A stretch of 64,000 bases of DNA, from assembly GCA_026399755.1 (NCBI GenBank), contig JAPLQI010000012.1, forward strand, positions 1 through 64,000, given 5' to 3'. The notes under the pieces are model-generated. The model did no database searches. It was given only the letters and a program-made list of their open reading frames with translations, and was not told the origin of the DNA. Each line of letters opens with the position of its first letter. Positions within the stretch are counted from its first letter, which is position 1. This document shows, piece after piece, positions 1-64,000 of this stretch. The position numbers and the translations under genes were made by a program. This DNA comes from Pseudomonadota bacterium (GTDB lineage: Bacteria; Pseudomonadota; Gammaproteobacteria; Burkholderiales; Chitinibacteraceae).

Positions 1-581
1 AGGATGTGGCCGTGGGCGTTGGGGTGGAAGGCATCAGACATATAAGCGGGCTGCTTTGTGGCGAGGGCTTCCCACACGGCGGCATGGTCGATCAGGGGTA
101 CGGCCAGCTCTGCCGCCAAGCTGCGCATCGCCGCATTGTATTGTGGCAGCGTCAGCTCTCGCTCGAGGGCCTGCCCTGGCAGCACGGGTGTAACCGTCTG
201 CAAAATCACCTCGCCGCCCCAGCCCCGCACAGCGGAGATCATCGTGGCCAGATTGGAGCAAAACTCATCCAGCGGCACATATTGCCCATCGGCCAGCCTG
301 CTATTGCAATCATTCATTCCGGCCATCAGCAGCACTACATCCGGCTTAAAGCGCGCCACGCGCAGGGGGAAATGGCTCAGCATCTGTCTCGTGTTATGCC
401 CGGAGCACGCCATATTGAGCACCACATCATCCGCCCGCTCCAGCTCAAACCGCAGCCGCTCGGTAAAATGCTCGCTAAAACAACGCGCGCCCGCTGTATG
501 CAGCACGCCATGGGTAATGCTGTCGCCGTAGAACAGCCAAGTGCGGGGTGAGGATGATTGCAGCAGGCTAGGTAAAATCAT
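1..581 (-). CDS. SGNH/GDSL-family lipase/esterase, 3' end cut by the window edge
   Basis: The reading frame starts at ATG 581 and stays open to base 1, so about 193 residues are visible and the C-terminus is missing. It carries the marks of an SGNH hydrolase: block I as FYGDSITHG with the catalytic Ser near residue 21, a block III-like GMNDCN, and block V as SDAFHPNAHGH, which supplies the Asp and His of the triad. There is no signal peptide, so a cytoplasmic esterase or lysophospholipase is likely. The substrate cannot be read from sequence. Long plus-strand frames across the same bases are antisense shadows, because only the minus frame has family motifs. The family call is secure and the specific function is unknown. 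Confidence 0.85.
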   Translation of the reverse strand, partial: MILPSLLQSSSPRTWLFYGDSITHGVLHTAGARCFSEHFTERLRFELERADDVVLNMACSGHNTRQMLSHFPLRVARFKPDVVLLMAGMNDCNSRLADGQYVPLDEFCSNLATMISAVRGWGGEVILQTVTPVLPGQALERELTLPQYNAAMRSLAAELAVPLIDHAAVWEALATKQPAYMSDAFHPNAHGHI

Positions 582-751
582 GGCGATTCCGTAAGTGCGT
601 CAGTTTTTTTAGTAAATAAGCTCAGCGTGCTGACCTTACGTCGTTCAGCGATAGGTGTATTGCAACTTTTACACCATTCCATACGGCGTAATACGTCTAA
701 AAAGACGCCCAGACTTATTATCGCCCTACAAATTCATTACGGGTTACGGCA

Positions 752-1189
752 TTAGGTAAGGTGGTCGGGCGAGGTGTCGTAGAGCAGATCCCAATCGAGT
801 CGAGCAAGCGTATCTGGATAAGGAGCGAAGCCAAGCTGGCCATAAAACCCCTGCACATTGCCAGAGGCAATCAGCATCGTCCGCCAGACCGGCAGCTTTT
901 CCTGCAAGCGGATCATGATTAAGTGGCCCAAGCCGCAACGCTGGTACTCCGGATGAACTGCAACGTCGTAGATCACCGCATGATATTCACCGTCGCTAAT
1001 CGCGCGTGCAACACCAACGAGGCGATCACGATCAAAGGCGTAGCATACGGTCGTACTATTCAAAAAAGCGCGCCGGAGCTTATCTCCCTTGCGCCCGTTT
1101 AGGTCGGTCAACTCGAAAAGTGCCTCGAGCGCCTGCCAATCCATGCCTTCGTGGTGATCTTGGAAACGTAGATTTTCAAGCGCGGTCAT
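752..1189 (-). CDS. GNAT-family N-acetyltransferase
   Basis: This 145-residue protein has a GNAT acetyl-CoA-binding motif A, VAVHPEYQRCGLGHLI, near residues 77-92. A C-terminal NVQGFYGQLGFAPYPD follows, matching the motif B region where a Tyr often acts as general acid. Length and layout fit a single-domain GNAT enzyme that transfers acetyl from acetyl-CoA to a small amine or protein N-terminus. An AGAGG-type ribosome-binding site lies just upstream of ATG 1189. It stands alone on the minus strand, so context gives no substrate. The family is clear and the acceptor is unknown. Confidence 0.85.
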   Translation of the reverse strand: MTALENLRFQDHHEGMDWQALEALFELTDLNGRKGDKLRRAFLNSTTVCYAFDRDRLVGVARAISDGEYHAVIYDVAVHPEYQRCGLGHLIMIRLQEKLPVWRTMLIASGNVQGFYGQLGFAPYPDTLARLDWDLLYDTSPDHLT

Positions 1190-1266
1190 TGAAAGGCCTC
1201 TTGGGATGATAGTAGTACTGGTAGTAACTGGGGTTACGCCCTTGGAATTAACAGGCCGCGCATAGC

Positions 1267-1390
1267 CGCCCTAGGGCGGGTTAGCCTCAGGTGTAACCCG
1301 CGATTTAAGCATGGCAAGAGGCGTAATAATTGGGTTGGTTTTATGGCCGTATCACTCAGCTCGGGTTAATCAAACTAACCCGCCCTACAG
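1267..1390. repeat. Decayed GGGCGGGTTA palindromic repeat pair
   Basis: CCGCCCTAGGGCGG at 1267-1280 leads into GGGCGGGTTAGCC, and the region closes with TAACCCGCCCTACAG at 1376-1390. The arms resemble those of the GTAGGGCGGGT palindromes found elsewhere in this window but the spacing is much longer, so this looks like a diverged or composite copy between two acetyltransferase genes. Confidence 0.5.
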
Positions 1391-1398
1391 AGCTGATA

Positions 1399-1881
1399 TC
1401 AGGCATATTTCTGGTAACGCACGATGTGCATTCCATCCTTAATATAATCAATTTTCCCGGTTTTCTTGTAGCCTAATTTTTCATATAAATAGCAGTTTCC
1501 GGCTTCTTCCAGAATAGTATCAAGCTGCCATCCACTCCTTGGCTTGTACTTGCTTTCGATAATTTCAAATACCTGCTGTGAAATACCCTTATTTCTGTAT
1601 TCTGGCAAAATAAAAACCGGAGAAATACGGCAGATCTCTTCTTTAATATTCTCTTGTATTCTGATTGCACCTACAAGGACAGTGCCAAAATAAATAAGGA
1701 AGTATGTGGAATTAGCCTGATTCATTCTGGCTATAAATTTCTCAATAGATTCTGCGCCGGGGCTTAATTCAAAATCCTGATACCGATCCAATAGGTCCTT
1801 AAATGATACCAATTGCATCTTATAAATTATTTGCGCATCGGCAAGTGTTGCGGCAACGATATCAACTGTATTTTCATTCAT
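1399..1881 (-). CDS. GNAT-family N-acetyltransferase
   Basis: The protein is 160 residues when started at ATG 1881. That start is chosen because a GGGAGTAGGA purine-rich ribosome-binding site precedes it, while the longer frame to 1935 adds 18 residues unlike the family. The GNAT motif A region reads SPVFILPEYRNKGISQQVFE, followed by a C-terminal NCYLYEKLGYKKTGKI, which is the usual end of motif B. It resembles small GNAT enzymes annotated only as acetyltransferases. It is more AT-rich than the neighbouring core genes, which may indicate transfer. The substrate is unknown. Confidence 0.8.
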   Translation of the reverse strand: MNENTVDIVAATLADAQIIYKMQLVSFKDLLDRYQDFELSPGAESIEKFIARMNQANSTYFLIYFGTVLVGAIRIQENIKEEICRISPVFILPEYRNKGISQQVFEIIESKYKPRSGWQLDTILEEAGNCYLYEKLGYKKTGKIDYIKDGMHIVRYQKYA

Positions 1882-1935
1882 TATTTTCCTACTCCCTCGC
1901 ACGACGGGGCGGCCTAGCAAATGCACAAGCACCAC

Positions 1936-2017
1936 GTAGGTTGGGCAAGCTTTATCTGCCCAACGAATTGCGGTACATAATTAAATGTTGGGCTGATAAA
2001 GCGCTAGCCCAACCTAC
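1936..2017. repeat. GTAGGTTGGGC palindromic repeat
   Basis: GTAGGTTGGGC (1936-1946) is matched by GCCCAACCTAC (2007-2017). Inside, TTTATCTGCCCAAC and GTTGGGCTGATAAA form a second pair of arms. A related inverted repeat lies at 16896-16950. It is probably a non-autonomous palindromic element. Confidence 0.7.
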
Positions 2018-2096
2018 TACTGTGCTAATCCGCCGCACTGGACTCTACCCCCAGTTATTTAGGGGGTAATTCTCAAGCACCGAAATATGAATGAAT

Positions 2097-2375
2097 TTAC
2101 TTTTCTTCTTCGCGCCACAATATTTTTTTACATTTAGTACACATCAGCTTTCTGCGGAAATCAGTGATTCGAATTAAACCAGTATCGAGTTGCCCTGTGT
2201 GGCCGCATTTTGAGCATGAAATCTTTTCGCCATGTTTTGCTGTTGGATTTTTAGCTAAGTATTCGTCCAGCGTCGGAAGACGCTCCCAATCTTTTTGGGC
2301 AGACGGCATGTACATTGTGTAATAAAAGATCGCAGCAAATAAAAGGAGTAGCGCAATGATGTAAATGATGGTCAT
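2097..2375 (-). CDS. Small membrane-anchored zinc-ribbon-like protein
   Basis: This 92-residue protein begins with one hydrophobic segment (about residues 2-22), followed by a short linker and two Cys pairs, SCSKCGH near residue 55 and MCTKCKK near residue 78. The CxxC-x20-CxxC layout is that of a zinc ribbon facing the cytoplasm or periplasm. I do not recognise the family. It lies between palindromic repeats at 1936-2017 and 2411-2450 and has no obvious operon partner. The ORF is supported by composition and motif layout rather than by known homology. Confidence 0.6.
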   Translation of the reverse strand: MTIIYIIALLLLFAAIFYYTMYMPSAQKDWERLPTLDEYLAKNPTAKHGEKISCSKCGHTGQLDTGLIRITDFRRKLMCTKCKKILWREEEK

Positions 2376-2410
2376 TACTTTCTATTTCCAAACATAGAGT
2401 TAAGGAAATC

Positions 2411-2450
2411 CTATAAAGCGGGTTAGCCGCAGGCGTAACCTGCTTTATAG
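2411..2450. repeat. 40 bp palindrome upstream of the zinc-ribbon gene
   Basis: CTATAAAGCGGGTTA at the left is the near-perfect reverse complement of TAACCTGCTTTATAG at the right (14 of 15), with a short GC-rich loop. It lies 35 bp upstream of the minus-strand start at 2375, so it may be a repeat, a hairpin in the leader, or both. Confidence 0.6.
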
Positions 2451-2653
2451 GCTTGGCGATAAAGATAAGTTCGCTTAGCGGGATTGATAAAACTAAGCGG
2501 CGCTAAGCGGCTGGACATCACAAGAATAATGCGCGGCTGAAAATGCCCACTCCCTATTCAGCGGAGTTTCCACATTATTCGCACAGTCAAAAACCAAGTA
2601 ACTAACCCAGCATAATATCAGCAAAAAGTAAGCAACATTCATTATATCTTACG

Positions 2654-2899
2654 TCAAACTCTAAATCTATCTCCACTATCCGTAACCATAATCGCTTTTT
2701 TCAGCAAGCTATATTCGCCAATATTCGCAGGCATGGTGCGGCCTTGGATTAAGAGCTGCGGGCATTCTTTGCCTCGGCCTACTTCGAAGTGCTCCACTCG
2801 CATCGTGGTGTAATAGTGGAAGTTGCCTCTTTCTTGCTCGCCAAGGCCAAAGCTGGCTAGGCACTGGGATTTATCCAGTTAGGCGGCTAAATTCAGGAA
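2654..2899 (-). pseudogene. Decayed duplicate of the 3' end of the glycosyltransferase gene
   Basis: Read on the minus strand, this stretch encodes about 80 residues closely matching the last 80 of the intact glycosyltransferase at 3514-5133, including LDKSQCLASFGLGEQERG, HYYTTMRVEHFEVGRG and MPANIGEYSLLKK. An in-frame TAA replaces the Gln codon just before LDK, no start codon belongs to it, and its last residues differ. It is therefore a non-functional remnant of a partial duplication. Together with the intact copy it forms imperfect direct repeats on either side of the PH-domain gene. The stretch from 2451 to 2653 upstream holds no gene I can support. Confidence 0.85.
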
Positions 2900-2901
2900 G
2901 T

Positions 2902-2966
2902 AACTGGGGACAGACCACAGTTTAAAACAAATCATTAACTGAATTAGCCGTGCTCTGTCCCCAGTT
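2902..2966. repeat. Inverted repeat with perfect 13 bp AACTGGGGACAGA arms
   Basis: AACTGGGGACAGA (2902-2914) is exactly matched by TCTGTCCCCAGTT (2954-2966) around an AT-rich centre. From general knowledge, arms of this type are often seen next to REP-associated (Y1) transposase genes and in small non-autonomous elements. No transposase is present here. It abuts the end of the glycosyltransferase pseudogene. Confidence 0.65.
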
Positions 2967-3000
2967 TCCCTTTTTTATTGAGTGCGCCCTACAGCGCTGT

Positions 3001-3426
3001 TTATGCTATTCCTGATTCTCTATTTTCATATTCGGCATTTTCAATTTCTTTTTTTACATTTAATGGTGCTTTCATCCATTTAAGTTCCAAGTGACCCTGG
3101 CCCCTGCCTGAGATGGTTACAGTGCCGTAACCCAATATCCGTCCCATTATTCCTTGACTAATGACGATCGATTCAATTGATTTCAATCTCATTTCATCAG
3201 ATGTTCTTGAAATAATGCCGTGCTTATGAATAACGCGTTTATTAGTGACGGCTTGTTCCGTTTTTTTCCATTTCAACCAAATATAAATGGCGGGAATAAG
3301 CCAAATTCCTATGGTTAGAATAGCCAGTAAGAAATGCAAGCTAATAACTAATCCTATCATCCAGTGACGCTCAAAAACTTGATGTATTTCTTCGCCTCTA
3401 GATAATGACTCTTCGATATATGACAT
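3001..3426 (-). CDS. PH-domain (bPH2/DUF304-type) membrane protein
   Basis: This 141-residue protein has two close hydrophobic segments (about residues 22-50) followed by a bacterial PH-like domain. The typical run ..AVTNKRVIHKHGIISRTSDE.. and the later ..ILGYGTVTISGRGQG.. are hallmarks of the bPH2/DUF304 family. Members are inner-membrane proteins of uncertain role. The ATG at 3426 has a good AAGGA ribosome-binding site. It lies between a decayed and an intact copy of the glycosyltransferase 3' end, so it may have arrived with that rearrangement. Low GC relative to the glycosyltransferase gene is consistent with transfer. Confidence 0.8.
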   Translation of the reverse strand: MSYIEESLSRGEEIHQVFERHWMIGLVISLHFLLAILTIGIWLIPAIYIWLKWKKTEQAVTNKRVIHKHGIISRTSDEMRLKSIESIVISQGIMGRILGYGTVTISGRGQGHLELKWMKAPLNVKKEIENAEYENRESGIA

Positions 3427-3442
3427 ATTTTTTCCTTATTAA

Positions 3443-3488
3443 TGTAAAAACTAAAGAGCGGTACAAAATCAATAGATACGCACCGCTC
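3443..3488 (-). terminator. Probable rho-independent terminator after the ubiX-glycosyltransferase operon
   Basis: On the minus strand, GAGCGGT and ACCGCTC (3482-3488 and 3456-3462) form a 7 bp stem followed by TTTAGTTTTT. It lies just past the stop codon of the glycosyltransferase. Confidence 0.55.
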
Positions 3489-3513
3489 ATGTTTTAACCT
3501 TGCGAGTTATTGG

Positions 3514-5133
3514 TTATTTCATACGCCAAACACTAAACTCCTCATCCTTATCCGTCGCCCTAGTGGTTTTTTTCAACAGCTTATATTCACCAATATTCGC
3601 AGGCATGGTGCTACCTTGGATTAATAGCTGCGGGCATGCTTTGCCACGGCCGATTTCAAAGCGCTCTACCCGCATGGTGGTGTAGTAGTGGAAGTTGCCT
3701 CTTTCGTGCTCGCCAAGGCCAAAGCTGGCTAGGCACTGGGTTTTGTCTAGTTGGGTGGCTAAATCCAGCATCATCGGTTTATAGCTTTTGCTGTAATTTA
3801 AGCTGGGCAACAGCAGGCTGAAGACGAGACCATAGCTCATGACCAGCACGGCCAGCCAGCGCACGGCGCCTTGGTGTTTGGCCCACTGCGGTGCTCGCCA
3901 AGCTAGATTCCACACGATGATGGTGAGTGCGAGTGCGGACAGCACGCCCAACCAGTTTGGCTTTTCGGCAAAGCCTGGTAAGAAATGCAGCAGCCGTGCT
4001 TGCAAGGGCAGGCCGAAGTAGAGCGCGGCCCATGCCCACCATAGCAATAGCGCACTGACGGCCACTAAGCACAGAGCGACAAGGCCAAAGCGGCGCTCGA
4101 AAGTGGCGGGGACGCTGGATGCTTGTGCGCCCATCCATACGGCAAACGCCACCACGGCGGGCACGGCGTATAGCTCCATCGAGGTTTTAGCCAAGGACAA
4201 GATGCTGTAGGTCAGCAGGCAAAGCAGTGCTGCCGGGGCGGCGTTTTTAAACGCATCAAGGCGCTGCCTGAAAAATAATACAGGCAGGTAGAGAATCAGC
4301 GGAAAGGCGTGCCAAGGCAGTATCTTCAGATAAAAGCCACGCTCGTATTCTGGGCCAAGGTTATTCTCGCCTAAGAAACGCCCAAGATTATTCACCCAAA
4401 ACCAAGTGTGAAATAACTCGGGTGAGGCCAGCCATAAGCGCCAAGGCCAGATCAGCCACCAAGGTAATGCGGCTAGCAGAGCGATGCTTAGCGTCAGTAA
4501 ATAGGCTTTTTGTCGGTAGGTATGATCAACAATCGGCAGCAGCAAAGCGGCTAAGCCCAGGCAGCCCGGCCCCAACAGGCCCTTAGTTAAAAACGCCATT
4601 CCCCAAGCCGTGCCCATCAGCAGGCCGCTGGCGAGTGGCCGCAAGGGAAAGACAGAGAATGCGTAGAGGGCGATGGCAAAGCTGGCAAATAAGGCGCTAT
4701 CGGTCAGGATATGATGGCCATTGCCAACCAAGCCCAATGTGCCTGCCAGCAAAATGGCGGTGAGCCATGCGGCTTGCGATGGATTATTCGATCGGCTGCG
4801 GGCAGCAAATTGCCCTGAGGCCAGAGCGGCAAAGATAAAAGTCAGCGCTATATAAAATGCCGCAGCCAGCCTTGCCGCTGCGTGCACAGGCAGCCATGTA
4901 AAGACATAACGAGAGAAGCCCGCTGCCGTCCAGAAAAACAGCGGCGGTTTTTCCATAAATGGCTCGCCAGATAACATCGGCACCAGCCAGTTATCACGCA
5001 GCGTGTATTCATAAACTAGGCCAAGGATATAGCTTTCATCAGGCTTCCAAGGATCATGTGGGGCAAACGAGGGCCAGAACCACAGTGCCAGCAGGGCAAA
5101 GCAGCACCACTTCCAGTTAACTCTAAAACTCAT
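3514..5133 (-). CDS. ArnT/PMT-like integral membrane glycosyltransferase
   Basis: This 539-residue polytopic protein resembles the ArnT/PMT (GT39/GT83) family, which transfers sugars from polyprenyl-phosphate donors on the periplasmic side of the membrane. After the first membrane helix comes DPWKPDESY (about residues 27-35), containing the Asp-Glu pair expected in the first periplasmic loop. EPFMEKPPLFFW (about 56-68) is the family's EKPPL motif. Around ten more hydrophobic helices follow, then a soluble C-terminal part of about 100 residues. It overlaps the upstream ubiX gene by 4 bp, so both are probably co-transcribed. Its acceptor, whether lipid A, O-antigen or protein, cannot be read from sequence. 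A decayed duplicate of its 3' end lies at 2654-2899. Confidence 0.85.
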   Translation of the reverse strand: MSFRVNWKWCCFALLALWFWPSFAPHDPWKPDESYILGLVYEYTLRDNWLVPMLSGEPFMEKPPLFFWTAAGFSRYVFTWLPVHAAARLAAAFYIALTFIFAALASGQFAARSRSNNPSQAAWLTAILLAGTLGLVGNGHHILTDSALFASFAIALYAFSVFPLRPLASGLLMGTAWGMAFLTKGLLGPGCLGLAALLLPIVDHTYRQKAYLLTLSIALLAALPWWLIWPWRLWLASPELFHTWFWVNNLGRFLGENNLGPEYERGFYLKILPWHAFPLILYLPVLFFRQRLDAFKNAAPAALLCLLTYSILSLAKTSMELYAVPAVVAFAVWMGAQASSVPATFERRFGLVALCLVAVSALLLWWAWAALYFGLPLQARLLHFLPGFAEKPNWLGVLSALALTIIVWNLAWRAPQWAKHQGAVRWLAVLVMSYGLVFSLLLPSLNYSKSYKPMMLDLATQLDKTQCLASFGLGEHERGNFHYYTTMRVERFEIGRGKACPQLLIQGSTMPANIGEYKLLKKTTRATDKDEEFSVWRMK

Positions 5134-5738
5134 CCCTTATCCCCCCAGCGCTGCATCAGCTGATGCGGAATTTGGAACTGATCCAAGATTCTTGCCACCA
5201 CAAAATCGACTAAATCGGCGATGGTTTTAGGGTGATGATAAAAAGCCGGATTAGGCGGCAGAATCACCACACCTAGCCGAGCCAGCTTGAGCATGTTCTC
5301 CAGATGCAGCACCGAAAAAGGTGCTTCACGTGGAACAACGACTAATTTTTTGCCTTCTTTAATCATTACATCCGCAGCGCGCTCTAATAAATTATCCGAA
5401 GCGCCCACCGCAATCGCCGATAAAGCGCCCATGGTGCAAGGGCAAACAATCATGCCATCGCCAGGGTTAGAGCCGGATGCCATAGGGGCAAACCATTCTT
5501 GCTGACCAAAAACTTGCAGCTTCGATTCATCAGTAACGCCATAGCGCTGGCGAAAAAGCACAGCCAGATCGGCCGCACGCGAAGGCCAAGTTTCATCTAG
5601 CTCTTGCTTGGCCACAATTTGCGCCGCTTGGGTATAGAGCACATGCACGGTGCAACCCGCTGCCAGCAAGCATTCCAGCGTGCGCAGGCCATAAGGCAGG
5701 CCGGATGCGCCGGTAAAAGCCAATGTTATTGTTTTCAT
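5130..5738 (-). CDS. ubiX: Flavin prenyltransferase UbiX
   Basis: UbiX joins a dimethylallyl group to FMN to make the prenylated flavin cofactor used by UbiD decarboxylases in ubiquinone synthesis. The 202-residue protein has the family's FMN-binding GASG near residues 10-13, the CPCTMGALSAIA segment, and VVPREAPFSVLHLENM, which corresponds to the conserved VPRExP(L/F)S substrate-binding run. The usual form has VPRET, and Ala replaces Thr here. Length is typical. ATG 5738 begins directly with the first beta strand. The stop overlaps the start of the following glycosyltransferase by 4 bp. The partner ubiD is not in the window. Confidence 0.93.
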   Translation of the reverse strand: MKTITLAFTGASGLPYGLRTLECLLAAGCTVHVLYTQAAQIVAKQELDETWPSRAADLAVLFRQRYGVTDESKLQVFGQQEWFAPMASGSNPGDGMIVCPCTMGALSAIAVGASDNLLERAADVMIKEGKKLVVVPREAPFSVLHLENMLKLARLGVVILPPNPAFYHHPKTIADLVDFVVARILDQFQIPHQLMQRWGDKG

Positions 5739-5857
5739 TTGAAACCTATTAAAACTGCGAAATACTTAGATGCCTATAGACACAGAGATCACAGAGTAAA
5801 AGAACAGAACATGGAGAAAACTAAATCAATCGATATTTATAACGCTGTGTATTTTTT

Positions 5858-5916
5858 GTAGGGCGGGTGAAACCCGCGTATTTTTCAGCACCGCTCGCGG
5901 GTTTCACCCGCCCTAC
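5858..5916. repeat. GTAGGGCGGGT palindromic element, intact 59 bp copy
   Basis: A perfect 21 bp inverted repeat (5858-5878 and 5896-5916) with arms GTAGGGCGGGTGAAACCCGCG surrounds a 17 base loop containing TTTTTCAGCA. The copy at 7747-7805 has the same length and differs at only three loop positions, so the element is a discrete mobile or conserved unit. Confidence 0.9.
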
Positions 5917-5935
5917 GCTCTTTTTGAACGTTTCA

Positions 5936-6457
5936 CTAACGAGTCAGCAGCTTTGCTGCAATCACCCCATTTACTACGCCAAACACCAAAGCCGCCACCG
6001 CAAACAGGGGCACTAAATGAATGATGCCATTGTGTGGAATCAGCCAGAGCCGCGCTAATAATAGCTGCCCTGCCATATGGGCAAAGGCGGCAGCGAGGGA
6101 ATGCGAAACGGGACCGAACCAGCGCCTCGGTAGGTACTGAACTGCGGCCAAGGCCAGCAAGCTGCTTAGCCCGCCCATCAAGCTCATGGCAAAGCCGGGG
6201 GATAAAAATCCGCCCAGCACAATACCACTGCCGATGATTCTGAGCATGGAAATCCATGCGGCGTCTGTCCAGCCAAAGCGCCAGAGTGCAATCAGGGTAA
6301 TAATATTAGCCAGTCCCGGTTTAATACCTGGAATAGGCGAGGGAATACCTGCCTCAAGCACCGATAGCGCAATCGCCAGCGCGGCATAGCGGGCAATGCG
6401 CACATCAGCGAGGCTAGGTTTGATGCGGATTTCAGTAACTGAGGCTGTCGAATTCAT
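5936..6457 (-). CDS. Gx transporter family membrane protein (Hpre_diP_synt_I-like)
   Basis: This 173-residue protein is almost entirely hydrophobic, with five or six helices. It matches the small membrane family once called heptaprenyl diphosphate synthase component I and now usually Gx transporter: an early EAGIPSPIPGIKPGLANI segment, then WISMLRIIGSGIV and PGFAMSLMGG. It overlaps the upstream NusG-II gene by 26 bp, and the two are a recurring pair in other bacteria. Linkage to redox or flavoprotein functions has been suggested for such pairs from gene neighbourhoods. No ApbE or Rnf gene is present here. It may be an ECF-type S component or a vectorial redox partner, but function remains inferred. 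Confidence 0.75.
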   Translation of the reverse strand: MNSTASVTEIRIKPSLADVRIARYAALAIALSVLEAGIPSPIPGIKPGLANIITLIALWRFGWTDAAWISMLRIIGSGIVLGGFLSPGFAMSLMGGLSSLLALAAVQYLPRRWFGPVSHSLAAAFAHMAGQLLLARLWLIPHNGIIHLVPLFAVAALVFGVVNGVIAAKLLTR

Positions 6458-6809
6458 GAGGACGCGAGCCTAAAAGCTCGATGCTGATACGGTTAGGCAG
6501 GCAAATCGCCATTTGGCCAGCCTGATCCAGCCAGCCCATGCGCACACAATATTGGCGCGGGCTGGGATCACTGCTAATCCTTACCCGGCCTGATTTCACT
6601 TCTACGGAGGTCAGCCCAAGGGGGCCAGCCACTTGCAAGCTGCGCTCTGCGTTTAAATCCAGCACGGCAAAGACTTTGCCCGCCTGATAAATACGCACCC
6701 GCGTGGCTCCATCCTGCCGCCAGCTCCAAAAACCTAGATACACCACTAAAGCCAGCGCCAGTAAGGCAAACGGCCAGTCTCCTGGCCGCATTACTTTGCT
6801 AATCTGCAT
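6432..6809 (-). CDS. NusG domain II-containing membrane-anchored protein
   Basis: Started at ATG 6809, this 125-residue protein has one N-terminal membrane helix (WPFALLALALVVYLGFWSW) followed by a beta-rich periplasmic domain. That domain, with ARTRIYQ-like VRIYQAGKVFA, an LQVAGPLGLTSVEVKSGRVR stretch and CVRMGWLDQAGQMAICLPNR, matches the NusG domain II family (PF07009 type). The frame can be read upstream to 6911 but those residues lie inside rapZ and are unlikely to be used. ATG 6791 is an alternative start. The gene overlaps rapZ by 11 bp and the following Gx-transporter gene by 26 bp, implying tight translational coupling with the latter. Confidence 0.72.
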   Translation of the reverse strand: MQISKVMRPGDWPFALLALALVVYLGFWSWRQDGATRVRIYQAGKVFAVLDLNAERSLQVAGPLGLTSVEVKSGRVRISSDPSPRQYCVRMGWLDQAGQMAICLPNRISIELLGSRPHEFDSLSY

Positions 6810-7662
6810 GCTGCTCACGGTGTCTGAGCAATACTTGCCTATGCTCGGCAAAGTATTTAGCAAGCTGCTCCGCCAAATAAACCGAGCGATGCTGGCCACC
6901 GGTGCAGCCAATCGCTACCGTGATATAGCTACGGTTATCGGCATCAAACTCTGGCAACCACGCTTTGATAAATGTTTTGATATGGGTCTGAAAACGCCCC
7001 ACCACTTCTTGCCGCGCTAAGAAATCAATCACTGGCTGATCTTTACCCGTTAAAGGGCGCAAAGATTTATCGTAATAGGGATTAGGCAGGCAGCGGGCAT
7101 CAAACACAAAATCCGCGTCCATCGGCAGGCCATGCTTAAAGCCAAAAGATTCAAAAATCACCGTAAGTCTGGAGCGATCAAGCGCCACAAACTGCCGAAT
7201 CCAGCTGCGTAGCTGGTTAGCCGATAAATCACTGGTATCAATGCGATGAGCAACAGCAGAGAAATCCGCCAGCATGTCACGCTCCAATGCAATAGCCTCG
7301 GTCACTGTTAATGTGCCAGCTGAGAGCGGGTGGCTACGGCGTGTTTCAGAAAAGCGCTTCACCAGTGTGTCGTTATTTGCTTCCAAAAACAGCATTTGCA
7401 CATCAAGCCCTAGCTCAAGCAGGGCTTCTAGATGATTAGGGAAGCTAGCAAAATTGTGGGCGCTGCGCACATCGACCGAAATGGCGACTTTGGGATAGCC
7501 ATCTTCATCCAGCAATGCCGCTGTTTGTGGCAATAAAGGCGCGGGCAGATTATCGATGCAAAAATAGCCAAGGTCTTCCAAAGCTTTGAGTGCAACGCTT
7601 TTACCCGCCCCAGATAAACCAGATAATAAAATAACCTGCTGCTGTTTCAATCCCGCCCCCAT
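6799..7662 (-). CDS. rapZ: RNase adapter protein RapZ (YvcJ family P-loop ATPase)
   Basis: The 287-residue protein has a Walker A GLSGAGKS at residues 15-22, the family segment EANNDTLVKRFSETRRSHPL, and the C-terminal ITVAIGCTGGQHRSVYLAEQ run. The length is normal for RapZ/YvcJ. In enterobacteria RapZ binds small RNAs GlmY/GlmZ and guides RNase E to control GlmS, while in other groups it is a nucleotide-binding regulator tied to PTS genes. Its position downstream of hprK and ptsN repeats the arrangement in many proteobacteria. A 59 bp palindrome sits between hprK and rapZ, which may separate their transcripts. Confidence 0.93.
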   Translation of the reverse strand: MGAGLKQQQVILLSGLSGAGKSVALKALEDLGYFCIDNLPAPLLPQTAALLDEDGYPKVAISVDVRSAHNFASFPNHLEALLELGLDVQMLFLEANNDTLVKRFSETRRSHPLSAGTLTVTEAIALERDMLADFSAVAHRIDTSDLSANQLRSWIRQFVALDRSRLTVIFESFGFKHGLPMDADFVFDARCLPNPYYDKSLRPLTGKDQPVIDFLARQEVVGRFQTHIKTFIKAWLPEFDADNRSYITVAIGCTGGQHRSVYLAEQLAKYFAEHRQVLLRHREQHAD

Positions 7663-7746
7663 TTATTGACTATTTTTTGTGTACTTTTTGATGCTTGCGT
7701 AAGCGCCATGCATTTACCACACGCCGGCCACAAACATCAAACCATC

Positions 7747-7805
7747 GTAGGGCGGGTGAAACCCGCGTCTTTTTCAGCATTGCTCGCGGGTTTCACCCGC
7801 CCTAC
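7747..7805. repeat. GTAGGGCGGGT palindromic element, intact 59 bp copy
   Basis: The 21 bp arms at 7747-7767 and 7785-7805 are identical to those of the copy at 5858-5916, with a 17 base loop differing at three positions. It lies between rapZ and hprK. Confidence 0.9.
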
Positions 7806-7827
7806 AAAGACGCATACCATTAGCGAA

Positions 7828-8772
7828 CTACTCACCCATTTCCATAAATTTTTGGTGTCTTTCAATAAATTCACGGGTGGAATCAATGCCACGTAATTGC
7901 AGAATATAATTTCTAACCGCAGCTTCAACCAAAACCGCTAAATTTCGACCAGCCGCCACAGGAATCACCAGCTTGCGAATCGGCACGCCGAGGATATCTT
8001 GCGTGGCCGCCTGCATTTGCAAGCGATCGATAGGCGCTACTTTCTCTCCTCCCGCTTTCGCCAGATGCATAATCAGCTTGAGCGTTTTGCGCGGCCTGAC
8101 GGCGGTTTCACCGAAGATCGTGCGGATATTAAGCACGCCAATTCCACGCACTTCTAGAAAATCGCGCAACATCGGCGGGCAGCGCCCTTCCAGCGTTTCT
8201 GGGTTGGTGCGATACACCTCGACCACATCGTCTGCCACAAGGCCGTGGCCACGTGAGATTAGCTCCAGCGCCAGCTCGCTCTTACCCATCGATGATTCGC
8301 CTGTGAGCAAAACGCCAACTTCCAGCACATCTAGAAATACCCCGTGCAAATGGGTAGAAACCGCCAATGCCTTCGAGAGGTAATAGCGCAGTACATCCAT
8401 TAGATAGGGGGATTGCTCGGGAGAGGTGAGCAGCGGTACATGAAAACGCTCGGAGGCTTCGCGCAGGCAATCGCCGACAATCTGGCCATTGGCCACAATC
8501 ACCGCAGCCATTTCATTAGAAAACAGCTTTGCGAGCGATTCTCTTTGCGCCTCAACACTCAGCTGCAACAAATAAACCGTTTCCGCCACCCCAAGCACCT
8601 GAATGCGGTTGGGGTGGATAAAATTCAGGTGGCCTACCAAAGATAAGGTCGGCTTTTGCTCCGACGCATCATTAGATAACAGATTATTCGCACCCGATTG
8701 CCCTGCAACCCAAGTCAGTCGCAGCTTCTCGGCGTTATCAATAAAAAGTTGTCTAACTGAAATCTGTGGCAT
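7828..8772 (-). CDS. hprK: HPr kinase/phosphorylase
   Basis: HprK phosphorylates and dephosphorylates HPr on a serine, linking PTS state to regulation. The 314-residue protein has the Walker A GESSMGKS at residues 158-165, then GHGLVADD and the HprK signature [10 protein letters not shown] near residue 210. The N-terminal domain of about 130 residues and the C-terminal kinase domain are both complete. The gene overlaps ptsN upstream by 20 bp, which implies translational coupling, and is followed by rapZ. In betaproteobacteria HprK belongs to an incomplete, regulatory PTS without sugar transport, and its neighbours here agree with that. Confidence 0.95.
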
Positions 8773-9226
8773 AGGGTTCCCAAGTGCTGATTAACTTCCA
8801 GATTTGGCCCGGCTCGGTGGCCGCTAGCAGGCTCTCGCGCAGCACTTTGTCTGAGAACAATTGAGCAAGCTCAGACAAGATTTGCAGATGTAAATCGGTA
8901 GCGTGGGCAGGCACCAGCAAAACAAAAACTAAAGAAACAGGTTTGCCATCGGGCGCATCATAAGGAATTGCCTCATTCAGGCGAACAAACGCGCCTGTGG
9001 CTTCTTTCAAACCTTTAATCCGGCCGTGTGGAATAGCAACGCCTTGACCCAGACCGGTAGAACCGAGTTTTTCTCTGGCAAATAGGCTATCAAAAATAAC
9101 GCTACGGGCGATACCGTGGCTATTTTCAAACAGAATGCCGACTTGTTCAAAAATACGTTTTTTGCTGCCGACTTCCATATCGAGGAAGACATTACCACTT
9201 GGCAGAATTTGTGCGATCAGACTCAT
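8753..9226 (-). CDS. ptsN: Nitrogen-regulatory PTS enzyme IIA (EIIA-Ntr)
   Basis: This 157-residue protein is a single PTS EIIA type-2 domain. The phosphorylatable histidine is His67 in GVAIPHGRI, preceded by the typical [15 protein letters not shown] stretch. EIIA-Ntr receives phosphate from NPr/HPr and acts as a regulator of potassium transport, nitrogen metabolism and stress responses rather than a sugar importer. It sits between hpf and hprK in the sigma-54 cluster. A terminator after hpf (9276-9313) suggests ptsN-hprK may have their own promoter in the 105 bp gap. ATG 9226 begins the conserved N-terminus. Confidence 0.94.
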
Positions 9227-9275
9227 TGTAGGCAGACCAAAACAAGGACGACAGCTATTGTAGCGCCGCCGCTTG

Positions 9276-9313
9276 AAAACAAAAACGGGAACCCGAATAT
9301 TCCGGTTCCCGTT
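9276..9313 (-). terminator. Rho-independent terminator after hpf
   Basis: AACGGGAACC (9284-9293) pairs with GGTTCCCGTT (9304-9313), a 10 bp perfect stem with a 10 base loop. On the minus strand it is followed by a T-rich tract (TTTTTGTTTTC). It lies just past the hpf stop codon. Confidence 0.85.
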
Positions 9314-9331
9314 AAGGTGAGAGAAATCGCT

Positions 9332-9658
9332 TTATTCAGCGGTAGGTTGGTGTTGCTTTATGGATTCATTACGATGATCCATTGATTTTTCTTTGTGTTT
9401 CACAACTTGGCGGTCTAGCTTATCTGCCAAAAGATCAATAGCGGCGTACATATTTTCATCCGTCGCTTCGACGTGGATGTCGCGGCCCCGAACGTGAACG
9501 GTGGCTTCAACCTGATGTTGCAGTTTCTCCACGGAGAGGATGACATTTACGTCAATCACATTATCAAAGTGCCGGATGACCCTTTCCATCTTACTGTTTA
9601 CGTACTCGCGGATAGATGGGGTCACTTCAAGATGATGGCCACTGATATTCAAATTCAT
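9332..9658 (-). CDS. hpf: Ribosome hibernation promoting factor, short form
   Basis: This 108-residue member of the HPF/YfiA family starts MNLNISGHHLEVTPSIREYV and has the conserved beta-alpha fold with VHVRGRDIHVEATDENMYAA. It lacks the long C-terminal dimerisation domain, so it is the short HPF type that binds the 30S subunit and promotes 100S ribosome dimers in stationary phase. It follows rpoN by 24 bp on the same strand, a placement conserved across proteobacteria, and is closed by a strong terminator. Confidence 0.94.
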   Translation of the reverse strand: MNLNISGHHLEVTPSIREYVNSKMERVIRHFDNVIDVNVILSVEKLQHQVEATVHVRGRDIHVEATDENMYAAIDLLADKLDRQVVKHKEKSMDHRNESIKQHQPTAE

Positions 9659-9682
9659 AGGGTTACTCCTTCCGTTGGGGCC

Positions 9683-11059
9683 TTACAAACTTTTGCGCTG
9701 ACTTACTGGGTAAATCTGCAACGCCTCACGGTATTTGGCAACTGTACGACGCGCTACCACAATACCCTGAGCGGATAATGCTTCTGCCAATACGCTATCA
9801 CTTAAAGGTTTTTTCTTATCTTCTTGCTGCACCATCTGCTTAATCAATGCTTTGATCGCTGTAGCAGAACACTCTCCTCCGGCATCCGTATCTACATGGC
9901 TACCAAAGAAAAACTTAAATTCATACAAACCACGCGGGGTGAGCATATATTTTTGCGTGGTCACTCTGGAAATAGTCGACTCATGCAAATCTAGCTCTTC
10001 AGCGATATCTCTGAGCACTAGCGGGCGCATTGCCACTTCACCGTGTTCAAAAAATGCTCGCTGCCGCTCTACAATCGCTGTGGCGACTCGCAAAATCGTA
10101 TCAAATCGCTGCTGCACACTTTTTACTAACCAACGTGCTTCTTGTAACTCGCGAGCCAAATGCCCGCCATCGCCTTTTTGTAAGATATCTGCATAAATAC
10201 GGTTAACCCGTAATTTTGGCATTGAGGCGTCGTGTAATCTAACCCGCCAAACACCTTTTACTTTTTGCACAATCACATCTGGGCTTACATATCTTGGTGA
10301 TGTTACAGACCATTGGGCACTCGGTCTAGGGTTCAAACTTACAATCAATTCTTGCGCCGCTTTTAACTCAGCATCCTCGCATTTAAAGGCTCGTTTAAGC
10401 TTAGTGTAGTCCCGTCCGGCTAATAAATCGAGTGAATTTTCGGCAATTTGCAATGCTAATTCTTTAGCGGCACTGGCAGGTTTTTGGCGTAATTGTAAGC
10501 ATAAAGAATCTGCCATATCACGAGCACCAATGCCTAAGGGCTCTAAGTGCTGTAAGCGTACCAAGGCAATCTTGATGTCATCTAGTTCGAGTTCGTACTC
10601 TTCAATAAGTTCCTCTGGCAGCTGCAGAAAGACATCTTCCAAAGATTGCGGTAAGAATCCATCTTCATCCAAAGCCTCAATCAGCATAAATAACAAGGAT
10701 TTATCCCGATGCGATAGAGGCAGTAAACCCGCTTGCTGCAGCAAGTATTCGCGTAAATCTAAATCACGCGCAATATTGCTAGCCGGATCAAAATCATTGT
10801 CATCATCCGAGCTGCCGTGGCTTGTCCCTTCCCAACGTAAACCGTCGTCTTCCCCGCCCATTTCCCACTGTGGCTCTGGCTGTTCTGCCTCACCAGCAGG
10901 AGCCTCTTCGCCACGCTCCAGTAGCGGATTTTCACTCAAATACTGTTCAAGCTCTTGCTGAAACTCAAGCGTTGAAAGCTGCAACAGCTTGATGGCCTGC
11001 TGCAACTGAGGAGTAAGATTAAGTTGCTGGGATAACCGCAGCTGCAGAGTTTGTTTCAT
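9683..11059 (-). CDS. rpoN: RNA polymerase sigma-54 factor RpoN
   Basis: This 458-residue sigma-54 has the glutamine- and leucine-rich activator-interacting region I at the N-terminus (LRLSQQLNLTPQLQQAIKLL), an acidic linker (about residues 50-95), the core-binding domain, and the DNA-binding part ending in the RpoN box ARRTVAKYRE at about residues 436-445. It directs transcription of genes with -24/-12 promoters, including nitrogen, pilus and motility genes. The gene begins directly after lptB with no gap, as in many proteobacteria. Confidence 0.97.
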   Translation of the reverse strand: MKQTLQLRLSQQLNLTPQLQQAIKLLQLSTLEFQQELEQYLSENPLLERGEEAPAGEAEQPEPQWEMGGEDDGLRWEGTSHGSSDDDNDFDPASNIARDLDLREYLLQQAGLLPLSHRDKSLLFMLIEALDEDGFLPQSLEDVFLQLPEELIEEYELELDDIKIALVRLQHLEPLGIGARDMADSLCLQLRQKPASAAKELALQIAENSLDLLAGRDYTKLKRAFKCEDAELKAAQELIVSLNPRPSAQWSVTSPRYVSPDVIVQKVKGVWRVRLHDASMPKLRVNRIYADILQKGDGGHLARELQEARWLVKSVQQRFDTILRVATAIVERQRAFFEHGEVAMRPLVLRDIAEELDLHESTISRVTTQKYMLTPRGLYEFKFFFGSHVDTDAGGECSATAIKALIKQMVQQEDKKKPLSDSVLAEALSAQGIVVARRTVAKYREALQIYPVSQRKSL

Positions 11060-11785
11060 TTACATACGGAAATGTTCACCGAGATAAACCCGACGCACAC
11101 TTTCATTTTCAACGATATCTTTCGGAGCACCTGACGCCATCACCGCACCTTCTGAGATGATGTAAGCACGATCGCAAATGCCTAAGGTTTCACGCACATT
11201 ATGGTCAGTAATCAAAACACCGATTCCACGTTGCTTTAAAAAACCAATAATACGTTGAATATCCATCACCGCAATCGGGTCTACCCCTGCAAATGGCTCA
11301 TCCAACAAGATAAAACGCGGGCTGGCGGCCAATGCACGGGCAATTTCTACTCGGCGACGCTCGCCCCCTGATAAGCCCATCGCTCCTGCATCACGCAAGT
11401 GAGCAATGTGCAAATCGTGCAGCAATTCATCGAGACGAGCATTAATTTCGGCCCGATTTTTACAATGTAATTCGAGTACGGCAGTGATATTTTGCGCCAC
11501 TGTCATTTTACGAAAGATAGACGCTTCCTGCGGCAAGTAGCCTAAACCACGCCGCGCCCGCTGATGAATGGGTAAATGGCCGATATCTTCACCATCCAAG
11601 GTAATCCGTCCGCCATTCATGCCGACTAAACCCACTATCATATAAAAGCTGGTGGTTTTACCCGCGCCATTGGGGCCGAGCAAACCCACCACTTCACCAC
11701 TCGAAATTTCCATGGTGACATCACGTACTACGGTTCTTTTGCCGTAACGCTTTTCTAGCTGTTCAGCGCGTAAAGAGCTGGTCAT
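11060..11785 (-). CDS. lptB: LPS export ABC transporter ATP-binding protein LptB
   Basis: The ATPase of the LptB2FGC complex drives LPS extraction from the inner membrane. The 241-residue protein has Walker [10 protein letters not shown] at residues 37-45, the ABC signature [16 protein letters not shown], Walker [13 protein letters not shown], and the switch His in [10 protein letters not shown]. It overlaps lptA by 4 bp and is directly followed by rpoN. The membrane partners lptF and lptG are not in this window. Confidence 0.97.
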
Positions 11786-12285
11786 GGGGCAGGTGCCTTT
11801 TTCGGAGTAATCACGATATTGACCCGCCCGCCACTCTCTGGCTTGCTTTGCGCTTGATACGCTTCGTTCTCCAGATCATAAACAATTAAATCACTATTAA
11901 TTTGATCTTCCCCACGCTTCACCCATGCCTTATCGATCAGCTTAATAATGCTTGTGCGCCCGTCATAATCAAAACGCTGCGCTTCCGCATCCACCCAATC
12001 ATTGCTGCCATCCATTTTCTGTCGAAAACGCACTGGACTGCCATTACCAGACACAAACGACCTGCCTGCTTCGTCTTGGCGCACATTCAGCTTATCGGCT
12101 CGAATACTCAGTGAGCCTTGAGTCATAACAACATCACCAGTACAGACACTTGCCTGTGTTTTTTGATTCATCACACAATTAGCGGCCGCAATTTTAATCG
12201 GTTTTTCACGGTCTGTTTTCTCTGCATAAGCGGGAGCCGCCAGCAGCAAAAGTAATACTATTTTAACGGGTACGAATCGGCTCAT
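11782..12285 (-). CDS. lptA: Periplasmic LPS transport protein LptA
   Basis: This 167-residue protein has a signal peptide ([23 protein letters not shown], cut after AYA). An OstA/LptA beta-jellyroll domain follows, including [21 protein letters not shown]-type strands and [15 protein letters not shown]. LptA polymers form the periplasmic bridge that carries LPS to LptDE. The gene overlaps lptC by 23 bp and lptB by 4 bp, so the three are co-translated. It is slightly shorter than the E. coli protein but complete. Confidence 0.93.
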
Positions 12286-12838
12286 AGCTCATCCTAACTT
12301 TAGATTTAAGTTCCAGCGTTTCAGCCTTAGAATCAGCAACAAAGCCAACCGATTCAACAATATACGTGCCCATTTTGGCGATCATAGGGGCTTCTGAGCT
12401 GGCAAGGCCTTCCTGCGGCAACACCCGCATATCACGGCCATTGATGGTCAGCTCAGCTTGTGTTCCGCTCGCCGCTCTGACCATTTTTACTTTACCCGGA
12501 AACCAAACATCGCTGCCTTGCTTGACAGACTTAGCCCGCTCTCCGATCACATCTAATAGCGGCTGATCGGGTGCGGTGTAACGTAAACGTGGGTTTTCTA
12601 GCCACGTAATATCACCGGCAGGCAAATGAGAAACATGCGTTGCGGTCAGTAATGTGAGAGGACGTCCATCTTCGCCAAAGCGAACAGCGGTTGCCTTCTC
12701 TACAAGCATATCGGGTTGATTTGCATTAATTGCAACCGCAGAGCTAGGCAAACTGGCCGCTCGATCAAGCAACCAAGTTAGGCTACCTAGCAAGAAGATC
12801 AGCGCTAAGGGTAAGAAGCGAGTCGTAGGAACAGCCAT
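12263..12838 (-). CDS. lptC: LPS export protein LptC
   Basis: This 191-residue bitopic protein has one N-terminal membrane helix (FLPLALIFLLGSLTWLL) and a periplasmic beta-jellyroll. It shows the LptC pattern of ..RFGEDGRPLTLLTATHVSHLP.., ..GERAKSVKQGSDVWFPGKV.. and a late ..MIAKMGTYIVESVGFVADS... It receives LPS from LptB2FG and hands it to LptA. It overlaps kdsC by one base upstream and lptA by 23 bp downstream, so position and fold both support the call. Confidence 0.92.
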   Translation of the reverse strand: MAVPTTRFLPLALIFLLGSLTWLLDRAASLPSSAVAINANQPDMLVEKATAVRFGEDGRPLTLLTATHVSHLPAGDITWLENPRLRYTAPDQPLLDVIGERAKSVKQGSDVWFPGKVKMVRAASGTQAELTINGRDMRVLPQEGLASSEAPMIAKMGTYIVESVGFVADSKAETLELKSKVRMSYEPIRTR

Positions 12839-13380
12839 TATGCGAGGTAAGGCGCCATAGCTGCGTCGAGCGTGCCTTGCGACTGCATCAAGTATTCACA
12901 CACTTCTCGTACCGCGCCGCGCCCACCCGAGCTACCGGTAATGTAGTGTGCGTGTTTACGGACTAATTCAGGAGAATCTGGCACAGCCACCGCAAATGCC
13001 ACACGGCGCATCACAGGAATATCAATCACATCGTCTCCCATATAGCCACAAGCATCAGCGCTCACACCAGCTGCCAGCAATAATTCTTCGTAGCTAGCCC
13101 GTTTGTCGTGGGCGCCTTGGTAGAGAAAATCGACGCCTAAATCTTTAGCGCGTTTCTCAACCAAACGAGAGGTGCGCCCAGTAATAATGGCCAATTTCAC
13201 ACCACTGGTGCGTAACATTTTTAGCCCATGACCATCCAATGAGTTAAAAGCCTTCAGCTCTTCACCGGCATCTGTGTAGTACAAACTACCATCGGTCATC
13301 ACGCCATCAACGTCAAAAATCATTAAGCGCACCGCTTTGGCCATATCCGTCATTCTGCTGTCTCTCTTATTTTTAAGCAT
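12838..13380 (-). CDS. kdsC: 3-deoxy-D-manno-octulosonate-8-phosphate phosphatase KdsC
   Basis: KdsC removes phosphate from Kdo-8-phosphate in Kdo synthesis for LPS. The 180-residue HAD-family protein has motif I FDVDGVMTDG, motif II as AIITGRTS, and the C-terminal YMGDDVIDIPVM that supplies the metal-binding Asp residues. It lacks a cap domain, as usual for the tetrameric KdsC group. ATG 13380 gives a slightly long N-terminus, and ATG 13353 or 13344 are possible alternatives. The gene lies 1 bp after kdsD and overlaps lptC by one base. Confidence 0.94.
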   Translation of the reverse strand: MLKNKRDSRMTDMAKAVRLMIFDVDGVMTDGSLYYTDAGEELKAFNSLDGHGLKMLRTSGVKLAIITGRTSRLVEKRAKDLGVDFLYQGAHDKRASYEELLLAAGVSADACGYMGDDVIDIPVMRRVAFAVAVPDSPELVRKHAHYITGSSGGRGAVREVCEYLMQSQGTLDAAMAPYLA

Positions 13381-13381
13381 T

Positions 13382-14353
13382 TTAAACTACACGGGCCCGT
13401 AACAGGTCATGCATATTAATCGCCCCAACCAAAACGCCGGCCTCAAGCACTAATAAGCCATTCACACGGCGGGTATCCATTTGCTGCACAGCCTCTGCCG
13501 CTAATTTGTTCGATTCTATCGCCGCAGGATTTAAAGTCATCACGGTGGATACAGGAGTATCACGCACATCGACGCCCTGATCCAGTGCGCGTCGCAGATC
13601 GCCATCGGTAAAGATGCCCAGTAAGCCGCCTTGTCCATCGACCACCGCCGTCATTCCCATCCCTTTCTTGCTAATTTCTAATAAGGCATCACGCAGTAAG
13701 ACATCATGCTGCACCACCGGTAAATCGTCACCGCTATGCATTAAATCTTTAACCAGCACCAGTAAACGCCGACCTAAGCTACCGCCCGGATGCGATAAGG
13801 CAAAGTCTTCAGCCCGAAAACCGCGCGCTTCCAATAGGGCCACAGCCAGTGCATCACCCAAAGCAAGCGCAGCCGTCGTACTGGCGGTCGGGGCCAGATT
13901 CAGCGGGCAGGCTTCTTGAGCCACGCCTGAATCAAGGTGCACGTTCGATTGCTTACTTAAAGTGGATTCAGCATTGCCCGTCATGGCAATCAGAGGAATT
14001 CCTAGGCGCTTGAGGCTGGGTAGCAGGGCAATGACTTCGTCGCTTTCACCAGAATTAGACAGCGCCAGCACCACATCGCTGCGGGTGATCATGCCCAAAT
14101 CACCATGTGCGGCCTCAGAAGGGTGAACAAAAAAGGCAGGAGTACCGGTGCTGGCCATCGTGGCAGCTATTTTTTTAGCAATATGCCCCGATTTGCCAAT
14201 CCCAATCACGATCACCCGTCCTTGGCAGGAAAGAATCAGCTCACAAGCAGTGACAAACTGATCATTAATTCGCTCGGCCAGCGCGAAAACAGCATCAGCC
14301 TCAACCCGTAGTACGCGACGAGCGCACTCGAGGATAAATTCAGCATTTTTCAT
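13382..14353 (-). CDS. kdsD: D-arabinose-5-phosphate isomerase KdsD
   Basis: KdsD converts ribulose-5-phosphate to arabinose-5-phosphate, the first step to Kdo. The 323-residue protein has a SIS sugar-isomerase domain (GIGKSGHIAKKIAATMAS, then HPSEAAHGDLGM) in the first 200 residues and a tandem CBS pair in the rest (..LMHSGDDLPVV.., ..GIFTDGDLRRAL.., ..VMTLNPAAI..). This is the standard layout. It is the first gene of a minus-strand run through kdsC, lptC, lptA, lptB and rpoN, and faces the antiporter gene across a 190 bp divergent promoter region. Confidence 0.95.
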   Translation of the reverse strand: MKNAEFILECARRVLRVEADAVFALAERINDQFVTACELILSCQGRVIVIGIGKSGHIAKKIAATMASTGTPAFFVHPSEAAHGDLGMITRSDVVLALSNSGESDEVIALLPSLKRLGIPLIAMTGNAESTLSKQSNVHLDSGVAQEACPLNLAPTASTTAALALGDALAVALLEARGFRAEDFALSHPGGSLGRRLLVLVKDLMHSGDDLPVVQHDVLLRDALLEISKKGMGMTAVVDGQGGLLGIFTDGDLRRALDQGVDVRDTPVSTVMTLNPAAIESNKLAAEAVQQMDTRRVNGLLVLEAGVLVGAINMHDLLRARVV

Positions 14354-14543
14354 ATGCGCGAAAGTATAAGAGATGCAGGCCCCCTACCGCCACCTGCGTC
14401 TACTGGCAATATGCCAATCAAGATCAATCATCGTGCAGATTTGTCTTTAATCTGCAACTCATTAGCCGTAAAAGGTATTCCCTAAAATGCTAGGATGTAA
14501 CCCTCTACTTTTCATTTGCAAGTGAAAGCCGAATCCAGCGCCT

Positions 14544-16511
14544 ATGTCCATCCAACTATCCACCTTACTACTTCTGCTCGCTGCTGCCGTTTTAACGGTT
14601 GTACTGTGTCGCCGTCTTAAACTTCCCGCCATGTTGGGCTATTTACTAGTGGGCTTAATCATCGGGCCCCATGCCTTGGGCCTGATTGCCAGTAGTGATG
14701 AGGCCACTCACCTAGCCGAGTTTGGTGTGGTTTTTTTGATGTTTACCCTAGGGCTAGAGTTTAATCTTGCGCGCCTTAATGCCATGCGCAATATCGTATT
14801 TGGCTTGGGCGCAATGCAAGTCATGGCCATGATGGCCGTCGTGATGGGAATTTGCTTACTTGCGGGTTTAGATTGGAAAGTGGGCCTCGCGCTCGGCGGG
14901 GTGTTATCCATGTCGTCTACCGCGATGGCCTCCAAGCTTTTGGCAGATCGAAATGAGCTGCACTCCGTGCACGGCCAAAATGCAATCGGCATTTTATTGT
15001 TTCAAGACTTAGCCGTTGTTCCTTTTTTAATTATGATTCCAGTACTTAGCTTTCCGGGCAATGAATTATTGATGGCGCTTGGCTTTGCCGCAGTAAAAAT
15101 CATCGTGGTGTTATTAGTTTTGCTCTATTTTGGTCAAAAACTGATGCGTCCTTGGTTCAATATGGTCGCAAGACAGCACTCTAGTGAGCTATTTATGCTC
15201 AACCTTCTGCTGGTCACTTTAGGCATTGCATGGCTGACTGAGCTAGCTGGTTTATCCCTCGCCTTGGGGGCATTTTTAGCCGGCATGTTGATCGCTGAAA
15301 CCGATTTTCGCTACCAAGTTGAAGACGACGTTCGACCATTTCGCGATTTATTGCTTGGGCTATTCTTTGTCACCGTCGGCATGAATTTAGATTATTCGGT
15401 CTTGCTCACACAATGGTGGCGGGTGCTACTCGTGTTGGCGCTACTAGGCCCCGGCAAAATTTTAATGATAGCCGCGCTATCTAGGCTCTTTGGCAGCACG
15501 CCAGGGGCGGCATGGCGAACGGGCTTTACCATTGGCCAAGGTGGCGAGTTTGCTTTTGTAATGCTAGCGCTGGCCTCAAAAAGCGCGCTGCTGCCAGAAA
15601 GCATTCTACAAACCACCATCGCTGGCATTGTTTTATCGATGCTCATCACCCCATTTTTAATCCAGCACTCCGATAAATTGGTCTTGCGCCTTGCCCGTTC
15701 CGAGTGGATGAATCTGGCAGCTAATTTGCACCAAATTGCCGTGCGCAGTATGCAAAGCCAAGGCCATGTGATTTTGTGTGGCTATGGCCGTAGCGGCCAA
15801 TCCCTCGCCCGAGTTTTAACTCAAGAAAACATAGGCTTTTTTGCACTCGATTTAGACCCAGATATGGTGCATGAAGCCGCATCAGCAGGGGATTCTGTGG
15901 TTTATGGCGATGCGGCCAAGCGTGAAGTATTAATTGCGGCAGGCTTGATGCGGGCCAGCGCCATTGTGGTGACCTACGCAGACACGCATTCCGCCATGCA
16001 AATATTAGAAATTGTGCACGCCATGCGGCCAGAGCTGCCCGTTGTTATTCGCACCCAAGACGATAGCGATATCGACCAGCTCAAAGACGCAGGAGCCACC
16101 GAAGTGGTTGCCGAAATTATGGAAGGCAGCCTGATGCTGGCATCACACACCCTTATGCTGCTTGGCGTGCCATTAAACAAAGTCGTTCACCGAGTGCGTG
16201 AAGTGCGCGAAGCGCGTTATCAACTATTACGCGGGTTTTATCGTGGAGTAAGCGAAGATGCGGACGATAACGAGAGGCCACAGCCACGCTTGCACACCCT
16301 CTATCTTGCGAATGAAGCTGCCGCCGTTGGCAAACCCTTGGGAGAGCTTCAACTAGGCAATATTCATATCGAAGTACGCAGCATCCGCCGCCGCAATATG
16401 CGCCCTATCCAGCCAGATGCCAGCTTTGAATTACAAGCAGGAGATATATTGGTGCTATTGGGAGAAAGCGACAATTTAGCTGCGGCAGAGATGAGATTGT
16501 TGCAGGGGTGA
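14544..16511 (+). CDS. kefB: CPA2 family cation:proton antiporter with RCK domain (KefB/KefC/YbaL type)
   Basis: This 655-residue protein has three parts: a Na+/H+-exchanger membrane domain of 12-13 helices (residues 1-385), an RCK-N (TrkA-N) NAD-binding domain starting HVILCGYGRSGQSLARVL near residue 405, and a C-terminal TrkA-C-like domain (about 570-655) ending in a GDILVLLGES run. Members export K+ in exchange for H+, often gated by glutathione adducts or nucleotides. The KefB, KefC and YbaL branches cannot be told apart by eye, so the symbol is approximate. It is transcribed divergently from kdsD. Confidence 0.85.
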   Translation: MSIQLSTLLLLLAAAVLTVVLCRRLKLPAMLGYLLVGLIIGPHALGLIASSDEATHLAEFGVVFLMFTLGLEFNLARLNAMRNIVFGLGAMQVMAMMAVVMGICLLAGLDWKVGLALGGVLSMSSTAMASKLLADRNELHSVHGQNAIGILLFQDLAVVPFLIMIPVLSFPGNELLMALGFAAVKIIVVLLVLLYFGQKLMRPWFNMVARQHSSELFMLNLLLVTLGIAWLTELAGLSLALGAFLAGMLIAETDFRYQVEDDVRPFRDLLLGLFFVTVGMNLDYSVLLTQWWRVLLVLALLGPGKILMIAALSRLFGSTPGAAWRTGFTIGQGGEFAFVMLALASKSALLPESILQTTIAGIVLSMLITPFLIQHSDKLVLRLARSEWMNLAANLHQIAVRSMQSQGHVILCGYGRSGQSLARVLTQENIGFFALDLDPDMVHEAASAGDSVVYGDAAKREVLIAAGLMRASAIVVTYADTHSAMQILEIVHAMRPELPVVIRTQDDSDIDQLKDAGATEVVAEIMEGSLMLASHTLMLLGVPLNKVVHRVREVREARYQLLRGFYRGVSEDADDNERPQPRLHTLYLANEAAAVGKPLGELQLGNIHIEVRSIRRRNMRPIQPDASFELQAGDILVLLGESDNLAAAEMRLLQG

Positions 16512-16570
16512 GGAGGTTCATATGTGGTCTGCACTCACAGCATTCGTAGAGCGAGTGAATCCTTTGTGCT

Positions 16571-16880
16571 CTAAGCAATTTGCTTTTGAAATAGCAAACA
16601 ACAAAAAAAACTGATAACCACGTTCTCTGCATAGGGCTTTAAAGTCCCCTTGAAACACGCCGGAGCGAGGAACAAGCGGGGCGGGGTTTCGGCAAGGGAG
16701 CGAGGCAGCGAGCCAATCCCGCCCGCCGCCGACTCGATTGTCCGCAGCGCAGGGGCCTTCGTGTTTCGTGGGGCGGCCTTCTTTGGCTTCGTTTCTTGGC
16801 CGTTCAAGAAAGGAAGGCCCCCGCGGTGGCCAACCGCTCCTAAATCAACGTGCCGAAGGCACTAAAAAGATCTTTTTGAA
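16571..16880 (+). repeat. GC-rich long interspersed repeat, copy 1
   Basis: About 310 bp, matching copies at 38949-39254 and 62281-62593 (opposite orientation) and a diverged copy at 60796-61050. Landmarks in order are AATTTGCTTTT, CTCTGCATAGGGCTTTAAAG, CCCCTTGAAACACGCCG, a very GC-rich middle, TTCTTGGCCGTTCAAGAAAG, the hairpin GTGCCGAAGGCAC, and the self-complementary AAAAAGATCTTTTT. ORFs of 60-80 codons occur in several frames in each copy but are explained by GC-rich repeat sequence rather than selection. The function is unknown. This fills the gap after the antiporter gene, and no gene is visible in it. Confidence 0.85.
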
Positions 16881-16895
16881 TTGCTTGACCTAAAT

Positions 16896-16950
16896 GTTGG
16901 GTTACGCTGGTTTATTCGCCCTAATAGGCGAATAAACCAGCTAACCCAAC
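16896..16950. repeat. GTTGGGTTA palindromic repeat
   Basis: GTTGGGTTACGCTGGTTTATTCGCC (split as 16896-16910 and 16911-16920) is matched by GGCGAATAAACCAG then CTAACCCAAC (16927-16950), about 24 of 25 positions, around CTAATA. It is a strong hairpin at the 3' end of the HtrA protease gene on the opposite strand and may serve as its terminator or be a relative of the repeat at 1936-2017. Confidence 0.75.
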
Positions 16951-16968
16951 CTACTCCTAGCAACCCCA

Positions 16969-18120
16969 CTACTCACGGCGATTAAACTTAGGTCTTTTGC
17001 CTAATTTAACCGGTAGCACAAGCGGTTTGCCCTTGCGGAACACCTGCATTTCTACTTCTTCATCCGGCTTAAACGCCGCAATCAGATTCAACATGCCCGA
17101 TGCATTACGCACATCAGCCCCGCCAATTTTAAGCAAGACGTCCCCTGGCTTTAGACCCGCTCTATCAGCAGGCCCACCACGAACAACCCCAGCAATCAAA
17201 GCACCTTTCGCTTCATCCAAACGAAAAGAAGCCGCTAATTCAGGAGTCACTTCCTGCATTTCAACCCCAAGCCAGCCACGAGTGACGCTGCCGTCTTTAA
17301 TCAGCGCATCCATAATTTGGCGTATCGTTGACGCAGGAATCGCGAAGCCAATCCCTAGAGATCCGCCTGTTTTAGAATAAATAGCGGTATTGATCCCCAC
17401 TAAATTACCCTTAGTATCAATCAACGCACCGCCAGAATTGCCCGGATTAATGGGTGCGTCAGTCTGAATAAAGTTTTCAAAAGTGTTAATGCCAAGCTCA
17501 GAGCGCCCCAAGGCCGAGATTATCCCCATGGTGACGGTTTGCCCTACACCAAAGGGATTACCAATTGCCAACACCACGTCACCGATTTCTGCTTTGCTAG
17601 CATCTGCAAAGGTAATGGCGGGTAAATGATCAAGCTCGATTTTAATCACCGCCAAATCGGTATCAGGATCTGAGCCTATCAATTTAGCGGATGCAGTGCG
17701 CCCATCAGACAAGGCCACTTCAATCTCATCTGCCGACTCCACCACATGATTATTGGTGATGATATAGCCACGATTAGAAACAATAACCCCAGAACCTAAA
17801 CTAGAAGCACGCGGATCTTCCCCGCCTAAGCGGTCGCCCAAAAAACGCCGAAAGCGTGGATCTTTCAACAGAGGAGGCAGCGGAGTCTTAACTTCTTTTG
17901 CGGTGTAGATATTTACCACCGACGGCATCGCTCGTTTTGCTGCGGGACTATAAGACGCCACAACAGGCGCGGAAGCTACCTCGCTGTGGCTTTGCTGTAC
18001 CGTCACCACAGGAGCAGCAGCAGGGGGGTGAGCTAAATCGGGGCGAAGTAAGGCAACTAGAAACCAGACAGCAAGACCTGCGGTTGTAGTTTGTGCGAAA
18101 ATTAACCAAAGTTTTTTCAT
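16969..18120 (-). CDS. Periplasmic HtrA-type serine protease (DegS/AlgW-like, one PDZ)
   Basis: Started at ATG 18120, this 383-residue protein has an N-terminal membrane anchor (LWLIFAQTTTAGLAVWFLVALL), a trypsin-like domain with the triad His in ITNNHVVE, Asp in DPDTDLAVIKIE and Ser in INPGNSGGAL, and a single C-terminal PDZ domain (GPADRAGLKPGDVLLKIG). The one-PDZ, membrane-anchored layout is that of DegS/AlgW, which trigger envelope stress responses, but in Neisseriales such proteins may act as general quality-control proteases. A longer frame to 18159 runs into the divergent NIF3 gene and is less likely. Confidence 0.9.
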   Translation of the reverse strand: MKKLWLIFAQTTTAGLAVWFLVALLRPDLAHPPAAAPVVTVQQSHSEVASAPVVASYSPAAKRAMPSVVNIYTAKEVKTPLPPLLKDPRFRRFLGDRLGGEDPRASSLGSGVIVSNRGYIITNNHVVESADEIEVALSDGRTASAKLIGSDPDTDLAVIKIELDHLPAITFADASKAEIGDVVLAIGNPFGVGQTVTMGIISALGRSELGINTFENFIQTDAPINPGNSGGALIDTKGNLVGINTAIYSKTGGSLGIGFAIPASTIRQIMDALIKDGSVTRGWLGVEMQEVTPELAASFRLDEAKGALIAGVVRGGPADRAGLKPGDVLLKIGGADVRNASGMLNLIAAFKPDEEVEMQVFRKGKPLVLPVKLGKRPKFNRRE

Positions 18121-18141
18121 GTTTTCCAAGGCGCTGTTGAT

Positions 18142-18894
18142 ATGCCCATTGCACGACAAGATTTAGAAAATTATATCGGACAACTGCTGCTCGTAGACAC
18201 TTGGCGTGACTACTGCCCAAATGGCTTGCAAATTGAAGGACGAGCAAACGTACAGCGCATTGTAACTGGCGTAACGGCTTCTCTTGCATTGATTGATGCT
18301 GCCATAGACTTAAACGCCGACGCCTTACTTGTCCATCACGGGTTTTTCTGGAAAGGCGAAAATGCCTGCATCACCCGTAGTAAAAAGGCTCGCATCGCCA
18401 AGCTACTCGCCAACGATGTTAATTTACTCGCCTATCATCTACCGCTAGATGCTCATCCCACCCTAGGCAATAACGCACAACTGGGCCAAAAATTGGGCTT
18501 GATTGGCTCCGCTCGATTTGGCGATCAAAAGCTAGGCTGGCTTGGTGAGCTAGAAAATGCGCAGACTTTGGCAGAATTTACACTCCATATTGATGCGCAA
18601 TTACAACGCACTCCCCTCGTCATTGGCCCAAGCGATCAATTAATCAAACGCGTGGCTTGGTGCACCGGTGGCGCGCAAAGTTTTTTTCATGAAGCCGCCA
18701 ATCTAGAGATAGATTGCTTTATTACTGGTGAAGCATCCGAGTTTGTCACGCATCTGGCACGAGAAACTGGCGTGAGCTATATCGCGGCAGGCCACCATGC
18801 AACCGAGCGCTATGGGATTGAGGCATTGGGAAAACACCTAGCCAGCCAATATGGACTAGAACATATTCATCTTGACCTAGAGAATCCCGTCTAA
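18142..18894 (+). CDS. NIF3/YbgI family dinuclear metal-binding protein
   Basis: This 250-residue NIF3-family protein has the metal-ligand His pair in LLVHHGFFW (residues 65-66) and the C-terminal AAGHHATERYGIEAL segment that completes the dinuclear site. PNGLQIEG near residues 26-33 is typical of the N-terminus. The family is often labelled GTP cyclohydrolase type 2 homologue, but its physiological role is not settled. It is divergent from the HtrA gene with a 21 bp gap and its stop overlaps the following lipoprotein start by one base. Confidence 0.93.
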   Translation: MPIARQDLENYIGQLLLVDTWRDYCPNGLQIEGRANVQRIVTGVTASLALIDAAIDLNADALLVHHGFFWKGENACITRSKKARIAKLLANDVNLLAYHLPLDAHPTLGNNAQLGQKLGLIGSARFGDQKLGWLGELENAQTLAEFTLHIDAQLQRTPLVIGPSDQLIKRVAWCTGGAQSFFHEAANLEIDCFITGEASEFVTHLARETGVSYIAAGHHATERYGIEALGKHLASQYGLEHIHLDLENPV

Positions 18895-19358
18895 TGAAAC
18901 GTTTTTTAATCTCACTCGGTGTCATTACTCTGCTTGCTGCATGTGCAAACACCCCAAGCGGCCCCGTATCAAACCCATCGACGACAAGTACGCAAACCCC
19001 AGTAAACACGCAAGATACAGGCATGAATTCGCCTAACATTGTGATCAAGGATCGACCAGCACGGGCTATTTTTGATGACATTGTGATATACCGAAAACAA
19101 AAGGGCATGCAGCTCAAACGCAGAACGGCACAGCGCCTAGAATTCAGCATGCAGATTCCTAATGCTACCCAGGCCACTGAGGCAAGAATGAGCTATATCA
19201 TGGCGCCATTCGATGGCGGCTGGCAGCTTTCTGCTCGTGTTTGGCAAATCACCTCGCCCGGAACATCACGCGAAAGTGTCAGTGAAATTACATCGGCTGT
19301 CGCCGACAAAATCGCTGAAGAATTGCTGACTTACGCCCGTTCTAAGCCAACTCCTTAG
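18894..19358 (+). CDS. Putative outer-membrane lipoprotein of unknown function
   Basis: This 154-residue protein starts with a lipoprotein signal peptide, MKRFLISLGVITLLAAC, with a lipobox LAAC at residues 14-17. A Ser/Thr/Pro-rich linker follows, then a compact domain of about 100 residues (..DDIVIYRKQKGMQLKRRTAQ.., ..ATEARMSYIMAPFDGGWQL..). No Asp at +2 argues for sorting to the outer membrane. I do not recognise the family. ATG overlaps the NIF3 stop (TAATGA), so the two are translationally coupled. Confidence 0.75.
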   Translation: MKRFLISLGVITLLAACANTPSGPVSNPSTTSTQTPVNTQDTGMNSPNIVIKDRPARAIFDDIVIYRKQKGMQLKRRTAQRLEFSMQIPNATQATEARMSYIMAPFDGGWQLSARVWQITSPGTSRESVSEITSAVADKIAEELLTYARSKPTP

Positions 19359-19462
19359 ACTTATACTAAAAAGATTATCAAAGACATACGTGCAAAGCTT
19401 TAAGTTCCCCTGTCGTTTCAGGTAGAATTTGATGGTTTTAGCCGTCAATCAGGGATTGGGTT

Positions 19463-20047
19463 ATGAGTGACCAGCAAGTAGATAACAGCAAACGGCGATT
19501 TCTGCTGATCGCCACGGGTGTCGCCGGTGCGGTAGCAGGGGCAGGTGTAGCCACGCCTTTCATCGCTAGTTTTTTCCCTTCCGAGCGAGCCAAGGCTGCG
19601 GGTGCCCCCGTAGAATTGGATATCAGTAAGCTTGAACTGGGCCAACAAGTAACCACCGAATGGCGGGGTAAACCAGTTTGGGTAGTGAAACGCACACCCG
19701 AAATGCTAGCAAACTTACCCAAGCTCGACGGTAAGCTAACCGACCCAAAATCATTAGGCAGCGATCAACCAGAATATTGCAATAACGCAGCTCGCTCGAT
19801 TAAACCCGAAATCTGGGTGGCACTCGGCGTCTGTACGCACTTGGGCTGTTCGCCAACCTTCCGCCCTGATCTGGCTCCGGCCGATTTAGGTCCCGATTGG
19901 CTAGGTGGCTTTTACTGTCCATGCCATGGCTCCAAATTCGACCTCGCTGGCCGCGTATATTCTGGCGTTCCAGCTCCGAAAAACCTCGACATCCCACCGC
20001 ACAAGTACCTTACCGAAGCGCGGTTGTTGATTGGCGACGATAAATAG
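19463..20047 (+). CDS. petA: Ubiquinol-cytochrome c reductase Rieske iron-sulfur subunit
   Basis: This 194-residue protein carries a twin-arginine-type N-terminus ([19 protein letters not shown]) and the Rieske domain. The [2Fe-2S] ligands lie in [10 protein letters not shown] and [10 protein letters not shown], one Cys and one His from each. It takes electrons from ubiquinol and passes them to cytochrome c1 on the periplasmic side. It is the first gene of petABC and petB starts 10 bp after its stop. The 104 bp gap upstream should hold the operon promoter, though I see no clear consensus. Confidence 0.96.
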
Positions 20048-20057
20048 AGGCTGCCCC

Positions 20058-21332
20058 ATGAGCAAAGCACAAGAAATAGGGCAGCAGGCCCTCAACTGGG
20101 TTGATGAGCGATTTCCGCTTACGTCAACTTGGAAAGCACATATTTCCGAATACTACGCACCAAAAAACTTTAACTTTTGGTACTTCTTTGGCTCTTTGGC
20201 GATGCTGGTATTGGTGATTCAGATTGTCACCGGTATTTTCCTCACCATGAACTACAAGCCAGATGGCTCCTTAATTCCGGGAACCAACATCTCGGTCGCC
20301 TTTGCCTCGGTCGAATACATCATGCGTGATGTGGCGGGGGGCTGGCTGATTCGCTATATGCACTCCACGGGTGCATCGATGTTCTTCGTCGTCGTTTACC
20401 TGCATATGTTCCGTGGCTTGATTTATGGTTCTTACCAAAAGCCGCGTGAACTCATCTGGGTATTCGGCATGATGATTTATCTTTGCCTGATGGCCGAAGC
20501 GTTCTTAGGCTACTTACTGCCTTGGGGCCAGATGTCATTCTGGGGTGCACAAGTTATTGTTAACTTGTTTGCCTCAATCCCAGTGATCGGCCCAGATTTA
20601 TCTGTGCTGATTCGTGGTGACTTTGTGGTATCTGACACCACACTGAATCGCTTCTTTGCCCTGCACGTGATTGCCCTGCCGCTGGTTATTCTAGCTCTGG
20701 TTGTTGCCCATATCGTTGCTCTGCACGAAGTAGGCTCGAACAACCCTGACGGCGTAGAAATTAAGAAGAAGAAAGACCCGAAGACTGGGATTCCACTCGA
20801 CGGCATTCCTTTCCACCCTTACTACACCGTAAAAGATGTATTTGGCGTTTCGGTATTCTTGGCCGTATTTAGCGCAATTATTTTCTTTGCCCCAGAAATG
20901 GGTGGCTACTTCCTTGAGCATCCAAACTTCGACCCTGCTGATGCACTAAAAACCCCTGCACATATTGCACCGGTTTGGTACTTCACACCGTTTTACGCCA
21001 TCTTGCGTGCTGTGCCGTCCTTCTTTGGCACACAAGTTTGGGGCGTATTAGCAATGGGTGCAGCCACCATGATTATTGCAGCACTGCCTTGGCTGGATAA
21101 ATCCCCAGTGAAGTCGGTTCGCTACCGTGGTCCGATTTACAAAACCATGCTGACTCTGTTTGTGATTGCCTTTATTGGCCTTGGTATCTTGGGCGCTCTG
21201 CCTTCGACCAATGTCCGTACGGTGATCGCACAGGTGCTATCAGTGGTTTACTTTGTGTTCTTCTTGGCGATGCCTTACTACACCAAGATTGATAAAACCA
21301 AACCGGTTCCTGACCGCGTAACGACGCACTAA
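20058..21332 (+). CDS. petB: Cytochrome b subunit of the bc1 complex
   Basis: At 424 residues from ATG 20058, this is a full-length bacterial cytochrome b with eight membrane helices. The haem-ligand histidines lie in helices B (..YMHSTGASMFFVVVYLHMFR..) and D (..FFALHVIALPLVILALVVAHI..), and the quinol-site PEWY-type motif appears as PVWYFTPFYAILR. The start at 20058 has an AGAGG ribosome-binding site. The nine extra codons to 20031 overlap petA and are rejected. It is followed by petC after 12 bp. Confidence 0.96.
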   Translation: MSKAQEIGQQALNWVDERFPLTSTWKAHISEYYAPKNFNFWYFFGSLAMLVLVIQIVTGIFLTMNYKPDGSLIPGTNISVAFASVEYIMRDVAGGWLIRYMHSTGASMFFVVVYLHMFRGLIYGSYQKPRELIWVFGMMIYLCLMAEAFLGYLLPWGQMSFWGAQVIVNLFASIPVIGPDLSVLIRGDFVVSDTTLNRFFALHVIALPLVILALVVAHIVALHEVGSNNPDGVEIKKKKDPKTGIPLDGIPFHPYYTVKDVFGVSVFLAVFSAIIFFAPEMGGYFLEHPNFDPADALKTPAHIAPVWYFTPFYAILRAVPSFFGTQVWGVLAMGAATMIIAALPWLDKSPVKSVRYRGPIYKTMLTLFVIAFIGLGILGALPSTNVRTVIAQVLSVVYFVFFLAMPYYTKIDKTKPVPDRVTTH

Positions 21333-21344
21333 GAGGAGGACGAC

Positions 21345-22088
21345 ATGAAAAAAACACTCAATACACTGCTGTTCGCTCTCTTGGCCAGCGTTAGCTTTGG
21401 CAGCCAAGCCAATACCGAAGTGCATTTGGATAAAGCGCCGATTAATCTGCGCGATACCGAAAGCCTGCAACGGGGCGCGCAAACCTTCGCCAACTACTGC
21501 TTGTCCTGTCACGGAGCGGTAGCAATGCGCTACAACCGGCTGCAAGACATCGGCTTGACTGAAGAGCAGATCGAAGCAAATCTGATGTTTCCTACCGAGA
21601 AAGTAGGTGACTTGATGAAGGTATCGATGCAAGCCAAAGACGCCAAGGCTTGGTTTGGTGCAACCCCACCAGATCTATCGGTCATCTCGCGCTCACGTGG
21701 GGCAGATTACCTCTACACCTACCTACGTAGCTTCTACCGCGACAGTACTCGCCCTACTGGCTGGAATAATCTGACATTCCCAGACGTAGGCATGCCCAAT
21801 GTCTTATGGGATTTACAAGGCCAACAGGTATTAGAAGTAGAAGGCGAGCACAAAAAGCTTAAGCTTGTTAAATCAGGCAGCCTCACTAAAACAGCAGAAA
21901 ATGGCGAATTCGACCAAGTTGAATTCGATCACCGCGTTGGCGATTTAGTGAACTATATGGTTTATATGGGTGAACCTGCTCAAGTTAAACGCGAGCAAAT
22001 TGGCTATGGCGTTTTACTATTCCTCTTGTTCTTTATGATCCCAATTAGCTATATGCTGAAAAAAGAATACTGGCGCGATATTCATTAA
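21345..22088 (+). CDS. petC: Cytochrome c1 subunit of the bc1 complex
   Basis: This 247-residue protein has a cleavable signal peptide (MKKTLNTLLFALLASVSFGSQA), a c-type haem site CLSCH near residues 52-56, a Met haem-ligand region, and a C-terminal membrane anchor (YGVLLFLLFFMIPISYMLK). AGGAGG upstream of ATG 21345 is a strong ribosome-binding site. It ends the petABC operon, with a terminator directly downstream. Confidence 0.95.
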   Translation: MKKTLNTLLFALLASVSFGSQANTEVHLDKAPINLRDTESLQRGAQTFANYCLSCHGAVAMRYNRLQDIGLTEEQIEANLMFPTEKVGDLMKVSMQAKDAKAWFGATPPDLSVISRSRGADYLYTYLRSFYRDSTRPTGWNNLTFPDVGMPNVLWDLQGQQVLEVEGEHKKLKLVKSGSLTKTAENGEFDQVEFDHRVGDLVNYMVYMGEPAQVKREQIGYGVLLFLLFFMIPISYMLKKEYWRDIH

Positions 22089-22106
22089 GCGAGCTATGTA
22101 TTAATC

Positions 22107-22141
22107 AAAAAGCGGACAGGGTAACCTTCCGCTTTTTTTAT
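22107..22141 (+). terminator. Rho-independent terminator of petABC
   Basis: AAAAAGCGGA (22107-22116) pairs with TCCGCTTTTT (22128-22137), followed by more T residues. It lies 18 bp past the petC stop. Confidence 0.88.
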
Positions 22142-22289
22142 TTTACCCACATAAAAACACCTACCCCCCCACTAAAAGCACAACACAAAATATTTATTAC
22201 AATCAACAACTTATCCTCATTTAATGGATTAACCTTGCCAAAATGCGTAGAATGCTGCAATTCATATACTTTTGCAGAGATCCGTCACC

Positions 22290-22895
22290 ATGATGAAGCT
22301 GTATTCCGGTACATCCTGCCCGTTTAGCCACCGCTGCCGTATTGTCTTATTTGAAAAGGGCATGGATTTCGAAATCATCGACGTCGATGTCCATAGCAAG
22401 CCAGAAGATTTGGCGGTGATGAATCCATACAATGAAGTGCCAGTGTTGGTTGAGCGCGATCTAACTTTGTATGAATCCAACATCATCAACGAATATATCG
22501 ATGAGCGTTTCCCACACCCGCAGCTGATGCCAGCGGATCCTGTGATGCGCGCCCGTGCTCGTTTGATGTTGTTTAACTTCGAACGCGAGCTGTTTATCCA
22601 CGTTAAAACACTGGAAACCAGCGGCACCACAAAAAAAGAAATGGAAAAGGCGCGTACCACGATTCGCGACAACCTAACCCAAATCGCACCTTTGTTTGCT
22701 AAGCAAAAATTCATGCTGGGCGAAGAGTTCTCGATGCTAGACGTAGCGATTGCGCCACTGATCTGGCGTTTTGAGCACTACGGTATTGAAGTGACTAAGG
22801 CACTTGCGCCAATTATGAAATACGGCGAGCGCCTGTTTAGCCGTCAAGCCTTTATCGATTCGCTAACAGCGAACGAAAAAGCGATGCGTAAGTAA
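22290..22895 (+). CDS. sspA: Stringent starvation protein A
   Basis: This 201-residue glutathione-S-transferase-fold protein starts MMKLYSGTSCPFSHRCRIVL and has the DVHSKPEDLAVMNPYNEVPV segment typical of SspA. SspA binds RNA polymerase and alters transcription in stationary phase and under acid stress. ATG 22290 is preferred over an in-frame ATG at 22272 because it begins the conserved thioredoxin-like domain. It is followed by sspB, with a hairpin and T-run between them that may partly end transcription. Confidence 0.94.
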   Translation: MMKLYSGTSCPFSHRCRIVLFEKGMDFEIIDVDVHSKPEDLAVMNPYNEVPVLVERDLTLYESNIINEYIDERFPHPQLMPADPVMRARARLMLFNFERELFIHVKTLETSGTTKKEMEKARTTIRDNLTQIAPLFAKQKFMLGEEFSMLDVAIAPLIWRFEHYGIEVTKALAPIMKYGERLFSRQAFIDSLTANEKAMRK

Positions 22896-22903
22896 TAGCT
22901 CAA

Positions 22904-22941
22904 AGGGGTGATACGGAAACGACTCACCCCTCTTTTTTCTT
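22904..22941 (+). terminator. Hairpin with T-run between sspA and sspB
   Basis: AGGGGTGA (22904-22911) pairs with TCACCCCT (22924-22931), followed by CTTTTTTCTT. It has the form of a rho-independent terminator and lies inside the expected sspAB operon, with sspB starting 10 bp later. It may act as an attenuator that lowers sspB relative to sspA. Confidence 0.75.
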
Positions 22942-22950
22942 GGAGAGTCT

Positions 22951-23355
22951 ATGCAAACCGTATCCACCAAGCCCTATCTCATTCGCGCACTGCATGAATG
23001 GTGCTCAGACCATAGCTACACGCCTTATTTGGTTGTGCGCGTGATGGGCAAGCTGCAAGTGCCGATGGAGCACGTTAAAAACAACGAGATCGTGCTGGAT
23101 ATCAGCTATAACGCCACGCACAATCTTAGCCTAGGCAACGACTACATCAGCTTCTCAGCACGCTTTAGTGGTGTTTCCAGAGAGATTCTGGTGCCGATTG
23201 GCTGCGTGGTTTCGATTTTCTCGCGTGAAAATGGCGAAGGAATGGGCTTTGAATACGAAGGCCCGGGCGAGTTAGAAGAAACCCCAGACGATAGCCCACC
23301 CAGCGATACCCCTCCTCGCCCAACGGGCAAGCCGCAATTACGTATTGTGAAGTAA
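22951..23355 (+). CDS. sspB: ClpXP protease specificity-enhancing factor SspB
   Basis: This 134-residue protein has the SspB substrate-binding fold (LIRALHEWCSDHSYTPYLVV, then ILVPIGCVVSIFSRENG) and a flexible proline-rich tail ending PQLRIVK. That tail matches the short C-terminal motif that docks on the ClpX zinc domain. SspB delivers ssrA-tagged and other substrates to ClpXP. TTGGAGAG upstream of ATG 22951 is the ribosome-binding site, and it overlaps the T-run of the preceding hairpin, which fits a regulatory link. Confidence 0.95.
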   Translation: MQTVSTKPYLIRALHEWCSDHSYTPYLVVRVMGKLQVPMEHVKNNEIVLDISYNATHNLSLGNDYISFSARFSGVSREILVPIGCVVSIFSRENGEGMGFEYEGPGELEETPDDSPPSDTPPRPTGKPQLRIVK

Positions 23356-23460
23356 CTGATATTACGCAGTAATATGAAAAATCAATGGCTTACGATTTTT
23401 TCAATCTGCTACTGAGCGTATTTCGCTCAAAGCCCTGCATAACATCAGTGAAATAAATCC

Positions 23461-23490
23461 AATCCCACCTCTATGGTGGGATTTTTTATA
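23461..23490 (+). terminator. Rho-independent terminator after sspB
   Basis: AATCCCACC (23461-23469) pairs with GGTGGGATT (23475-23483), then TTTTATA. The 9 bp stem with a 5 base loop and T-run is a standard strong terminator. Confidence 0.9.
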
Positions 23491-23631
23491 TTTGCAGCAC
23501 GAGTCACTATTGGAGCTTGTTTCACAGCGCATAAGCCGAAACAAGCTTTCAATAGCCCCAATTTATTTCATTAGCCTTACGAATCATCATGGTAAAGTGG
23601 TGAAATATACCCACATCGACTATCAATCACT

Positions 23632-26013
23632 ATGCGCCTAATCCTGATACTGTCCCTGCTTATGAGCCCTATCACCATCGCCGCTTATCAAACTCCGCCA
23701 GCCGAATTGCAAGCCATTGTCGACGCACCACGTGGCCCCTTATTCCGCCTTGGCCCCAAGCATGGCAACGCCCTACTGCTCAGCCTACCGGGTTTACCCA
23801 GCATCAGCGATGTGGCCCAGCCCGAACTAAAACTAGCTGGCCTGCGTATCAATCCAAGAATGAGCAGCCAAAGCCGCTTTGATTTTGCCAACGGTGCAAG
23901 CCTACTGGACATCAAAACTGGCCAAAGTCGCAATATCAGTGGCTTGCCAAAGAATGCACGCATTGCAGATACCGCATGGTCGGCCAATGAGCGCTGGATT
24001 GCCTTCAGCCGCTGGGGCGATGCAGGGGTTGAGCTATGGCTGATTGATGTGACCCAAGCCAGCGCCAAGCCTTTGATTAAAGAGCCTATCAACGCGATTG
24101 CCGGAGCAGGCTTCAGCTGGCTGAGCGCTAGCGAGCAATTGCTGGTACAGCTTAAACCCGCAGGCACAGCGCCTACGGCAGCGCTCACTCCTAGTGGCCC
24201 CAATACCCAAGATAGCCAGCCCGGTGCTAAAAGCTCGATCCGCACCTATGCCGATATGCTTAAAACACCAAGCGACGCCGATCTTCTCGACTGGCATCTG
24301 CAAAGCCAGCTCGCCACTGTGAGCCTAAAAGGTGAAATCAAAAAAATCGCCCAGCCACTCACCCTGCTGGCGGCCAGCAGCTCCCCCGATGGCGAATTGA
24401 TTCTGACCACCTCGCTACGCCGCCCTTATTCTTATTTGCTGCCGATTTCTTACTTCCCGCAGGCGGTAGAGGTTTGGAATAAACAGGGCAAGCTACTTAA
24501 AACCGTTGCATTGCCACTGCAAGACCGCATCCCACCTAGCAACGATGCCGTATCCAAAGAACCACGTGATTTTGCATGGCGTAAAGATCTGCCTGCCACA
24601 CTCACTTGGCTAGAGGCGCAGGATGGCGGCAATCCGGCGACAGAAGCAAAAATACGCGATGCGATCTTCCAGCAAAGCGCGCCCTTCACCGCCCCGCCAC
24701 AAAAGCTGATCGAGCTGGCCTGGCGTGCCTCATCACTGCAATGGGGAAGTGGCGAGCTAGCCTTGGTTGAAGAGTCATGGTGGAAAACACGCGATACCCG
24801 CACCTGGCGCATCCACCCCGATCACCCGGAGCACGCGCCTGAGCTGCTGGTGGCCCGCAAATCAGAAGACCGCTATGCCGACCCGGGCGAGCCGGTGATG
24901 TCAAAAAATGCCTACGGCCAGAACATCATTAAGAGCGACGGCAAGGCTATTTATCTGATTGGTGAAGGCGCGGGCCCGGAAGGCGACCGGCCATTTTTAG
25001 ACCGCTATGAATTAGTTGGCAAAAAATCAGCACGCCTCTGGCAATCGCAAGCACCGTTTTATGAAATCCCCGTCGCGATGCTGGATGAGAACCGCTTCAT
25101 CAGCAGCCGCGAAGCCACTAGCGAAAGGCCAAACTTTTATCTACGCGATCTTGCGGGCGATGCCAAACCTCGGGCGCTCACCCAATTCCCACATCCCACG
25201 CCGCAGCTTAAAGACGTACAAAAGCAAAAAATCCAGTACCCGCGTAAAGATGGCGTGATGCTGGATGCCACGCTTTATCTGCCCGCAGGCTACGACGCTA
25301 AAAAAGATGGCCCGCTGCCGATGCTGATGTGGGCCTACCCACGCGAATTTAAAAACGCCCAGCTCGCCAGCCAGGTGCGTGAATCGCCTTACCGCTTTAA
25401 CCGCATCAGCTACAACGGCCCACAAGCCATGCTGGCCCGTGGCTACGCCGTGCTCGACAATCCCGCCATGCCGATTGTAGGCGAAGGAAAAACCGAACCT
25501 AACGATAACTACCTGCCGCAGCTCACCATGAATGCCGAAGCGGCAGTGGATGCAGTGGTGAAGCTGGGTGTCGCTGATCGCAATAAAATCGCCGTCGGCG
25601 GCCACAGCTACGGCGCATTTATGACTGCCAATCTGCTGGCGCATACTCGCCTATTTAAAGCAGGCATCGCCAGATCTGGCGCTTATAACCGCACGCTGAC
25701 CCCCTTTGGCTTTCAATCGGAGGACCGTAATTTTTGGGAAGCCAAACCCGTCTACCAAGCCATGGCTCCTTTCAACTTCGCAGATCAAATCAAAGATCCA
25801 CTATTGTTGATTCACGGCGAAATGGACAACAACTCCGGCACCTTCCCCGTGCAAAGCGAGCGCATGTACCAGGCCCTGCAAGGCTTGGGCGCAAGAGCAC
25901 GCTTAGTCATGCTGCCCAATGAAAGCCACGGCTACCGCGCCCGCGAATCCATCATGCAAATGCTGTGGGAGCAGGATCAGTGGCTGGAAACGTATTTAAA
26001 AGCCAAGCCATAA
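23632..26013 (+). CDS. S9 family prolyl-oligopeptidase-type serine peptidase, exported
   Basis: This 793-residue protein starts with a signal peptide (MRLILILSLLMSPITIAAYQ). A long beta-propeller-like region of about 530 residues precedes an alpha/beta-hydrolase domain. The triad reads Ser659 in GGHSYGAFMT, Asp732 in HGEMDNNSGT and His766 in NESHGY. Layout and the SGAYNRTLTPFGFQ stretch resemble the glutamyl-peptidase/S9D branch found in plants and proteobacteria. It probably cleaves short peptides in the periplasm, but specificity is inferred from family only. It is monocistronic, between two terminators. Confidence 0.9.
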   Translation: MRLILILSLLMSPITIAAYQTPPAELQAIVDAPRGPLFRLGPKHGNALLLSLPGLPSISDVAQPELKLAGLRINPRMSSQSRFDFANGASLLDIKTGQSRNISGLPKNARIADTAWSANERWIAFSRWGDAGVELWLIDVTQASAKPLIKEPINAIAGAGFSWLSASEQLLVQLKPAGTAPTAALTPSGPNTQDSQPGAKSSIRTYADMLKTPSDADLLDWHLQSQLATVSLKGEIKKIAQPLTLLAASSSPDGELILTTSLRRPYSYLLPISYFPQAVEVWNKQGKLLKTVALPLQDRIPPSNDAVSKEPRDFAWRKDLPATLTWLEAQDGGNPATEAKIRDAIFQQSAPFTAPPQKLIELAWRASSLQWGSGELALVEESWWKTRDTRTWRIHPDHPEHAPELLVARKSEDRYADPGEPVMSKNAYGQNIIKSDGKAIYLIGEGAGPEGDRPFLDRYELVGKKSARLWQSQAPFYEIPVAMLDENRFISSREATSERPNFYLRDLAGDAKPRALTQFPHPTPQLKDVQKQKIQYPRKDGVMLDATLYLPAGYDAKKDGPLPMLMWAYPREFKNAQLASQVRESPYRFNRISYNGPQAMLARGYAVLDNPAMPIVGEGKTEPNDNYLPQLTMNAEAAVDAVVKLGVADRNKIAVGGHSYGAFMTANLLAHTRLFKAGIARSGAYNRTLTPFGFQSEDRNFWEAKPVYQAMAPFNFADQIKDPLLLIHGEMDNNSGTFPVQSERMYQALQGLGARARLVMLPNESHGYRARESIMQMLWEQDQWLETYLKAKP

Positions 26014-26020
26014 AACAAAA

Positions 26021-26046
26021 AAACCCATCCAAGTATGGGTTTTTCG
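26021..26046 (+). terminator. Rho-independent terminator after the S9 peptidase
   Basis: AAACCCAT (26021-26028) pairs with ATGGGTTT (26035-26042) and runs into TTTC. It begins 8 bp past the peptidase stop codon. Confidence 0.82.
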
Positions 26047-26205
26047 CTGAAAATTGAAGCGGCACTCCCGCAAAATTCTATTGGCATCACTCAAGATATT
26101 TGTCATGCTTACATACAGACAGAAAATATAAACCGTTTAAAAAACTGACTCAAAGCCCATGCTGTTTCTCCACGCCATGGGCCCATTCATAAACAGAAGA
26201 GCAAG

Positions 26206-26430
26206 ATGATTAAAGTAAAACAAACGGTACAGTTTCGCAGAAGCCAGATTCAGTACCTTAAACCCGAAATTGGCCGTCTGCTGGACCGGCGCAAAGGCTA
26301 TGTACTGGATGTGTTTGTGCCACTTGGCGGAACAAAAAGCTTGGTCAAAGTCCGCTGGATAGCCCGCCGCCCCACCGAAAATGATGTCACGATGGAACAC
26401 CCGCTCGAAGACTTAGAAGCCATCGCTTAA
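26206..26430 (+). CDS. Small basic protein of unknown function
   Basis: This predicted protein of 74 residues is rich in Arg and Lys in its first half and acidic at the end. It has no membrane segment or signal peptide and no motif I recognise. An AAGAG-type ribosome-binding site precedes ATG 26206. A minus-strand frame covers most of the same bases (26137-26400), but the plus frame has the better start. It stands alone between a peptidase terminator and the convergent ABC genes, so context gives no role. Existence of the gene is plausible but not proven. Confidence 0.5.
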   Translation: MIKVKQTVQFRRSQIQYLKPEIGRLLDRRKGYVLDVFVPLGGTKSLVKVRWIARRPTENDVTMEHPLEDLEAIA

Positions 26431-26478
26431 ATAATTACCTCTAGCTTTTTCATTCTAGATAAATCGAAAAACTGCACA

Positions 26479-27114
26479 CTAGCTGTAGTTTTTCGATAGC
26501 CCATCAAGAAACACCTGCTCCACAATCGCAATCTCCGGCTGCACATGGCTGGTTAAAATAATGGTCTGCTGCGCTAAGCGCTGCGGCAGCGCTAATTGCG
26601 CTTGCAAGTATTCCAAGGACGCCTGATCCACCCCATTAAATGGCTCGTCCAGCAATAAAAGACTAACTGGTAAAGCCAGAGCAATCGCTAGCTGCATTTT
26701 CTTATGCTGGCCTAGAGATAAAGTGCTCACCGGCTGATCCAGCACCGCATGCAGGCCAAAGGCATCCAGATGCTGGTAAAAAACATCCAGCTGCACCACG
26801 GGATAAAGCGATAAATACAAATCAAACAACTCACGCGTTTTTAGCCATGGCAAAGCAGGCGTTTCACCCGCGCACAAAAACACCCTGCGGCGATAATCCA
26901 GAGGCTGAGCCGCGCACTCCAAATCGCCCAGCTTAATTTCCCCCGCATGGGTCGCCATTGCCCCGCCGATAATCTTCAGTAAAGTGGTTTTACCCGAGCC
27001 ATTACTACCACGCAGCCAAGTAATCCCCAGCTGAAAACGATGACCCCAGTCAGTAAAAATCGCCCGCCCAGCGTAGGAAAAATCCAGCGCATCAATCTGT
27101 AAAGCTAAAGCCAT
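26479..27114 (-). CDS. ABC transporter ATP-binding protein (short, CcmA-like)
   Basis: This 211-residue ABC ATPase has Walker A GSNGSGKTTLLKII near residues 36-49, a signature written TLSLGQHKKMQLAIALAL (SLGQ rather than the common SGGQ) and Walker B LLLLDEPFNGVD. Short length and layout recall the haem-exporter ATPase CcmA, but no other ccm gene is nearby. It overlaps the upstream membrane-protein gene by 10 bp, so the two form an exporter-like pair. The substrate is unknown. Confidence 0.88.
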   Translation of the reverse strand: MALALQIDALDFSYAGRAIFTDWGHRFQLGITWLRGSNGSGKTTLLKIIGGAMATHAGEIKLGDLECAAQPLDYRRRVFLCAGETPALPWLKTRELFDLYLSLYPVVQLDVFYQHLDAFGLHAVLDQPVSTLSLGQHKKMQLAIALALPVSLLLLDEPFNGVDQASLEYLQAQLALPQRLAQQTIILTSHVQPEIAIVEQVFLDGLSKNYS

Positions 27115-28190
27115 AATTCACTTCCTGCGGCAGATAAAATACCCATGGTTAACACCAACAACATGGCTCGCATCTGACTACCTAGCTGGCTAAAAGCAAT
27201 CATTGTGAAATGACCAAGCAAGGCGACCGAGCAATACACCCACATCACCCTAAGGCTAATCAAAGCCTCATTTTGCACGGCGAGCAGCAAAAACAGCCCG
27301 AGGACTAGCAATAGCGGCAAGGCCGCCAACACCCGCGCACTATGGCGAATCATCTGCGCCTGCACTGGCCAAGCCTGAATATGCGGATGCAAATGGCGAT
27401 ACTGATGCTTAAGCGCCGCATCGCCCAAGCTAATCAGCAGCACAAAACTCACGCTAAACAATAGAGCCAGCAGCGCACCGGCAATCTGCAACTGCTGATG
27501 GTAAAACCACGCCGCCAGCGTTGACACGCTGAGGCATAGCAATAAAATTTGTCGCAGCGCGATATGAATCTTGCCCGCCCGAAAAAACGGCAATACCAAC
27601 AGCGGCCACGCCAAGCGCCAGCCCTGCCAACGCGCAGCCAAGCGCAAAGCCGACGCAACTGCCAACGCCTTGGGCTTGGGCTTGGGCTGATATTCAAACT
27701 GCAAAATCAGCGTGCCCAACACCCAACTGATCAGCAGCAACACGCACACATTTAGCAGGCCCCAATACCAAACCGGCTGCAGCCAAGGCGGAAACTGCCA
27801 CAACCAAATCGCCGCCGAAACAGCATAGAAACCAGCCAAAATAGCGATCCAGCGTCCACACACCAAGGTATTCGCTGCCCATAAATCCAAGCGACTAATC
27901 GGCAAAGCCCGCAACCACGGCCGCACATGCACAGGCAAGATCGTTGTTTTAAGCAGGAGCACCGGCAAAGCCATCAACACCGACTGCCCCAACACCATGG
28001 CTAATGCTTTAGGCCAGGCTAATAATGGTGCATAAAATAAAGGCAGCGCAATAAACGCCAATAGCCCCAGCAAGCCAATACCTGCAGAGGCACAAAAGAT
28101 CATCGCACTATGTTGTAAAGCAGAAAGTAATTCACGGATTGCATGGCTAGCAAGGCGAATGCGGAATTGGCTGTATTGGAAATTGAGCAT
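27105..28190 (-). CDS. Integral membrane protein, putative ABC transporter permease
   Basis: The 361-residue protein is very hydrophobic, with roughly ten predicted helices rich in Leu, Ala and Trp (for example GIGLLGLLAFIALPLFYAP and ALPLLLVLGLFLLLAVQ). I do not recognise a named family by eye. The 10 bp overlap with the downstream ATPase gene and the absence of a periplasmic binding protein suggest the permease of an ABC exporter. The ATG at 28190 opens the frame, and upstream bases 28191-28610 hold no large gene. Confidence 0.65.
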   Translation of the reverse strand: MLNFQYSQFRIRLASHAIRELLSALQHSAMIFCASAGIGLLGLLAFIALPLFYAPLLAWPKALAMVLGQSVLMALPVLLLKTTILPVHVRPWLRALPISRLDLWAANTLVCGRWIAILAGFYAVSAAIWLWQFPPWLQPVWYWGLLNVCVLLLISWVLGTLILQFEYQPKPKPKALAVASALRLAARWQGWRLAWPLLVLPFFRAGKIHIALRQILLLCLSVSTLAAWFYHQQLQIAGALLALLFSVSFVLLISLGDAALKHQYRHLHPHIQAWPVQAQMIRHSARVLAALPLLLVLGLFLLLAVQNEALISLRVMWVYCSVALLGHFTMIAFSQLGSQMRAMLLVLTMGILSAAGSELWL

Positions 28191-28241
28191 AAAATTTTTA
28201 TGGATTTACCGCATAAGTAACTCAATAGTAACCCAATAGGA

Positions 28242-28394
28242 TCAATCCTTGCCTTTTACAATTTCCTTGTAGCCCAAAGAAACCAATCGACTCACTCTCG
28301 ACACTGACAACCTGAGTTCTCTCGCAATCTTAGTGATATTTTTTACAGTTTGCTGGTGCGCTAGATAAAGCCCTCCTGCCTTCATGCTATCCAT
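28242..28394 (-). pseudogene. Short helix-turn-helix-like ORF, possible transposase remnant
   Basis: The minus strand between ATG 28394 and TGA 28242 encodes 50 residues. They include VKNITKIARELRLSVSRVSR followed by LVSLGYKEIVKG, which reads like a helix-turn-helix. Similar ends occur in some transposases, including REP-associated ones, and CAAGGACTGACCCC lies about 50 bp away (near 28435), a motif often seen near such elements. No catalytic part is present, so I treat it as a remnant or a very small DNA-binding protein. The rest of 28191-28565 shows nothing I can support. Confidence 0.35.
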
Positions 28395-28565
28395 CGCCAA
28401 CTATTCTTATATGACTTATCGGGCAAGCAAAAGACAAGGACTGACCCCTCCCTCTTTTTTCTTTCCCTCATTTCTACGATCAAAATCTAATCTCTACGCC
28501 CCCTATAAAACATTCTGAGATGGCTATTTACCTAACTCTGCATGAGGGCATAAATAATCGGCAAA

Positions 28566-28594
28566 AAAAAGCTCATCGTAGCGATGAGCTTTTT
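28566..28594 (-). terminator. Rho-independent terminator after rsmB (bidirectional form)
   Basis: AAAAAGCTCATCG (28566-28578) and CGATGAGCTTTTT (28582-28594) form a perfect 13 bp inverted repeat with a 3 base loop, A/T runs on both sides. It lies 17 bp past the rsmB stop. Confidence 0.9.
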
Positions 28595-28610
28595 CGTCTC
28601 TACAACCAAA

Positions 28611-29879
28611 TCAATCTCTTTGCATTACCGCCGCAAAGAAAGCATCAGCCTGATGCAGATGCGGGGATAGTTTGAAGTAAGGGCCGGTCAGGGCGATTTC
28701 TACTTGCTCAGCTTTCAGCAGCTCAGGCGCATCGAGCAGTTTGAAATCTGGGTTAGCGGCAAGGAAGGCTTCAACAATAGCTTCGTTTTCGGACGGCAAG
28801 AAGCTGCATGTGGCGTAAACCAAGCGGCCAGCTGATTTTACCAAGCGTGAAGCGGAGGCCAGAATGCTGGTTTGCATGGCGTTCAACTCAAGCACGCTGG
28901 CTGGATTTTGGCGGAATTTCAGATCGGGGTTGCGGCGCACTGTGCCCATACCTGAACACGGTGCGTCGACCAAAACTGAATCGATTTTGCCAACCAAGCG
29001 CTTAATTTTCTGATCGTTTTCGCTAGAAATAAGCTGCGCACTGACGTTGGAAAGGCCGGAGCGGGCCAAGCGTGGTTTGAAGTTATTCAGGCGCTTTTCG
29101 GATACATCAAAGGCGTACAAGCGGCCGCTAGAATTCATCATTGCGCCCAAGAGCAGGGTTTTACCGCCCGCGCCCGCGCAGAAATCCACCACCATTTGGC
29201 CACGTTTTGCACCGGTGAGCAGGCCTAGAAGCTGGCTACCTTCGTCTTGTACTTCAACGCGGCCTTCGGTAAAGGCGCGGTATTTATTGATGGCGGGCTT
29301 GCCCGTTACACGCAGGCCCCAAGGCGAATAAGGTGTTGGTGTGGTTTCTACACCGCCCACATCCAGCAGCTCAGCAGCCACTTGTTCGCGCTTGGCTTTT
29401 AAGCTGTTTACACGCAAATCAAGCGCGGCTGCACCTTGCAGGCCAGCGCCTAGCGCCAGAATATCGGCGTCACTCATATTACCAGCGAGCAGATCGCTTA
29501 CCACCCATTCAGGTAAGTCGGCGCGCACATAGACCGGTGCTTCGGCGAGTTTTTTGCTTTTACACAGCGCAAAATTGTCTTTTTCGGTATCAGGGAACCA
29601 ATCACCGCACTCACGCAGATTGCGGCGCTCTACCACTACCAAGTAAGCAGTAAGCAGGCTGCGCGCATTCGCTGGGCCGCCTAACACCCACTCAAGGCGG
29701 ATTTTATTGCGCAAAATGCCATACACGCATTCGGCGATCATATGGCGATCTTGGCCACCCAGATTGGGATTGCTGCGAAAGAAACGCGACATGGTGGCAT
29801 CAGATGGGGCGGCGAACACCAGCATTTCGGATAGAACAGAAATAGCGGCGTGGTAACGGGTATTATTTAAAGCAATCAT
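28611..29879 (-). CDS. rsmB: 16S rRNA cytosine-C5 methyltransferase, RsmB-like
   Basis: This 422-residue SAM-dependent RNA methyltransferase has an N-terminal NusB-like part, then the Rossmann domain. SAM-binding motif I is VVDFCAGAGGKTLLLGAM, motif IV DAPCSGMGTVRRNPD, and motif VI YATCSFLPSENE, whose TCS Cys is the expected nucleophile with the PCS Cys for release. The best match in role is RsmB (m5C967 of 16S rRNA). It might instead be a general RsmB/NOP-family enzyme, since the N-terminal domain looks diverged. It follows the DUF3108 gene by 5 bp. Confidence 0.85.
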   Translation of the reverse strand: MIALNNTRYHAAISVLSEMLVFAAPSDATMSRFFRSNPNLGGQDRHMIAECVYGILRNKIRLEWVLGGPANARSLLTAYLVVVERRNLRECGDWFPDTEKDNFALCKSKKLAEAPVYVRADLPEWVVSDLLAGNMSDADILALGAGLQGAAALDLRVNSLKAKREQVAAELLDVGGVETTPTPYSPWGLRVTGKPAINKYRAFTEGRVEVQDEGSQLLGLLTGAKRGQMVVDFCAGAGGKTLLLGAMMNSSGRLYAFDVSEKRLNNFKPRLARSGLSNVSAQLISSENDQKIKRLVGKIDSVLVDAPCSGMGTVRRNPDLKFRQNPASVLELNAMQTSILASASRLVKSAGRLVYATCSFLPSENEAIVEAFLAANPDFKLLDAPELLKAEQVEIALTGPYFKLSPHLHQADAFFAAVMQRD

Positions 29880-29884
29880 GTCTT

Positions 29885-31039
29885 TTATCTTCGCATCATG
29901 CGGTTGGAGTTGGAGTTATGGCTATTGCTTGGAGGCTCCAGCACCATTTCCCCATTAATTTTTATATCATTAGCCCAGATATCGAAGCTGCCTTCGCTAC
30001 CCAGTGATAAGGTCATTCGTACTGGCATATTGTGCCACTGTGGTGCCAGCCAAAAATCAAAAGTACGGTCTTCAAAACGACCTCGTAGCAAAATGGCTTC
30101 GATTTGTTTATCGCCCAATCGCAGGCTGGCTTGGCCGCTAATTTCAAACGGCACGTCTTTATAAATCTTGCGGCCACTGGCTACGGTAAAAGTAAAATCT
30201 TTCATCCGCGAGCCTTGTAAGGCCAGTTGAAAAGCGGCGGAGAAAATATCCTGATCTCCGGCTTTTAACTCTTCAACCTTGATCGTCCCACCATCTTTAA
30301 TACTAACCTGCTTATCATCCCAGTTAAAGACCGCCTCATTAACCAGTTTTCCGTCACGATAATCGGCAAATCGATGTGGAATCACGCCTTTTTGCCCTAC
30401 TTCACCATCGCTCACAAAAGAGCGTGATTTACTAAATAAAGCACCGCGCAGCTTCAATGAGTATTGGCCATTCTCAGCTTTCCAGCTCATCCGAATCGGA
30501 AAGATCCCATAAGCATAGGTAATTTCTACCGCGGCAGGATAAGAAAGCTCTGTGACCAAGGGGCTTTCTTTGGGTGGGGGCAATTCTTGTTCAAGCACTG
30601 GCGAGGCAATCAATGTCATGGGTTTAACACTGCTTGCCGCCGTCGCTACCACTTCTTTTACAGGTTCATTTGCTGCCTGAGCCACAACACTGCTTGCGAC
30701 TTGCTCAACTGCGGATGCGCGGCTTGCAGCAATCTTGGCGGGGGATTTTTTAGCCGCCAGCACGACAGGCTTCTCAAGGTCTTTTTGCTGGAGCACTGGC
30801 CCTCGATGCAAATAAACGAGCTGATGATCTACTGGTTTAATCCCTTTTAACCCATCAGGGCGGGCATCTTCTGCCTGCCCAATATCACGCAATTTTTGCG
30901 TGACTTTTTTTAGCTCGCTGCTCGTATAAGGTTGCTGGGTTAGCCAAGCATAGATTTGCTCGTTAAATATCCAGCCCAGATGTAATAGCAGGGACAGCAG
31001 AGCAGCAACTACCAGCAACAATCCCGGCCAGCGCAGCAT
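29885..31039 (-). CDS. DUF3108-type periplasmic protein with N-terminal anchor
   Basis: This 384-residue protein has one N-terminal membrane helix (GLLLVVAALLSLLLHLGWIF), a long low-complexity Lys/Ala/Val-rich linker (about residues 85-155), and a C-terminal beta-rich domain. That domain has the DUF3108 pattern, including YSLKLRGALFSKSRSFVSDG, QDIFSAAFQLAL and FDFWLAPQWHNMPVRM. The domain's function is unknown. The gene overlaps purN by one base upstream and is followed by rsmB after 5 bp, so purN-DUF3108-rsmB are probably co-transcribed, an arrangement conserved in betaproteobacteria. Confidence 0.85.
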   Translation of the reverse strand: MLRWPGLLLVVAALLSLLLHLGWIFNEQIYAWLTQQPYTSSELKKVTQKLRDIGQAEDARPDGLKGIKPVDHQLVYLHRGPVLQQKDLEKPVVLAAKKSPAKIAASRASAVEQVASSVVAQAANEPVKEVVATAASSVKPMTLIASPVLEQELPPPKESPLVTELSYPAAVEITYAYGIFPIRMSWKAENGQYSLKLRGALFSKSRSFVSDGEVGQKGVIPHRFADYRDGKLVNEAVFNWDDKQVSIKDGGTIKVEELKAGDQDIFSAAFQLALQGSRMKDFTFTVASGRKIYKDVPFEISGQASLRLGDKQIEAILLRGRFEDRTFDFWLAPQWHNMPVRMTLSLGSEGSFDIWANDIKINGEMVLEPPSNSHNSNSNRMMRR

Positions 31040-31674
31040 TAAAGCACCGGTGGAGCGATCAATACGGCTGCAGGTGCAGGGCTATCTACATGCACCCTGC
31101 CATTCACTAACTTTAGGCGATCTTCTACAAACCAGCGCACCGCTTGCGGATAAATCAAATGCTCTTGCTCCAGCATTCTGTTGGATAAGCTAGCGACCGT
31201 ATCGTTATCCAGCACGGCCAATGCCACTTGCACAATAATGGGGCCATGATCTAACTCGGCCGTCACAAAATGCACCGTACAACCCGCAATCTTCACACCA
31301 TCGGCCAAGGCTCGCTCGTGCGTATGCAGGCCTGTGTAAGCAGGCAATAGGGATGGATGGATATTAATCAGGCGGCCGGCATAGTGATTCACAAAGCCCC
31401 CAGTCAGTATCCGCATAAAACCTGCCAGCACGATTAAATCAGGCGCATAGCCATCAATCAGCGTGGTGAGTGCGGCATCAAAGACCTCACGACCCGCATA
31501 AAGCTTGTGATCGAGCACGGCGGTAGCAATGCCACGCTCTGCAGCCCAAGCCAAGCCTGCTGCATCGGGGCGATTGGCAATCACGGCGCAAATATTTGCT
31601 CCCGCAATTTGTGCATCCACAATGGCTTGCATATTGCTGCCACGGCCTGAAATCAAGATAACTATATTTTTCAT
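31039..31674 (-). CDS. purN: Phosphoribosylglycinamide formyltransferase PurN
   Basis: PurN adds a formyl group from 10-formyl-THF to GAR in purine synthesis. At 211 residues from ATG 31674 it shows the family's ISGRGSNMQAIVDA near the start, the catalytic region INIHPSLLPAYTGLHTHERA, and GCTVHFVTAELDHGPII, which supplies the catalytic Asp. Three extra codons to 31683 are possible but begin outside the conserved strand. It lies downstream of purM with a hairpin and a palindrome in the 113 bp between. Confidence 0.95.
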   Translation of the reverse strand: MKNIVILISGRGSNMQAIVDAQIAGANICAVIANRPDAAGLAWAAERGIATAVLDHKLYAGREVFDAALTTLIDGYAPDLIVLAGFMRILTGGFVNHYAGRLINIHPSLLPAYTGLHTHERALADGVKIAGCTVHFVTAELDHGPIIVQVALAVLDNDTVASLSNRMLEQEHLIYPQAVRWFVEDRLKLVNGRVHVDSPAPAAVLIAPPVL

Positions 31675-31689
31675 AAGTCTCAAAAGAGA

Positions 31690-31716
31690 AAGGGCGAGGT
31701 AGGAGTCCCTCGCCCT
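31690..31716 (-). terminator. Hairpin between purM and purN, possible terminator or attenuator
   Basis: AGGGCGAGG (31691-31699) pairs with CCTCGCCCT (31708-31716). On the minus strand it is followed by a loose T-rich tract leading directly into the purN start region, so it may reduce read-through from purM. Confidence 0.55.
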
Positions 31717-31736
31717 ATCTGTAGAGCTTTAAACGG

Positions 31737-31783
31737 CCATTTTATCAAGTATTGATAAAATGGCGGGTTTCACCCGCCCTACA
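31737..31783. repeat. AT-rich palindrome plus half GTAGGGCGGGT element
   Basis: CCATTTTATCA (31737-31747) pairs with TGATAAAATGG (31753-31763). GGCGGGTTTCACCCGCCCTA follows at 31762-31781, which is the right arm of the 59 bp palindromic family. It lies between purM and purN. Confidence 0.7.
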
Positions 31784-31787
31784 AAGA

Positions 31788-32825
31788 TTAAGCAACTTGC
31801 GTCTGGTGCTCATCACCTACACGGGCACGAATGCTACCCATAGTGTAAACAGTTTCGCCCTCTGCCTGCAGCAGGGCAATCGCTGCATCGGCTTGGTCGG
31901 CCGCCACAATCACCACCATACCCACGCCACAGTTAAAGGTGCGGTACATTTCTTGCGCTTCCACATTGCCTTCTTTTTGCAGCCATTGGAATAACTTAGG
32001 CATGGTCCAAGATTTGGCATCGATGGCAGCAACTACATTTTTTGGCAGTACGCGCGGTACGTTTTCGCTGATCCCGCCACCGGTAATATGCGCCATACCC
32101 TTGACCGGCAAAGCTTGCATTAGTTTCAACAGCGGCTTCACGTAGATACGTGTTGCAGCCATAACTACATCAGCAAGGCTCTTGCCGCCGTCGAATTCCG
32201 CAGCGTAATCGGCTTCAGCGCGATGCATGATTTTACGAATTAAGCTGTAGCCATTGGAGTGCGCACCGTTCGATGCCAAGCCCAGCACCACATCGCCCGG
32301 CGCAATATCGTCGCCAGTAATGATTTTGCTTTTCTCGACCACACCCACTGCAAAGCCAGCCAAATCGTATTCACCCACTGGGTACATACCTGGCATTTCT
32401 GCTGTTTCACCACCGATCAACGCGCAACCTGCTTGCTCGCAACCGTGGGCAATACCGCGAATCACTTCTGTTGCATTCGGCACATCTAGCTTGCCGCAAG
32501 CGAAGTAATCGAGGAAGAATAATGGCTCGGCACCTTGCACCAAGATATCATTCACACTCATGGCAACCAGATCAATCCCCACTGTATCGTGGCGATTTAG
32601 CTCAAAAGCCAGCTTCAGTTTAGTGCCCACACCGTCGGTACCGGACACTAAAACAGGCTCTTGGTATTTTTTACTGATTTCGACTAAACCGCCGAAACCG
32701 CCAATGCCACTAAGCACCTCTGGGCGCATGGTACGCTTGGCGTAGGGCTTAATATTTTCAACCAACTGATCGCCGGCATCGATATCGACACCCGCATCGC
32801 GGTAGCTCAAGCTTTGATTGGTCAT
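31788..32825 (-). CDS. purM: Phosphoribosylformylglycinamidine cyclo-ligase PurM (AIR synthetase)
   Basis: PurM closes the imidazole ring of AIR using ATP. From ATG 32825 the protein is 345 residues, the normal length, starting [18 protein letters not shown]. It has GGFGGLVEI, the ATP/substrate loop [24 protein letters not shown] and [16 protein letters not shown]. The longer frame to 32930 adds 35 residues foreign to the family and is rejected. It is divergent from hda across a 168 bp gap, as in many betaproteobacteria. Confidence 0.97.
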
Positions 32826-32993
32826 GCATGGCCTCGTGAAACTGGCAGCGCCACTAGTGGCTTCTGCGCTAGAATGGCGAGTGCAGGTGTAGCGCCCAAT
32901 TTGGGGTGCACCTGCTGCAAAGCCAGACATTTTATCGCATCTTGTGAAAAAACACCCGCACGCTTGTCATCGACCTCTTGGAGCCCCTCCCGC

Positions 32994-33671
32994 ATGAAGC
33001 AACTCGTGCTGGATCTGCAACTGCCAGCCCTGCCCTCTTTTGAGGATTTTATCCGTGGTGAAAACGCCGAGCTACTTTATCAGCTTGGTTGTTGGAGCCT
33101 TGGTGAGGGAGACGTGCGTTTTCTCTATTTTTGGGGAGAACGCGGCAGTGGCAAGAGCCACCTACTCGCCGCCGCGCGCGCCATGCTGCCCGCCGGCGCT
33201 CAAATATTTTTTACCGATGCGGCCCACGATGCCCTGCCTGCCTCTTTACCCTCCAACGCCGCGCTGATCGTAGACAATGTCGACGCGCTTAGCCGTGACG
33301 AGCAAATTCGCCTGTTTGATCACTTTAATACGCTAAAAGATGGCGGAGGCCTGCTGCTGGCTGCGGGCCCTAAGCCACCGATGCTGCTGCTGCTCAGGCC
33401 AGATTTAACGACTCGCCTAGGCTGGGGCTTGGTGTATCAGCTCAAACCACTCTCAGACACCGACAAAGCCGCAGCCCTAAAACGCCGCGCCTATGCCTTG
33501 GGTTTTGAGCTGGGGGATGATTTAGCTGATTACCTGTTGCGCCATGCATCAAGAGATTTGCCGACTTTGTATCAGCATTTAGATGCGGCCAATGATTTAT
33601 CGCTGACAGAAAAAAGACCGGTGACGGTTTCTTTGCTAAGGGAAGTGTTGCGAGGGGATTGGACGGAGTAA
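32994..33671 (+). CDS. hda: DnaA regulatory inactivator Hda
   Basis: This 225-residue AAA+ protein, started at ATG 32994, begins MKQLVLDLQLPALPSFEDF. Its N-terminal QLVLDLQLP matches the short clamp-binding motif region of Hda. The P-loop reads GERGSGKSHLLAA and a Walker B-like ALIVDNVDAL follows. Hda, with the sliding clamp, stimulates ATP hydrolysis on DnaA after initiation. An in-frame upstream extension to 32814 lies over the purM start and is not used. A short hairpin follows the stop codon. Confidence 0.93.
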   Translation: MKQLVLDLQLPALPSFEDFIRGENAELLYQLGCWSLGEGDVRFLYFWGERGSGKSHLLAAARAMLPAGAQIFFTDAAHDALPASLPSNAALIVDNVDALSRDEQIRLFDHFNTLKDGGGLLLAAGPKPPMLLLLRPDLTTRLGWGLVYQLKPLSDTDKAAALKRRAYALGFELGDDLADYLLRHASRDLPTLYQHLDAANDLSLTEKRPVTVSLLREVLRGDWTE

Positions 33672-33689
33672 CCTGAGCTGTCTCAGGTT
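33670..33689 (+). terminator. Hairpin between convergent hda and prepilin genes
   Basis: AACCTGAG (33670-33677) pairs with CTCAGGTT (33682-33689) around CTGT. The following T-run is weak, so termination is plausible but not certain. Confidence 0.5.
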
Positions 33690-33708
33690 ACTCTTCATGA
33701 TTCAAGAT

Positions 33709-34356
33709 TCAAGGCAATAAACGCATTCCAACATTGTAACTAACCCCTACGAGGGCTGGCCCCCAACAATCTGTTGCTGCGTTATATGGTGCGGTTGTAC
33801 TACGCACATTGCCCGAAGTATTAATCCCATCATCAATCAACCGATCTAGCGCACACACAAACCGCGCATCTGCCGTCGCTTGAGGTACGCCATTGGTCGC
33901 CATTGATAAGAAATTCATATTTCCAACCCCAGCATTAAGCACCGTATTTCCCGAAGAAGTCACCCTCCATGGCCCACCAAATGGGCTTTGCACATCGGCA
34001 GCAGATAGCAAATTAGCATTTTGAAGTAAAATCATCGCCGAGTTTGCTTCGTTGGCGTTATTTAATAGGCCATTGCGAACACCGGCTACGGGGCAAGGCG
34101 CAAATGCCGCACCCAAAGCAGGTGGGGCACCACATCCGTCCCCCGGGAAAGATCCATAACGCTCAAAATAAATATTAAACGCCGCCTGCACCTTATTGTA
34201 TTGGGCGGCGATGCTCTTCACCTTCGCCCCATCAATCAAATCCTTACCCTTAAAAGCCATGCCCAAGATCAAGCCAATAATCACCAGCACAATGGCCAGC
34301 TCGACCAAAGTAAAACCACTTTGCTTAGCCTGACACGCAGCTTGATTCACCCTCAT
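33709..34356 (-). CDS. Type IV prepilin-like protein
   Basis: This 215-residue protein has a class III signal, MRVNQAACQAKQSG, with cleavage expected before FTLVELAIVLVIIGLILG. Gly at -1 and Glu at +5 are both present. The mature part is larger than a typical major pilin and carries four or more Cys and many Ala/Asn, as in minor pilins or MSHA-like pilins. It lies alone, 5.6 kb from the pilus locus at 39-52 kb and on the same strand, and could be assembled by that machinery. Its partner is inferred. Confidence 0.85.
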   Translation of the reverse strand: MRVNQAACQAKQSGFTLVELAIVLVIIGLILGMAFKGKDLIDGAKVKSIAAQYNKVQAAFNIYFERYGSFPGDGCGAPPALGAAFAPCPVAGVRNGLLNNANEANSAMILLQNANLLSAADVQSPFGGPWRVTSSGNTVLNAGVGNMNFLSMATNGVPQATADARFVCALDRLIDDGINTSGNVRSTTAPYNAATDCWGPALVGVSYNVGMRLLP

Positions 34357-34461
34357 TGCCCAGCTCCTTCATCGATTTAGTCTCTACGCAAAGGGCCTGA
34401 ACGTCAGTTAATCGGATGTCATCTCAGGGCCTTACAAGGTTTATAGACCAAATCCACGAAC

Positions 34462-34899
34462 TCAACTGTCTTTAGCTGCATGACGACTTAGTAGCGAGGC
34501 AATGGCCTGCCTTAATGGCCCATCCTCCAGTGTGTCTGCCAATTGCGAGAAAGCGACACAGGCCCCTGTTTTTAGATGTAAGTCTTTGCTTCGAATGGCA
34601 TTTGTGGATTGCAAGCCAACTTGCACCTTGGGCTGAACTACGGTAGCTTTCCATCCGCCGGCTTGCAGTGCCGCAAGAATCTGAGGCGCATTTAGGCGTA
34701 CTCTTGATGCCGCAGCACTGCCACTTACACCAATTAATAAAGTATCGCCGGACCAAGCCACTCCAAGACAATGTGCTGCCATCGTTGGCGGCAGCACCGC
34801 GCGTACTTGGGCTAATACGCTAGCCAAATCATCGACCTGATGCATCAGGCTGGCGAGCTGCCTATCGTGCCCAACTTGCTTCAGAGTGGTCTTTTTCAT
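34462..34899 (-). CDS. dciA: DciA/DUF721 family protein (helicase loader candidate)
   Basis: From ATG 34899 the protein is 145 residues, beginning MKKTTLKQVGHDRQLASLM. A DUF721 domain follows (LGVAWSGDTLLIGVSGSAAA then LNAPQILAAL). DciA is the ancestral loader of the replicative helicase DnaB in bacteria that lack DnaC, which fits this lineage. The frame continues upstream to 35049, but those 50 residues lie over the divergent M23 peptidase start and do not fit the family. The arrangement dciA-(M23 peptidase)-secA is conserved in betaproteobacteria. Confidence 0.83.
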   Translation of the reverse strand: MKKTTLKQVGHDRQLASLMHQVDDLASVLAQVRAVLPPTMAAHCLGVAWSGDTLLIGVSGSAAASRVRLNAPQILAALQAGGWKATVVQPKVQVGLQSTNAIRSKDLHLKTGACVAFSQLADTLEDGPLRQAIASLLSRHAAKDS

Positions 34900-34930
34900 A
34901 TGGCTTATGCTTCGCAAGGCTAAGTAATAA

Positions 34931-35833
34931 ATGAATGTTATCGTGATTTCTAATCGTCTTGGCAAGGCTGTTTCTTTGGATGCCAAGCAAATTATTTTAC
35001 TGGGGCTCATGGTGTTATTGACCATATCGTCAATGACATTTGCCATCACTACGGCTCTTCGCTCTGGGCAAAATCAAGCATTGTGGCGATTTATGCCCAA
35101 CGCCAATAATAATAGCCGCCAAAGCGAAATCGATGCGCTGGCCATCCGCGTTGGCGAGCTACAAGCTAAATTACTCCGCTTAGACGGCTTAGCAAGCCAA
35201 GTGGGTGATAAAACGGGCATTGATATCAAGCCTTTTTTATCGAATCAAGCCGTACCACGTGGCGGCATGCAGCATGTTGGCACGGCGCTCACCACTCTTA
35301 GTTTGGGGAATGAAATTGAAGCGGCCAACCAAAACTTAAACGCTAGGCTGGATCAGTTATCTTTGGCAGAAAGTGTCTTGCTGCGGCCTAAAGCATGGCA
35401 ATTGCCTTCTAAAGCGCCACTCAATGTTGGCTTACAATCATCTAGCTTTGGTAAGCGGATTGATCCTTTTAATGGCAATCAAGTCTTTCATGAAGGAATC
35501 GATTTTGTGGGCGATAGCGGCACGCCCATTATGGCCGCAGCCAGCGGCAAAGTCAGCTTTGCGGCCCTCCACCCCCAATATGGTAATATGATTGACCTAG
35601 ATCACGGCAACGGCATCACGAGTCGCTATGCTCATGCGTCTAAATTAGCTGTAAAAGTAGGGGAACAAGTGAACGCAGGCCAGACGATTGCCTTACTAGG
35701 ATCTACGGGCCGCTCGACCGGCCCACACTTGCACTTTGAAATTCGCTATAAGGGAATTGCACAAAATCCCTTACGCTTTATTGGCCCAGCCTCGAATGAA
35801 GTTAATATTGCTGCTACAAAATCTGGCGATTGA
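34931..35833 (+). CDS. M23 family (LytM) metallopeptidase with membrane anchor
   Basis: This 300-residue protein has an N-terminal membrane helix (IILLGLMVLLTISSMTFAI), a coiled-coil region (about residues 60-145) and a C-terminal LytM domain. The zinc ligands are visible as His-x3-Asp in FHEGIDFVGD and the last His of GPHLHFEIRY, with RYAHASKL between. Such proteins cut peptidoglycan cross-links, often at division or near secretion sites. It is divergent from dciA (31 bp) and upstream of secA, separated from it by a 159 bp inverted-repeat element. Confidence 0.9.
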   Translation: MNVIVISNRLGKAVSLDAKQIILLGLMVLLTISSMTFAITTALRSGQNQALWRFMPNANNNSRQSEIDALAIRVGELQAKLLRLDGLASQVGDKTGIDIKPFLSNQAVPRGGMQHVGTALTTLSLGNEIEAANQNLNARLDQLSLAESVLLRPKAWQLPSKAPLNVGLQSSSFGKRIDPFNGNQVFHEGIDFVGDSGTPIMAAASGKVSFAALHPQYGNMIDLDHGNGITSRYAHASKLAVKVGEQVNAGQTIALLGSTGRSTGPHLHFEIRYKGIAQNPLRFIGPASNEVNIAATKSGD

Positions 35834-35863
35834 TCTTGAATTTTGATTAAAACAGTCGCATAT

Positions 35864-36022
35864 ACGGCGGATTAGCTAAGTTGTAAAACGAGCGAGAAGC
35901 CCGAGGACAAGGCAAAAAACCTCGAAAAACCGGAATTTACAATTGTAAATGAGGATTTTGAGAGGTTTTTTAACGCAGTAATCGGGTTTCGTAGTCGTTT
36001 TACAGCACGCTCTATCCGCCGT
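35864..36022. repeat. MITE-like 159 bp imperfect inverted repeat upstream of secA
   Basis: Terminal ACGGCGGAT (35864-35872) matches ATCCGCCGT (36014-36022). Moving inward, blocks TGTAAAACGA, GAAGCCCGA and AAAAAACCTC on the left have counterparts on the right, and the centre holds the palindrome ATTTACAATTGTAAAT. No ORF is present. This is the form of a non-autonomous palindromic element, and it fills nearly the whole gap between the M23 gene and secA, 43 bp before the secA start. Confidence 0.8.
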
Positions 36023-36064
36023 TGTCACAATAACCGGGCCTCCGCCCATTGCTGGTAGCTTTAG

Positions 36065-38803
36065 ATGATTGCAAATTTGCTCAAAAAAGTTTTCGGAAGT
36101 CGTAATGACCGCCTGCTCAAACAATACGGCACCATCGTAAAGCAGATCAACGCCCTTGAAGCGGGCATTGCCGCTCTTTCTGATGATGACTTGCGCGCTA
36201 AAACGGAAGAATTCCGTGCTCGCGTCGCCAAGGGTGAAACGCTTGATCAAATTCTGCCAGAGGCCTTTGCTGTTTGCCGCGAAGGCTCTAAGCGCAGCTT
36301 AGGCATGCGTCACTTTGACGTGCAGCTGATGGGTGGCTTAGCACTACACCAAGGCAAGATCTCTGAAATGCGCACGGGTGAAGGTAAAACGCTGGTTGCC
36401 ACACTGCCCGCCTACCTGAATTCACTATCCGGCAATGGCGTACACGTCATTACCGTGAATGATTACTTGGCCAGCCGTGATGCGGCCACGATGAATAAGC
36501 TGTATAGCTTTTTGGGCCTGACTTGCGGCGTGAACCTCGGCCAAATGCAGCACGACGAAAAACAACAAGCTTACAGCTGCGACATCACTTACGGCACCAA
36601 TAACGAATTCGGTTTTGATTATTTGCGCGACAATATGGTGTTTACAGTTGGCGAGCGTGTACAACGCAAGCTGAACTACGCCATTGTCGATGAAGTCGAT
36701 TCGATTCTGATCGATGAAGCGCGCACACCGTTGATTATCTCTGGCCCTGCCGAAGACAGCATCGAGCTGTACCAACTGGTTAACGATATTCCCGGCCAGC
36801 TGAATCGCCAATCTGAGGAAGAATCAGAAGGCGATTTCTGGGTGGATGAGAAAGCCCACTCGGTACTGCTGTCAGAAGCAGGCCACGAAAAAGTGGAAGC
36901 CATCCTCACCAAGAAGGGCCTGTTAAAAGAAGGCGATAGCCTTTACTCCGCTGGCAATATCAGCCTGGTGCATCATCTGTATGCGGCCATGCGCGCCCAT
37001 GCCCTATTCCTGCGCGATCAGCACTATGTAGTGACCGACGAGGGCGAGATTGTCATCGTTGACGAATTTACCGGCCGTTTAATGTCGGGTCGTCGCTGGT
37101 CTGAAGGCCTGCATCAAGCCGTTGAAGCCAAAGAAGGCGTAGAAATCAATCAAGAGAACCAAACTCTTGCCACGATTACTCTACAAAATTACTTCCGCAT
37201 GTATACCAAACTGTCTGGTATGACGGGTACAGCCGATACTGAAGCTTACGAATTCCAGCAAATTTACGGTCTAGAAACTGTGATTGTGCCAACCAACCGC
37301 GATATGGTGCGGGACGATAGGCAGGATCAGGTTTACAAAACCGATAAAGAAAAATACAACGCCATCATCACCGATATCAAAGGCTGCCAAGAACGCAAGC
37401 AGCCCGTATTGGTGGGTACAACGTCGATTGAGCAGTCCGAATTACTCTCTGAAATGCTGACTAAAGACGGCTTTGAGCACAATGTGCTGAATGCCAAGCA
37501 GCATGCGCGTGAAGCCGATATCGTTGCCCAAGCTGGCTCGCCAGGCGTGATTACCATTGCCACCAATATGGCCGGTCGTGGTACGGATATCGTGCTCGGC
37601 GGTAATATCGAGCGCGAAATTAAAGCGGTTGAAGCCGATACAGAATTAAGCGAAGCCGATAAGACAGCCAAAATATCGGCAATGAAAGCAGACTGGAAAA
37701 TTATCCACGATGCCGTGGTTGCTGCGGGTGGCTTACATATTATTGGTACCGAGCGCCACGAATCACGCCGTATCGACAACCAGCTGCGTGGCCGTTCAGG
37801 CCGTCAAGGTGACCCGGGTTCTAGCCGTTTCTACCTATCACTTGAAGACTCGCTGCTACGTATTTTTGCTGGCGATCGAGTAGCGATGGTGATGGATCGT
37901 TTGAAAATGCCTGAAGGCGAGCCTATCGAAGCCGGTATGGTTTCCCGTGCGATTGAATCCGCTCAGCGGAAAGTGGAAGGCCGCAACTTCGATATTCGTA
38001 AGCAATTGCTGGAATACGATGATGTATCTAACGAGCAGCGCAAGGCGATTTACGGCCAGCGTAATGAAATTTTAGGAAGCGAAGAAGTCAGCGACACCAT
38101 CAGCGCAATGCGCGACAGCATGGTTTCTGATTTATTCGACTCTTTTATTCCCGCAGATTCAATGGAAGAGCAGTGGGATGTGGCCGGTCTTGAGCGCGCC
38201 TTGGCTGAGCTAAATATCGAGATGCAGCTTGCCGACTGGGTTAAAAACGACACTACACTGACCATCGAAGCGATGAAAGAGCGCGTGCAAGTTACTGCCG
38301 CCGAGAGCTATAACAGCAAGGTAGAAATTGCTGGCGAGCAAACTTTCCGTCAGTTTGAACGCTCGGTACTCTTGCAGCACGTTGACCAAAGCTGGCGTGA
38401 ACATCTGTCTTCCCTCGATCATTTGCGTCAAGGTATTCATCTGCGCGGTTATGCACAAAAGAATCCTAAGCAAGAATACAAGCGTGAAGCGTTCGAGTTG
38501 TTCTCACAGCTACTGGACAATATCAAACGTGAAGTGATTCAAATTGTGATGACGGTGCAAGTGCGCTCACAAGAAGATGTGGAAGCCGTTCGCCCTCAAG
38601 GAGTCCCAGCATCCGAGCTGCAATTTAATCATGCAGAGCTAGAAGCCTTGCTGGCGAGTGGTGATGAAGAGCAGATCAAAGCGGCACTGATGCAAGCAAT
38701 GGAAGGCGGCGCGAAAGTGCAGTTCTCCGGCGTAGGCCGCAACGACGCCTGCCCTTGCGGCTCTGGCAAGAAATTCAAGCACTGCCACGGGCAAATTGCT
38801 TAA
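36065..38803 (+). CDS. secA: Protein translocase ATPase SecA
   Basis: This 912-residue preprotein translocase motor is complete. It has Walker [34 protein letters not shown] (Walker B region), the helicase-like [14 protein letters not shown] and [10 protein letters not shown] motifs, the helical scaffold ([20 protein letters not shown]) and the C-terminal zinc-binding tail [15 protein letters not shown] that binds SecB. It drives proteins through SecYEG. It is followed at once by a strong terminator. The 159 bp palindromic element upstream probably lies inside or against its promoter region. Confidence 0.98.
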
Positions 38804-38821
38804 TTGATTGCTTGTAGCCAC

Positions 38822-38853
38822 AAAAAACCCCGCAGCGTGCTGCGGGGTTTTTT
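38822..38853 (+). terminator. Strong rho-independent terminator after secA
   Basis: AAAAAACCCCGCAGC (38822-38836) and GCTGCGGGGTTTTTT (38839-38853) form a perfect 15 bp inverted repeat ending in a T-run, 18 bp past the secA stop. Confidence 0.95.
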
Positions 38854-38866
38854 ATTGCTAGAAAAT

Positions 38867-38930
38867 GTAGGGCGGGTGCAACCCGCCGTTTTTATGATGC
38901 TCCATGATAAATATCGGCGGGTTTGTATCC
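38867..38930. repeat. GTAGGGCGGGT palindromic element, right arm decayed
   Basis: GTAGGGCGGGTGCAACCCGCC begins at 38867, and a degraded partner CGGCGGGTTTGTATCC ends near 38930. The loop lacks the TTTTTCAGCA seen in the intact copies. Confidence 0.7.
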
Positions 38931-38948
38931 CATATGCGCTAACCAAAG

Positions 38949-39254
38949 TCAAAAGCCCTTTTTATTACTGCCTCCGGCACGCTGATTTAAGTGCGGGCGT
39001 CCCGCTAGACCTTCCTTTCTTGTGTGGCCAAGAAACGAAGCCAAGCCACAACCTCAAGAACACGAAAGCCCCTTCGCTGCGGACAATCGGGGCGGCGGCG
39101 GGCGGGATTGGCTCGCTGCCTCGCTCCCAAGCGATCCCCCGCCCCGCTTGTTCCTCGCTCCGGCGTGTTTCAAGGGGACTTTACAAAGCCCTATGCAAAG
39201 AGCGTGGTTGTTATTCTTTTTTGCTGTTCGCTAATAAAAAAACAATTTGCTTAG
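38949..39254 (-). repeat. GC-rich long interspersed repeat, copy 2
   Basis: About 305 bp, in reverse orientation to copy 1. It keeps CTTGTGTGGCCAAGAAACGA, CCCCTTCGCTGCGGACAATC, TTGTTCCTCGCTCCGGCGTG, TTTCAAGGGGACTTT and AAGCCCTATGC, and ends in AACAATTTGCTTAGC. Its AGATCTTTTT and GTGCC hairpins are degraded (CCCTTTTTATTACTGCCTCC). It fills the gap between secA and the prepilin gene, and no gene is supported in it. Confidence 0.85.
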
Positions 39255-39301
39255 CGCGTATGCGCTTGCACCGCCCCACAACACCCTTGCAAGCCAGCAC
39301 C

Positions 39302-40054
39302 TCAAGGCAATTTACCTGCCGCCAGCATTTTCCCTACCAAGATAGACGGGCTAATCCACTCTGTTACGTCGTCGTATTCTTCATCGGCTGGTGTTGCAGG
39401 GGCGTCCTCTACCCTGAGTTTGCTCACGAAATTAACATCGTTATTGGTGTTTTCTTGCTCATCAGCCGAGCCTGCTACGCCATTGGGTGGGCCGTGGCGG
39501 TAGTGCATTACTACGACCGCAACCACATTTGAAGCAAGGGGTGTGGCGGGTACCGATGTTGGGTAAATCAAGATATCCCCCAAGGAGCAAAGCATAAAGC
39601 TCATCCCCGCCGGAGCGATGCTACCTGCAGGGCAGCTACCGGCAGAACCCATTGTTTGATTGCTATCGGTCGCCACCGGCGGCAGCGATGCGGGGCCGTT
39701 ATCGGCAAAGCCTAGTGTGACTCGGTATGTAAAAGGTTTATTAAAGGGGTCCGTCGAGCGAGCCAAGCCTAAAGTTGCGCCTGGAATGGCTCCTTGTGCA
39801 CGATTGCACACGCCGTTGGCGGCCCGATCTTCAACAAAAGTCGTCAATAAAGGGTCGGCAGGACAGGGTAAATAACCTCGCTGTACCGCAAAGCCCAGCA
39901 AGGAGTCTTTAATCTCGGCCAGCTGAGCCCGCCCTTCACGCACTCTTTGGCTATCAGTTTGGGCCTTAAAAGCTCCTAAACCGCCTGCCAGCATTATGCC
40001 GATAATCACCAAAACAATCGCGATTTCAGCAAGCGTAAAGCCCCTCTCCTTCAT
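39302..40054 (-). CDS. Prepilin-type protein of the MSHA-like pilus locus
   Basis: This 250-residue protein has a very short class III signal, MKERG, cut before FTLAEIAIVLVIIGIMLAG, with Glu at +5. The mature part has Cys residues, a PCPADPLLTTF run and a Ser/Pro-rich middle, and is larger than a classic major pilin. As the last gene of the locus it is probably a structural or minor pilin. Its ATG overlaps the stop codon of a 36-residue duplicated copy of its own start (40051-40161). Confidence 0.85.
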   Translation of the reverse strand: MKERGFTLAEIAIVLVIIGIMLAGGLGAFKAQTDSQRVREGRAQLAEIKDSLLGFAVQRGYLPCPADPLLTTFVEDRAANGVCNRAQGAIPGATLGLARSTDPFNKPFTYRVTLGFADNGPASLPPVATDSNQTMGSAGSCPAGSIAPAGMSFMLCSLGDILIYPTSVPATPLASNVVAVVVMHYRHGPPNGVAGSADEQENTNNDVNFVSKLRVEDAPATPADEEYDDVTEWISPSILVGKMLAAGKLP

Positions 40055-40161
40055 GGCCTTTCCTTTAGCGCATTAAAAGCCCCCAAACCACCCGTCAACA
40101 TCATGTCGATAATCACTATAACGATAGCAATTTCGGCAAGTGTAAAACCCCTCTCCTTCAT
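40051..40161 (-). pseudogene. Tandem-duplicated prepilin N-terminus, 36 codons
   Basis: From ATG 40161 to TGA 40051 the minus strand encodes MKERGFTLAEIAIVIVIIDM, then MLTGGLGAF, then NALKERP. The first 29 residues repeat the start of the downstream prepilin with a few changes. The last ALKERP repeats the C-terminus of the upstream 490-residue protein. A single 107 bp tandem duplication across the gene junction explains this. The TGA overlaps the ATG of the real prepilin, so the fragment might still be translated and coupled. It keeps a prepilin peptidase site. Confidence 0.85.
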
Positions 40162-41630
40162 GGTCTCTCCTTTAATGCAGGGGCCCACTGAGTACCAATA
40201 CGGTAATAAAGGCTGTCATTTCCCGTGTCGCTTGGCGCAAGTTTGGCGTATTGATCCACCTGTGGCGGTACGGCATCCCATGCTCGGCGGTTGATATCTG
40301 GTGCAAGGGCGTAACTGCTAACGGGGTCCAGATAATTATTTAAAAGGACTTTATCTGCGGCCAAAACACGAACTTGGCCTGTTTGCACCACACCGGCTCC
40401 TATCATTACGGCATTTACGCTGCCTGTAGGCAAAGACATATTCCTTAATGTTAGCGCCAATGGAGCAGGGCAATTAGCGGTATTAGCCACAGCATAAAAA
40501 AACATTTGCTCCCAGCGATTAAGAAACAGCCAATCATACTCAAGCAGTACATTTTGCCATGCGGCTTGGCTGGGCATGGAGGCTGGCCGGTTAGCAGGAT
40601 TAACCAAATACTCGGGTAAAACCGGTAGTAAATTAACGCCCGTCAGCGCAATCGATTTGGGCATATGGCCGCGACAGACCAAAGGGGCTGGGGTGCAACC
40701 ATTGCTATTACCGATGCCAGCTCCTACATCTGCGCAGCTCACATCATTTGGGCTAGCTGGATTGGGTAAATTCCCAAGTGCCGGAACTACCTGTGCGGCC
40801 CATAAATTAAGCAGCTGTTGGTATTCCTTTGCTGCACGCCGCTCTAAGGGCAAGAGTAATTCACTGCGGCGAATCGTGATAATTCGGTCATTCAACGTTG
40901 GATTCGCATTGGCATCCAAGCGCGGCCCGTTCAGAAAACGCCCTTGCGTGGCATCGTAATTAGCGAAGTTATTGGGTGCACCAAGGCAAGCCCCCCCCAC
41001 GGTAAGCCGGTTGCATTCAAAATAATTATTGGGGTTACGCTGCTGTGCTGCCGTGCTGCGATTTTGCCCGCTGAGCGCTGCACCGGGTGCCATAATCACC
41101 ACAATCACAGGGTCTGTGGCATCAGATAAAGCCTGAGCTCCATTATTGGCTGCGGCATAAAACCAAGGATTGCCAGCTGACGGTGCCGTGTCATTATTAA
41201 GCGGGATATTTCTTCTTTCTTGAAAGCCATCGACCACCGCCATCCATAGCGGCTCGCCCGAGCTATCACGCAGCTCTGCAGAGAGATAATCCGCCCACGG
41301 AATCCGCCCAATACGCGCTGCGGGAGAAGCCGCTGGGCAGGCCGCCCCATTAAAACCACTATGCCCATAAGCTGCTTCGCCAGGCAGATTGCCATCTGGG
41401 CAAAGAAATTCCCCAGGGCGCCTCCATGGCACGGTATTTCCACGTTTAGTTAAAGCCGCCAATAATAAAATTTGTTTGGCCTCTAGCAGCACATTTTGCG
41501 TTTGCTGCTCTCGATATAACTCCAGAGCATGGCGGCTAAATCCTGCCAAGATGGCCCCGGCTATGCCTAGCCCAACCACCATTAATAGCACCAAGGCAAT
41601 TGCACCACGCTGCCGAAAATGGCTGAACAT
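40158..41630 (-). CDS. Pilus-locus protein with PilX/GspK-like N-terminus
   Basis: This 490-residue protein begins MFSHFRQRGAIALVLLMVV, a hydrophobic N-terminus with a Gly that could be cut by prepilin peptidase but without the Glu at +5. That pattern is typical of GspK/PilX-like minor pilins. The rest is a large exported domain rich in Asn, Ala and Pro with eight or more Cys. It lies between mshK and the prepilin with 3 bp to the former, and overlaps the duplicated prepilin fragment by 4 bp. It could cap the pilus tip in the MshP/MshQ role. I do not recognise a closer family. Confidence 0.65.
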   Translation of the reverse strand: MFSHFRQRGAIALVLLMVVGLGIAGAILAGFSRHALELYREQQTQNVLLEAKQILLLAALTKRGNTVPWRRPGEFLCPDGNLPGEAAYGHSGFNGAACPAASPAARIGRIPWADYLSAELRDSSGEPLWMAVVDGFQERRNIPLNNDTAPSAGNPWFYAAANNGAQALSDATDPVIVVIMAPGAALSGQNRSTAAQQRNPNNYFECNRLTVGGACLGAPNNFANYDATQGRFLNGPRLDANANPTLNDRIITIRRSELLLPLERRAAKEYQQLLNLWAAQVVPALGNLPNPASPNDVSCADVGAGIGNSNGCTPAPLVCRGHMPKSIALTGVNLLPVLPEYLVNPANRPASMPSQAAWQNVLLEYDWLFLNRWEQMFFYAVANTANCPAPLALTLRNMSLPTGSVNAVMIGAGVVQTGQVRVLAADKVLLNNYLDPVSSYALAPDINRRAWDAVPPQVDQYAKLAPSDTGNDSLYYRIGTQWAPALKERP

Positions 41631-41633
41631 GGT

Positions 41634-41936
41634 TTAGGGCCCAGCTTGGTAAACATCACGCCGCTCACCGCTTTGGCGGTTTAACGTTTGGCCCACTTTT
41701 AGGCCAGCGGGCACGGGAGATGGGCTTAGCTCGCCATTGATCCAACGTGTTTTCTTGCCATTATGGCTAATCTCACCATCCAGTCTTAGGGTATCGGCCT
41801 CGGCCACTGGCCCTGAGAGTGGCAAAGAAACCTCTCCCCGCGCCACGGCTCGCTCGCTCGGGCTAAAAAATAAACGCCCCCATTCGGCATGGCTCAAGGG
41901 GGTAAATAGCAGGGTGAATAGCAGGGTATATTTCAT
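41634..41936 (-). CDS. mshK: Small exported pilus-locus protein, MshK-like
   Basis: This 100-residue protein has a signal peptide (MKYTLLFTLLFTPLSHAEW) and a short basic domain ending in GLKVGQTLNRQSGERRDVYQ. Size and position directly after the MshJ-like gene, with a 4 bp overlap, match MshK of the MSHA locus. That GLKVGQ-x-NR ending is often seen in MshK/GspC-like small proteins. It has no catalytic motif. The symbol rests on synteny more than on sequence. Confidence 0.6.
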   Translation of the reverse strand: MKYTLLFTLLFTPLSHAEWGRLFFSPSERAVARGEVSLPLSGPVAEADTLRLDGEISHNGKKTRWINGELSPSPVPAGLKVGQTLNRQSGERRDVYQAGP

Positions 41937-42520
41937 TGAGCCTCCTCAGGGACCATCACGGGCCCGATGCTTAACCACTCAATATCACAAACTACGTTTA
42001 GCCCTGAATCTTCCTCAGCAACGCGCTTAATCACACACAACTCCGGTGCGGGCCAGCCGGATAAACGCCTTAAACTCGCCAGCACCACGGACAACTGGTC
42101 TTCATCTCTGGGCTCAAAGCTCAGCATCATTTTGCTGCCGTACAGCTGCACCGTTTCTGAAGTGGCGGGAAAGGCTCGTTGTGGCTCGAAACGAAACAAT
42201 ACATTTAGCTCTGGCGAGCTACGGTTTAGCTCGGTGAGGTACTCAATCCAATCTAGCCGATGCTCGCCATTTAATACGCCACGCTGACTAAGCATCAGAT
42301 AGAGCGCACGGTATTGCTGAGCGTTATTCCAAGCATTTTCTTGGCTATCGGCTTGCAGGGTTACACGTTGCACATTGCTGCGCAAAGCTTGCTGCTCGTC
42401 CTGTGCGCGCCATAGATAAATCTGCGACAGCACAATCAGTAGCACGCCCAGAGCAAGGATTGCCCCGCTCAGAATAAGATCATGGCGTATCAGTTGCAGG
42501 GGTTGGAGATCAATTTTCAT
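41933..42520 (-). CDS. mshJ: Pilus assembly protein, MshJ/PilO-like
   Basis: From ATG 42520 the protein is 195 residues, with a short cytoplasmic start, one membrane helix (LILSGAILALGVLLIVLSQIYL) and a coiled-coil then ferredoxin-like periplasmic domain. This is the PilO/GspM layout expected for MshJ, which aligns the inner-membrane platform with the secretin. It overlaps its neighbours on both sides by 4 bp. The extra six codons to 42538 are unlikely. Confidence 0.68.
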   Translation of the reverse strand: MKIDLQPLQLIRHDLILSGAILALGVLLIVLSQIYLWRAQDEQQALRSNVQRVTLQADSQENAWNNAQQYRALYLMLSQRGVLNGEHRLDWIEYLTELNRSSPELNVLFRFEPQRAFPATSETVQLYGSKMMLSFEPRDEDQLSVVLASLRRLSGWPAPELCVIKRVAEEDSGLNVVCDIEWLSIGPVMVPEEAQ

Positions 42521-44064
42521 GGTGTTTTTTGCTCCCAACTCAGGCGCAAAACAAAATCAACCCGATTTCTATCCTGCTGTAATGGCTTCGCTTCAACACC
42601 CGATTTAGAGCTGGTATTAAGAGGCAGTGTCATGGGCTGAACGGTCACACCGGGTAAACCAGCCAGCCGCTTATTGAGCCGCTCCACACTGGCTAGCGCC
42701 TGCCGGTACTGCAAATCAAAGGGCTCTACTCGCCCTTTCAGTTCCAGCACCACCGGCAATGCGGCGGGGGCCGATGCATCCACTGCCTCCGCTTGAGTGC
42801 TAGGGTCAATCGGGGCGCGGCCAGATTGCCAACGTAATTCATCGAGCACCAGCTCAGGAAAACCCAGCAAGACATGGCTCACTTGCTGCGCGTGAGACTC
42901 CATATCCGGCCAAGTTAAAAATTCCTTGGTATAGAGCTCCACCGCGCCCTTCATCGCCGCCGGATCACTGGCTTGGCTTTGCTTTAGCAGCAAACTAAAG
43001 CGCCGCAAACGCTCATCAATTTGGCCGGTTTTTTTAAGCGATTGGCTAATTGAAGTCTGAATCTCTCCTGCCTCCATGACCGCTAGCCCACTCCAAATAA
43101 ACGCGAATAATAAGCAGGCCAACGAGCCCCAACGTAGCAGCATGCCGCGCTTTCGCCACGTGGCATGAATAAGATGGCGGCCCTGTCCATAATGATTAGC
43201 AGGCGGGTGCAGCTCTATCCAGCTGCATAAAATATGCAGCAAGGAATCTGCCTGAGGCAGGTGTAGCTTACGTGCAAGTAAATCTAGCGGCACATCGCTG
43301 AGCACAAACTGAGCGGCCTCACCGCGGCTTGCCAAACGCTGGCTAATGGCTGGCTGGCTGGCACTCGGTGCAAGCACCGCCAACTGCAATTTATCCTCAC
43401 GCCCGAGTAATCGCAGCGTCGATAAATACTGCCTAGCCCGTAGCGCCTCGACCACAATCACGTCGGCTAAGCGCTCTGCATCTTGCAGATTTGTGCCCTC
43501 GGGCAAGCTGCTCACACGGCTAAATTTAAGCCCGTCTGCTGCCAAATAACTTTGGCGCATCCCTCCACCAGGGGTAAAGGAAACCAGCAGATAATGAGTC
43601 AAGCCCAGCCCTGATCGATGCAGCATTTCTCCTGCCAAAAGGGCGGCAGAGTAAATCCCCTGCAAAACTATTTTTTTGGCCAATAAAACATTCACAATCG
43701 CATCAATAGGTGCGACCAGTGTTAATGCAGACATCAACACCTTGTCCTGCCCCCCCGATTTGGCAAACGTCTGCACAAAAGCGCGGCGATAGGGGGTGGT
43801 ACGGTAATTTTGATCTAAGCGTCTGGACAGCAAGGCATTGCGATCACTACGCCCAAGGTGGGGAATCGATTCCAACTGAAAGTCTTCTTCAACCACATCA
43901 ACTAAAAGACTAAAAACAACTTCTTTCCAAACATCCAGAAAGACGGCAAATGCAGCTGCTCCCTCATCATCCAAAGCAAAACGCGCATGCTCAAGCAGCT
44001 GACCTTTTTCTACTTGGAAAGCGATCAGTTGAGTATTGGATAAGAAAAGCGTGCAGTGGCTCAT
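42517..44064 (-). CDS. mshI: Pilus assembly protein, MshI-like (PilM-PilN type)
   Basis: This 515-residue protein joins a PilM/GspL-like cytoplasmic domain (residues 1-300) to a single membrane helix (LRWGSLACLLFAFIWSGLAV, near 315) and a PilN-like periplasmic coil and ferredoxin domain. MshI of the MSHA system has this fused layout. It lies between the GspF-type gene upstream and mshJ downstream with 4 bp overlaps at each side, so the inner-membrane platform genes are translated as a chain. Confidence 0.72.
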   Translation of the reverse strand: MSHCTLFLSNTQLIAFQVEKGQLLEHARFALDDEGAAAFAVFLDVWKEVVFSLLVDVVEEDFQLESIPHLGRSDRNALLSRRLDQNYRTTPYRRAFVQTFAKSGGQDKVLMSALTLVAPIDAIVNVLLAKKIVLQGIYSAALLAGEMLHRSGLGLTHYLLVSFTPGGGMRQSYLAADGLKFSRVSSLPEGTNLQDAERLADVIVVEALRARQYLSTLRLLGREDKLQLAVLAPSASQPAISQRLASRGEAAQFVLSDVPLDLLARKLHLPQADSLLHILCSWIELHPPANHYGQGRHLIHATWRKRGMLLRWGSLACLLFAFIWSGLAVMEAGEIQTSISQSLKKTGQIDERLRRFSLLLKQSQASDPAAMKGAVELYTKEFLTWPDMESHAQQVSHVLLGFPELVLDELRWQSGRAPIDPSTQAEAVDASAPAALPVVLELKGRVEPFDLQYRQALASVERLNKRLAGLPGVTVQPMTLPLNTSSKSGVEAKPLQQDRNRVDFVLRLSWEQKTP

Positions 44065-45257
44065 CGCAATTTACTAATCGTGTCAAAAATAGGGCCAAGT
44101 ACCGAGGACATAATCCAAGCCAGAATCAAGCCCAGCACCACAGTGAGCGATGGCTCAATCAAAGCCTGCACTCGCTCTATCGATTCTTTTACATCGCGGT
44201 TATAAAAGTAGGAAACATTCATCAGAGCATGATCCAGCTGGCCGGTGCTCTCGCCTACTTTAAGCATGCGCAGCACTAGCGGCGGAAACATTTTTTCCTG
44301 ATTAAAACTAGCTGTCACACCCTGCCCCTCGCGAATTTGCGCCTGAATCCGCTGCAGCGATTCGGCCACCACGCTATTGCTAACGATCCCTTCTGATATC
44401 TTGATGCAATCCAAAATAGGAATCCCTGCCGCATACATCAAAGCAAAAAAGTTAGCAAAGCGGGCCAAAATAATCTTATGCAAAATAGGGCCAAATGGCG
44501 GAATAGTCAGCTTCCAGCCATCAAAGCGATGGCGAAACTTTGCGTCATGCTTTAGGCGCAAACGAAATAGCATAAATAAAATAATTGGCGTGCCAAATAA
44601 AGCCCACCAGTAATGAATAAATATATTAGATATAGCAATCAGAATACGGGTATTTAAAGGCAAGGTTTGCTGCATGGCGGCCACAAAAGAAACCAATTGC
44701 GGCACTAAATAAATCATTAAAAAAGTAATCACCCCCACCACCAATACGCCCACAAACGCCGGATACATCACAATCTTTTTAGTTTGCGAAACTAGCTCGT
44801 CCTGCCATTTTAATGAATCAGATAAATTGAGTAATACCTCAGGCAATTTGCCGCTCGCCTCTCCTGCGCGAATCAGATTCACATAAATGGCATCAAAAAC
44901 CTGCGGATGCCCAGCCAAAGCCTGCGAAAACTGATTTCCCCCTTCGATATCTTCAATCACATTTGCAATCACTTCGCGAAAACGCGGCTCATCTAAGCTA
45001 TCGCGCAGATCAGATAAACCTTCTAGGATCGACACCCCTGCACGGGTCAGCTGCTCCATATGAAACGTAAACGTAATGAGCTCGCGCCGACTCACCTTCT
45101 TACCGCCCAGCACTCCCCCTACGGGGGCCGCCTTGCCTTCAATCAAGCTCAGGCCTATCCGCTCCAAACGCTGCTCTAAGTCAGTCAGATTATTCGCCTC
45201 TGACTTACCCTTTTGGACCAAGCCTGCCTTGTCTACAGCGCGATAAATAAACTGCAT
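44061..45257 (-). CDS. mshG: Type IV pilus inner-membrane platform protein, MshG/PilC/GspF family
   Basis: This 398-residue protein has two GspF domains (about residues 70-190 and 270-395), with the signature FTFHMEQLTRAGVSILEGLS in the first and RFANFFALMYAAGIPILDCI in the second, and three membrane helices. It anchors the assembly ATPase and drives pilin polymerisation. It is followed by mshI with a 4 bp overlap. Upstream, 800 bp of palindromes and an unrelated gene separate it from mshE. Confidence 0.9.
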   Translation of the reverse strand: MQFIYRAVDKAGLVQKGKSEANNLTDLEQRLERIGLSLIEGKAAPVGGVLGGKKVSRRELITFTFHMEQLTRAGVSILEGLSDLRDSLDEPRFREVIANVIEDIEGGNQFSQALAGHPQVFDAIYVNLIRAGEASGKLPEVLLNLSDSLKWQDELVSQTKKIVMYPAFVGVLVVGVITFLMIYLVPQLVSFVAAMQQTLPLNTRILIAISNIFIHYWWALFGTPIILFMLFRLRLKHDAKFRHRFDGWKLTIPPFGPILHKIILARFANFFALMYAAGIPILDCIKISEGIVSNSVVAESLQRIQAQIREGQGVTASFNQEKMFPPLVLRMLKVGESTGQLDHALMNVSYFYNRDVKESIERVQALIEPSLTVVLGLILAWIMSSVLGPIFDTISKLR

Positions 45258-45300
45258 CTAGCTCCCCAAATAAACAGCACCATCTTCTTATCATGTCATT

Positions 45301-45373
45301 CGTAGGGCGGGTGCAACCCGCCAGACTTGGGCAATGACGTGCGATAAAAACGGCGGGTTACACCCGCCCTACG
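45301..45373. repeat. GTAGGGCGGGT palindromic element, 73 bp copy
   Basis: CGTAGGGCGGGTG (45301-45313) and CACCCGCCCTACG (45361-45373) form the outer arms, with inner AACCCGCC and GGCGGGTT arms and a longer loop than in the 59 bp copies. It borders the 3' side of the orphan gene in the pilus locus. Confidence 0.85.
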
Positions 45374-45427
45374 AAAGGCATTTCGCTTAAAAGGAGGGTA
45401 TCGGCTAGCCCCCGCCGGTGCCCCCCC

Positions 45428-45922
45428 TCACTCCGAGGGATTAAACCCCCGCTCCATAAATACTCCGCCGCCCCTTGGCGCTTCTTTTTCGTAGAGGATT
45501 TTTTCTAGCTTTAGCAGGCAATAGGCATTCAGCGTGAGGTTGTGCTTGGTGGCTTGAGCAATCAGCTGGGCCTTGGTCATTTTATCTATGCGTAAGGTCA
45601 GCGTGGTGGTGTCAGCTTCGCTACTCGATGCAAAAATCTTTTCCTTACGCCACGGGCAGTATTTTTCTACCCACTCCTCGGCCTGCTCTAAGGTAATCGG
45701 CGTCAGCACATCAATGGCCCCCCGCTTATCCGCATCCATATAGGGGTGAGGAATATTATGCTCAACCAGAAAATACTGATCGCGCTTGGTACGATAGAGC
45801 TCAATCAAATGCGGCACACCATGCTCGTCTTTTGATTCGGTATGCATATGGCAATTTAATGCAGTGCGCGTGTTGTAGGTTTTACCATCAACCACGCGCG
45901 AAATATGTTCACGGACATACAT
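45428..45922 (-). CDS. Orphan protein with ribbon-helix-helix-like C-terminal region
   Basis: This 164-residue protein is soluble and has no signal peptide. Residues 109-145 read TLTLRIDKMTKAQLIAQATK followed by HNLTLNAYCLLKLEKIL. This is a beta strand and two helices in the Arc/HicB/ParD-like ribbon-helix-helix pattern. The N-terminal half is unrecognised. A very strong AAGGAGG ribosome-binding site precedes ATG 45922. It interrupts the msh gene order between mshE and mshG and is bracketed by two different palindromic elements, so it looks like an insertion. No toxin-like partner is visible. Confidence 0.65.
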   Translation of the reverse strand: MYVREHISRVVDGKTYNTRTALNCHMHTESKDEHGVPHLIELYRTKRDQYFLVEHNIPHPYMDADKRGAIDVLTPITLEQAEEWVEKYCPWRKEKIFASSSEADTTTLTLRIDKMTKAQLIAQATKHNLTLNAYCLLKLEKILYEKEAPRGGGVFMERGFNPSE

Positions 45923-45964
45923 TGCTATCCTCCTTTCTTAAAAACGTCGGCTTATGATATTTTT

Positions 45965-46031
45965 CGTAGGAGCGGCTTCAGCCGCGAAAGCATTACTTGT
46001 AAAAACATTCGCGGCTAAAGCCGCTCCTACG
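45965..46031. repeat. REP-like palindrome with CGTAGGAGCGGC arms
   Basis: CGTAGGAGCGGCTTCAGCCGCGAA (split as 45965-45976 and 45977-45988) pairs with TTCGCGGCTAAAGCCGCTCCTACG at 46008-46031. The arm resembles REP sequences common in Pseudomonas and related genomes. It sits between mshE and the orphan gene. Confidence 0.85.
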
Positions 46032-46061
46032 GTATAGATCCTTAAGTTGTTAGGATTGCGC

Positions 46062-47768
46062 TCAGGCCACCCTGTCGGTTAAATCGATCACTCGGGAAAT
46101 CTCTGCCAGCGAAGTCATTCCATCTAGCACATGCCGGCAAGCATCGTCGGCCATGGTTCTAAAGCCCTGTGCTTCGGCGGCTTTTTTCATTTCTAAGCGA
46201 GTGGCGTGCCGCGCAATGAGTTCATCCAGCTCGGCACTCATTTTTAAGACTTCCATCACCGTTAAACGACCCTTATAGCCTTGGTGATCGCACTTGGGGC
46301 AGCCAGTTGCGCGGTACAGCGTGATCGGCTCGCCTTCAGGCGCGATGCCCAATAAGCGCCGCTCAAAAGCATCTGGCTCGTAAGGCTCACGGCAGAGCGG
46401 GCAGAGTTTGCGGGCGAGGCGCTGGGCGATAATGCCGATGATATTTCCAGCCAAAACATCGGGCAGCACGCCGATATCCAAGAGGCGCGGAATCGAGCCA
46501 ATGGCAGAATTGGTATGCAGAGTTGAGTAAACTTGGTGGCCAGTCATGGCAGCGCGAAACGCCATATCGGCGGTATCGCGATCGCGGATTTCGCCCAGCA
46601 GGATGATGTCTGGGTCTTGCCGCATCATCGAGCGTATGCCGTTCACAAAATCCATTTTGGCGGCTTCATTCACCGAAGTTTGCCGCAGCATGGGAATCGG
46701 ATATTCCACTGGGTCTTCCAGCGTCATGATGTTGACGGCTTCGGTGTTCACGCTGCTTAAAATCGAATAGAGGGTGGTGGTTTTACCCGAGCCGGTGGGG
46801 CCTGTGACTAAAATAATCCCTTCCGGCCGGGCAATCATCAGCTGCAATAAATAGAGGTTTTCTTTACTCAGGCCCAGCTTATCCAGCTTCACTAAGCCTT
46901 TTTGCCTATCCAAAATACGCAGCACAATATTCTCGCCCCAAGTGGTAGGCTGTGCCGCCACCCGAAAATCCAGCGGGCGGCCAGCGAGGGTGAGCGAGAT
47001 ACGGCCATCTTGTGGCGAGCGGGTTTCAGCGATATTCATATTGCTCATCACCTTCAGCCGCACCACCATCGCTGGCCAATAGGTTTTGTGCAGAGCGCGA
47101 ATTTGCCGCAGCACACCGTCGATGCGGTAGCGAATCCGCACAAAAGAGGATTCAGGCTCGAAGTGAATATCGGATGCGCCGCGCGTACAAGCATCGGCCA
47201 GCAGTGCATCAATCAAGCGCACCACCGGCTGGTTGTACTCGGCATCGGCATGTTGCAAGCTGGCCCAGTCGATCACACCGGTTTCAATTTCATTCAAAAT
47301 ACCGTCGATCGACAGCTCAAAACCATAATATTGGTCGATGGCATGGACTAAATCAGACTCCGCAGCCAGCAACGTTTCCAGCTCGTATTTGTCCTTGAGC
47401 AGGATACGCACCTGATCCAGCGCGACCAGATTATTAGGATTAGACATCGCCAGCGTCAGCTTATTGTGCTCCAGATCTAGCGACACCGGCAGCAGCATAT
47501 GCCGCTTGGCCACCTCTTTGGGCACCAGCTTAATCGCCTGTGTATCGGCCAGAATCTTGGACAAATCAACGCTGACCTGCCCCAAGTTTTCTGACAAGGC
47601 ATCACGCAAAATACCTTCGGACACAAAGCCCAGCGACACCATCAGCTTACCCAAAGGCACGCCGCTGCGCCGCTGCTCAAACAAGGTGATGCGCAGCTGA
47701 TCTTCTGATAGCAGGCCTTTGGAAACCAGTAGCTCGCCTAGCGGCAGCTTTCTGACTGGCGCGTTCAT
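46062..47768 (-). CDS. mshE: Type IV pilus assembly ATPase MshE (GspE/PilB family)
   Basis: This 568-residue hexameric ATPase has an N-terminal MshEN domain (KLPLGELLVSKGLLSEDQLR), which in Vibrio MshE binds c-di-GMP. The motor domain contains Walker A GPTGSGKTTTLYSIL, Walker B/Asp box (DPDIILLGEIRDRDTADMAF) and the zinc-binding CPLC and CPKC pairs. It powers pilus extension. It overlaps the MshN-like gene by 4 bp. The intact MshEN domain suggests that this pilus could respond to c-di-GMP. Confidence 0.93.
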   Translation of the reverse strand: MNAPVRKLPLGELLVSKGLLSEDQLRITLFEQRRSGVPLGKLMVSLGFVSEGILRDALSENLGQVSVDLSKILADTQAIKLVPKEVAKRHMLLPVSLDLEHNKLTLAMSNPNNLVALDQVRILLKDKYELETLLAAESDLVHAIDQYYGFELSIDGILNEIETGVIDWASLQHADAEYNQPVVRLIDALLADACTRGASDIHFEPESSFVRIRYRIDGVLRQIRALHKTYWPAMVVRLKVMSNMNIAETRSPQDGRISLTLAGRPLDFRVAAQPTTWGENIVLRILDRQKGLVKLDKLGLSKENLYLLQLMIARPEGIILVTGPTGSGKTTTLYSILSSVNTEAVNIMTLEDPVEYPIPMLRQTSVNEAAKMDFVNGIRSMMRQDPDIILLGEIRDRDTADMAFRAAMTGHQVYSTLHTNSAIGSIPRLLDIGVLPDVLAGNIIGIIAQRLARKLCPLCREPYEPDAFERRLLGIAPEGEPITLYRATGCPKCDHQGYKGRLTVMEVLKMSAELDELIARHATRLEMKKAAEAQGFRTMADDACRHVLDGMTSLAEISRVIDLTDRVA

Positions 47769-49300
47769 GGCGACTCCAAAGCTTTCAATCGTTCTTCAGC
47801 GATCGCACGATCAAAAGTGCCTTTGCCAGCTAAGGCTTGCCGGTAATACCTTGCTGCAGATTTATTCTCTTGTAAGTGCTCTAAGCTAATCGCCAAGTTA
47901 AAGGCGTAATCGGCATTACTCGCATCGAGGGATAATGCTTGAAAATACGCGCCCTGCGCCTCGCTCCAGCGATTTTGCCCAGCGTAGAGATTAGCCAAGG
48001 CAAATGCGGCATCGGCCTGCTGAGCCGAGAGCTGGCGCAAGCCCGCTTCCGAGCTTTCATTCGCAGGGGTGAGCGAATACAAAGCCGACTGCGCCACCTC
48101 ATCCCTAGGATAAAGGGACAATATTTGCCGATAAAAATGAGCCGCCTCGGCCCCTGCGCCGCGCTTCATGGCCAAGGCAGCCATCCCAAGCAAAGCGTCG
48201 CGATTGCGAGGATCTAGCTGCAACATCCGGCGGTAGCTCTCCTCAGCCGCACGATAATCACCCTGCTGAAAAGAGCGATAGGCCATTGCCAGCGGCAAAG
48301 GTACGGCGGCTTCGGTATTTTGCGTATCAAAGCGAATGCCCGCGCCATTGGGAGCGCCGGATCGCTCTTCCACGCTGGCCGCATCGCCTTTATAACGTGG
48401 TGGCAAGGCATGAGTGCGCGGCAAGGCCGCCATCACTACCGCAGAGGCTGCAGGAGCTACAACTGCGATGGAAGCCGGCCTCATCACTTCACTAGCAGGC
48501 TCGGAAGCGGAAAGCGCTTCATCGGCGGAGACAGGAGGCACTGCAGCATCCACAGCAGCGGGGGCGGGGGCAGCTGTTGGCGAGATACTGAGCGCCTGAT
48601 ACTGCCACCAAAAATAGCCGCCTAAACCCGCCATTAATAAGACACCCAGCAAAATCAACCAAGGTAAATTTTTAGAGCGCGAACGCGGCTTATTGGAAGC
48701 AATACTGGACGCCTGTGGAGCGGGTGGAGTAACTGTTGGCGTAATCGAGGGAGCCGGAGCGGCTGGCACAGATTGGGCGGGTGCAGGTACGGGCGTGGCG
48801 GGTTTGTTTAACCAAGTCAGATCCTCCTCTTCAGCCTTCTCAGGGGCAACTTTAGGCAAAGGACTGGAGGCGGGAGCAGTAAGAACAGGCTCATTGGCGG
48901 GTTGTGCTTCAGGTAAATCAGGCGCAGTGATTGGCGGTTCTGTCGGCAGTTCTACATCAACAGCGATGGGGACAAAGACCCATTCCGCAGGGGGCGTCTG
49001 TTGATCAATATCTAGCTGAGCAGTCTCATTAGGCAGAGGATCTACTTGCCACTCTAGTGCAGCAGGCACGGCCCAGACGGGTTCTTCCAAAGATAAAGTA
49101 GATGCGTCACTAGCAACGGCTTGCTCGCCTTGATCTCTGATTAAGCCTGCCCCGCCGCTGGCTTCCTGCTCCTGATGCAGCCCATGCTCTATTTCCTGCT
49201 TTGGCTCAGCCAACGGCTCATCCACTTGCTCTGCCATAGCCGCTTCACGCAGCCGCTTGGCTTCTTCGGCTTTTTTTAAGGCTTGCAGCAATAAACTCAT
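47765..49300 (-). CDS. mshN: TPR-containing pilus protein, MshN-like
   Basis: This 511-residue protein starts MSLLLQALKKAEEAKRLRE, a short amphipathic helix shared by MshN and ExeB/GspB-like proteins. A long acidic and Pro/Ala-rich linker leads to a membrane helix (LPWLILLGVLLMAGLGGYFW, near residue 215), more Pro/Ala linker, and at least four tetratricopeptide repeats in the C-terminal 180 residues. It overlaps mshE and mshL by 4 bp each, so its place in the locus is firm. The TPRs probably scaffold secretin assembly. Confidence 0.78.
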   Translation of the reverse strand: MSLLLQALKKAEEAKRLREAAMAEQVDEPLAEPKQEIEHGLHQEQEASGGAGLIRDQGEQAVASDASTLSLEEPVWAVPAALEWQVDPLPNETAQLDIDQQTPPAEWVFVPIAVDVELPTEPPITAPDLPEAQPANEPVLTAPASSPLPKVAPEKAEEEDLTWLNKPATPVPAPAQSVPAAPAPSITPTVTPPAPQASSIASNKPRSRSKNLPWLILLGVLLMAGLGGYFWWQYQALSISPTAAPAPAAVDAAVPPVSADEALSASEPASEVMRPASIAVVAPAASAVVMAALPRTHALPPRYKGDAASVEERSGAPNGAGIRFDTQNTEAAVPLPLAMAYRSFQQGDYRAAEESYRRMLQLDPRNRDALLGMAALAMKRGAGAEAAHFYRQILSLYPRDEVAQSALYSLTPANESSEAGLRQLSAQQADAAFALANLYAGQNRWSEAQGAYFQALSLDASNADYAFNLAISLEHLQENKSAARYYRQALAGKGTFDRAIAEERLKALESP

Positions 49301-51150
49301 GGCTTAGTCCCCAGAGGCACGCTCCCTGACTGAAAAGCCGATAAATCATGATCTGCTTCTTTCTTAAAAAACTGATCATTAGGTAAAAACTGCTGATAAT
49401 TGCCCAAATCGCTATTATCTTTAATTAATACAGGGCGTAAAAACACCACTAATTCAATTTTTTTTACTTTATCATTGCGATAGCTAAATAAGTCTCCCAC
49501 ATAGGGCATACGAGACAAACCCGGCACGCCTTGCCTATCGTTATTTAAAGAATCCTGAATTAATCCACCCAAAATAGCCACCTGCCCACTAGCCACTTTT
49601 AAGGTGGAATCAAATTCTCTGACTTGCAATATCGGCACTAAGCTTTTAATTTGCGTATTATTGGCCGCAGCTAAAATCGCCACCGCAGGGTCTTCAATAA
49701 ATGAATTAATATTGGTAATGGTTGGCCTTACATTAAGCGCAACCTGGCCATCTTCAGATATTTGCGGCGTAACCTGCATGACCAAACCAATAGGCACGGT
49801 ATGCAATTCACTATCGTAAGTTGCTTGCGAGGTGACTTTGCCGTCGGTAATGACTGGTGGCGTTACTTTAATCGTAAAGTAAACCTGCTCTTCCACCACT
49901 TTCATTACGGCCGTTTGATTATTTAATGCCATAATTTTGGGGCTAGATAAAACGCGCGTGCGGCCAAATTGCTCTAGCATCTTAATCGTAAAATTAAAAG
50001 TTCCACTTAAAATACCGCCAGCCTTGGTATAAGAAAGAATACTTAAAGGTGCGACTCCTAAATTATTAGCTAAAGATTTTTGTTGAAAATTTAATTGATT
50101 ATCTGTTTCTCCAATCCGGCTCCAATCCACTCCTGCCTGATACTGATCGGATAATAAAACCTCTACAATGGTGGCCTCAATGAGTACCTGCCGCAAAGCA
50201 CCGCCTTGTACGGCATTTAAATACTCCGCCACTTTTACATGCTCTTTTTGGCTGGCCCTTACGGTAATTACGCCTGTTTCAGGATTGAGAATAACTAATC
50301 GACTGGTATTTGTGATATTTGCGTCCACGACAGAAACAGGCTTATTAATCGGCAATGATTCACCCGCTTTTATTTTTTCTGTTTCTGCGTTTATTTTATT
50401 AGTCTGAGCGACATCTTTAGCAACTTTCGCTGCCTCTGCGGCTGTTTTAACGACTTCTTTTTTATCTATTGATACATTGCTCTTAACTGCTTGCGCGCTT
50501 TGTTCCTGCACAATGCTGCCCAATTGTGCACCGCTCCCCCCAACTTTGGCATCTGCCGAAACACCCAACAACTCTTTCAAATTTAAATCAATTTGTTTCC
50601 ATAAATGATGCTCAGCCACCATATCAATCTGGGTATTCGAGCTATTCCCAGACCCACCGCCACCACCACCGCTGCTTACCGAATTAGCCAAAGTTACATT
50701 CGATTTCACATTTCTAGATAGGTTAAAATAATTCATTTTATAGGTTTTTAAATAGGGGATATCAGGCGTTACCGTAAGTACACCATTGTCTAGCTCCCAG
50801 CGTAAATCCACCTGCTTACTCATCCGCTCTAATATTTGTGGCAGCGTTTGGTTGATTGCATTTAAAGTAACATTGCCATTCACGCCTGCATGTACATCAA
50901 CATTAATTTTGGCATCTCGCCCTAATGCAAACAAAATTTCATTTACCGGCACTTGATGCACTACCACGCTATAGGTGGCTGTTTTGGCTGCTGCTTGTGG
51001 TTTGGGTAATGAGGGGCTAGCAGCTACAGTTTTTGGAATAGCAGAGGAGATAGGTTTAGATTCTAAATGGCGGCCGTTTTCCATTTCCAAGCCCGATTGG
51101 CTAGCGCAGGCATTGAGCAAGAGAACAAAAATTAAAATTTGCCACCGCAT
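49297..51150 (-). CDS. mshL: MSHA-type pilus secretin MshL (outer-membrane)
   Basis: From ATG 51150 the protein is 617 residues and starts with a lipoprotein signal (MRWQILIFVLLLNAC), the lipobox Cys being expected for a self-targeted secretin. N-terminal STN-like region (VVHQVPVNEILFALGRDAKI), an N1-type domain, a low-complexity Gly/Ser stretch, and the C-terminal secretin beta domain (VLSSPKIMALNNQTAVMKVV, VPGLSRMPYVGDLFSYRND) are present. It forms the pore through which the pilus exits. The frame extends to 51204 without a signal and is rejected. Confidence 0.92.
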   Translation of the reverse strand: MRWQILIFVLLLNACASQSGLEMENGRHLESKPISSAIPKTVAASPSLPKPQAAAKTATYSVVVHQVPVNEILFALGRDAKINVDVHAGVNGNVTLNAINQTLPQILERMSKQVDLRWELDNGVLTVTPDIPYLKTYKMNYFNLSRNVKSNVTLANSVSSGGGGGGSGNSSNTQIDMVAEHHLWKQIDLNLKELLGVSADAKVGGSGAQLGSIVQEQSAQAVKSNVSIDKKEVVKTAAEAAKVAKDVAQTNKINAETEKIKAGESLPINKPVSVVDANITNTSRLVILNPETGVITVRASQKEHVKVAEYLNAVQGGALRQVLIEATIVEVLLSDQYQAGVDWSRIGETDNQLNFQQKSLANNLGVAPLSILSYTKAGGILSGTFNFTIKMLEQFGRTRVLSSPKIMALNNQTAVMKVVEEQVYFTIKVTPPVITDGKVTSQATYDSELHTVPIGLVMQVTPQISEDGQVALNVRPTITNINSFIEDPAVAILAAANNTQIKSLVPILQVREFDSTLKVASGQVAILGGLIQDSLNNDRQGVPGLSRMPYVGDLFSYRNDKVKKIELVVFLRPVLIKDNSDLGNYQQFLPNDQFFKKEADHDLSAFQSGSVPLGTKP

Positions 51151-51275
51151 TATTGGGTACTCATGTAAAGGATCTACCGATTTAAATAGGCCATGAGAGA
51201 TCATGACTAAGTCTTTCTATTCGATATCAAATAATTTATAGAATGGAATAATTAATTAATCCTATTTATTTATCG

Positions 51276-52592
51276 TCATAAATTCCACAATTCATCACGA
51301 ATCCCACCCACGGTGCGCACCATAGGTTTATTTTTTCGTAACGATTCTGGTAAAGAAGCCATTGCTGCTTTTGCACTATTTTTATCTGGGAAAAAACCAT
51401 AAACCAAGCCCCAGCCTTTGCTGCCTCGTACTTCAGCGGGGTAAATCAGTAATTGGTCTTGGGGTAAAAACTGCCCCGCTTGTGCTAAGAATTTTTCTAA
51501 TTCCGCACCTTTTGATTTATTGGTCACTAACAACATCACCGCCGTATTATTTACTTCTGCCCGATTCATTTTTTGCCGCGATTCAGTTATTTTTTGCCGC
51601 AGCGGAGCAGAAAGTTGCACTTCTGGAGCCAAGACTTCCGAAGTAGTAGCAAGTTGTAAGGGGGTGGATGCAAGCGCTGAAACCACCTTTGGCTGCGGGT
51701 TAGACGCTTGCATTAAGCCCGCCCATACGCCCCCAGCCATCAACCCTGAAAACAGCATCCAGACTAATGGTGAGCGTTTTTTAATGGGCTTAAAAGCGCT
51801 GTCTTTAACCGCCGCGCTCACATGCTTCACCGTGATTGAATGCTCACTTTGGCTAAATGCGGCCATCAAGGCCTTATCGGCCAAAATATTAATCCGCCGC
51901 GTTAGCCCTTCCGAAGCACGATAAATCGATTTCAGCGCCTCGGCTTGGAATAGTTCTGGCCCACGATAGCCCGCAGTGCGCATCCGAAACTCAATATAGG
52001 CCTCAATATCATTTGCCCTTAGCGGTGCTAGGCGAAAAATATGGGTAATCCGTTCTCGTAGCTGACGCAAATCCTGCTTGGCCAAGCGATCATCCAGCTC
52101 AGTTTGGCCAAACAAAACAATCTGCAATAATTTGTGATGCCCATGATCCAAATTTGAAAGCAGTCTCACCGCCTCCAAGCTTTCTGTGGGCATGGCATGG
52201 GCTTCATCAATCAGAATCACCACCTGCCGTCCCGCAGCAAAACGCTCGAGTAAGGCAGCCTGCAAGTCCCTGACACGGCCACTGGTGTGTGTTGCATCGC
52301 AGACTATGCCCAAATCGTCAGCAATCATCAGCATTAACTCATCCGGCTTCATGACAGGATTGGCGATATACACGCTGTCCACACTGGCTGGTAAACGCTC
52401 TATCAGTACTCGGCACAGCATCGTTTTGCCACTGCCCACCTCACCCACCACCTTAACCAAGCCTTCTCCAGCCAGCACGGCGTAAATCAAAGCCTCCAAA
52501 GTCGCACCACGTTCCGCCCCAACAAAGAAAAACTCTGGGTGTGGTGTAATCCGAAACGGTGGTTCGTTTAAGCCAAAGTGCTCTAGATACAT
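51276..52592 (-). CDS. mshM: ExeA/MshM-like AAA+ ATPase with C-terminal SPOR-like domain
   Basis: This 438-residue protein begins MYLEHFGLNEPPFRITPHPE, the typical start of ExeA/MshM. It has P-loop GEVGSGKTMLCRVL and Walker B VVILIDEAHAMP, then a membrane helix (LVWMLFSGLMAGGVWAGL, near 275) and a C-terminal SPOR-like region (AEVRGSKGWGLVYGFFPDKN) likely to bind peptidoglycan. It helps the secretin pass the cell wall. It is the first gene of the minus-strand pilus run, 125 bp ahead of mshL, and its promoter should lie in 52593-53120. Confidence 0.88.
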   Translation of the reverse strand: MYLEHFGLNEPPFRITPHPEFFFVGAERGATLEALIYAVLAGEGLVKVVGEVGSGKTMLCRVLIERLPASVDSVYIANPVMKPDELMLMIADDLGIVCDATHTSGRVRDLQAALLERFAAGRQVVILIDEAHAMPTESLEAVRLLSNLDHGHHKLLQIVLFGQTELDDRLAKQDLRQLRERITHIFRLAPLRANDIEAYIEFRMRTAGYRGPELFQAEALKSIYRASEGLTRRINILADKALMAAFSQSEHSITVKHVSAAVKDSAFKPIKKRSPLVWMLFSGLMAGGVWAGLMQASNPQPKVVSALASTPLQLATTSEVLAPEVQLSAPLRQKITESRQKMNRAEVNNTAVMLLVTNKSKGAELEKFLAQAGQFLPQDQLLIYPAEVRGSKGWGLVYGFFPDKNSAKAAMASLPESLRKNKPMVRTVGGIRDELWNL

Positions 52593-53120
52593 AGGTAATC
52601 CTGTCTAAGGATGAATGCTTGCTTTCATACTAGTACGTGGATTAAGTAAAAATTGAACAAATATGCTGCGATAGAAGGCAAGGATTCAATTTATTTAATC
52701 TCCTCGCTATATATTGATACTAAGGATGGTGGCAAAACTAATTCAGCAGCAATCTGCACTCCACTAGCTCCGAATCAAATCGCCTTTCTTGCAAGATTTT
52801 AAGGCGGGGCTTTCTTATACACGGGAGGCCTACAGATGATGTAGATGCCATGAGAATGCAAAACAAGTAGCCAGCAAGCATGCCCTAAGCATGTTGTTTT
52901 TTAGTCTTTTAATGTCGATTTGAGCAGGCTCAAAGACATCAAAAACAATATGGATTAGGCGCTGACTCCTTCTATTCATAGGAAAAATTAGATTTTTGGA
53001 GCATGCCAGCTTTGTTGCATGGCAATAATTGCGTACACATTCATACAAAGTTCATCTACCTAGTAAAGCCATAGCAACCTACAATATGCCCTTTCTACAC
53101 GCGAAGAGTACCCATTTGTC
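52593..53120. other. Divergent intergenic region between mshM and mlaF
   Basis: 528 bp with no gene I can support. A minus-strand frame of 72 codons (52830-53048) lacks a recognisable domain and a clear ribosome-binding site. The region is AT-rich and should hold the promoters of both flanking operons, but I found no convincing -35/-10 or -24/-12 pair. Confidence 0.5.
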
Positions 53121-53930
53121 ATGCCCTCATCTCTGGTTCAGTTTGAGAATGTGAGCTTTGCTTACGGTGAACGCTCAGTACTTGCTGATGTGTCCCTAAG
53201 CATTAAGCGTGGGCAGGTGGTCGCCATTATGGGCGGATCTGGCTCAGGAAAAACGACACTACTCAAGCTCATCGGCGGGCAAATTCGCCCCGATCAAGGC
53301 AAGCTCAGTGTGGCTGGTGACGATGTGGGTAGCATGAATGAAGCTCGCCTTTACAAGATGCGCGAAAAGCTCGGCATGTTGTTTCAATTTGGCGCTTTGT
53401 TTACTGATCTATCCGTCTTCGACAATGTGGCCTTCCCGCTCAGAGAGCGCACAAATCTGCCCGAAGCCATGATCCGCGATTTAGTGCTGATGAAGCTAAA
53501 TGCTGTTGGCCTGCGTGGTGTCAGCGAGCAGATGCCATCCGAATTATCCGGCGGGATGGCACGCCGCGTGGCTTTGGCGCGTGCCATTGCACTAGACCCT
53601 GCCGTGATGTTGTATGACGAGCCATTTACAGGGCTAGACCCAATCTCACTCGCCACAATCGGCAAGCTGATTCGAGATTTAAACGATGCATTGGGCACCG
53701 CATCGGTGATTGTGACCCACGATGTAGAAGAATCGCTTTCAATTGTTGATTATGTGTACTTTTTAGCCGACGGTAAAATCGTAGCTGAAGGCACACCAGA
53801 GCAAGTTCGCGCCTCCACCCACCCCTTTGTAAAGCAGTTTATCAACGGGGAAACCGATGGCCCGGTGGCCTTCCATAAACCTGCAGCGCCCTATGCTGCG
53901 GATCTCGGCCTGGAGCAGCGTCTTGCCTAA
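53121..53930 (+). CDS. mlaF: Phospholipid ABC transporter ATPase MlaF
   Basis: This 269-residue ABC ATPase has Walker A GGSGSGKTTLLKLI, signature ELSGGMARRVALARAI and Walker B VMLYDEPFTGLDP. The FQFGALFTDLSVFDNVAFPL run is typical of MlaF. It powers the MlaFEDB complex that moves phospholipids between outer and inner membranes. First gene of the Mla operon, it overlaps mlaE by 38 bp. Its last 25 residues extend beyond the core and resemble the C-terminal tail by which MlaF dimerises. Confidence 0.95.
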   Translation: MPSSLVQFENVSFAYGERSVLADVSLSIKRGQVVAIMGGSGSGKTTLLKLIGGQIRPDQGKLSVAGDDVGSMNEARLYKMREKLGMLFQFGALFTDLSVFDNVAFPLRERTNLPEAMIRDLVLMKLNAVGLRGVSEQMPSELSGGMARRVALARAIALDPAVMLYDEPFTGLDPISLATIGKLIRDLNDALGTASVIVTHDVEESLSIVDYVYFLADGKIVAEGTPEQVRASTHPFVKQFINGETDGPVAFHKPAAPYAADLGLEQRLA

Positions 53931-54717
53931 ATTTTTATTTAACGCTGTCTCTGCCCTAGGTAGACCGTTTAGCAACACCATTATTAAGCTAGGCTTTGCC
54001 TGCCGCTTTATGCTGGCTATCTTGCGTCATTCACCAACCTCTTTGCTTCGATTTCAACTGACGATGCGTGAAATTTGGTTTGCAGGGGTGCTATCGGTAT
54101 TGATTATTGGCGTATCAGGATTATTTGTGGGCATGGTACTGGCCCTACAGGGCTTTGATACGCTGCAACGCTTTGGTGCAACCGAATCACTTGGTATTTT
54201 GGTGGCCCTTTCCTTAGTGCGTGAGCTTGGCCCTGTGGTTGGCGCTTTACTGTTTGCTAGCCGTGCAGGCTCAGCGATTACCGCTGAAATCGGCTTAATG
54301 AAAGCCACAGAACAGCTCGCTGCCATGGAAATGATGGCGGTTAATCCTATTGCCCGCGTAGTTGCTCCGCGCTTTTGGGGCGGGGTGATTTCTATGCCGC
54401 TGCTCGCCGCGATGTTTAGCGCCATGGGGATTTTTGGCGGCTACTTGGTCGGCGTAAAGCTGCTAGGGCTAGATGAAGGCGCTTTTTGGTCGCAGATGCA
54501 AAGCGCGGTCGACTTTCGCCAAGATGTCATCAATGGCGTAATCAAGAGCGTGGTATTTGGTATTGCCATCTCCTTGATCGCGGTGTTTGAAGGGTATGAT
54601 GCGCCCCCCACCGCTGAAGGCGTATCGGGAGCCACTACCCGTACAGTGGTGACTAGCTCCTTAGTCATTTTGGCGCTGGATTTCATCCTCACCGCCTTTA
54701 TGTTCACAGGCATATAG
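53893..54717 (+). CDS. mlaE: Phospholipid ABC transporter permease MlaE
   Basis: From ATG 53893 the protein is 274 residues, with five or six helices and the MlaE-family segment GLFVGMVLALQGFDTLQRFG, then LVRELGPVVGALLFASRAGSA and GLMKATEQLAAMEMMAVNPI. It embeds the lipid path in the inner membrane. The frame extends to 53857, but the closer ATG better matches family length. It overlaps mlaF and is followed by mlaD. Confidence 0.93.
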   Translation: MLRISAWSSVLPKFLFNAVSALGRPFSNTIIKLGFACRFMLAILRHSPTSLLRFQLTMREIWFAGVLSVLIIGVSGLFVGMVLALQGFDTLQRFGATESLGILVALSLVRELGPVVGALLFASRAGSAITAEIGLMKATEQLAAMEMMAVNPIARVVAPRFWGGVISMPLLAAMFSAMGIFGGYLVGVKLLGLDEGAFWSQMQSAVDFRQDVINGVIKSVVFGIAISLIAVFEGYDAPPTAEGVSGATTRTVVTSSLVILALDFILTAFMFTGI

Positions 54718-54775
54718 ACGCATCTTGGCTTAGCGTAATCCAAGGTGCCAACGAGTCAGATTGAAAGGTGTATAT

Positions 54776-55252
54776 ATGAAACGCGGAATGATTGATTTTT
54801 GGGTTGGTCTTTTTGCTGCAGCGGGTATTGCAGCCTTACTATTTTTGTCTATGCGTGTAAGCAGCCAAACTACATTACCAACATCAAATAGCTATGAATT
54901 GATTGCCAACTTTGAAAACGTAGGTGGGTTAAAAGCAAGGGCTCCCGTAAAAAGTGCCGGGGTTTTAGTCGGCCGAGTGAGTAGTATCACCTTAGATACA
55001 GAGCGTTACGTCGCAAGGGTGAAGCTAGATATGGATAGCCGCTATCATTTCAGTAGAGATGCATCTGCAGAAATCCTTACCTCTGGACTATTGGGCGAGC
55101 AGTACATCGGCGTGACGTCTGGTGCAGATAATAAAATGCTTGAAGCAGGCAATAGCTTCACCATTACCTCTTCAGCGATTGTGCTGGAGCAATTAATCAG
55201 CCGCGTTCTGTTTAATAAAGCAGAAACCGCTGGCGAGCAGCAAAAAAATTAA
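54776..55252 (+). CDS. mlaD: MCE-domain lipid-binding protein MlaD
   Basis: This 158-residue protein starts at ATG 54776 (GAAAGG ribosome-binding site) with MKRGMIDFWVGLFAAAGIAA, which is an N-terminal membrane anchor. One MCE domain follows (NVGGLKARAPVKSAGVLVGR, LLGEQYIGVTSGADN). MlaD forms a hexameric ring that shuttles lipids to MlaE. It is followed by mlaC after 13 bp. Confidence 0.94.
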   Translation: MKRGMIDFWVGLFAAAGIAALLFLSMRVSSQTTLPTSNSYELIANFENVGGLKARAPVKSAGVLVGRVSSITLDTERYVARVKLDMDSRYHFSRDASAEILTSGLLGEQYIGVTSGADNKMLEAGNSFTITSSAIVLEQLISRVLFNKAETAGEQQKN

Positions 55253-55265
55253 CGGAGTACACATA

Positions 55266-55868
55266 ATGAAAAAATGGATCCTTGCCCTCTCTATGAGTTT
55301 TATCGCCACCTGTAGCCTTGCTGCAGCAGTGGAATCGCCTGAGCTTATCGTTAAAAATGTCAGCCGCGATGTGCTGGATATCATCAAGAAAAACGATAAG
55401 GAGCCACTAAAAGCCCGCGACTTGGTTGATGCTCGTGTTGCGCCTTTGGCCGATTACAACCGCATGACCATGCTGGCTGTTGGCCGCTACTGGAAAACTG
55501 CGACACCAGAACAGCAACAAGCCTTAACGCGTGAATTTAGAACCATGCTGGTTCGCACTTACTTATCAGCACTCTCTATTTACAAAAATGCACAAGTTGA
55601 TGTGAAGGGCACACGCCCAGGTAACGATGCCTCTGAAATGGCCGTTCGTACCGAAGTGAGCCTGCCAGGGCAAAAACCAATCCCGCTCGATTTTAGCTTT
55701 GAAAAAACCGACGCTGGCTGGAAAACCTACGATATTGCAGTGGATGGCATTAGTTTTATCAATAACAACCGCAATCAATTCAATGCCATCATTCGCAAAG
55801 ACGGCATTGATGGCTTGATCAAGCAATTGTCTGATCGCAACAACGCACAGCGTAACGCCAGCAAATGA
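55266..55868 (+). CDS. mlaC: Periplasmic phospholipid-binding protein MlaC
   Basis: This 200-residue protein has a signal peptide (MKKWILALSMSFIATCSLAAAV) and the MlaC/Tgt2 domain: LVDARVAPLADYNRMTMLAV, ALTREFRTMLVRTYLSAL and AGWKTYDIAVDGISFINNNR. It carries phospholipids across the periplasm between MlaA and MlaFEDB. It overlaps mlaB by 4 bp. Confidence 0.95.
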   Translation: MKKWILALSMSFIATCSLAAAVESPELIVKNVSRDVLDIIKKNDKEPLKARDLVDARVAPLADYNRMTMLAVGRYWKTATPEQQQALTREFRTMLVRTYLSALSIYKNAQVDVKGTRPGNDASEMAVRTEVSLPGQKPIPLDFSFEKTDAGWKTYDIAVDGISFINNNRNQFNAIIRKDGIDGLIKQLSDRNNAQRNASK

Positions 55869-56146
55869 AACACTTCCAGCCCAGTGGCACGCTCAAGCTC
55901 GATACAGCAGCCGCGCAGCTCGCCACCCTGCCCTCCTTAGGCCAAGGCGAGCTGCTGGAAGTGGATTTAAGCCAAATCAGTGCAGTCGATTCAGCCGGAG
56001 TAGCAGTGCTGCTGCATTGGCTGCGCAGCGCTCGCCAGCAGGGTGCTGAGCTGCGATTTGCTAATTTGCCAGCAAGCTTATTAGGCTTTATCCGGCTCTA
56101 CGATGTAGATACGCTGTTGCCGCTGGCAAACCAAGCAGAATCGTAA
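55865..56146 (+). CDS. mlaB: STAS-domain protein MlaB
   Basis: This 93-residue STAS-domain protein has the core ELLEVDLSQISAVDSAGVAV and an LLHWLRSARQQGAELRFANL helix. The conserved Ser in DSAG corresponds to the phosphorylation-site position of anti-sigma antagonists. In Mla, MlaB binds and stabilises MlaF. It ends the coupled mlaFEDCB run, and mlaA follows after 102 bp. Confidence 0.9.
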   Translation: MKHFQPSGTLKLDTAAAQLATLPSLGQGELLEVDLSQISAVDSAGVAVLLHWLRSARQQGAELRFANLPASLLGFIRLYDVDTLLPLANQAES

Positions 56147-56248
56147 ACCCATTTGCCTAGAGGCTTAGCGCCTGATAACGCGATTTTCAGCCCGCTAAGT
56201 GCCAAATCAGCCTAGAATATCGATCTTAATCACATAATTACGATACAC

Positions 56249-57163
56249 ATGCGCCGTCTTCTTCCCTTCTTAGCCCTCGTCCTTGGCGCATGTGCTACGC
56301 CACAAAATAATTACGACCCTATCGAGCCCGTCAATCGCGGCATTTTTGCCGTCAATAACGCTGTAGACAAAGCGGTACTCAAGCCTGCTGCAGAAGCGCA
56401 CGAAAAATACTCGCCAGGACCCGTTAAACAAGGCGCTAGCAATTTCTTTAATAATATCGACGATTTTTTTGCCTCGTTTGGTGCCTTGCTACAAGGCAAA
56501 GGCAGCGAAGCGGGCCATAGCATGGGCCGTGTTGCCATCAACACGACGCTAGGCATGTTTGGCTTGGTCGACTGGGCCAGCGATATGGGGCTGAAAAAAA
56601 GTGACGAAGATATTGGTCAGGCACTAGGAAGTTGGGGCATGGGCTCTGGCCCCTATCTCATGATCCCTTTACGCGGGCCAACTACGCTAAGAGATAGCAG
56701 TGATTTAGCTGTCCGCTTCTTTGCAGATCCACTGCAGATTTGGGATGGCTCACAAGACCTGAGCACCCAAGTGATTCGCTATGGTGCTTGGGGTATTGAG
56801 CAGCGCCGACAGCTTTTGCCGCTTGATCCAATGATTGATGCTCAAGCCGATCCATACGCCTATTTACGCGACGCTTATTTACAACGCCGCTACTTCAGAG
56901 TGTGGGATGGCAATCCACCTCAGCCCTTGCAATTAGGCCCAACAGACGAAGAGCTTGATGCAATGGATGCGGCCAAGAAAGCGGCCACTGCTCCACCAAG
57001 TGAGTCTGCTCCTGTAGCAGCTCAAGCAAGTGAAGCTATGGCTGTTGCTGAGTCAGCAAGCGCACCAGCTACAGCAAGCCCCCCACTGCTTAAATCGAAA
57101 AGAAAATCGAAAACAAACAAAACCAGCGCCGTCGCCAGTGCCCCTGCTGGAGTCGCCCCTTGA
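56249..57163 (+). CDS. mlaA: Outer-membrane phospholipid-removal lipoprotein MlaA (VacJ)
   Basis: This 304-residue protein has a lipoprotein signal ending LVLGAC and the VacJ domain: YDPIEPVNRGIFAVNNAVDK, GLVDWASDMGLKKSDEDIGQ and LMIPLRGPTTLRDSSDLAVR. It removes phospholipids from the outer leaflet and passes them to MlaC. The C-terminal 75 residues are a long Ala/Ser/Pro tail ending in a Lys-rich stretch, longer than in E. coli. Its stop overlaps the TTG start of a short duplicated ORF. Confidence 0.94.
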   Translation: MRRLLPFLALVLGACATPQNNYDPIEPVNRGIFAVNNAVDKAVLKPAAEAHEKYSPGPVKQGASNFFNNIDDFFASFGALLQGKGSEAGHSMGRVAINTTLGMFGLVDWASDMGLKKSDEDIGQALGSWGMGSGPYLMIPLRGPTTLRDSSDLAVRFFADPLQIWDGSQDLSTQVIRYGAWGIEQRRQLLPLDPMIDAQADPYAYLRDAYLQRRYFRVWDGNPPQPLQLGPTDEELDAMDAAKKAATAPPSESAPVAAQASEAMAVAESASAPATASPPLLKSKRKSKTNKTSAVASAPAGVAP

Positions 57164-57246
57164 GTGACATTGTTTTTTATTCCCTAGCTAGATCGCTCCG
57201 TGATTTCCACGCACTTAAAGGCGTGAATAGGGAGCTGACGTCTTGA
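57160..57246 (+). pseudogene. Duplicated 5' end of the ABC-ATPase gene, 28 codons
   Basis: From TTG 57160, overlapping the mlaA stop, the frame reads (M/L)SDIVFYSLARSLRDFHALKG and ends at TGA 57246. Its DFHALKGV and spacing repeat the start of the ATPase at 57243 (SAIIFDTVAKQFGDFHALKG), 83 bp downstream. The offset is not a multiple of three, so it cannot be read through. The TGA overlaps the TTG start of the real gene. It is a decayed tandem duplication that could still work as a coupled leader ORF. Confidence 0.75.
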
Positions 57247-58139
57247 GTGCTATTATTTTTGACACCGTAGCCAAGCAATTCGGTGATTTCCACGCCCTTA
57301 AAGGGGTGAGTTTTACGGTGGAGCAGGGCGATTTCTTTGCCCTCCTCGGGCCTAATGGTGCGGGAAAAACCACGCTTATCTCAGCTCTGGCGGGCTTATC
57401 GCGCCCCACTTCTGGGCATATATCAGTGATGGGCTTTGATGTTCAAGAAAACTACCGCGAAGCACGCCGCGCGGTGGGTATTGTTCCGCAAGAGCTGGTA
57501 TTCGATCCCTTTTTTACCGTGCGTGAAACACTAACGTTTCAATCCGGCTATTTTGGCTTACGCAATAATGGCGACTGGATAGACGAGATTCTAGCCAATC
57601 TGGGCCTCACCGATAAAGCCAATGCCAATATGCGCTCCTTGTCTGGCGGCATGAAGCGCCGTGTGATGGTGGCGCAAGCCTTGGTACACCGCCCGCCCGT
57701 TATCGTGCTCGATGAGCCGACTGCGGGGGTAGACGTTGAGCTACGCAAAACGCTGTGGGATTTTATTCGCCGCCTCAATAGCGACGGCCACACCATTGTG
57801 CTGACGACGCATTATTTAGAAGAAGCCGAAACCCTGTGCAACCGCATCGCCATGCTTAAAAAAGGCGAGCTGATTTCACTAGAAAACAAAGACACGCTAA
57901 TGAGCCGTGGCGCGGCACGCGACTTGTTTATCAAGATTAAGCCGGCCGTACTGCCCGCGTCTCTCGCCCCGCTGCTCATTTGCGAACGTGATAATGGCTT
58001 TGAGCTCAAACTCTCAGACTGCAAAGATCTGGAAGCCATTCTTACCGAGCTCAGAAATAATTCGGTGCAGCTGCGTGATATCGAAGTCGGCAAGGCCGAT
58101 CTGGAAACGATCTTTGTCGATATGATGCAAAACGCCTAA
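57243..58139 (+). CDS. yadG: ABC-2 type transporter ATP-binding protein (YadG-like)
   Basis: This 298-residue ATPase, started at TTG 57243 (GGGAG ribosome-binding site), has Walker [17 protein letters not shown], signature SLSGGMKRRVMVAQALVH and Walker B VIVLDEPTAGVDVELRK, then a C-terminal extension of about 80 residues. Together with the next gene it forms a YadGH-type exporter of unknown substrate. Its position between mlaA and ibaG is common in betaproteobacteria, which suggests an envelope role. The non-ATG start and the duplicated start upstream may keep expression low. Confidence 0.88.
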   Translation: MSAIIFDTVAKQFGDFHALKGVSFTVEQGDFFALLGPNGAGKTTLISALAGLSRPTSGHISVMGFDVQENYREARRAVGIVPQELVFDPFFTVRETLTFQSGYFGLRNNGDWIDEILANLGLTDKANANMRSLSGGMKRRVMVAQALVHRPPVIVLDEPTAGVDVELRKTLWDFIRRLNSDGHTIVLTTHYLEEAETLCNRIAMLKKGELISLENKDTLMSRGAARDLFIKIKPAVLPASLAPLLICERDNGFELKLSDCKDLEAILTELRNNSVQLRDIEVGKADLETIFVDMMQNA

Positions 58140-58195
58140 ACATGTACAGCCCGCCGTAAGCTAATAGCCCAAGCCATCCGCTACAAGAAGACACT

Positions 58196-58951
58196 ATGCA
58201 AGGTTTTTACACGCTGTTTTACAAAGAAGTACTGCGCTTTTGGAAAGTTGCTTTTCAAACCGTAGCAGCGCCTGTGCTGACTGCGCTGATGTACTTACTG
58301 ATCTTTGCCCATGTACTGGATAGCCATGTTCAGCCCTATCCGGGCGTGCAATATGCCGCATTTTTGATTCCTGGCTTAGTGATGATGTCGGTGCTACAAA
58401 ACAGCTTTGCTAATTCATCATCCAGCCTGATTCAATCCAAAGTCACCGGCAGCCTGATTTTTGCCCTGCTGCCGCCGCTATCTCATCTGGAATTCTTCCT
58501 CGCCTATCTGCTGGCCGCCATGGTGCGGGGCCTTGTGGTGGGCGCGGGTGTTTTGCTCGTCACCATGTGGTTTAACTTGCCTGCTTTTACTCATCCACTG
58601 TGGATTTTGGTCTTTGCGCTGATTAGCTCAGCCATGATGGCATCGCTTGGCATACTGGCAGGGATTTGGGCAGAAAAATACGATCAGCTCGCCGCATTTC
58701 AAAACTTTCTGATCATGCCGCTGACGTTTTTATCTGGCGTGTTCTACTCCATACACAGCCTGCCCGCCTTCTGGCAGAGCGTATCGAGCTGGAACCCAAT
58801 TTTTTATATGATAGACGGTTTTCGCTACGGCTTCTTTGGCGTAAGCGATGTATCGCCTTGGCATGCTTTAGCCGTTGCGGCGCTTTCTTTGGCTATTGTG
58901 GCCAGCGCTGCCTATGCATTGATTAAATCTGGTTACAAATTAAGGCAATAA
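58196..58951 (+). CDS. yadH: ABC-2 type transporter permease (YadH-like)
   Basis: This 251-residue ABC-2 permease starts MQGFYTLFYKEVLRFWKVAF and has six helices with the family run FQNFLIMPLTFLSGVFYSIH then NPIFYMIDGFRYGFFG. It pairs with the upstream ATPase as a YadGH-type exporter. The substrate is unknown. It is followed by ibaG after 4 bp. Confidence 0.92.
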   Translation: MQGFYTLFYKEVLRFWKVAFQTVAAPVLTALMYLLIFAHVLDSHVQPYPGVQYAAFLIPGLVMMSVLQNSFANSSSSLIQSKVTGSLIFALLPPLSHLEFFLAYLLAAMVRGLVVGAGVLLVTMWFNLPAFTHPLWILVFALISSAMMASLGILAGIWAEKYDQLAAFQNFLIMPLTFLSGVFYSIHSLPAFWQSVSSWNPIFYMIDGFRYGFFGVSDVSPWHALAVAALSLAIVASAAYALIKSGYKLRQ

Positions 58952-58955
58952 ACCC

Positions 58956-59195
58956 ATGACTCCCGAATCAGTACAAGCCTTACTTACCGAGCGCCTAGAC
59001 GCAACTGCGGTTGAAGTAACAGGCGATGGTCACCATTTTTATGCGCGTATCGCATCCCCACGCTTTGAAGGCCTTGGCCTTTTGGCACGTCATCGCTTAG
59101 TGAAAGAATCGGTTAAACCAGAGCTAGACTCTGGCGAACTACATGCCTTATCACTAGAAAAAACGCTGACCCCCGCCGAATGGGCTGCGCTGTGA
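58956..59195 (+). CDS. ibaG: BolA family protein IbaG
   Basis: This 79-residue BolA-fold protein shows the family's VEVTGDGHHFYARIASPRFE and LLARHRLVKESVKPELDSG. His residues that can bind a shared [2Fe-2S] cluster with monothiol glutaredoxins are present. The position next to murA is the conserved location of ibaG (yrbA) in many proteobacteria. The stop overlaps the GTG start of the next small gene (GTGA). Confidence 0.92.
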   Translation: MTPESVQALLTERLDATAVEVTGDGHHFYARIASPRFEGLGLLARHRLVKESVKPELDSGELHALSLEKTLTPAEWAAL

Positions 59196-59371
59196 ATAAG
59201 GACAATCGCTTCAATCTGGACGGTATCGAAAAGAACCGCGCCAAGCTTGAACAAGCCATTATTGAAGCGAAAAAACCGCTAGATCGCAGCTCACAAAAAC
59301 TAGCTGCCCTCACCAATCTACCTTGGCTGATCGCTGGCGCTGCCGCACTGCTTTGGTATTGCCTGAAATAA
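59192..59371 (+). CDS. Small C-terminal-anchored membrane protein between ibaG and murA
   Basis: Read from GTG 59192 this is a 59-residue protein: a charged helical first two thirds (EKNRAKLEQAIIEAKKPLDR) and a C-terminal membrane helix (LPWLIAGAAALLWYCLK). An ATG at 59180 in the same frame would add four residues that overlap ibaG. The GTGA overlap with ibaG favours the GTG start. It is followed by murA after 18 bp, so ibaG, this gene and murA are co-transcribed. I do not recognise the family. Confidence 0.65.
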   Translation: MNKDNRFNLDGIEKNRAKLEQAIIEAKKPLDRSSQKLAALTNLPWLIAGAAALLWYCLK

Positions 59372-59377
59372 ACATAA

Positions 59378-60640
<1,263 letters not shown>

Positions 60641-60676
60641 CAGCATCTGATGTTACGCAACGGAAACCCAAGTCTT

Positions 60677-60716
60677 GAACCACGGAGGCCACAGAGAACA
60701 CGGAGTTTCACGGAGG
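60677..60716. repeat. Short CACGGAG-rich direct-repeat stretch
   Basis: ACCACGGAGGCCACAGAGAA followed by CACGGAGTTTCACGGAGGA gives three or four copies of a CACGGAG/CACAGAG unit. A related CACAGAGATCACAGAG stretch occurs near 5781-5796. It may be a relic of an interspersed repeat. Confidence 0.5.
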
Positions 60717-60795
60717 AAAATCTATTTTTAACTGTGAAATTTATTGGGGCTTGAGTAGTTTCAACCTCAGCATAGGAATTTATATCGCGACTCCC

Positions 60796-61050
60796 AGTGC
60801 AGGGCTTAAAAATCCCCTTGAAGCACGCCGAAACGAGGAATAAGCGGATCGGGGTTTCGGAAAAGGGGTAGCGAGCTTGCTCCCGAGCAGCCTTTTTCGC
60901 CGAGCCGATTATCCGCAGTGAGGGGCCTTCGTGCTGGTCGGGGCGGCCTTCTTTGCTTACTTTCTTGGCCGTTCAAGAAAGTAAGTCCCCGCGGGGATGC
61001 CGCACCTAAATCAGTGTGCCGAAGGCACTAAAAAGATCTTTTTGGCTTTG
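60796..61050 (+). repeat. GC-rich long interspersed repeat, diverged copy 3
   Basis: About 255 bp in the orientation of copy 1 but more diverged and lacking the AT-rich outer part. It keeps AAATCCCCTTGAAGCACGCC, GGGGTTTCGG, TTCTTGGCCGTTCAAGAAAG, GTGCCGAAGGCAC and AAAAAGATCTTTTT. It lies in the gap after murA, where no gene is supported. Confidence 0.8.
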
Positions 61051-61051
61051 C

Positions 61052-61075
61052 TCGCGGGTTGCAACCCGCCCTACA
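61052..61075. repeat. Half of a GTAGGGCGGGT palindromic element
   Basis: GCTCGCGGGTTGCAACCCGC then CCTA gives the right arm only, directly behind repeat copy 3 and 29 bp before the next gene. Confidence 0.6.
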
Positions 61076-61103
61076 AAATATCGCACCTTTTCTAGGCACA
61101 ACC

Positions 61104-61508
61104 ATGTTCATCTTCAATCCAAAACCTGCGGCAGAAGAACAAGACGACAAGCCGCGCCCTCCTTCACAAAATGAAAAAGGGGCTGCCGCGCTAGCGCATC
61201 TCGCGGGCGTATTTTGGCTGCCGATTTTGCCTATGGCCGTGCTGGCCTTGATGATTCCCGTGCTCGTCCTGCAATTTGCCCGTGTGCATTCCGATTACGT
61301 AGAGCAACACGCCATCAGCGCGTGTAATTTTCAGCTGCTGATGGGCTGTTTTTATGCCCTTGCCATGATTGCCAGCTTTGTCCTGCTTAGCCCCCTACCC
61401 GTATGGTGGGTTGCCATTGGCTCGGCGATTTTCTCGGTATGGGAAGGCGCTAAAGCCATCAATGGCTGGCCATCTAAATACCCTGTCACACTTAAATTAT
61501 TTAAATAA
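61104..61508 (+). CDS. DUF4870-type small membrane protein
   Basis: From ATG 61104 the protein is 134 residues. It has a charged Pro/Glu/Asp-rich start (about 30 residues), then AALAHLAGVFWLPILP and three to four helices with VEQHAISACNFQLLMGCFYA, fitting the DUF4870/Tic20-like family of small membrane proteins. The function is unknown. ATG 61059 in frame is possible but lies inside repeat sequence and is not preferred. It sits just before hisG with 42 bp between. Confidence 0.7.
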   Translation: MFIFNPKPAAEEQDDKPRPPSQNEKGAAALAHLAGVFWLPILPMAVLALMIPVLVLQFARVHSDYVEQHAISACNFQLLMGCFYALAMIASFVLLSPLPVWWVAIGSAIFSVWEGAKAINGWPSKYPVTLKLFK

Positions 61509-61550
61509 TCTGCCCGTTTTAGATGACACCACGGCACTAAGGACCTCTCC

Positions 61551-62201
61551 ATGATCACTATCGCGCTATCCAAAGGTCGTATCTTCGAAGAAACACTGCC
61601 ACTACTGGCTGCCGCAGGCATTGTTCCTTCTGAGGCCCCAGAATCCAGCCGCAAGCTGATTATTGGCACAAATATGGAAGACGTCAGGCTGATTATTGTT
61701 CGCGCAACGGACGTGCCCACCTATGTGCAGTATGGTGCTGCTGATCTGGGCATTGCCGGTAAAGACGTGCTACTAGAGCATGGCGGCGCTGGCCTTTATT
61801 TGCCGCTCGACTTAGATATCGCTAAATGCCGTTTGATGGTGGCAGTACAAGAGGGCTTTGATTACGAAGGCGCGGTTAAACAAGGCGCCCGTTTACGCAT
61901 CGCCACCAAATACACCGAATGCGCCCGCGAGCACTTTGCCAATAAGGGCGTACACGTCGATTTAATCAAGCTCTACGGCTCTATGGAGCTCGCCCCGCTA
62001 GTTGGCCTTGCCGATGCCATCGTCGACCTCGTCTCCACCGGCAGCACGCTTAAAGCCAATCATCTAGTCGCCGTAGAAGACATCCGCGAAATCAGCTCCC
62101 GCCTCGTAGTAAACCAAGCTGCGCTTAAGCTGAAACACAGCAAGCTCCAACCAATTATTGATGCGTTTGCTGCGACGGTTGCGGCAAGGCAAGCCGCCTA
62201 A
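61551..62201 (+). CDS. hisG: ATP phosphoribosyltransferase HisG, short form
   Basis: HisG makes phosphoribosyl-ATP, the first step of histidine synthesis. This 216-residue protein is the short form, which needs HisZ as its regulatory partner. It has the start [39 protein letters not shown], and the PRPP-binding region [18 protein letters not shown]. The C-terminal regulatory domain of long HisG is absent, as expected. No other his gene follows: the downstream space is filled with repeats, so the operon is broken or dispersed here. Confidence 0.95.
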
Positions 62202-62212
62202 GCGTCTGGCTT

Positions 62213-62233
62213 AGGGCGGGTGAAACCCGCCGC
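62213..62233. repeat. Half of a GTAGGGCGGGT palindromic element
   Basis: TAGGGCGGGTGAAACCCGCC follows hisG directly, with no matching right arm before the long repeat. Confidence 0.6.
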
Positions 62234-62280
62234 TTTACCCCGTAGGGGTCTCTACTGGATCTCACTTCATACGGGTAAAC

Positions 62281-62593
62281 CAAAGTCAAAAAGATCTTTT
62301 TAGTGCCTTCGGCACATTGATTTTGGTGCGGGCGTCCCGCTGGACCTTCCTTTCTTGTGTGGCCAAGAAACGAAGCCAAAGAAGGCCACCCCACGAAACA
62401 CGAAGGCCCCTTCGCTGCGGACAATCAAGTCGGCGGCGGGCGGGATTGGCTCGCTGCCTCGCTCCCTTGCCGAAACCCCGCCCCGCTTGTTCCTCGCTAC
62501 GGCGTGTTTCAAGGGGACTTTAAAGCCCTATGCAGAGAGCGTGGTTATTGTAATTTTTCGCTGTTTTCTAATGAAAAAACAAATTGGCTAGCA
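62281..62593 (-). repeat. GC-rich long interspersed repeat, copy 4
   Basis: About 313 bp, reverse orientation to copy 1 and well preserved, from AAAAAGATCTTTTTAGTGCC through TTTCAAGGGGACTTTAAAGC and CCTATGCAGAGAGCGTGG to AAATTGGCTAGC. ORF fragments of 70-98 codons here are in multiple frames and match those in copies 1 and 2, which fits repeat sequence and not genes. Confidence 0.85.
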
Positions 62594-62596
62594 CAT

Positions 62597-62651
62597 GGGG
62601 TGCTACCCGCGAGCAAAGCTGAAAAAAATGCGGGTTTACCTGCCCTGCGAT
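62597..62651. repeat. GTAGGGCGGGT palindromic element, decayed copy with conserved loop
   Basis: GGGTGCTACCCGCGAGCAAA, GCTGAAAAAAATGCGGGT and TTACCTGCCCTGCG follow in order. The loop CGAGCAAAGCTGAAAAA matches the intact copies at 5858 and 7747 read on the opposite strand. The stretch from 62652 to 62860 is AT-rich and shows no gene. Confidence 0.65.
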
Positions 62652-62860
62652 GATTCAATGCCTGTAATGCGCTCTCGGTGCGCAACGACTTCTTCGTTGT
62701 ACAACCTATAAGCTGTGCACCCTATAAACCAATTAAATATAAATATACCAAATCCACTAATTTCACTTTGTCATCATCAAAGTAATTAATTAATCCCACA
62801 TTCAATAATATGCCTATCGCATTCACTTATTACCAATGTTAATTAATTAATAAATTAGGG

Positions 62861-62888
62861 TTGACATTAATTATTTGATAAGTAAAAT
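62861..62888 (+). promoter_or_regulatory. Sigma-70-like promoter of the magnesium locus
   Basis: TTGACA (62861-62866) and TAAAAT (62883-62888) are separated by 16 bp in an AT-rich region, near consensus for sigma-70. Transcription would start around 62895, giving a leader of about 250 bases before the first gene. No binding site for a known regulator such as PhoP was recognised. Confidence 0.65.
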
Positions 62889-62894
62889 GCGCTG

Positions 62895-63145
62895 CATATT
62901 AACTATCTAAGAGGCTGTCCTGTGGACAACGACGGATGTAATCGATCTGTGTTGGTAACCGCGGTATAGCAGGATAACGTAGATTCAATCTGCCATATCC
63001 TGCTACGCAGGGTGTGGTGTCTTTGTGCTCCCCACTCATCTAACCATTACATAACAAGCAGCAACTTGCTGCGTATTGTTATGCCTATGGCTGGGTTTCA
63101 TCCTTATTGATATCAATCGTCCTCCCTTTTTTTTTGGAGGCTAGA
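62895..63145 (+). promoter_or_regulatory. Long structured 5' leader, possible metal-responsive element
   Basis: Two clear hairpins lie in this leader. TAGCAGGATA (62967-62976) pairs with TATCCTGCTA (62996-63005). ATAACAAGCAGC (63051-63062) pairs with GCTGC then TTGTTAT (63068-63072 and 63076-63082). A third, CCTCC/GGAGG, covers the ribosome-binding site. A nine-codon ORF with two prolines (63081-63110) has no good ribosome-binding site. I could not match the leader to the M-box, yybP-ykoY or other known metal riboswitches. The regulatory role is inferred from length, structure and the Mg-transport genes downstream. Confidence 0.5.
63121..63140 (+). promoter_or_regulatory. Hairpin hiding the ribosome-binding site of the MgtC-CTD-like gene
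   Basis: CCTCC (63121-63125) can pair with GGAGG (63136-63140) across a C and nine T residues. GGAGG is the Shine-Dalgarno sequence of the gene starting at 63146, five bases upstream of its ATG. The stem alone would be weak, so opening or closing could depend on folding of the upstream leader or on a ligand. Confidence 0.55.
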
Positions 63146-63487
63146 ATGCATTTTCTAAAACGACTTATCATCGCCATACGGGGCGCGCATGCCCGTGAAA
63201 TTAATCACTCACAGTATTTTTTAAATATCAGCAGCTCTGAATCAACGATTAGTGATCTGCGTAAGATGCTGATTCACAAACTAAATCTTCTTGGTTTTCA
63301 GGCCCAGCAGCTAAAGATCTTTCGCCAGCCCGAAGGCATGTTTTGCTTGTCGGTGTTGCTGAATTTATCGGCAGACTTGCGCCAAAGTTTTATCCAGATG
63401 GCCATCGGCTTAAGCCAGCATCAAGATGTGCGCCATATTCAGTGGGGGCTGAGAAGCAATAAACCTCGCCTGCGTAAAGCAAGCTAA
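63146..63487 (+). CDS. Small protein resembling the MgtC C-terminal (ACT-like) domain
   Basis: The 113-residue soluble protein starts at ATG 63146 behind GGAGG. It has an N-terminal basic helix, then a beta-alpha-beta pattern (ISSSESTISDLRKMLIHKLN, FRQPEGMFCLSVLLNLSADL) ending LSQHQDVRHIQWGL. The last part resembles the end of MgtC proteins (a helix, then LEPGVxxISWxV), and the overall size fits the MgtC cytoplasmic ACT-like domain without its membrane part. This is by-eye similarity. Placement 339 bp before an MgtA/B-type ATPase gene supports a role in Mg2+ stress. A separate domain of this kind is unusual. Confidence 0.55.
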   Translation: MHFLKRLIIAIRGAHAREINHSQYFLNISSSESTISDLRKMLIHKLNLLGFQAQQLKIFRQPEGMFCLSVLLNLSADLRQSFIQMAIGLSQHQDVRHIQWGLRSNKPRLRKAS

Positions 63488-63545
63488 ATATGCCGCATAT
63501 ATATATTTAATCATTAATGGCGAATGCTTAATTAATTAAGCTGTC

Positions 63546-63638
63546 ATGCCCATTATTAATCCATTTAAATCTGGAGAGGAATCTGCTCGCCCAGAATATT
63601 TAAATATTTTTCAACCTAACCATATATTTAGTTTTTAA
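63546..63638 (+). CDS. Possible short upstream ORF, 30 codons, in the Mg-ATPase leader
   Basis: ATG 63546 to TAA 63638 encodes 30 residues starting MPIINPFKSGEESARPEYLN, with four Pro codons. The ribosome-binding site is weak. Proline-containing leader peptides control mgtA and mgtCBR in Salmonella, so it is listed as a candidate, not an established gene. Confidence 0.3.
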   Translation: MPIINPFKSGEESARPEYLNIFQPNHIFSF

Positions 63639-63665
63639 ATAGCGAAACTAAATAAGGACTCCAAA

Positions 63666-63779
63666 ATGCCAGACGAACCGATATTGCTCGCTGAGTTGCC
63701 ATTGGGTAATTCAGCGGGCCAATTAAATCTATTACTTTCTCAGCGCCCCGCCAGCGCGAAAGGGGATTGCTTTGCCTAA
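63666..63779 (+). CDS. Short ORF, 37 codons, directly upstream of the Mg-ATPase gene
   Basis: ATG 63666 to TAA 63779 encodes 37 residues starting MPDEPILLAELPLGNSAGQL, behind a good AAGGA ribosome-binding site at about 8 bp. Pro codons lie at positions 2, 5 and 12. It ends 46 bp before the ATPase start. It could be a leader peptide that senses translation speed under low Mg2+, as MgtL does, or a small protein of its own. No homology is visible. Confidence 0.5.
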   Translation: MPDEPILLAELPLGNSAGQLNLLLSQRPASAKGDCFA

Positions 63780-63825
63780 ATAAATGCAATGCACCCTCCT
63801 GAGCACTGGCGAACAGGAATTACCT

Positions 63826-64000
63826 ATGACCCATATCGATCACGCCGCCAGCCAGCAGCCAAAAATAAATGCTCTCAGCGACGCTGCCGCAGCTGAACTA
63901 CTCAAAACTAACGGCCTCAACGAAGTCGCGCACGACAAACCGCCTCACGCCCTCGTCCAGCTCTATCTCGCCTTTAAAAATCCCTTTGTTATGGTGCTTT
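63826..64000 (+). CDS. mgtA: Magnesium-transporting P-type ATPase (MgtA/MgtB), 5' end only
   Basis: From ATG 63826, behind AGGAA, 58 residues are visible before the window ends. They include AAAAELLKTNGLNEVAHDKP and PHALVQLYLAFKNPF, which match the cytoplasmic N-terminal segment of MgtA/MgtB and related P-type ATPases (the GLNEvxxxkpp..lvqlllaFkNPF pattern) just before the first membrane helix. Catalytic motifs (DKTGT, TGES) would lie to the right of the window and cannot be seen. MgtA and MgtB cannot be told apart here. It imports Mg2+ under scarcity. Confidence 0.75.
   Translation, partial: MTHIDHAASQQPKINALSDAAAAELLKTNGLNEVAHDKPPHALVQLYLAFKNPFVMVL

Follow-up and report, generated by a model that had tools for sequence, protein, structure and literature searches.

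The operon at the end of the window analysed here (64,000 nucleotides, within a 76-kb contig of a genome of the genus Iodobacter, placed by NCBI in the Chitinibacteraceae, Neisseriales) raises the question of how the expression of its Mg2+ pump is set. It consists of a promoter, a leader of about 250 nt, a 113-aa protein (p), a short ORF and an MgtA-type Mg2+ ATPase, in this order and on the forward strand. An earlier sequence-only reading had proposed that the locus works like the Mg2+ loci of Salmonella. Its promoter, folded leader, 113-aa ORF and pump were all recovered, in an arrangement kept in 8/8 loci. The Mg2+ pump, the MgtC-CTD-like fold of p and leader control find support in homology, fold search and covariation, whereas one of its two intergenic ORFs is not conserved. 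Our comparisons of sequences suggest that this is a Mg2+-supply operon, probably controlled by an RNA switch in the leader that is coupled to a translating ribosome.

The pump gene starts at 63827 and continues past the window end (64000). Its 887-aa product scored 1252 bits against TIGR01524 (curated cut-off 610.75), bearing out its assignment as an MgtA/B-type ATPase. Both p and a TIGR01524-level pump are present in 8 of the 9 genomes of the genus, and the ninth (G028) has neither. Among 43 genomes of the family, p was found in eight, every one in this genus. All 8 loci with p have p, a 37-codon ORF and the pump in the same order. The loci of this operon type form two clades (6 and 2 loci). 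Identity between the clades was 0.95 in the leader core (62895-63027) and 0.94 in the leader ORF. The p gene reached 0.71, the opening 18 codons of the 37-codon ORF 0.85 and a 30-codon ORF 0.48, compared with 0.37 in the remainder of the leader outside the core, 0.36 in the stretch 3′ of p and 0.44 in that 5′ of the promoter. The most conserved part of the locus is the leader core, not protein p.

A sigma-70-type promoter (TTGACA-16-TAAAAT, 62861-62888; 11/12 matches) is aligned in the 8 loci and confirms the near-consensus promoter claimed earlier, with the RNA start predicted near 62895. Promoter-like sites in 62200-64000 numbered 2, compared with 3.1 in shuffled sequences, and the weight of this promoter therefore rests on match quality and conservation. 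The conserved core (62895-63032; 96% mean column identity over 8 loci) begins at about the RNA start predicted from the promoter. Folding of the leader (62895-63145) was equalled in 0/200 shuffles (z −3.77), in agreement with the earlier description of it as structured, and that of the intergenic region (63488-63825) in 0/100 (z −4.07). Two further pairings were noticed by eye. The sequence CTTATTGATA (63103-63112) is complementary to TATCTAAG at 62904-62911, and may form a helix that closes the leader; its 3′ side has the same letters in 6/8 loci (L011 with a G-U pair) and is shortened in L015 and L016. A putative CCTCC/GGAGG hairpin (63121-63140) lies over the Shine-Dalgarno site of p, and both strings are present in 8/8 loci.

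The core contains two elements that the sequence-only reading had missed, namely a 15-codon leader ORF and a pair of alternating hairpins. The leader ORF (GTG start, MDNDGCNRSVLVTAV, TAG stop; 62922-62969) is preceded by a Shine-Dalgarno-like AGAGG (62910-62914). An ORF at this start is present in 8/8 loci of the type, with 15 codons in 7/8 and 18 in L011, which has a one-base insertion near the end. Across 43 leaders of the wider family described below, and with a search pattern admitting GTG, TTG and ATG only, 41 have such a start with a Shine-Dalgarno-like site (GTG 36, TTG 3, ATG 2); the remaining two (L075, L077) have GTGAAT at the same place, without that site. The ORF spans 12-21 codons in the family, and its stop stays in, or directly before, the segment here called 2. 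The window peptide, MDNDGCNRS, contains no Pro and one Ser. The commoner family peptide is close to MDSSSSRS, with a varying number of Ser codons, and lacks the Pro/acidic pattern of the enteric leader peptide MgtL. Values of dN/dS for the ORF were 0.70 in 11 leaders (compared with 0.82 and 0.83 for the two remaining frames), 0.45 in 9 (0.81 and 1.22) and 0.93 in 3 (0.96 and 1.15); in 7 leaders of the window's type, which hold few changes, the value was 0.71, and 0.31 in frame +2. These comparisons suggest weak selection on the leader peptide.

Segment 2 (62967-62976) is the 5′ arm of hairpin 2:3, in the window's type and in 35 relatives, and here holds the stop codon of the leader ORF. Segment 3 (62996-63005) has two alternative partners, segment 2 and segment 4 (63007-63019), and hairpin 3:4 (62991-63019; 13 pairs) is followed by TCTTTGTGCT, which gives it a terminator-like appearance. 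In the window's type, 2:3 pairs TAGCAGGATA with TATCCTGCTA (duplex −22.5 kcal/mol), 3:4 pairs TGCCATATCCTGC with GCAGGGTGTGGTG (−21.7 kcal/mol), and the 2:4 duplex reaches −7.3 kcal/mol. When partners were swapped among 35 leaders, in an alignment fitted to 3:4 and hairpin 1 but not to 2:3, mean pairing fell from −20.7 to −15.5 kcal/mol for 2:3 (a cost of 5.2) and from −23.5 to −20.1 kcal/mol for 3:4 (a cost of 3.4). None of 10,000 permutations, which ignore the kinship of the leaders, matched either true pairing. Hairpin 1 behaved like 2:3 and 3:4 (−9.1 compared with −7.1 kcal/mol), and the control pairing 2:4 showed no coevolution in the same 35 leaders (p 0.41). A subset of 28 leaders gave the same outcome for 2:3, 3:4 and 2:4. 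Segment 3 thus coevolves with both 2 and 4, whereas 2 does not coevolve with 4.

In folding with part of the RNA masked by a ribosome, run for 8 of the 43 leaders, a ribosome at the stop codon left 3:4 in 8/8, and a ribosome at the start gave 2:3, by reading of the folds, in 7/8, the exception being L055. The layout that defines attenuators of the MgtL and mgtCBR type, with a leader ORF positioned to let a ribosome choose between exclusive hairpins, was thereby found in silico, through covariation and masked folding. Terminator-like sites, including 3:4 of the window, numbered 9 compared with 2.1 in shuffles; by eye, a U-tract is absent from most 3:4 hairpins. Pairing with a pyrimidine-rich stretch downstream was considered and rejected: in 25 leaders it found support neither for segment 4 (p 0.69) nor for the main Shine-Dalgarno site (p 0.20).

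The leader is not confined to this locus but belongs to a family spread over the order. A covariance model built from the 8 Iodobacter leaders alone (R1) found 1 of 399 genomes of the order sample at E≤0.01, its own, and none of 11 group-a leaders. Since R1 reached no other genome or group-a leader, two further models were needed. R2 was built from 11 leaders of a second MgtA paralogue, and was the precursor of R3, built from 35 leaders, none of the window operon's type. R2 recognised six of the eight window-type leaders, at weak E values of 7e-4 to 0.034 in 49 kb, and the window leader was missing from its matches at E≤0.1 in the whole own genome. R3 matched 8/8 (E 8e-6 to 1.3e-4 in 62 kb). 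In the 64-kb window it placed the leader at 62904-63035 with E 2.6e-5, the sole place below E 0.4. In the whole own genome, R3 ranked the window leader second (E 0.002), after a leader before mgtC (6e-14) and ahead of a third place at E 0.11.

The second paralogue shares 51-53% identity with the pump of the window operon and was found at 11 places in the family. All 11 have a related leader with a GTG ORF of 12-13 codons, for example MDSSSSRSYIDR, which ends just before the arm of a strong hairpin. Within the fetched stretches, an MgtC gene lies near this paralogue at near-full length in 7/11 places and in part in L024, with none in L025, L026 and L029. The leader is present at 19/19 pumps over the TIGR01524 cut-off in the 43 family genomes.

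The order sample carries 51 family labels and is, we presume, equivalent to the GTDB order Burkholderiales. R2 gave 33 matches at E≤1e-3 in 30 of its 399 genomes; in a class sample of 369 genomes it found its own genome and one partial match (model positions 68-119, E 1.1e-4). The order and class scans with R1 and R2 scored about 8-9 first-look candidates per genome under stricter filters, and the counts are therefore lower bounds, with absence there carrying little weight. The neighbourhoods of 31 of the 33 places were inspected (leaving the second copies in G062 and G198), five of them R2 source loci. An MgtA pump lies downstream at 22. In 19 of these it follows on the leader's strand at a distance of up to about 1.5 kb (in L065 with another ORF between leader and pump), and in 3 it comes behind an OprB porin; when the 5 source loci are set aside, the pump is found at 17/26. 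The others precede mgtC (1, in the own genome), OprB with no pump found (3, one then followed by Nramp), an ABC permease and ATPase (2, with AAA_assoc_C shown for L080 only) or other genes (3: L074, L075, L078). A search starting from the pumps gave 78 places in 71/200 genomes. Among 30 examined, 14 have an R3 leader within 1.5 kb upstream (E≤1e-6 for 11 and a weak 0.01-0.02 for 3). Another three (L103, L107, L111) have it behind a porin, which makes the leader common, not universal. Eight of the 11 strong leaders were already in the model, and L100, L105 and L113 were not.

At gathering score, Rfam found no Mg_sensor or M-box riboswitch in the window. At E≤10, the stretch 62500-64000 gave three eukaryotic chance matches only, and at E≤1 the pump loci of 11 relatives gave six weak matches below their own cut-offs, none relevant. 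Among the matches listed, the titles and abstract openings of open-licence PMC articles describe neither a leader ORF nor a riboswitch preceding mgtA in Chromobacterium, Burkholderia, Burkholderiales or Betaproteobacteria. With no Rfam match and no such description among the articles listed, the family is apparently undescribed.

Protein p (63146-63487) had been likened to the C-terminal domain of MgtC, and the likeness stands for the fold, without support from sequence. The AlphaFold model, which has a mean pLDDT of 79.5 and block means of 81-95 for residues 21-100, predicts a beta-alpha-beta-beta-alpha-beta, ferredoxin/ACT-like fold in a stand-alone protein. Against the PDB, VIA-align placed the two solved MgtC C-terminal domains first and second, 2LQJ (Z 10.8 over 90 residues) and 7QA5 (Z 9.9 over 92), and Foldseek placed the same two at the top in reverse order (E 1.2e-3 and 1.4e-3, with nothing under 1e-3). 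The next VIA-align rows are unrelated ferredoxin-like folds at Z 9.8 and 9.7; 2LQJ stands one unit above these, and 7QA5 is therefore tied with them. Sequence identity to the two domains is 9-13%. Pfam gave no match to p, including PF02308, the MgtC membrane domain, and the two PF02308 proteins of the own genome lie elsewhere. There was no match to PF21770 (MgtC/SapB C-terminal domain) at E≤10 under HMMER filters that drop weak matches, and hhalign against MgtC C-terminal parts, with both alignments shallow, was not significant. The predicted structure thus suggests an MgtC-CTD-like fold, with the best two PDB matches ahead by a narrow margin, and p likely descends from MgtC. A search of plasmids found no p, and one of 300 genomes of the order found the own genome and four weak matches (E 0.006-0.07). 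The best of these, the one inspected, falls in an ORF of 90 aa that lies antisense to another of 855 aa, and was taken as a chance match.

Two small ORFs had been reported between p and the pump, of which the second is conserved and the first is not. The 30-codon ORF (63546-63638) has a full-length match only in the nearest relative (L012 and L006, one genome twice); with its identity of 0.48 between clades it was rejected as a gene, and is probably not one. The 37-codon ORF (MPDEPILLAELP..., 63666-63779) is a candidate for a second leader peptide, placed just ahead of the pump. Its start is kept in 8/8 loci, as are the N-terminus MPD[EQ]PI and a Shine-Dalgarno site (AAGGA at 63654-63658 in the window; AGGA or AGGGA upstream in 8/8). 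A predicted hairpin lies within it (63684-63720; −25.7 kcal/mol here, −15.1 to −27.5 in the 8 loci). In L015 and L016 the far end is frameshifted while the nucleotides remain alike, as expected if only the first codons and the RNA matter. Alignment by eye further points to a TCCTG/CAGGA pairing (63797-63818) that could cover the Shine-Dalgarno site of the pump.

The leader might instead be a metal-binding riboswitch, with Mg2+ (or another ligand) bound directly by segments 1-4 and an ORF that is incidental or a mere folding aid. The conservation of nucleotides, which exceeds the need of the peptide (0.94 in the ORF and 0.95 in the whole core between clades), the weak dN/dS signal and the strong folding are all in keeping with this, but a start of GTG, TTG or ATG sits at the position in 43/43 leaders, the stop remains at or in segment 2 while the ORF varies from 12 to 21 codons, and no Rfam riboswitch matches; we consider a riboswitch rather unlikely. 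A different possibility grants the ORF its role and changes the signal: it would report general translation stress or charged tRNA, given its frequent Ser codons, with Mg2+ pumps as one output. Ser-rich peptides such as MDSSSSRSCIG fit such a sensor, and Salmonella mgtM and mgtP respond to ATP and proline (passages of PMC3641672). Most of the downstream genes, on the other hand, encode Mg2+ transporters, inspection of 31 places brought no amino-acid operon to notice, and the Ser-codon count is not fixed, the window peptide having one Ser, which together leave this reading improbable.

A similar choice concerns p, which could regulate its own operon, as an ACT-like sensor or RNA-binding protein, rather than partner the pump. 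ACT domains and ribosomal protein S6 share its fold (VIA-align Z 8.6-9.8). Both programs nevertheless rank the two MgtC C-terminal domains at the top, by a narrow margin, and the leader also occurs in genomes where no p was found, and such a role for p appears unlikely, if worth keeping in mind.

We thus favor a ribosome-coupled switch, and infer that Mg2+ is its signal. A ribosome completing the leader ORF would cover segment 2, allowing hairpin 3:4 to form, which would stop transcription, as a weak terminator or through Rho, or keep the main start site closed. Early failure of leader translation, expected at low Mg2+, would let 2:3 form, and the operon would be read. The finished ORF as the OFF state is proposed from the terminator-like 3:4 at the window locus and from the mgtL and corL precedents. 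In this operon, the 37-codon ORF, which opens with MPD[EQ]P, may add a second check of the MgtL kind just ahead of the pump. Protein p, made without the membrane part of MgtC, may take part in Mg2+ uptake as a soluble partner or modulator. Leaders of this kind, found before Mg2+ transporters in many related bacteria, look like an undescribed family of Mg2+-supply switches. A broader scheme is possible, though less likely than not: Mg2+-responsive leader switches across the order would use a Ser-rich peptide (about MDSSSSRS) in place of the Pro/acidic MgtL peptide and read low Mg2+ through a different ribosome-peptide interaction, Iodobacter would have added a second MgtL-like ORF and the C-terminal domain of MgtC as a free protein, and OprB porins and an ABC transporter of the AAA_assoc_C type, picked out by the leader, would be new systems of Mg2+ uptake.

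Among known systems, the mgtA leader of Salmonella and E. coli with MgtL (Rfam Mg_sensor) likewise precedes an MgtA pump and combines a short ORF with exclusive folds. According to passages of PMC11552253 and PMC6460261, the position of the ribosome decides between two mutually exclusive folds. MgtL has Pro codons at positions 3, 5, 7 and 9 (PMC6460261, in part), and its Pro and acidic residues make its translation inefficient at low Mg2+ (PMC11552253, in part). The leader peptide of the window differs in having no Pro codons at 3, 5, 7 and 9 and no Rfam match; the Pro and acidic residues at the start of the 37-codon ORF (MPD[EQ]P in 8/8) recall MgtL, but without its alternating Pro pattern. 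The new leaders sit in the window's order, with one partial match outside it in the class sample of 369 genomes.

In Salmonella mgtCBR, mgtM, mgtP and alternative hairpins precede mgtC and the Mg2+ ATPase, one hairpin hides a ribosome site, and the polarity of mgtP is opposite to that of mgtL and corL (passages of PMC3641672). The Iodobacter operon shares two short ORFs, alternative hairpins and a ribosome site within a possible hairpin. It differs in the position of the ORFs, which both precede mgtC in Salmonella, whereas in Iodobacter the first precedes p and the second separates p from the pump, and it lacks the MgtC membrane part; p shares the predicted fold of the MgtC C-terminal domain (2LQJ, 7QA5) without the membrane domain. 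The corA leader of E. coli and Salmonella, with CorL, has fewer Pro/acidic residues and two folds, and translation of its ORF represses (PMC11552253, in part). It resembles the new leader in its ORF poorer in Pro/acidic residues, in its two folds and, under the proposed model, in repression by a translated ORF, and differs in the type of transporter; the sequence relation was compared through Rfam scans. The M-box (ykoK) Mg2+ riboswitch also precedes Mg2+ transporters, mgtA and Nramp types among them (PMC4072509, in part), whereas the new family has a leader ORF, another pairing and no Rfam match.

Leader-ORF control of Mg2+ pumps is in print, as far as we found, for enteric bacteria. By design, the leader switch appears to belong with the enteric Mg2+ attenuators, outside their Rfam family. 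A second solution in another order, with no detectable sequence relation, would mean that ribosome-based Mg2+ control arose repeatedly or is older than thought. The family would give an independent system for asking what a ribosome detects when Mg2+ is low, and its leader would flag unrecognised Mg2+ transporters.

The conserved mRNA leader, which mostly stands before Mg2+ transporters and carries a short leader ORF and the alternative hairpins 2:3 and 3:4, was also found in front of other transport genes. At six loci (L081, L082, L083, L084, L085 and L086) it precedes OprB-type 'carbohydrate' porins, and behind the porin comes an MgtA-type P-type ATPase in three of the six and an Nramp protein in one. 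These leader-linked porins are candidate Mg2+ entry porins. At two further loci, L079 (genome G359) and L080 (genome G274), an ABC permease and an ATPase lie downstream of the leader. Pfam assigned the permease at both, and the ATPase of L080, the locus of the two covered by that Pfam run, contains an AAA_assoc_C domain. The pair is a candidate for an unrecognised Mg2+ importer.

Several leaders (L055-L062) contain a pyrimidine-rich stretch, close to CTACTTCCCATTTGAT, about 40-60 bases 3' of segment 4, the 3' arm of hairpin 3:4. In the leaders tested, there was no support for this stretch pairing either to segment 4 or to the main ribosome site.

A dispersed repeat of about 300 bases occupies 62255-62560 of the window, with further copies at C22:16614-16882 and C22:71241-71510. 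Its matches in the same genome number at least 42, a lower bound from scoring 40 of 181 candidates; non-query matches among those listed stood at 85-95%.

The same genome carries a second leader copy on contig C62 (L005:3754-4796), immediately 5' of mgtC with no intervening pump gene. Three congeneric genomes (G029, G031 and G035) show the order leader, mgtA, mgtC; here mgtA seems to have been lost, with leader and mgtC remaining.
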